A stretch of DNA of 16,691 bases from Acholeplasmatales bacterium (GTDB lineage: Bacteria; Bacillota_I; Bacilli_A; Acholeplasmatales; Anaeroplasmataceae): the NCBI GenBank assembly GCA_016288675.1, contig JAEELC010000107.1, positions 1 to 16,691 of the forward strand, read 5' to 3'. Below the pieces are notes generated by a model, which saw nothing but the letters and a program-made list of their open reading frames with translations, ran no database searches and was not told where the DNA came from. The number at the start of each line of letters is the position of its first letter. Positions within the stretch are counted from its first letter, which is position 1. The position numbers and the translations under genes were made by a program. Of this stretch, positions 1-16,691 are shown in pieces.

Positions 1-62
1 CTTTTTAAGCAAAAAATCGTAAATTTTTTAAGTGATTTTTAATGCACCTTAATTGTAACATA

Positions 63-283
63 ATATCCACAAGAGGTATATATAAACTTATCCACACAAA
101 ATGTGGAAAACTTTAGGCTATATTTCTATATTTTATTACAAAAAGTGGAGTGTAAACAAAAGAAAATGCCTTACCTAAAGCATATTAAAACATAATCCAC
201 TTTTCCACATGTGGACAAAATTGTGGATAAGTTATCCACATTTGATATTAAATTTTCCACTTGTTTTTATATAGTTATCCACA
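63..283. other. Chromosomal replication origin (oriC), DnaA-box cluster
   Basis: Four exact copies of the DnaA box TTATCCACA are visible: 88-96 (+), 222-230 (-), 232-240 (+) and 275-283 (+). Variants with one or two mismatches lie at 63-71 (+), 102-110 (-), 193-201 (+), 201-209 (+), 210-218 (-) and 253-261 (+). DnaA binds such boxes to start replication. The boxes at 201-209/210-218 and 222-230/232-240 form two inverted pairs, the second a 19-bp palindrome with one central base. The position, just upstream of rpmH-rnpA-yidC-jag, is the usual dnaA-rpmH intergenic origin of Bacillota. dnaA is expected upstream, outside the window; bases 1-60 show no convincing divergent start codon. That this is the active origin is inferred from box density and gene context. 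Confidence 0.88.
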
Positions 284-598
284 ATGAACCAAAAAAGTAT
301 GAATACATTTTATAAACACATATGAGTACTTTAATCTAAAAAACTTTAATTTTAATAGCACAAAATTTTAATTATTTTATACTAAAAAACTAATGAATAG
401 CATTGATTATTTATTATTAATTTTTGACTATTTTATAGTAAAAGTTCTTAAAAATAAAGGACTTTTTTATCTTTTTTCTAAGATATTTTTTTTATTATTT
501 TTGTATATAAAATAAGGATAATTCCATCCTATATTATATATAAGAGAAAAATAATTGCTTATTCTGCAAACAAAGTTTAAAAAATATATTAATTAATA
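284..598. other. AT-rich gene-free tract beside oriC, candidate unwinding element
   Basis: No ORF of useful size and no DnaA box occurs here. The stretch is extremely rich in A and T, with many runs of A/T longer than 15 bases, especially from 340 to 560. Such DNA next to DnaA boxes is where duplex opening usually happens, so it is a candidate DNA unwinding element. This is an inference from composition and position. A terminator-like hairpin at 440-475 is listed separately. Confidence 0.5.
440..475 (+). terminator. Terminator-like hairpin between oriC and rpmH
   Basis: AAAAGTTCTT (440-449) can pair with AAGGACTTTT (457-466), giving a 10-bp stem with one T-G wobble and a 7-base A-rich loop. 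A T-rich tract up to about 478 follows. The stem is weak (few G-C pairs) and no gene reading into it is visible in the window, so it may be chance in AT-rich DNA. If real, it would end + strand transcripts coming from the origin region before the rpmH promoter. Confidence 0.3.
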
Positions 599-599
599 G

Positions 600-628
600 T
601 TGACAAAAAGTTAAAGATTGATTATAAT
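600..628 (+). promoter_or_regulatory. rpmH promoter (sigma-A type)
   Basis: The -35 box TTGACA (600-605) and the -10 box TATAAT (623-628) both match the consensus exactly and are separated by an ideal 17 bp. Transcription should start near 635, about 32 bases before the rpmH start codon. This is the strongest-looking promoter in the window and probably drives rpmH, rnpA, yidC and jag. Confidence 0.92.
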
Positions 629-666
629 CGTTTTTGCATGGTTTCGTACGAAAGTGAGGCTATATT

Positions 667-801
667 ATGAAGAGAACATATCAACCAAACAAACATAAAA
701 GAAAAGTAACTCATGGTTTCCGTGCCAGAATGGCTACTAAGAGCGGACGTAAGGTTGTCGCTGCTAGACGTGCTAAAGGCCGTTACCAATTAACTAAATA
801 A
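667..801 (+). CDS. rpmH: 50S ribosomal protein bL34
   Basis: This encodes a 44-residue, very basic protein beginning [18 protein letters not shown] and ending in KGRYQLTK. It carries the hallmark bL34 features: the KRTYQP N-terminus, the GFRARM segment and the [17 protein letters not shown] tract. The length equals the usual 44-46 residues. bL34 is a small protein of the large ribosomal subunit. The start is supported by a GTGAGG ribosome binding site at 654-659. It is the first gene after the origin and heads the conserved rpmH-rnpA-yidC-jag cluster. A consensus promoter lies at 600-628, and a hairpin with a T-tract at 821-880 separates it from rnpA, which would give more rpmH than rnpA message. 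Confidence 0.97.
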
Positions 802-820
802 GTTATTATTTGATAATACT

Positions 821-880
821 AGAACTACCAGATCAAATGAAAAGTTTTAAATTTTTTCTTGTTGGTAGTTCTTTTTATTT
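821..880 (+). terminator. Hairpin with T-tract between rpmH and rnpA (partial terminator)
   Basis: AGAACTACCA (821-830) pairs perfectly with TGGTAGTTCT (863-872) across a 32-base loop, and TTTTTATTTTATT follows. It resembles an intrinsic terminator with a large loop. No new promoter is evident before rnpA, so it probably attenuates read-through rather than stopping it completely. Confidence 0.6.
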
Positions 881-895
881 TATTAGGAGATATTC

Positions 896-1231
896 ATGAA
901 CAAACAGTATCGCATAAAAAAGAGCAATGAAATTGAAACAGTTCTTAAGAAAGGTACTAAAGCCTACTCAAGATATTTCATCTGCTATAAATATATAAAT
1001 AACGAAACCACTCATTTTAGATTTGCGACTAGTGTTGGAAAAAAGATCGGAAATGCTGTTGTAAGAAATCATACAAAGCGTCGTATTCGTGCTGCAATTG
1101 ATACTTTCAATCTAGCATCTAAGAAAATGGATGTTTTCATTATTGCTAAGCCATCTGTAAACGAATTAGATTTCAATGGCTATGTACAACAAATTAAATA
1201 TTTGTTAGAAAAATTACATATAATTGATTAA
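896..1231 (+). CDS. rnpA: Ribonuclease P protein component
   Basis: The 111-residue basic protein is the size of RNase P proteins (about 110-120). It holds the family signature GNAVVRNHTKRRIR at residues 52-65, the RNR motif that contacts the catalytic RNA and metal-binding region. RnpA partners with the rnpB RNA, not in this window, to remove 5' leaders from pre-tRNA in the cytoplasm. The ATG has an AGGAGA ribosome binding site at 885-890. It follows rpmH by 94 bases containing a partial terminator, and the yidC ribosome binding site begins at its stop codon, so rnpA and yidC are likely translated from one message. Confidence 0.96.
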   Translation: MNKQYRIKKSNEIETVLKKGTKAYSRYFICYKYINNETTHFRFATSVGKKIGNAVVRNHTKRRIRAAIDTFNLASKKMDVFIIAKPSVNELDFNGYVQQIKYLLEKLHIID

Positions 1232-1241
1232 AGGAGTTCAA

Positions 1242-2276
1242 ATGAAACGTTTTTTAAGAAGAAATTTAGGTAAAATAGCTTTAATTTCTTTAGTATTAAT
1301 CTTTGTTGCTTCTCTTACAAGTTGTAGAACTAATGCCAATGATTGGTATTCAAAGAGTTATACAACATGGGGAGCTGAGTTTAATTTCAAAGACTCACAA
1401 AATCGTTTTAGTTTCTGGCAAGCCTTATGGGGATGGCCTGTTTCATTATTATCATATCCATTTGCATTCTTAATGCATGGTATTGGTAGTATTTGCGGTG
1501 GTTCATATTTCTGGGGTATTGTTTTCACAACTCTTATTGTAAGAACAATTGCTTGGCCTATTTACTCAAAGACTAATAGTCTTCAAGTTAATATGTCAAT
1601 TATGCAACCAGAAATGCAAAAGATTCAAGCTAAGTATGCTAATCGTACAGATCCTGAAAGCCGTCAACGTATGAGCCAAGAAATGATGAAATTATATAAG
1701 AAATACCACGTAAATCCTCTTGGATGTGTATTCCCTATGTTAATTCAATTCCCAATTTTCATGGCAATGTATGAATGTGTTCGTCGTATTCAAGCTTCTA
1801 CTGTTACTTACTCAGCAAATGGTGTTGTTCAAACAACAGCTCCTGGTGTTTTTGCTTTAGCTAACACAAAATTATTTGGTTTCTTTGAAATCAATACTTC
1901 TGTTTTAGCTTCAAATTCAGTTGATGTACCTCGTGCTACAGAACCTAAAGACATCATTTTTGGTATTGTAATTGCTGTATTATTTGCTGGAGTTACATTC
2001 TTAAGCCAACAACTTGCAAAGAGAAAACCAAAGTGGCAAAAAAATCGTGTTCAAGTTCAAACTGCTGAACAAGAACAACAAGCAAAGATGATGAATATTA
2101 TGAATTTCGTCATGATTGCTATGTTTATGTATTTCTCATTAACTTCTACTGCCTTATCTATTTATTGGTTAATCGGTGGTATCTACCAATTATTCCAAAG
2201 CTATATTGGCCGTAAGATTAATGAAAAGAAATATTATAAGTTAAAAGAACAAAGTAATATCATTACAAACAGATAA
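1242..2276 (+). CDS. yidC: Membrane protein insertase YidC (YidC2/SpoIIIJ type)
   Basis: This is a 344-residue insertase that places proteins in the membrane alone or with SecYEG. Residues 10-27 are a hydrophobic signal followed by the lipobox-like LTSC, so Cys28 is the probable lipidated N-terminus. There is no large extracytoplasmic domain of the Gram-negative kind. Hydrophobic segments lie near 58-82, 88-108, 157-180, 238-257 and 286-322. Arg101 in TLIVRTIAWP matches the conserved arginine of the hydrophilic groove, and residues 111-156 form the charged cytoplasmic helical region. I start at ATG 1242 because AAGGAG (1231-1236) lies six bases before it; an in-frame upstream start at 1224 would overlap rnpA and lacks a site. 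The tail is short (IGRKINEKKYYKLKEQ), without a long basic extension. Confidence 0.95.
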   Translation: MKRFLRRNLGKIALISLVLIFVASLTSCRTNANDWYSKSYTTWGAEFNFKDSQNRFSFWQALWGWPVSLLSYPFAFLMHGIGSICGGSYFWGIVFTTLIVRTIAWPIYSKTNSLQVNMSIMQPEMQKIQAKYANRTDPESRQRMSQEMMKLYKKYHVNPLGCVFPMLIQFPIFMAMYECVRRIQASTVTYSANGVVQTTAPGVFALANTKLFGFFEINTSVLASNSVDVPRATEPKDIIFGIVIAVLFAGVTFLSQQLAKRKPKWQKNRVQVQTAEQEQQAKMMNIMNFVMIAMFMYFSLTSTALSIYWLIGGIYQLFQSYIGRKINEKKYYKLKEQSNIITNR

Positions 2277-2288
2277 GCGGGTGACAAG

Positions 2289-2885
2289 ATGCAAAAAAGA
2301 ATTCAAATTGAAGCAAATTCAAGTGAAGAAGCTTTAAATCTAGCTGTAGAAAAATTTCATGTTTCTAGCGAACATATTTTCGTTAATGAAATTTCAGAAA
2401 ATAGCTATGAAGCTTTACTTGATATAAGCTTAGCTTTAGAGGGTAAAAAATATCTTGAAAGTATTCTTCAAAATTTTGGTGTTGACTACAATATTGAAGT
2501 TCGTACTTTAAATCAAGAAAAAGAAATCCATTATGCAATAGATTCATCAGAAAATCCTTTATTAATTGGTGTTAAAGGAAGAACTGTTGATGCTTTACAA
2601 ACATTATTAAAGAACCTTTTAGGTGCTTATACTAATGAAAAATTAATGGTTACTCTTGATATTGGTAACTATAAAGAAAACAGAAAGAGACAGCTTGAAA
2701 TTCTTGCTACAAAAATTGGTAAAGAAGTTGCTTCTACTAAGCAACCTGCAAAATTAAAACCAATGTCAGCCTATGAAAGACTTATTATTCATGAAAAATT
2801 AGCCGACTGGCGTGATGTTTATACTGAGTCTGAAGGTGAAGGCGAAGAAAGAGCAGTCGTTGTTAAACCAAGACTTGATAAGTAA
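2289..2885 (+). CDS. jag: Jag/KhpB RNA-binding protein
   Basis: The 198-residue protein has the three Jag domains in order. Residues 1-50 are a Jag-N domain, predicted by similarity in layout. Residues 76-145 are a KH domain whose GXXG loop is GVKG at 94-97. Residues 157-195 are an R3H domain with Arg164 and His168 in AYERLIIHEKLADW. The protein binds RNA and, with KhpA in streptococci and relatives, affects cell elongation and division. It begins 12 bases after yidC, a nearly universal neighbour in Bacillota, with a poor GGGTG ribosome binding site that suggests translational coupling. A strong terminator follows at 2896-2922, closing the rpmH operon. Confidence 0.93.
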   Translation: MQKRIQIEANSSEEALNLAVEKFHVSSEHIFVNEISENSYEALLDISLALEGKKYLESILQNFGVDYNIEVRTLNQEKEIHYAIDSSENPLLIGVKGRTVDALQTLLKNLLGAYTNEKLMVTLDIGNYKENRKRQLEILATKIGKEVASTKQPAKLKPMSAYERLIIHEKLADWRDVYTESEGEGEERAVVVKPRLDK

Positions 2886-2895
2886 TGTAAATTAT

Positions 2896-2922
2896 GAAGA
2901 CCAAATTTGGTCTTCTTTTTTT
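2896..2922 (+). terminator. Intrinsic terminator after jag
   Basis: The 20-base perfect palindrome from 2896 to 2915 (GAAGACC stem arm, central AAATTT) is followed by seven T residues at 2916-2922. It ends the rpmH-rnpA-yidC-jag transcript immediately upstream of the first parS site. Confidence 0.9.
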
Positions 2923-2924
2923 AT

Positions 2925-2940
2925 GGTTTCACGTGAAACC
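2925..2940. promoter_or_regulatory. parS site 1 (ParB/Spo0J-binding palindrome)
   Basis: GGTTTCACGTGAAACC is a perfect 16-bp palindrome that differs from the Bacillus-type parS consensus TGTTTCACGTGAAACA only in the two symmetric outer bases at each end (GG/CC versus TG/CA, of which one per end differs). ParB binds such sites near the origin, loads as a CTP-dependent clamp, and recruits SMC for chromosome segregation. Its place between the jag terminator and a second parS, under 3 kb from the DnaA boxes, fits the role. No parA or parB gene lies in the window. Confidence 0.9.
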
Positions 2941-2960
2941 TAAATTTATTTATTCTAAAA

Positions 2961-2976
2961 TGTTTCACGTGAAACA
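2961..2976. promoter_or_regulatory. parS site 2, exact consensus
   Basis: TGTTTCACGTGAAACA is an exact match to the bacterial parS consensus and is fully palindromic. It starts 36 bp after site 1 with 20 bp of AT-rich sequence between the two. Its right end directly touches the -35 element (TTGTTA, 2977-2982) of the promoter for the following gene, so ParB bound here could compete with RNA polymerase. Confidence 0.95.
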
Positions 2977-3005
2977 TTGTTAGAAATTTAAATTTGTTTT
3001 ATAAT
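2977..3005 (+). promoter_or_regulatory. Promoter of the C92 peptidase-like gene, apparently leaderless
   Basis: TTGTTA (2977-2982), a 17-bp spacer and TATAAT (3000-3005) form a good sigma-A type promoter. Transcription would begin about seven bases after the -10 box, near 3012, which is the A of the likely ATG start codon. No ribosome binding site is present. The mRNA would thus be leaderless or nearly so. Confidence 0.65.
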
Positions 3006-3011
3006 GGTACT

Positions 3012-3737
3012 ATGAAAAATATGAAGAGAATTTTAGGTATTATTACCTTATTATTGATTTCATTTATTTTTGTAACTACGGTTAGGGAAAATATAATTGT
3101 TGATAATAAAACAAAAGAAATAACTAAAGATGCAATTTTAGATGAAAGGAAATCTAATGATTTTGCTAAATATTATTATAAAGAGGATAAGGATTATTAT
3201 AAAAGAAAGGAACATTTAAATCCTGGTTCATTTTGTGATATTTTAGTAACACTAAATTCTAATACTGTGCCTCCATTTAAGGATCTTATTGATTTAACAA
3301 TTGGAGGACATGTTGCAATATGTGGTATGTATTATAAAGATCAATACTTTAAAATGCTAGAAAGTGACACAATTGATACAACCTTTAATGATGATTATAA
3401 ATGTGTTTCTTTATCTCCAAAAGCGGAATGGGATAATTCTTTTTTATACCCTAATTATTACATTTTACGCGTGGATTTAACTGAAGAACAAGCTTATTGT
3501 GTATTTAATGAAGCTATTTCTATGCTTGGCGATCCTTATAATATTACGTTTCTTTTAAACACAAAAAATACTCATTATTGTAGTGACCTTGTTGCTAAGT
3601 GTTTTAGAAAAGCTCACATTAATATTAATCCTGATTTTGGTGCGACAACTGTTATTGATATTTTAGCTAGTAAATATACTCATGTTGTTGCCTATAAGGT
3701 TAGAAAAAATAACGTTGATTATTATTATACTTTATAA
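3012..3737 (+). CDS. Membrane-anchored permuted papain-like (YiiX/C92 family) protein
   Basis: The product has 241 residues. Residues 5-24 are a hydrophobic N-terminal anchor or uncleaved signal after a short basic stretch, so the rest probably lies outside the membrane. The motif order is that of circularly permuted NlpC/P60-papain enzymes of the YiiX/YaeF type. GSFCDILVT near 72-80 leads to GGHVAIC with candidate catalytic His100, then Glu117 (LESD), and finally HYCSDLVAKCF with candidate nucleophile Cys190. Known members are thought to act on peptide or lipid amide/ester bonds; substrate here is unknown. Start choice is uncertain: ATG 3012 coincides with the predicted transcription start, ATG 3021 is three codons later, and a TTG at 2994 lies inside the promoter. 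No ribosome binding site precedes any of them. The gene stands alone between the parS pair and dnaX. Confidence 0.7.
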   Translation: MKNMKRILGIITLLLISFIFVTTVRENIIVDNKTKEITKDAILDERKSNDFAKYYYKEDKDYYKRKEHLNPGSFCDILVTLNSNTVPPFKDLIDLTIGGHVAICGMYYKDQYFKMLESDTIDTTFNDDYKCVSLSPKAEWDNSFLYPNYYILRVDLTEEQAYCVFNEAISMLGDPYNITFLLNTKNTHYCSDLVAKCFRKAHININPDFGATTVIDILASKYTHVVAYKVRKNNVDYYYTL

Positions 3738-3793
3738 TAAAAAAATCCTTTACCTAAAGTATAAAATATTTTTTTAATTTAATGATAAAATGC

Positions 3794-3822
3794 TTATAAA
3801 TATTACATATTTATGATATAAT
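3794..3822 (+). promoter_or_regulatory. dnaX operon promoter (extended -10)
   Basis: TGATATAAT at 3814-3822 is an extended -10 element (TG-n-TATAAT). A weak -35-like TTATAA lies at 3794-3799 with a 17-bp spacer. Transcription would begin near 3829, very close to the ribosome binding site, giving a leader of only about 12 bases before dnaX. Confidence 0.65.
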
Positions 3823-3840
3823 TTAAGCGAGGTGTTAACT

Positions 3841-5535
3841 ATGTCTTATATGGCTCTTTATCGTGCTTATAGACCTCAAACTTTTAAAGAAGTTGCAGGT
3901 CAAAAGCCTATCATTCAAACATTAAAAAATGCTATAAAACTTAATAAAGTAGCACATGCATATTTATTTGCAGGACCACGTGGAACTGGTAAGACAACTA
4001 TGGCTAAAATTATGGCTAAAGCCTTAAACTGTGAGCATGGTCCAACTGATGATCCTTGTAACGAATGTGAAATTTGCAAAGGAATTACAAAAGGGACAAT
4101 TCCTGATGTAATTGAAATCGATGCTGCAAGTAATAATGGTGTTGATGAAATACGTGAGCTTAGAGACAATGTTAAATATTTACCATCAGTTTGTAAATAT
4201 AAGGTATATATTATTGATGAAGTTCATATGCTATCTCAAGGTGCGTTCAATGCCCTTTTAAAAACACTTGAAGAACCACCAGCACATGTAATCTTTATTT
4301 TAGCTACTACTGAACCACATAAGATTCCAGCTACAATCTTGTCTCGTTGCCAACGCTTTGATTTCCAAGCAGTTAGAGAAAACGATATGATTGAAAGATT
4401 AAATACTGTTTGTAAGGAAGAAAAGATTAAGATTACAGATGAGGCTATTCAATTAGTTGCATCTTTTTCTGAAGGTGGTATGCGTGATGCATTATCTCTT
4501 CTTGATGAATCTATTTCTTATTCTACAAAAGATATTATTGATGAAGCTGATGTACTTGCTGTTTCAGGAAATGTTTCTGATTTAAATATTTTAAATTTAT
4601 TGCGTGAAGTTGAAAATAATGAATCAGCTAAGGCTTTAGATATATTAAATAAAATATTGGATGAAGGTAAAGAAATATCTAAAGTAATTTCAGATATTAT
4701 GACATTTCTAAGAAATGTCTTATTATTTAAGATTAATAAAATTACTTCTACAAAAGAAATATATAAGCAAGATGAATATATTAGCTTTGCTAATAGAATA
4801 TCTACTAATTTAGTTTATAAATATTTAAACTTATTAAATGACTGCTTAAATGATATTAAATATACAAATCAAAAAAGAGCTTTTCTTGAAATTTGTATTA
4901 TCAAGATGAGTGATAAGAGTGCTGTTGTTGATATTGATTCTTTAATGAGAAGAATTGATTCTTTAGAAAGAACAATTGAAAATTTAAAGAATCAACCTAT
5001 TACTCAACAAACTAATATGATTAACGAACCAATGTTTAGTAATATTACTCCATTTGATGAAATTGATAGAAATATTGAATTTGATTATTCTAAATGTATT
5101 TCTACAGCAGATGTTAATGTTGTATTAAACAATGGTGATAAAGAATTAAAGCTTACTGTTAACAATATGCTACCTAAATTAGTTGAAAATTATAATTTAC
5201 TTGAAGGTATTAAAACTATGGCTGTTTCAAAGAAAACTGCTATATTTACACTTTCAACTGTTGGTACTTGTAACAGAATGATGAAGGATCCAAATTATAC
5301 AAATATCTTGAATTTCTTTAAAGAATTAGGATTAAAAGAAGTATTCTTTATCGATAAAAAGAATAGTGATGAAATTTTACAAGATTTCTTAAGCAAGTTT
5401 AAGGCTGGAGATAAGAGTCCAATACTTGACAATCACGATATAAGAATTTTAAAATATGTAAAGACAAAGGAAGTAAGCGAATCAAGTGATGGATTAGATG
5501 ATTTATTTGATTCGGACTTGATTGAGGAGGAATAA
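3841..5535 (+). CDS. dnaX: DNA polymerase III subunit gamma/tau
   Basis: This 564-residue protein is the clamp-loader ATPase of the replisome. Walker A is GPRGTGKT at 45-52, zinc-binding cysteines are 64, 73, 76 and 79, Walker B is DEVH at 126-129, and the sensor-type SRC motif is at 168-170. The AAA+ and lid domains are followed by the helical collar (to about 360) and a C-terminal tau-like region. I prefer ATG 3841 because GAGGTG (3829-3834) is six bases upstream; a GTG at 3832 would sit inside that site. No clear A-AAA-AAG slippery heptamer was found, so a separate frameshifted gamma form is not indicated. It heads dnaX-ybaB-recR, and the ybaB ribosome binding site is inside its last codons. 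Confidence 0.97.
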   Translation: MSYMALYRAYRPQTFKEVAGQKPIIQTLKNAIKLNKVAHAYLFAGPRGTGKTTMAKIMAKALNCEHGPTDDPCNECEICKGITKGTIPDVIEIDAASNNGVDEIRELRDNVKYLPSVCKYKVYIIDEVHMLSQGAFNALLKTLEEPPAHVIFILATTEPHKIPATILSRCQRFDFQAVRENDMIERLNTVCKEEKIKITDEAIQLVASFSEGGMRDALSLLDESISYSTKDIIDEADVLAVSGNVSDLNILNLLREVENNESAKALDILNKILDEGKEISKVISDIMTFLRNVLLFKINKITSTKEIYKQDEYISFANRISTNLVYKYLNLLNDCLNDIKYTNQKRAFLEICIIKMSDKSAVVDIDSLMRRIDSLERTIENLKNQPITQQTNMINEPMFSNITPFDEIDRNIEFDYSKCISTADVNVVLNNGDKELKLTVNNMLPKLVENYNLLEGIKTMAVSKKTAIFTLSTVGTCNRMMKDPNYTNILNFFKELGLKEVFFIDKKNSDEILQDFLSKFKAGDKSPILDNHDIRILKYVKTKEVSESSDGLDDLFDSDLIEEE

Positions 5536-5537
5536 TT

Positions 5538-5849
5538 ATGAATCAAGCAACAATGATGCGTCTTAGAAAGATGCAAAAGGAAATGATGGATGCACAAAAG
5601 AAGTTAGAAGAAACTGTATTTACAGGTACTTCAGGTGGTATTGTAACTGTTTCTATGACTGGTGCTCATGAAATTAAAGAAGTTAAGATTGATCATGACG
5701 CTTTTGAATCTAAGGATGACATCGAAATGATCGAAGATGCTGTTAAGGCTGCTATTGCTGATTGCATGAAGAAGATTGAACAAGCTAGCCAAGAAGCCAT
5801 GGGTGGATTTGCAAACATGGGTATGGGTGGTCTAGGAGGACTATTCTAG
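5538..5849 (+). CDS. ybaB: YbaB/EbfC family nucleoid-associated protein
   Basis: The 103-residue protein has the normal YbaB length and sequence pattern: an N-terminal helix rich in Met, Lys and Gln (RLRKMQKEMMDAQKKLEE), a central sheet (GIVTVSMTGAHEIKEVKI) and a C-terminal helix ending in a Gly/Met-rich tail (MGGFANMGMGGLGGLF). YbaB dimers bind DNA and are almost always encoded between dnaX and recR, as here. The start is set by AGGAGG at 5525-5530, inside the end of dnaX, with only two bases between the genes. This arrangement implies coupled translation. Confidence 0.95.
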   Translation: MNQATMMRLRKMQKEMMDAQKKLEETVFTGTSGGIVTVSMTGAHEIKEVKIDHDAFESKDDIEMIEDAVKAAIADCMKKIEQASQEAMGGFANMGMGGLGGLF

Positions 5850-5853
5850 TCTT

Positions 5854-6453
5854 ATGAATTACCCACGTCCTATTGAAGATTTAATATCTTCATTTATGCG
5901 TCTTCCTGGTATAGGTAGAAAGACTGCGGAACGTTTAGCTTTATATGCTTATTCAAATATGAGCGAAGATGAAGCTAAACAGTTTGGACAGAATTTTATC
6001 AATTTAAAAAAGAATCTACATACATGCCCTATTTGTGGTAATTTAACTGAAAAATCAACTTGTGATATTTGCAGTGATTCAACTCGTAATCATTCTCAAA
6101 TTATGGTGGTTGAAACTGTTAAAGACTTATTTATAATGGAAAATTTAGGTCAATTTAAGGGTGTATATCACGTTTTAAATGGTGCTATTGATTTTACAAA
6201 TGGTATTGGTGTAGAGGATATAAGAATAGCGCCACTTTTAGAGCGTGTTAAAGAAGGAAATATTTCTGAAGTTATTCTTGCATGTAATGCAACATTACAA
6301 GGAGAAACTACTTCAAGATATATTAAAACCCTTCTAGAAGATAGTGATTGTTTAGTTACTCGTCTTGCACATGGTCTTCCTATAGGTGGAGACCTTTCAT
6401 ATGCAGATGAAATGACAGTTTTAAAGGCTTTAGAAGGAAGAATAAAATACTAA
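5854..6453 (+). CDS. recR: Recombination mediator protein RecR
   Basis: The 199-residue protein matches RecR in length and domain order. Residues 8-30 hold a helix-hairpin-helix (RLPGIGRKTAERLA). Cys58, 61, 70 and 73 (CPICG...CDIC) form the zinc finger. Residues 81-175 are the Toprim domain, including the VVE and GVYHVLNG segments. The C-terminus carries RLAHGLPIGGDLSYADEMT. RecR works with RecO, and in some species RecF, to load RecA on single-stranded DNA. Its ribosome binding site AGGAGG (5834-5839) is within the end of ybaB, at a rather long spacing of 14 bases. Its stop overlaps the next start by one base (TAATG). Confidence 0.96.
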   Translation: MNYPRPIEDLISSFMRLPGIGRKTAERLALYAYSNMSEDEAKQFGQNFINLKKNLHTCPICGNLTEKSTCDICSDSTRNHSQIMVVETVKDLFIMENLGQFKGVYHVLNGAIDFTNGIGVEDIRIAPLLERVKEGNISEVILACNATLQGETTSRYIKTLLEDSDCLVTRLAHGLPIGGDLSYADEMTVLKALEGRIKY

Positions 6454-6815
6454 TGAAAGTTCATTTTTATAGTTTTACAGACGGAAAAAAATCAATTTCA
6501 TATGAAACAGATTTAACGTTACTTGATAAAGGATATAGATTTAAGGATCATTCGATTGAAAATACGAGTTTAGAGTTTCATATTATTGACCAAAATCATG
6601 TTCAAATGTATAGAAATGGTGCTGTTAACAGCAAGATGGATTTCATTATAGGAAAATCTACTAAATCAAGTTATTTTAGTGATTCATTATCATTTGAATT
6701 TGATGTGTTAACTCATGCTATTACAGTTAAAAATAATGCTCTTTCAATTGAGTATGATTATTATTATCAAGGAGATAAGATAGGCAAAATTAAAGTTGGT
6801 CTATTGATTAAATAA
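6453..6815 (+). CDS. DUF1934 (YwiB-like) beta-barrel protein
   Basis: This 120-residue protein has alternating hydrophobic and polar residues typical of a small beta-barrel (YFSDSLSFEFDVLTHAITVK, then YDYYYQGDKIGKIKVGLLIK). I recognise it as probably DUF1934/YwiB-like from length, strand pattern, the KVH start, the IGKIKVGLLIK ending and its position next to rpoE, where YwiB-like genes also sit near rpoE in Bacillus. No catalytic motif is visible and the biochemical function is unknown. The start codon overlaps the recR stop (TAATG), so it is the last gene of the dnaX operon. No clear terminator follows; the rpoE promoter begins eight bases later. Confidence 0.65.
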   Translation: MKVHFYSFTDGKKSISYETDLTLLDKGYRFKDHSIENTSLEFHIIDQNHVQMYRNGAVNSKMDFIIGKSTKSSYFSDSLSFEFDVLTHAITVKNNALSIEYDYYYQGDKIGKIKVGLLIK

Positions 6816-6822
6816 ATAGCCC

Positions 6823-6851
6823 TTGAAAAAAAGTAAACTTTAATGTAAAAT
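6823..6851 (+). promoter_or_regulatory. rpoE promoter
   Basis: TTGAAA (6823-6828), a 17-bp spacer and TAAAAT (6846-6851) form a sound sigma-A promoter. Transcription would start near 6858, about 23 bases ahead of the rpoE ATG, allowing rpoE expression independent of the dnaX operon. Confidence 0.8.
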
Positions 6852-6880
6852 ATCTTATGGTCTTTTATTGGAGGATTAAT

Positions 6881-7426
6881 ATGGAAAACAATTACAGCAA
6901 TAAATCTTTATTAGAAATTGCATATGGATTAACAAAAGAGAGCGTTGATGGTTATGCTATCGATGAACTTTTAGATAAAACAATCGAACTTAAGGGTTTA
7001 GATCCTAAAGATGTAGAAATTCGTTCTGCATTATATATTGATATCTGCTCAAGTTCTAAATTCGTTTACCTTGCTGATGGTAAGTGGGATTTAAAGACTC
7101 GTCATTCATTAGATGAATATGATAAGGATGGTTCTAAATTATATTCTGCTGAAGAGCTTGAAGATGAAGCTGAAGAAGTTTCAGGATATGAAGATGAAGA
7201 TGATGATGAAAACGACATCGATGACGATGACGATGATGATAACGATGATGATGAAGACGATGACGATGATGATAACGATGATGAATATTTAAATTCTGAA
7301 GATAGTTATTCTGATTCTTCTGAAGATGAAGATTACATCGACGATGAAGATAGCTTAGATGAAGACTTCGATGAACAAAAGTACAACGATACTATGGATG
7401 AGTACGAAGATAAGTACGATAGATAA
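6881..7426 (+). CDS. rpoE: RNA polymerase delta subunit
   Basis: The 181-residue protein has two parts characteristic of the Bacilli delta subunit. Residues 1-75 are the folded HARE-HTH-like domain (SLLEIAYGLTKE, then IRSALYIDICSSSKFVYLADGKWDLK). Residues 80-181 are an almost pure Asp/Glu tail that mimics nucleic acid and helps RNA polymerase release DNA and RNA. The ATG at 6881 is chosen because GGAGG (6870-6874) precedes it; an in-frame ATG at 6857 lies at the predicted transcription start. The acidic tail contains a 29-nt exact tandem duplication with a 33-nt period (7223-7251 and 7256-7284), which changes its length in whole codons. Own promoter and terminator flank it. Confidence 0.93.
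   Translation: MENNYSNKSLLEIAYGLTKESVDGYAIDELLDKTIELKGLDPKDVEIRSALYIDICSSSKFVYLADGKWDLKTRHSLDEYDKDGSKLYSAEELEDEAEEVSGYEDEDDDENDIDDDDDDDNDDDEDDDDDDNDDEYLNSEDSYSDSSEDEDYIDDEDSLDEDFDEQKYNDTMDEYEDKYDR
7223..7284 (+). repeat. 33-bp-period tandem duplication in the rpoE acidic tail
   Basis: Bases 7223-7251 and 7256-7284 are identical over 29 nt, offset by 33 nt (11 codons). They are built from GAT/GAC Asp codons with AAC/AAT-type Asn interruptions, encoding two similar blocks of Asp with one Asn. This is a product of repeat slippage that preserves the reading frame. Confidence 0.9.
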
Positions 7427-7437
7427 TTTTTAAATAT

Positions 7438-7466
7438 ATCTCTGGTTTGTGCCAGAGATTTTTTTG
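7438..7466 (+). terminator. Intrinsic terminator after rpoE
   Basis: ATCTCTGG (7438-7445) and CCAGAGAT (7452-7459) form an 8-bp stem with a 6-base loop, followed by T residues to 7465. It separates rpoE from preTA. Confidence 0.9.
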
Positions 7467-7494
7467 TTTAATTTTATTATTTTTGATTTATAAT
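7464..7494 (+). promoter_or_regulatory. Candidate preTA promoter
   Basis: TATAAT at 7489-7494 is a consensus -10 box. The only -35-like sequence is TTGTTT at 7464-7469, with a long 19-bp spacer and partly inside the T-tract of the rpoE terminator. Transcription would begin near 7501, giving a purine-rich, apparently unstructured leader of about 73 bases. Confidence 0.45.
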
Positions 7495-7573
7495 AGAGTT
7501 GTAAAACACACATTAATATAAAAGAAAAAAGAAAGAAACTTAAAAATTAATAATTATACAGGAGGATTTTAAA

Positions 7574-8785
7574 TTGTCTAATTATCTTGATGAGAAAAAA
7601 GGCTTTACACCTCGTGATGTCTTTGAAGAGGCTAGCAGATGTTTATTATGCCTTGATGCTCCTTGTTCACAAGGATGTCCAGCAGGAACAGATCCTGCTA
7701 AGTTTATTCGTTCTGTAAGATTCAAAAATATTGAAGGAGCAGCAAGTACAGTTAGAGAAAATAATATATTAGCTGGTATTTGTGCTCGTGTATGTCCTAC
7801 AGAAAAATATTGCGAGAAGGCTTGCTCTAGAAGCGGTATTGATAAGCCAATTCAAATCGCAGAAATTCAACGCTTTTTAACTGATTATGAAGAAACATGC
7901 AAAATGAAAATTCTTGAAAAGGAAAAGCCAAATGGTAAAAAGGTTGCAGTAATAGGTAGTGGTCCTGCAGGTTTAACTGCTGCAGGAAACCTAGCTTTAA
8001 AAGGATTTGATGTAACTGTATTTGAAAAATACTCTAAAGCTGGCGGTTATTTAACTTATGGTATTCCTGAATATCGTTTACCTAATGATGTAGTTAATAA
8101 CGAAATTAAAAAAATTGAGAATTTAGGAGTTAAATTTAAATTTAACACTAATGTTGGAAAAGATGTTTTACTTGAAAATTTAAAAAATGAATATGATGCA
8201 GTAATTATTGCGGTAGGTTTTGCAAAAGGTAAATTAATTGAAGATGCAAAGAATGCAGTATTAGCAGTAGATTTCTTACGTGATGTTAAAGAATCACGTG
8301 GCAATTACAAGGTTCCTTCTGACGCTGTAGTTATTGGTGGTGGAGATGTTGCAATGGATGTTTGCACAACATTAAAGCGCCTTGGTGTTAAGAATGTAAC
8401 AGACTGCATATATGAAGAATTCAGTGAATTTAGAGCTAGTCAAAAGGAACTTTCAGAAACACAAAAATGCGGTGTGACTATTATGGACGGTTATGTGCCT
8501 TCTAGCTTTAAAGACAATGGTGAAATTGTATTTAAGCATAGAGTTATTAATTCTGAAGTTGTTATTAAGCCTAGCTTAACTGTGCTTGCGATTGGTCAAA
8601 AGGCTGATTTTAGTGGTCTTAATATTACTGATAAGGATTTAACTAGTTCTACATATCAAATCAAGGGTACTAATGTATTCTATTGTGGTGATATTGCTCC
8701 AGGTGATAAGACTGTTGTTTATTCTGTTAAGACAGGTAAAGAATGCGCTCGTGCTATTATCGATTACGTAGGAGGTAATAAGTAA
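7574..8785 (+). CDS. preT: NAD(P)H-dependent dihydropyrimidine dehydrogenase, subunit PreT
   Basis: This 403-residue flavoprotein resembles the glutamate synthase small subunit. Cys23, 26, 31, 35 and Cys70, 74, 80, 84 ligate two N-terminal Fe-S clusters. [11 protein letters not shown] at 128-138 is the FAD Rossmann motif, [14 protein letters not shown] is a family signature, [12 protein letters not shown] near 253-264 is the NAD(P)H-binding motif, and [13 protein letters not shown] near the C-terminus is the second FAD motif. It passes electrons from NAD(P)H to PreA, which reduces uracil or thymine. The start is TTG at 7574: AGGAGG (7560-7565) lies eight bases upstream and no nearer ATG exists, so the rare start codon is well supported. 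Its stop overlaps the preA start (TAATG). Confidence 0.9.
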
Positions 8786-10053
8786 TGAAAAAAGATTTAT
8801 CTATTACTTTTATGGGAGTAAAGTTTCCTAATCCATTCTGCTTATCAAGCTCACCAGTAGGTAACTGCTATGAAATGTGTGCTAAAGCTTATGATTGTGG
8901 TTGGGGTGGTGTAGTATTTAAGACTATTGGCCCTAAGCATTATGTAATTGATGAGGTTTCTCCTCGTTTTGACGCTTTAACTAAGGAAGCTGAGCCTTTT
9001 GTTGGTTTTAAGAACATGGAACAAATAGCTGAGCACAGTCTTGAAGAAAATTTAGCGGATTTAAGAAGATTAAAAGAGAATTATCCTGATAAGGTGTTAA
9101 TTGCTTCTATCATGGGTAGCAATAAGCAAGATTGGATTGATCTTGCACGCTTAGTTACTGAAGCAGGTGCTGATATGATTGAACTTAACTTCTCATGTCC
9201 ACAAATGACTTCACATGCTATGGGTAGTGATGTAGGTAGTAATCCTGAATTATGTAAGGAATATTGCCAAGCAGTACGTTCTGCTACTAAATTACCATTT
9301 ATGGCTAAGATGACTCCAAATATCACTGATATGTGCATACCTGCTATTGCTTCTATGGAAGGTGGAGCTGATGGTATTGCAGCTATTAATACTATTAAAT
9401 CAATTACAAATATTGATCTAGATAAGAAGGTTGGTCTACCTATTATTGATGGTAAATCATCTATTTCTGGTTATTCAGGTAAGGCTGTAAAGCCAATTGC
9501 ATTAAGATTTATTGAACAAATGAAGACTAATCCAAAGCTTGCAAATGTAGAAATATCAGGTATTGGTGGTATTGAAACTTGGGAAGATGCTGCTGAATTT
9601 ATTTTACTTGGTTGTAAGACATTACAAGTAACTACTGCAATTATGCAATATGGTTATAGAATTGTTGAAGACTTATGTGATGGTCTTTCTCGTTATATGG
9701 AAAAGGAGCATGTTGATCATCTAGAAGATTTAGTAGGTCTTGCAATTAAGAATATTATTCCTGCAGAAAACCTAAATAGAGATTATAAGGTATATCCTGA
9801 AATTGATGCAGAAAAGTGTATCCATTGTGGTAGATGTGTAATTTCATGCTTTGACGGAGCTCATCAAGCTATGGAATGGGATAAGGCATCAAGAAGTGTT
9901 AGATGCAATACTGATAAGTGTGTAGGATGCTTCTTATGTGCTCTTGTATGTCCTGTTGGTGCTATTCACACTGGTAAGCGTGAATTAAAGAAGGGCAGAA
10001 AAGAAAGAAATCTAAATGATATTAAGTTACAAGATACATTCCAAAAATTGTAA
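8785..10053 (+). CDS. preA: NAD(P)H-dependent dihydropyrimidine dehydrogenase, catalytic subunit PreA
   Basis: The 422-residue protein joins a dihydroorotate-dehydrogenase-like FMN barrel (about 1-320) to a C-terminal ferredoxin domain. The active-site loop ELNFSCPQM carries candidate catalytic Cys138, equivalent to the cysteine in the SCPHGM loop of mammalian [22 protein letters not shown] and [15 protein letters not shown] are other barrel signatures. Two 4Fe-4S sites follow, C345-x2-C-x2-C-x3-C355 and C379-x2-C-x2-C-x3-C389. With PreT it forms the first step of reductive pyrimidine degradation. No dihydropyrimidinase or ureidopropionase gene is in the window, so the remainder of the pathway is not shown. 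Overlap with preT implies coupled, equimolar synthesis. No clear terminator follows before the inverted repeat at 10072-10127. Confidence 0.92.
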
Positions 10054-10071
10054 CTACTTTCACATGAATTT

Positions 10072-10127
10072 CACAGTAAAACTATAAAAAAAGTCAATTT
10101 TTCCGACACAAAAATAGCTTTACTGTG
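10072..10127. repeat. Long inverted repeat downstream of preA, upstream of sRNA start
   Basis: CACAGTAAAACTAT (10072-10085) and ATAGCTTTACTGTG (10114-10127) are inverted copies matching at 13 of 14 positions, with a 28-base AT-rich spacer. The right arm runs into the extended -10 of the promoter at 10126-10134. There is no T-tract directly after the right arm, so it is not a standard terminator for preTA. Possible roles are an operator for the small RNA promoter or a 3'-end structure of preTA mRNA. Confidence 0.6.
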
Positions 10128-10134
10128 TTATACT
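10126..10134 (+). promoter_or_regulatory. Extended -10 promoter for candidate small RNA
   Basis: TGTTATACT is TG-n followed by TATACT, a good extended -10 element. A -35 box is not clear: CCGACA (10103-10108) is the best candidate but gives a 20-bp spacer. The predicted start near 10141 coincides with the first base of a stable hairpin, which supports the call. Confidence 0.55.
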
Positions 10135-10140
10135 ATTAAT

Positions 10141-10256
10141 GCCTAGAGATAGGCAGTTGAAATATTTTCCAATTTTTAACTAAAGTATTTCATTCATATA
10201 ACAAACTAACTCTCCCAATTTAGTTTTCGAAGGCCATTTGGCCTTCTTTTTTTTTT
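10141..10256 (+). ncRNA. Candidate structured small RNA, about 115 nt
   Basis: I see no protein-coding content here but a regular set of hairpins. H1 is GCCTA-GAGA-TAGGC (10141-10154), with a GNRA loop. H2 pairs 10158-10168 with 10182-10192 (11 bp including one T-G wobble). H3 pairs AAACTAA (10203-10209) with TTAGTTT (10220-10226) and exposes the C-rich loop CTCTCCCAAT. H4 is the terminator GAAGGCC-ATTT-GGCCTTC (10229-10246) plus ten T residues. An extended -10 sits just upstream at the right distance. C-rich unpaired loops in Gram-positive sRNAs such as RsaE/RoxS and other staphylococcal Rsa RNAs pair with Shine-Dalgarno sequences, so a trans-acting regulator is plausible. It does not match tmRNA, SRP RNA or 6S RNA features that I know. 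Alternatively, it could be the 3' region of the preTA transcript. Confidence 0.6.
10229..10256 (+). terminator. Strong intrinsic terminator
   Basis: A 7-bp perfect GC-containing stem (GAAGGCC/GGCCTTC), a 4-base loop and ten consecutive T residues (10247-10256) make this one of the clearest terminators in the window. It ends the candidate small RNA and any preTA read-through. Confidence 0.93.
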
Positions 10257-10320
10257 ATAATATGAAATGATTATTAATTTATAAAAGTAATCTTTTATAT
10301 TTATCACATAATTTTCCCTT

Positions 10321-10356
10321 AATGTATTTGTAAAATAAAAATACATTGTATATAAT
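10321..10356 (+). promoter_or_regulatory. Promoter with overlapping operator-like palindrome for the two-component system
   Basis: TTGTAA (10328-10333), a 17-bp spacer and TATAAT (10351-10356) form the promoter. AATGTATTT (10321-10329) and AAATACATT (10339-10347) are perfect inverted copies 9 bp apart. They overlap the -35 box and spacer, so a dimeric regulator bound here should affect initiation. Autoregulation by the response regulator is possible but not shown. Confidence 0.65.
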
Positions 10357-10382
10357 TAAATTAAAGAAAAGGTAGTGGTTAT

Positions 10383-11045
10383 ATGATTAAAATTGGATAT
10401 GTAGAAGATAATATTGACTTTGCAAATCTAGTAAAAGATTATTTAGGACAAGAAGGATATGGTATTGAACATTTTGATACTGGTGAAAAGGCAATGCCAC
10501 ATGTTAATGATGATTATGCAATGTGGATATTAGATATCATGTTACCAGGAAATGTATCAGGATATGATTTAATTAAAAAGATTAGAGAAAATCATCCTAC
10601 AATGCCTGTGATTTTTGTATCAAATCGTGATGAGGATCTAGATAGAGTAATGGGTCTTGAACTTGGAAGCGATGATTATATTGGTAAATCTAGTATTCGT
10701 GAATTAGTATTACGAGTTAAGAAGCTATTATTACGTGCTTATCCTCAAGATAATTCTAATAATAACGCTATTGAATATAATGAATATACTATCGATTTAG
10801 ATAAGCGTATTGTTAAAGATGGTAATGAAGCTATTAACCTAACAGCTAAGGAATATGATTTATTAACATTCCTTCTTAAGAATAAGACACATGCTTTTTC
10901 ACGTGATCAAATTTTAAATGCTGTATGGGGTAGTGAATATTTTGGTAGTGACAGAGTAGTAGATGATTTAATGCGTAGATTACGTTCTAAAATGCCTAGA
11001 CTTAATGTAGAAACTATCTACGGATATGGATATAGATTATTATGA
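10383..11045 (+). CDS. OmpR/PhoB-family response regulator
   Basis: The 220-residue protein has a receiver domain (1-118) with acidic residues Glu8 and Asp9, phospho-acceptor Asp51 in LDIMLPG, Ser80 (VIFVSNR) and Lys102. The usual Lys-Pro after beta-5 is Lys-Ser here (DYIGKSS). Residues 128-220 are the winged-helix DNA-binding domain, with LTAKEYDLLTFLLKN and a C-terminal ETIYGYGYRLL typical of the family. It should be phosphorylated by the histidine kinase encoded next, whose start overlaps its stop by four bases (ATGA). The ribosome binding site is weak (AAAGGT). The stop codon is TGA, which shows that UGA is not read as Trp here. The stimulus and targets cannot be named from sequence. Confidence 0.92.
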   Translation: MIKIGYVEDNIDFANLVKDYLGQEGYGIEHFDTGEKAMPHVNDDYAMWILDIMLPGNVSGYDLIKKIRENHPTMPVIFVSNRDEDLDRVMGLELGSDDYIGKSSIRELVLRVKKLLLRAYPQDNSNNNAIEYNEYTIDLDKRIVKDGNEAINLTAKEYDLLTFLLKNKTHAFSRDQILNAVWGSEYFGSDRVVDDLMRRLRSKMPRLNVETIYGYGYRLL

Positions 11046-12391
11046 AGAAATTAAAGATTACTGGACAATTAGTTGTAGTATTCTCTATTATTGTAATTAG
11101 CTCTCTTTTAATATTTACATTACTTTCATTTAATCGTATTCAAGCTTCTAGTAAGAATTTAACTCAAAGTACACTTTATTCTTATGTTGAATTGACTGAA
11201 ATTGATTGGAAAAACGGTGATAAGATTAAGAATAACCTACCTAAGAGTACTGCATATATATCTGGCGAATTTAAAACTATATCAGAAGATGATGAAGAAC
11301 ATCCTGAAAAGCGTCGTTTAGAATTTATTAATTTAGATATATCTACAAATTTATATGATTTATTTGATGTAGAAGTTCCTTATGAAGCTATTTTAAGAGA
11401 AGTTAGATTCACACCAGGTATTCAAGGTACAACTGAAAAAAAGGTTGATAATAAAGAATATTATATGTCTTATGGTGTATCTGAAGAAATAGATGGTATA
11501 TGCTACTTTGTTGTGTTTATAACAGATCAAGCAACATCATATTCAAAAGCGACAAATTTATCTCTTCAAATTATTTTAGTATTCGCTATTACTATGGGAT
11601 TAGCTATAGTTGTACTAATTACATGGAGCCATTATTTAGTTAATAGAATCAAAAGATTACAACGTCATATTTCTTCATTAAAAGATACTAATTATGAAGA
11701 AGCTTATGTAGATAAGGGTGCTGATGAGGTTACAGAACTTGCTAATTCTATAGAAACAATGCGTCTTGAAATTTTACAAAATGATAAGACTAAGCAAGAA
11801 ATGTTACAAAATATAAGCCATGACTTTAAAACTCCTATCGGTGTAATTAAAAGCTATGCTGAAGCTATGCAGGATGGTCATATGCTTGATAAAGGACCTG
11901 ATGTCATTATTAAGCAATCAGAGATTTTATATAATAAGACTCAACAATTAATTATTTATAATAAACTTGAATATTTAACACATGATAAAGAATTTGAAAG
12001 TGTTAATATGCGTAGACTTATTGAATCAGTAGAAAATAATTTTAAAGCTATAAATCCTACTATTAAATGGGAAAATTCTTTAGAAGATATATATTTCCAA
12101 GGCTATGCTGATAATTATAGAATTGTAATTGAAAATATATTAGAAAATTCATTACGCTACGCTAAATCTCTTATTAGGATTACATTAAGAGAAGATAAAA
12201 TCGAAATATATAATGAGGGTGAAGCTCTTGATGAGAAATTTATCAAAGATGGATTTAAAGCGTATGAAAAAGGTTCTAAAGGTAAATTTGGACTTGGTAT
12301 GTCAATTGTTGTAAAGACACTTTCCTTCTTTGGATATAAGCTAAATGCTAGAAATGAAGATGTTGGTGTTACATTTACTATTAGTAAATAG
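11042..12391 (+). CDS. Sensor histidine kinase
   Basis: The 449-residue protein has a first membrane helix at about 10-29, an extracytoplasmic sensor region at 31-170, and a second helix near 174-196. The HAMP linker follows (about 197-248). The H-box NISHDFKTPIGVIKSYAEAM places phospho-acceptor His260. The ATPase domain shows the N-box (IVIENILENSLRYA, 361-374), NEGE in place of the usual DxGxG, and the G2 box GKFGLGMSIV (414-422). It phosphorylates the regulator encoded just upstream. The sensor region is acidic and lysine-rich around 80-92 (SEDDEEHPEKRR) and has no domain I recognise. The operon ends here; the asnS leader promoter begins seven bases after the TAG stop, and no separate terminator is seen. 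Confidence 0.92.
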   Translation: MKKLKITGQLVVVFSIIVISSLLIFTLLSFNRIQASSKNLTQSTLYSYVELTEIDWKNGDKIKNNLPKSTAYISGEFKTISEDDEEHPEKRRLEFINLDISTNLYDLFDVEVPYEAILREVRFTPGIQGTTEKKVDNKEYYMSYGVSEEIDGICYFVVFITDQATSYSKATNLSLQIILVFAITMGLAIVVLITWSHYLVNRIKRLQRHISSLKDTNYEEAYVDKGADEVTELANSIETMRLEILQNDKTKQEMLQNISHDFKTPIGVIKSYAEAMQDGHMLDKGPDVIIKQSEILYNKTQQLIIYNKLEYLTHDKEFESVNMRRLIESVENNFKAINPTIKWENSLEDIYFQGYADNYRIVIENILENSLRYAKSLIRITLREDKIEIYNEGEALDEKFIKDGFKAYEKGSKGKFGLGMSIVVKTLSFFGYKLNARNEDVGVTFTISK

Positions 12392-12397
12392 TGATAG

Positions 12398-12426
12398 TTG
12401 ACTTTAATAAGTAATTATTCTAAAAT
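12398..12426 (+). promoter_or_regulatory. asnS leader promoter
   Basis: TTGACT (12398-12403), a 17-bp spacer and TAAAAT (12421-12426) give a strong sigma-A promoter only a few bases after the histidine kinase stop. Transcription should start near 12433, at the 5' end of the T-box leader. Confidence 0.85.
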
Positions 12427-12432
12427 ATATAC

Positions 12433-12650
12433 AAATCGATGATAAGACCGAATTAATAAAGTATCTTTTAGAGAGTCTGTGGATGGTGTAAACAGATAGA
12501 GCTTATTAAGGAGAACAGCTTTGAGGAGATGGAAGAAATTAGTAGAACCATCCGTATGCCTGCGTTAAAGGTTTGAGTGCTAGATTTATATCTAGAACTA
12601 AGGTGGTACCGCGTATTATAGACGCCCTTAGATGAGGGGCGTCTTTTTTT
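12433..12650 (+). promoter_or_regulatory. T-box riboswitch, Asn specifier, controlling asnS
   Basis: The leader has the canonical order of a T-box. Stem I contains the AGAGAG motif (about 12471-12476) and the distal-loop GGATGGTG (12481-12488). On its 3' side, GGAGAACA includes the candidate specifier AAC (12514-12516), an Asn codon. A Stem III-like hairpin pairs CTAGAT with ATCTAG (12580-12595). The T-box sequence AAGGTGGTACCGCG (12600-12613) follows, in which CTAAGG can pair with the CCTTAG at 12626-12631 as antiterminator. The competing terminator is GACGCCCTT/AGGGGCGTC (12621-12643) plus T7. Uncharged tRNA-Asn should stabilise the antiterminator and allow asnS transcription. Exact stem boundaries are hand-drawn. 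Confidence 0.95.
12621..12650 (+). terminator. T-box regulated terminator
   Basis: A 9-bp GC-rich stem (GACGCCCTT with AGGGGCGTC, one T-G wobble) around an AGATG loop is followed by seven T residues. It shares the CCTTAG segment with the antiterminator helix, the usual switch of a T-box leader. Confidence 0.93.
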
Positions 12651-12674
12651 ATTTTAAGGAAGGACAATAATATT

Positions 12675-14063
12675 ATGAAAAGAACTAAATTAAGAGAATT
12701 ATTTGCTCAATATGAATCTTTAGCTGATCAAGAAATTACTATTTGTGCTTGGGTAAAAACTAACCGTGCACAAGCTAAGTTTGGTTTCTTAACTGTATCT
12801 GATGGTACATGCTTAACTCCACTTCAAGTAGTATATGATGAGGCATTATCTAACTTTGAAGATATTTCAAAGATTCGTGTTGGTGCATCTGTTATGGTTA
12901 ACGGTAAGGTTGTGTTAACTCCAGAAATGAAACAACCATTTGAAGTACACGCTACTTCAGTAACTATGTTAGGTGATAGCCCTGAAAATTATCCAATCCA
13001 ACCTAAGAGACACACTCGTGAATTCTTACGTTCTGTTGCTCACTTACGTCCAAGAACTAACTTATTCCAAGCTGTATTTAGAGTTAGATCTGTTGCTGCT
13101 ATGGCTATTCATTCATATTTCCAAAGCAGAGGATATTTATATGTACATACTCCATTAATTACATCAGCTGACTGCGAAGGTAGTGACCAAATGTTTAAGA
13201 TTACTGCACTTGATGTTGTAAATCCTCCTCTAAACAAAGATGGTTCAATTGATTTCTCTGATGATTTATTTGGACACAAAGCATATATCACTGGTTCAGG
13301 TCAATTACAAGGTGAAACATTTGCTATGGCATTTAGCGATATTTATACATTTGGACCTACATTTAGAACAGAAAATTCAAACAACAAGACTCATGCAAAT
13401 GAATTCTGGATGATTGAACCAGAAATGGCTTTCTGCGATTTAAATGGTTTAATGGATATCGAAGAAGAAATGCTTAAGTATGTCATTAAGTATGTATTAG
13501 ATAATGCTAGTGATGAAATTGCATTCTGTGATCAATTTGTAGAAAAGGGTCTAAAGGCTCGTCTTGAAAACCTAGTAAATTCTAAATTCACTCGTATTAA
13601 GCATCATGATGTTGTAGATTTATTATTAAATGCTGGTGTTAAATGGGAATTCCAACCTTCTTATGAAGATGATATTCAACATGAACATGAAGTATGGCTA
13701 ACTAGTCACTTCAATGGTCCTGTATTTGTAACAGACTGGCCAAAGGATATTAAGGCATGGTATATGAAGGTTAACCCAGATAACGCTACTTGTGCAGCTG
13801 TAGATTTACTTGTTCCAGGTTCTGGTGAACTTATGGGTGGTAGTCAACGTGAAGAAAATATGGAAGCTTTAGAAGCTCGTATGAAGGAAATGAATATCAA
13901 CAAAGATAAGATTGATTGGTATTTAGATACTCGTAGATATGGTGGTTGCGTACACTCAGGATTTGGTATGGGATTTGAAAGACTTGTTATGTATTTAACA
14001 GGTGTAGATAATATCCGTGATGTTATTCCATTCCCACGTACACCAGGTCAATGTGAATACTAA
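12675..14063 (+). CDS. asnS: Asparaginyl-tRNA synthetase
   Basis: The 462-residue class IIb synthetase charges tRNA-Asn. Residues 20-105 form the N-terminal OB-fold anticodon-binding domain (ITICAWVKTNRAQAKFGFLTVSDG). Class II motif 2 is FGPTFRTENSNNKTHANEFWMIEPE (about 226-250), quoted here in two overlapping halves: FRTENSNNKTHANEF and MIEPEMAFCDL. Motif 3 is GFGMGFERLVMYLTG near the C-terminus, followed by IRDVIPFPRTPGQCEY. The ending and motif spacing distinguish AsnRS from AspRS, which has a GAD insertion. The Asn specifier of the T-box leader confirms the assignment. An AAGGAAGG site (12656-12663) precedes the ATG. A terminator follows at 14082-14112, so asnS is monocistronic. Confidence 0.96.
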   Translation: MKRTKLRELFAQYESLADQEITICAWVKTNRAQAKFGFLTVSDGTCLTPLQVVYDEALSNFEDISKIRVGASVMVNGKVVLTPEMKQPFEVHATSVTMLGDSPENYPIQPKRHTREFLRSVAHLRPRTNLFQAVFRVRSVAAMAIHSYFQSRGYLYVHTPLITSADCEGSDQMFKITALDVVNPPLNKDGSIDFSDDLFGHKAYITGSGQLQGETFAMAFSDIYTFGPTFRTENSNNKTHANEFWMIEPEMAFCDLNGLMDIEEEMLKYVIKYVLDNASDEIAFCDQFVEKGLKARLENLVNSKFTRIKHHDVVDLLLNAGVKWEFQPSYEDDIQHEHEVWLTSHFNGPVFVTDWPKDIKAWYMKVNPDNATCAAVDLLVPGSGELMGGSQREENMEALEARMKEMNINKDKIDWYLDTRRYGGCVHSGFGMGFERLVMYLTGVDNIRDVIPFPRTPGQCEY

Positions 14064-14081
14064 TTTTTAAATAAATTTTAT

Positions 14082-14112
14082 GAAGCATTTTCTCGGAAAT
14101 GCTTCTTTTTTT
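14082..14112 (+). terminator. Intrinsic terminator after asnS
   Basis: GAAGCATTT (14082-14090) pairs with AAATGCTTC (14097-14105) around a 6-base loop, followed by seven T residues (14106-14112). Confidence 0.92.
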
Positions 14113-14188
14113 AAAAATTTTGCAAATAAAACTAAAAAATTAAAAAAATATCGTTAAAATCTAGATTATTTTTTTGCTTAAAAAAGAA

Positions 14189-14202
14189 TGTAAGCGTTAT
14201 TG
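14189..14202 (+). promoter_or_regulatory. cre-like site (possible CcpA operator)
   Basis: TGTAAGCGTTATTG matches 12 of 14 positions of the catabolite-responsive element consensus TGWAARCGYTWNCW, including the central CG; only the last C and W fail. It overlaps the -35 box (14200-14205) of the sugar-importer promoter, a position where CcpA-type binding would repress. It could instead be the operator of another LacI-family regulator. Confidence 0.5.
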
Positions 14203-14228
14203 TATTAAAATTTTTCTTATGATAAAAT
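14200..14228 (+). promoter_or_regulatory. ABC importer operon promoter (extended -10)
   Basis: TGATAAAAT (14220-14228) is an extended -10 element, and TTGTAT (14200-14205) sits 17 bp upstream as -35. The transcript start near 14235 gives a leader of about 40 bases. The remainder of the 14113-14274 gap is low-complexity A/T with no other structure I can support. Confidence 0.7.
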
Positions 14229-14274
14229 AGATATACAAGGGGAAAAATACATTTTTTTATTATGGAGGATGTTT

Positions 14275-15390
14275 ATGAAAATTACACTTGAACATTTAAC
14301 CAAAGTATTTGAAAACAAGAAAGCTGGCAGACGTGTTGTAGCTGTTAACGACTTGAATGTTGTAATTCCATCAGGAAAGCTTATTGGTTTACTTGGACCT
14401 TCTGGTTGTGGTAAATCAACAACATTATTTATGTTATCAGGTCTAGATACACCAACTAGCGGTAAAATATTATTTGGTGAAGACGATGTAACTGACCTTG
14501 CACCGGAAAAACGTGGTATTGGTTTAGTATTCCAGAACTATGCTTTATACCCTCATATGACAGTAGAGCAAAACATTATGTTCCCTCTACTAAATATGCG
14601 TGTTAAGAAGGAAGAAGCAAGAACAAGAGCTGCAGAGGCAGCTAAGATGGTTCAAATTGAAGACTTATTATTACGTAAGCCAAGTGAACTATCAGGTGGT
14701 CAACAACAACGTGTTGCTATTGCACGTGCACTTGTTAAGTTCCCATCAGTATTATTACTAGATGAACCACTTTCAAACCTAGACGCTAGATTACGTCTTC
14801 AAACTCGTGAAGAAATCAGACGTATTCAAAAGGAAACAGGTATCACAACTGTATTCGTTACACATGACCAAGAAGAAGCAATGTCTATTTGCGACTCTAT
14901 GTTAGTAATGAAGCTTGGTGTATTACAACAAGCTGGTGTTCCACAAAACATTTATGATGATCCTGCTAACTTATTCGTAGCTAACTTCTTAGGTACACCT
15001 CCAATCAATATTTTCTTAGGAGAAATTAAGAATCATAAGGTTTACATTGGTGATGAAGCAATTCAAGATACTACTCTTGATGACCAAGAAGTTTATGTAG
15101 GTATTAGACCTGAAGGATTCATCGTTGATGAAAAGGGTCCTTTAACTCTATTAATGGATCACATTGACGTAATGGGTCGTGACAAGTCTATCGTATCAGA
15201 ACACCCAGCATCAACTAAGCCAAGCGTTCGCTCAATTATTGATGCAGATGTAGCTGTTCCTGCTACAAAGACTGTTAAGTTCAGCTTAAAGGCTAATAAG
15301 GTATTCTTATTCAACCGTGAAACTGAAGTTAGACTTAGAGAAGTGAAAGTTGAAGGTTCTAAAGCAAACACAGAAGTTGAGGTGGCATAA
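14275..15390 (+). CDS. Sugar-type ABC importer ATPase (MalK/UgpC/MsmX family)
   Basis: The 371-residue protein energises a carbohydrate importer. Walker A is GPSGCGKST (41-49), the Q-loop is Gln87 in VFQNYALYPHMTV, the signature is LSGGQQQ (139-145), Walker B is LLLDEP ending at Glu164-Pro165, and the switch His is 197 in VTHDQEEA. Residues from about 235 on form the TOBE-type regulatory domain found in MalK, UgpC and MsmX, including GTPPINIFLGEI and YVGIRPEGF. ATG 14275 is chosen because GGAGG (14264-14268) lies six bases before it; the in-frame ATG at 14269 is too close. The gene is first in the operon and overlaps the permease start (TAATG). Substrate is not inferable: the family can serve several sugars or glycerol-3-phosphate. 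Confidence 0.92.
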   Translation: MKITLEHLTKVFENKKAGRRVVAVNDLNVVIPSGKLIGLLGPSGCGKSTTLFMLSGLDTPTSGKILFGEDDVTDLAPEKRGIGLVFQNYALYPHMTVEQNIMFPLLNMRVKKEEARTRAAEAAKMVQIEDLLLRKPSELSGGQQQRVAIARALVKFPSVLLLDEPLSNLDARLRLQTREEIRRIQKETGITTVFVTHDQEEAMSICDSMLVMKLGVLQQAGVPQNIYDDPANLFVANFLGTPPINIFLGEIKNHKVYIGDEAIQDTTLDDQEVYVGIRPEGFIVDEKGPLTLLMDHIDVMGRDKSIVSEHPASTKPSVRSIIDADVAVPATKTVKFSLKANKVFLFNRETEVRLREVKVEGSKANTEVEVA

Positions 15391-16409
15391 TGGAGCAAAC
15401 TCAAGAAAACTTCATGGAAGAAACTCCTGAACAAAAGAGAATACGTTTTTGGAGAAGACTTGAAAACCAAGGTAAAGGATGGTTATATATTTTACCAGTT
15501 CTATTACTAATGGCAGTTTTCACATTCTATCCATTAGTTCGTAGTTTCATTGGTGCATTCCAACAAGCACTTGATGGTACAACTAACACATTTGAAGGCT
15601 ACGGTTTAGAAAACTTTAAATATGTATTAACATATGGTAAGTTCAGATATTGCTTAGTAAATACATTACTATTCGCATTTATCTCAGTACCTATTTCTAC
15701 ATTACTGGCATTATTTATTGCAGTAGGTTTAAATGCTATTAAACCTTTAAGAGAAGCTTTCCAAACTTTATTCTTCTTACCATATTTAACTAACTCAATC
15801 GCAGTAGGTGCTGTATTTGCGGCAATGTTCTCTGTTATTGGAACTGAACCAAATGTTCAATCATATGGTTTAATTAACAATTTATTTGGTACTAAGGTTG
15901 ACTGGTTAAATATTTATGTTGTGGAACCAGAAAGCTATGCTAATGACTGGGCTGCTTGGTGGCATGCTGTTACTGACTCAAGCATTTGGCCTGCTCGTTG
16001 GGTTGTATTAATTTATGAAATTTGGGCTGGTTTACCATTTAAAATCTTAATTTTATTTGGTGCACTACAAAACGTTAATAAACAATATTATGACGCTGCA
16101 AAGATTGACGGTGCTACAAAGTGGACTACACTTTGGAAAGTTACAGTACCTCTAATCTCACCAATGTTATCTTACTTAATTGTTACTGGTTTCATTGGTG
16201 GATTTAAAGCTTATACTGCATTAGTTGGTATTTTCGGTAAAGACAAGGTATCAAAATCATACATTAACACTGTAGTAGGTTTCATTTATGACCAAATCGG
16301 TGTATCACGTGTAGGTGTTGCTAGTGCTGCTGCGTTAGTATTATTCGCTATTATTTTATTATTTACTCTTATTAACTTACATATGAGTAAGAAGAGAGTA
16401 CACTACTAG
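15390..16409 (+). CDS. ABC sugar importer permease, MalF/UgpA type
   Basis: The 339-residue integral membrane protein has hydrophobic segments near 32-52, 89-115, 126-150, 203-226, 258-280 and 307-331, the six-helix MalF/UgpA plan. The EAA loop that docks on the ATPase is YYDAAKIDGATKWTTLWKV followed by TVPLISP (233-257). It has a charged N-terminal extension (MEQTQENFMEETPEQKRIRF). A region around 150-200 between helices (VEPESYANDWAAWWHAVTD) is longer and Trp-rich compared with simple family members, probably an extracytoplasmic insertion. The start overlaps the ATPase stop, with GAGGTGG (15379-15384) as ribosome binding site. It pairs with the next permease. Confidence 0.9.
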   Translation: MEQTQENFMEETPEQKRIRFWRRLENQGKGWLYILPVLLLMAVFTFYPLVRSFIGAFQQALDGTTNTFEGYGLENFKYVLTYGKFRYCLVNTLLFAFISVPISTLLALFIAVGLNAIKPLREAFQTLFFLPYLTNSIAVGAVFAAMFSVIGTEPNVQSYGLINNLFGTKVDWLNIYVVEPESYANDWAAWWHAVTDSSIWPARWVVLIYEIWAGLPFKILILFGALQNVNKQYYDAAKIDGATKWTTLWKVTVPLISPMLSYLIVTGFIGGFKAYTALVGIFGKDKVSKSYINTVVGFIYDQIGVSRVGVASAAALVLFAIILLFTLINLHMSKKRVHY

Positions 16410-16420
16410 GAGGTAAAAAA

Positions 16421-16691
16421 ATGGAACAAACTATTGAAAAACAAGAAGTTTCACAAGAACCTCAAGGAGTAGAAAAGACACAAAAGAGTAAAGTACAAAA
16501 GCAAGAAGAACGTGATAAAGTTATTAGAATTATTTCTAAGACTATTATTTACATTCTACTTACTATTGGTTCTTTAACATGTATTTTCCCATTCTATTGG
16601 ATGATTATGTCATCATTTAAGACTATTCATGAATATGAAAGTTTCGTACCTACATATTTCCCTCATGAATGGACAGGAGAAGCATATAAGA
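16421..16691 (+). CDS. ABC sugar importer permease, MalG/UgpE type (5' part only)
   Basis: The first 90 codons are present; the gene runs off the window. It starts MEQTIEKQEVSQEPQGVEK, a hydrophilic Glu/Gln/Lys-rich N-terminus of about 35 residues, then a membrane helix (SKTIIYILLTIGSLTCIFPF) and WMIMSSFKTIHEYE, a signature of MalG-type permeases. A strong AGGAGG site lies at 16408-16413. The first four residues (MEQT) and the charged extension resemble those of the upstream permease, although the rest differs. The substrate-binding protein is expected downstream or elsewhere. Confidence 0.9.
   Translation, partial: MEQTIEKQEVSQEPQGVEKTQKSKVQKQEERDKVIRIISKTIIYILLTIGSLTCIFPFYWMIMSSFKTIHEYESFVPTYFPHEWTGEAYK

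Follow-up and report, generated by a model that had tools for sequence, protein, structure and literature searches.

A multi-copy small RNA family with C-rich motifs in the Anaeroplasmataceae, linked to a neighbouring two-component system

The window analysed here, a stretch of 16,691 nucleotides from an Acholeplasmatales bacterium, carries a predicted small RNA gene just upstream of the genes for an OmpR/PhoB-type response regulator and a sensor histidine kinase (Table 1). The RNA had been described in an earlier sequence-only reading of the window, and both the element and its coordinates agree with the sequence and the predicted fold. On its other side, at 6857-7426 and 7574-10053, stand the RNA polymerase delta gene and then preT and preA, which separate it from the sRNA. 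In relatives the delta gene often directly precedes the sRNA (cluster 1, 20 members, by eye), and the intervening preT and preA of the window suggest that preTA may have been inserted into an older gene order. An ordinary T-box leader (RF00230, 116.4 bits) is found at 12430-12632, before a gene that by eye is asparaginyl-tRNA synthetase-like.

Table 1. Features of the small RNA locus and the adjacent two-component genes (window positions)
Feature	Positions	Strand	Basis
Direct repeat TTTCACA-N4-TTTCACA, TTTCACATGAATTTCACA, putative response-regulator site	10058..10075	+	Sequence
Extended -10, TG-T-TATACT	10126..10134	+	Sequence; TATACT-/TATAAT-like box here in most relatives
Small RNA gene, ~115 nt	10139..10256	+	Fold; R2 match at 10139-10251, 44.2 bits, E 4.5e-6
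Hairpin 1, GCCTA-GAGA-TAGGC, GNRA loop	10141..10154	+	Fold; helix 2: 4/4 pairs change on both sides
Hairpin 2	10158..10192	+	Fold; helix 4: 6/7 pairs change on both sides
Hairpin 3, C-rich motif in loop	10203..10226	+	Fold; predicted also in L003, L004, L005
CTCTCCC, proposed seed against ribosome binding sites	10210..10216	+	Linker motif of strong copies
Intrinsic terminator: stem 10229-10246, exactly ten T 10247-10256	10229..10256	+	Fold; 12/12 pairs change on both sides
Second box copy, regulator's own promoter	10303..10326	+	Best window match of the relatives' sRNA-promoter matrix
Promoter-like TTGTAA-N17-TATAAT before two-component genes	10328..10356	+	Promoter prediction, sequence
OmpR/PhoB-type response regulator	10383..11045	+	Response_reg, Trans_reg_C
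Sensor histidine kinase	11042..12391	+	HAMP, HisKA, HATPase_c

The predicted fold of positions 10141-10256 has a minimum free energy of -28.2 kcal/mol against -13.9 +/- 3.0 kcal/mol for shuffled sequences (z = -4.85), and none of 200 shuffles was as good, which bears out the four-hairpin structure that had been claimed. The extended -10 and the terminator with ten T residues were likewise found where the sequence-only reading had put them. The terminator is the sole one in 9900-10450, where 0.1 is expected. The same reading had placed the start exactly on the GNRA-capped hairpin; position 10141 is within the fit, and the relatives' GTGTCTTA, aligned to 10139, refines the first base to 10139-10141. 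No -35 box was seen at the usual distance from the -10, either in the sequence or among predicted promoters. The possibility of a small protein was rejected: the window has an ORF of 14 codons from 10139, and in relatives ORF length and position scatter (0-28 codons) with no common reading frame, the longest ORF being of two codons or fewer in 23 of 81 copies and of up to 28 codons in others.

Relatives of the RNA were found by several routes. In a nucleotide search of 100 related genomes, the top matches apart from the window itself covered the stretch around CTCTCCC (query 94-126) and came from genomes of the same family. Named genomes were also scanned with a pattern, which returned 28 stretches; 22 were judged relatives by promoter and structure and six unrelated. 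The 22 are labelled Anaeroplasma, Anaeroplasmataceae or Acholeplasmatales, and also include MAGs labelled Erysipelotrichaceae, Bacillales and Clostridium. Two copies are present in Anaeroplasma bactoclasticum ATCC 27112 (Mollicutes, Anaeroplasmataceae), a named strain in which expression is therefore directly testable. The covariance model R2 was built from 19 relatives (19 of the 27 rows of alignment A1, which omits L029, whose start was misplaced); L003, of the same genus as the window, was included and the window itself excluded, so that the score of the window copy in Table 1 comes from a model trained without it.

With R2, 87 matches at E <= 0.01 were obtained in 48 of the 55 genomes of the family, and in 28 of the 31 good genomes. 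The 105 genomes from elsewhere in the order yielded no match, and among 395 sampled genomes of the class, at E <= 0.001, all 19 genomes matched belong to the family. A broader model, R3, reached 50 of the 55 family genomes, with two others borderline (E 0.036 and 0.042). On these searches the RNA looks like a multi-copy family confined to one bacterial family, the Anaeroplasmataceae. The 81 fetched R2 matches at E <= 1e-5 are referred to below as strong copies; four duplicate places were dropped from 90 matches with E < 0.001, and the five weak matches L137-L141 and the 87th match (G034:C154) stand outside the count of 81. One genome, G021 (L133, G021:C6:1-11122, and L138, G021:C2), has seven R2 matches, four of them within 11 kb; the copies are short, and their small loop holds CCCCC or CCC.

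The stems are kept by covariation. Over the 81 matches (80 distinct rows), 91.1% of the cells at paired positions can pair, compared with 70.5% after shuffling of partners and 40-53% after sliding, and changes on both sides were seen in 25 of 26 pairs, in an alignment that was fitted to the model and so leans towards it. When 19 close relatives were aligned without such fitting, the values were 81.7% against 73.0%, with 10 of the 13 pairs that change on both sides lying in the terminator. For the mixed alignment of 27 rows, automatic consensus folding recovered the terminator alone. For hairpin 2 the evidence comes from divergent members (the second copy of L075, L006, L035 and the window), in which the stem is kept and the letters differ.

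The other conserved trait of the family is its C-rich motifs. CTCTCC or CTCCC is kept in the linker of 78 of the 81 strong copies, and a second motif, TCCC or CCCC, occurs at RNA positions 13-44 (the hairpin-2 region) in 70; both are present in 67. The predicted median unpaired probability, where the motifs are present, is 0.99 for the linker motif and 1.00 for the second, the mean over all positions being 0.45. Some relatives have a third C-rich site in the terminator loop. The window copy has the linker motif only, its second motif being reduced to TTTTCC. The exposed CTCTCCC loop of the sequence-only reading holds for hairpin 3 of the window; across the strong copies the motif is mostly predicted to be open without hairpin 3. 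The linker sequence of many relatives is TTTTTCATAAGCAAACTATAACTCTCCCAATT; it is complementary to GGGAGAG with ATGAAAAA further downstream, a Shine-Dalgarno site plus start codon.

The motif suggests that CUCUCCC may pair with Shine-Dalgarno sites. AGGAGG-type sites had been put forward as suitable partners, a point to be corrected, since CTCTCCC is exactly complementary to GGGAGAG and not to AGGAGG. Among 243 ribosome binding sites of the loci examined, which were chosen by similarity to AGGAGGT and thus bias the comparison, AGGAGG was found in 20, GGGAG in seven and GGAGAG in two. Given this scarcity of GGGAG and GGAGAG, full-length pairing would select a minority of genes. General anti-Shine-Dalgarno pairing in the window was tried by computing duplex energies against 16 genes and was set aside, as nothing decisive emerged; z was lowest at the regulator (-2.7) and highest at asnS (+1.2), and ybaB was best with the linker (-14.2 kcal/mol), with starts assigned by hand and that of the papain-like gene off a start codon.

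Targets were also sought across the family. Among 30 examined loci with the complement of the motif, TTGGGAGAG, sorted by eye, eight are tRNA-Val genes, six are the antisense strand of sRNAs, eight belong to a second sRNA family, seven are other and one is blank. GGGAGAGAGTTATG, a candidate shared target in the genera g1 and g3, was discarded, as it is the antisense of a longer sRNA-like gene described below. The pattern GGGAGAG-N3-9-ATG was followed by an ORF scored as lipoprotein in 12 of 84 distinct ORFs, compared with 24 of 453 in the background (Fisher p 0.007, among the matches listed). These comprise 107 of the 108 matches for g5 plus some of g1, g3 and g4, leaving out L210 (G052, a lipoprotein gene by eye), g6 and other genera. 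The enrichment was noticed before it was tested and is post hoc, and the lipobox rule miscalls on both sides (e.g., L301 and L302). The lipoprotein share is alike in genomes without an R2 match (3/22; G022, G040, G052) and in the rest (9/62, hand count), so the lipoprotein signal does not point to the sRNA. Lipoprotein mRNAs as targets of the sRNA are thus a weak, post hoc lead.

It is also conceivable, and in our judgement unlikely, that the RNA binds a protein or another RNA, as a sponge or as a protector of tRNA or mRNA, and not ribosome binding sites. The linker TTTTTCATAAGCAAACTATAACTCTCCC is conserved over a length well beyond the needs of a short seed, and eight of the 30 loci with TTGGGAGAG are tRNA-Val(TAC) genes. 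However, the tRNA match falls in the D-arm and may follow from common D-arm sequence. Moreover, the C-rich motifs of sRNAs from low-GC Gram-positive bacteria pair with Shine-Dalgarno regions (PMC4132741).

The two-component system next to the RNA is itself widespread in the family. The response regulator has one match each in 51 of the 55 genomes at E <= 1e-40, and in 38 of these 51 a copy of the RNA lies upstream of the regulator gene on the same strand, at 34-132 bp in 36 of them. The two larger gaps are 1742 bp in G010 (L005, G010:C20) and 529 bp in G018 (L124, G018:C44); in both L005 and L124 the sRNA and the regulator are separated by transposase-like ORFs that by eye are IS110-like. Among the 13 regulator-bearing genomes without an adjacent R2 match, 11 loci could be read (G024 is cut by a contig end and G041 was left out), and several of them keep, by eye, a short unit of box, promoter and terminator. 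G008 has a C-rich version there that is possibly diverged (R3 21.1 bits, E 0.043).

This arrangement could mean that the element is mainly a cis-acting leader, in which a regulated promoter and a terminator attenuate transcription into the two-component genes, and the frequent same-strand position before the regulator, together with the short promoter-terminator units just mentioned, speaks for this reading. It is nevertheless improbable. Copies away from the regulator make up 49 of the 87 matches and 43 of the 81 strong copies, the other 38 strong copies being upstream of the regulator. Forty-five strong copies have another ORF as nearest downstream neighbour (at least 50 codons, found with a simple script), and 29 of these ORFs are co-directional and 14 convergent, with the remaining two out of reach. 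In addition, a separate box and promoter-like site for the regulator follow the terminator in the window, and the conserved C-rich motifs are unneeded by a leader. The distribution of the copies agrees instead with the proposal of the sequence-only reading that this is a free-standing gene.

The direct repeat upstream of the -10, which that reading had overlooked, is the sole TTTCACA-N3/4-TTTCACA of the window and was found in none of 200 shuffles. TCACATAATTTCACATAATT-like repeats stand upstream of many of the relatives' copies. The distance from box to RNA could be taken for 59 of the 85 non-window matches and is 38 bp in 35, 39-40 bp in eight, 48 bp in seven, 58-59 bp in four and of other values in five, although some of these distances may reflect another register of the repeat; the remaining 26 matches have no usable box match, either with too little upstream sequence or with none found. 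All seven exact occurrences of TCACATAATTTCACATAATT in the 55 genomes are just upstream of R2 matches. With up to two mismatches there are 46 matches, many of which carry two mismatches and are near background, against 11 for the reversed pattern, and 19 of the 46 are upstream of R2 matches (16 at 39-40 bp, two at 59 bp and one at 25 bp). Of the nine copies that follow an acetate-kinase-like gene, eight (L110, L113-L117, L121 and L126) show no box by eye. The repeat of the window, like those of L034 and L042, lies some 20 bp more distant from the -10 than is usual among relatives, and steps of about 20 bp would keep the box on the same helix face.

The window sRNA box has a period of 11 bp, compared with 10 in the relatives' consensus, and scores at most 2.6 bits on the relatives' matrix. 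When the whole window was scanned with this sRNA-promoter matrix, made without the window, the first match was the copy before the regulator gene, with 11.7 bits, the next scoring 4.9. With the repeat at the sRNA and the top match at the regulator promoter, a common box seems to precede both the sRNA and the regulator gene. Such a common, putative site fits autoregulation of the regulator plus control of the sRNA, and linkage together with the common box suggests that the regulator probably controls the sRNA.

The TTTCACA-type box resembles PHO boxes. A Pho regulon was considered and rejected, as 17 loci with a box match had, by eye, no pst or pho gene and instead carried membrane-protein, ABC-transporter, lipoprotein and other genes. 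In five g6 genomes a TCACATAATATCACATAACT box lies about 90 bp from a divergent gene for a protein with multiple membrane spans, Bax inhibitor-like by eye (L165-L169, around 1500), and this gene is a possible further member of the regulon.

The sequence-only reading had suggested an undescribed RNA, and comparison with Rfam is in line with this. At the gathering level there was no match at the window locus, the sole match in the window being the T-box, and none at 20 relatives' loci. At E values up to 10 nothing on the window RNA exceeded 20.1 bits; rli31, with 15.8 bits, is the one weak match along the sRNA on its strand. The models of two better-known families were looked at in particular. 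On L039 the LhrC model (RF00616) gave 18.1 bits against a gathering score of 110, and the csRNA model (RF02379) 15.9 bits against 57, where other chance-level matches of the same locus reach 24.8 bits, all far under their cut-offs. Neither model appears among the E <= 10 matches of the window or among the matches of L072.

The LhrC1-5 RNAs of Listeria monocytogenes are about 110 nt long, multi-copy and dependent on a two-component system, with a LisR-responsive promoter element upstream of -53. They have three UCCC sites, in two loops and a single-stranded stretch, and bind a GGGAG site upstream of the start codon, which impedes translation without a need for Hfq (PMC4132741). The present family is like LhrC in size and multiple copies, and probably in the link to a two-component system, here by linkage and a common box. 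As for UCCC-type sites, there are two in 67 of the 81 strong copies and one in the window. It differs from LhrC in its extra 5' hairpin, its regulator-linked copy and a different, sequence-conserved linker.

A second parallel is offered by the streptococcal csRNAs of the CiaRH regulon, for which PMC3091779 gives a set of copies controlled by a single response regulator, a direct repeat with a period of 11 bp, and an unpaired region complementary to Shine-Dalgarno and AUG, with such pairing proposed. The linker of most relatives, TTTTTCAT...CTCTCCC, fits GGGAGAG plus ATGAAAAA in the same manner. In contrast, the CiaR box TTTAAG-N5-TTTAAG is absent from the window promoter, which has TTTCACA-N4-TTTCACA, and the family has more hairpins. 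RsaE and other UCCC sRNAs of Bacilli also have an exposed C-rich motif that pairs with Shine-Dalgarno sites (as cited in PMC4132741). The C-rich motif of the present RNA is alike, and the RsaE/RoxS model was unmatched at the window and at 20 relatives' loci at the gathering level. RoxS/RsaE is controlled by ResD, SrrA or Rex. In the titles and abstract openings of the open-licence literature, no two-component-controlled sRNA was found described in Mycoplasmatota, and nothing relevant on sRNA in Anaeroplasma or Mollicutes. We regard this as a new sRNA family that would resemble LhrC and the csRNAs in action and is set apart from them by Rfam score.

Two other sRNA-like families were seen along the way. 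A longer gene of about 170-190 nt, with a small 5' hairpin and ACATAACTCTCTCCC, occurs in the window's genome, in its genus and in genus g3 (L262, in G000:C146 at about 8.75-9.0 kb, and L263-L266). In L262 and L265-L266 the ACATAACTCTCTCCC motif lies within a large predicted hairpin, with TTTCAC-like sequence upstream, and R3 gave 27 bits on L263 and L264. A sister family with AATAACTTTTCAAAATAATCTCTCCCAAA was found at L137, L141, L204, L209 and L216 (around 1480-1560). Its promoter, TTGACAAGCGCTTTCAT, overlaps a site that is cre-like (CcpA) by the cre consensus, and this overlap suggests control of the sister family by carbon source. L208, L224 and L225 have the AATAACTTTTCAAAATAATCTCTCCCAAA-family RNA motif without the TTGACAAGCGCTTTCAT promoter arrangement.

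Taken together, the sequence comparisons support the conservation of the RNA gene and of its structure, the C-rich motifs, the number of copies, the linkage to the regulator and a common box. The frequent folding of AT-rich intergenic DNA might speak for a chance fold or terminator debris without RNA function, which a fold z of -4.85 makes scarcely credible and which homologues in 48 genomes and covariation contradict. No Hfq was detected in any of the 55 family genomes, by a search that was positive in 5 of 14 control genomes. We consider it likely that the locus is a free-standing gene, one of a multi-copy, lineage-specific family whose sRNAs act in trans, are activated by the regulator and repress through CUCUCCC without Hfq. 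The lack of a gathering-level Rfam match and the strong covariation of the stems likewise support the interpretation offered by the sequence-only reading.

By this mechanism, the neighbouring response regulator, once phosphorylated, would bind the TTTCACA direct repeat and activate the promoter that has no -35 box. The RNA would end at its own terminator, and its exposed CUCUCCC, in most relatives along with the second C-rich motif, would pair with G-rich ribosome binding sites on selected mRNAs, blocking their translation without Hfq. Binding of the regulator to the box, repression and targets are the steps that we infer, and envelope stress as the inducing signal would be a guess by analogy with LhrC, whose expression depends on LisRK when the cell envelope is stressed. 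A broader reading makes the family an independently evolved Mollicute counterpart of LhrC and the csRNAs, in which one two-component system acts largely via paralogous, Hfq-free C-loop sRNAs pairing with Shine-Dalgarno site and AUGAAA start alike on surface lipoprotein mRNAs, beside a sister family under a cre-like (CcpA-type) promoter; this we hold to be possible and speculative, with the odds against it.

On the preferred reading of a regulator-activated, trans-acting sRNA, the finding would add to Mycoplasmatota a broadly conserved sRNA family, tied to one regulator in genomes without detectable Hfq, and its paralogues would provide a natural test of how a set of C-rich sRNAs diversifies.
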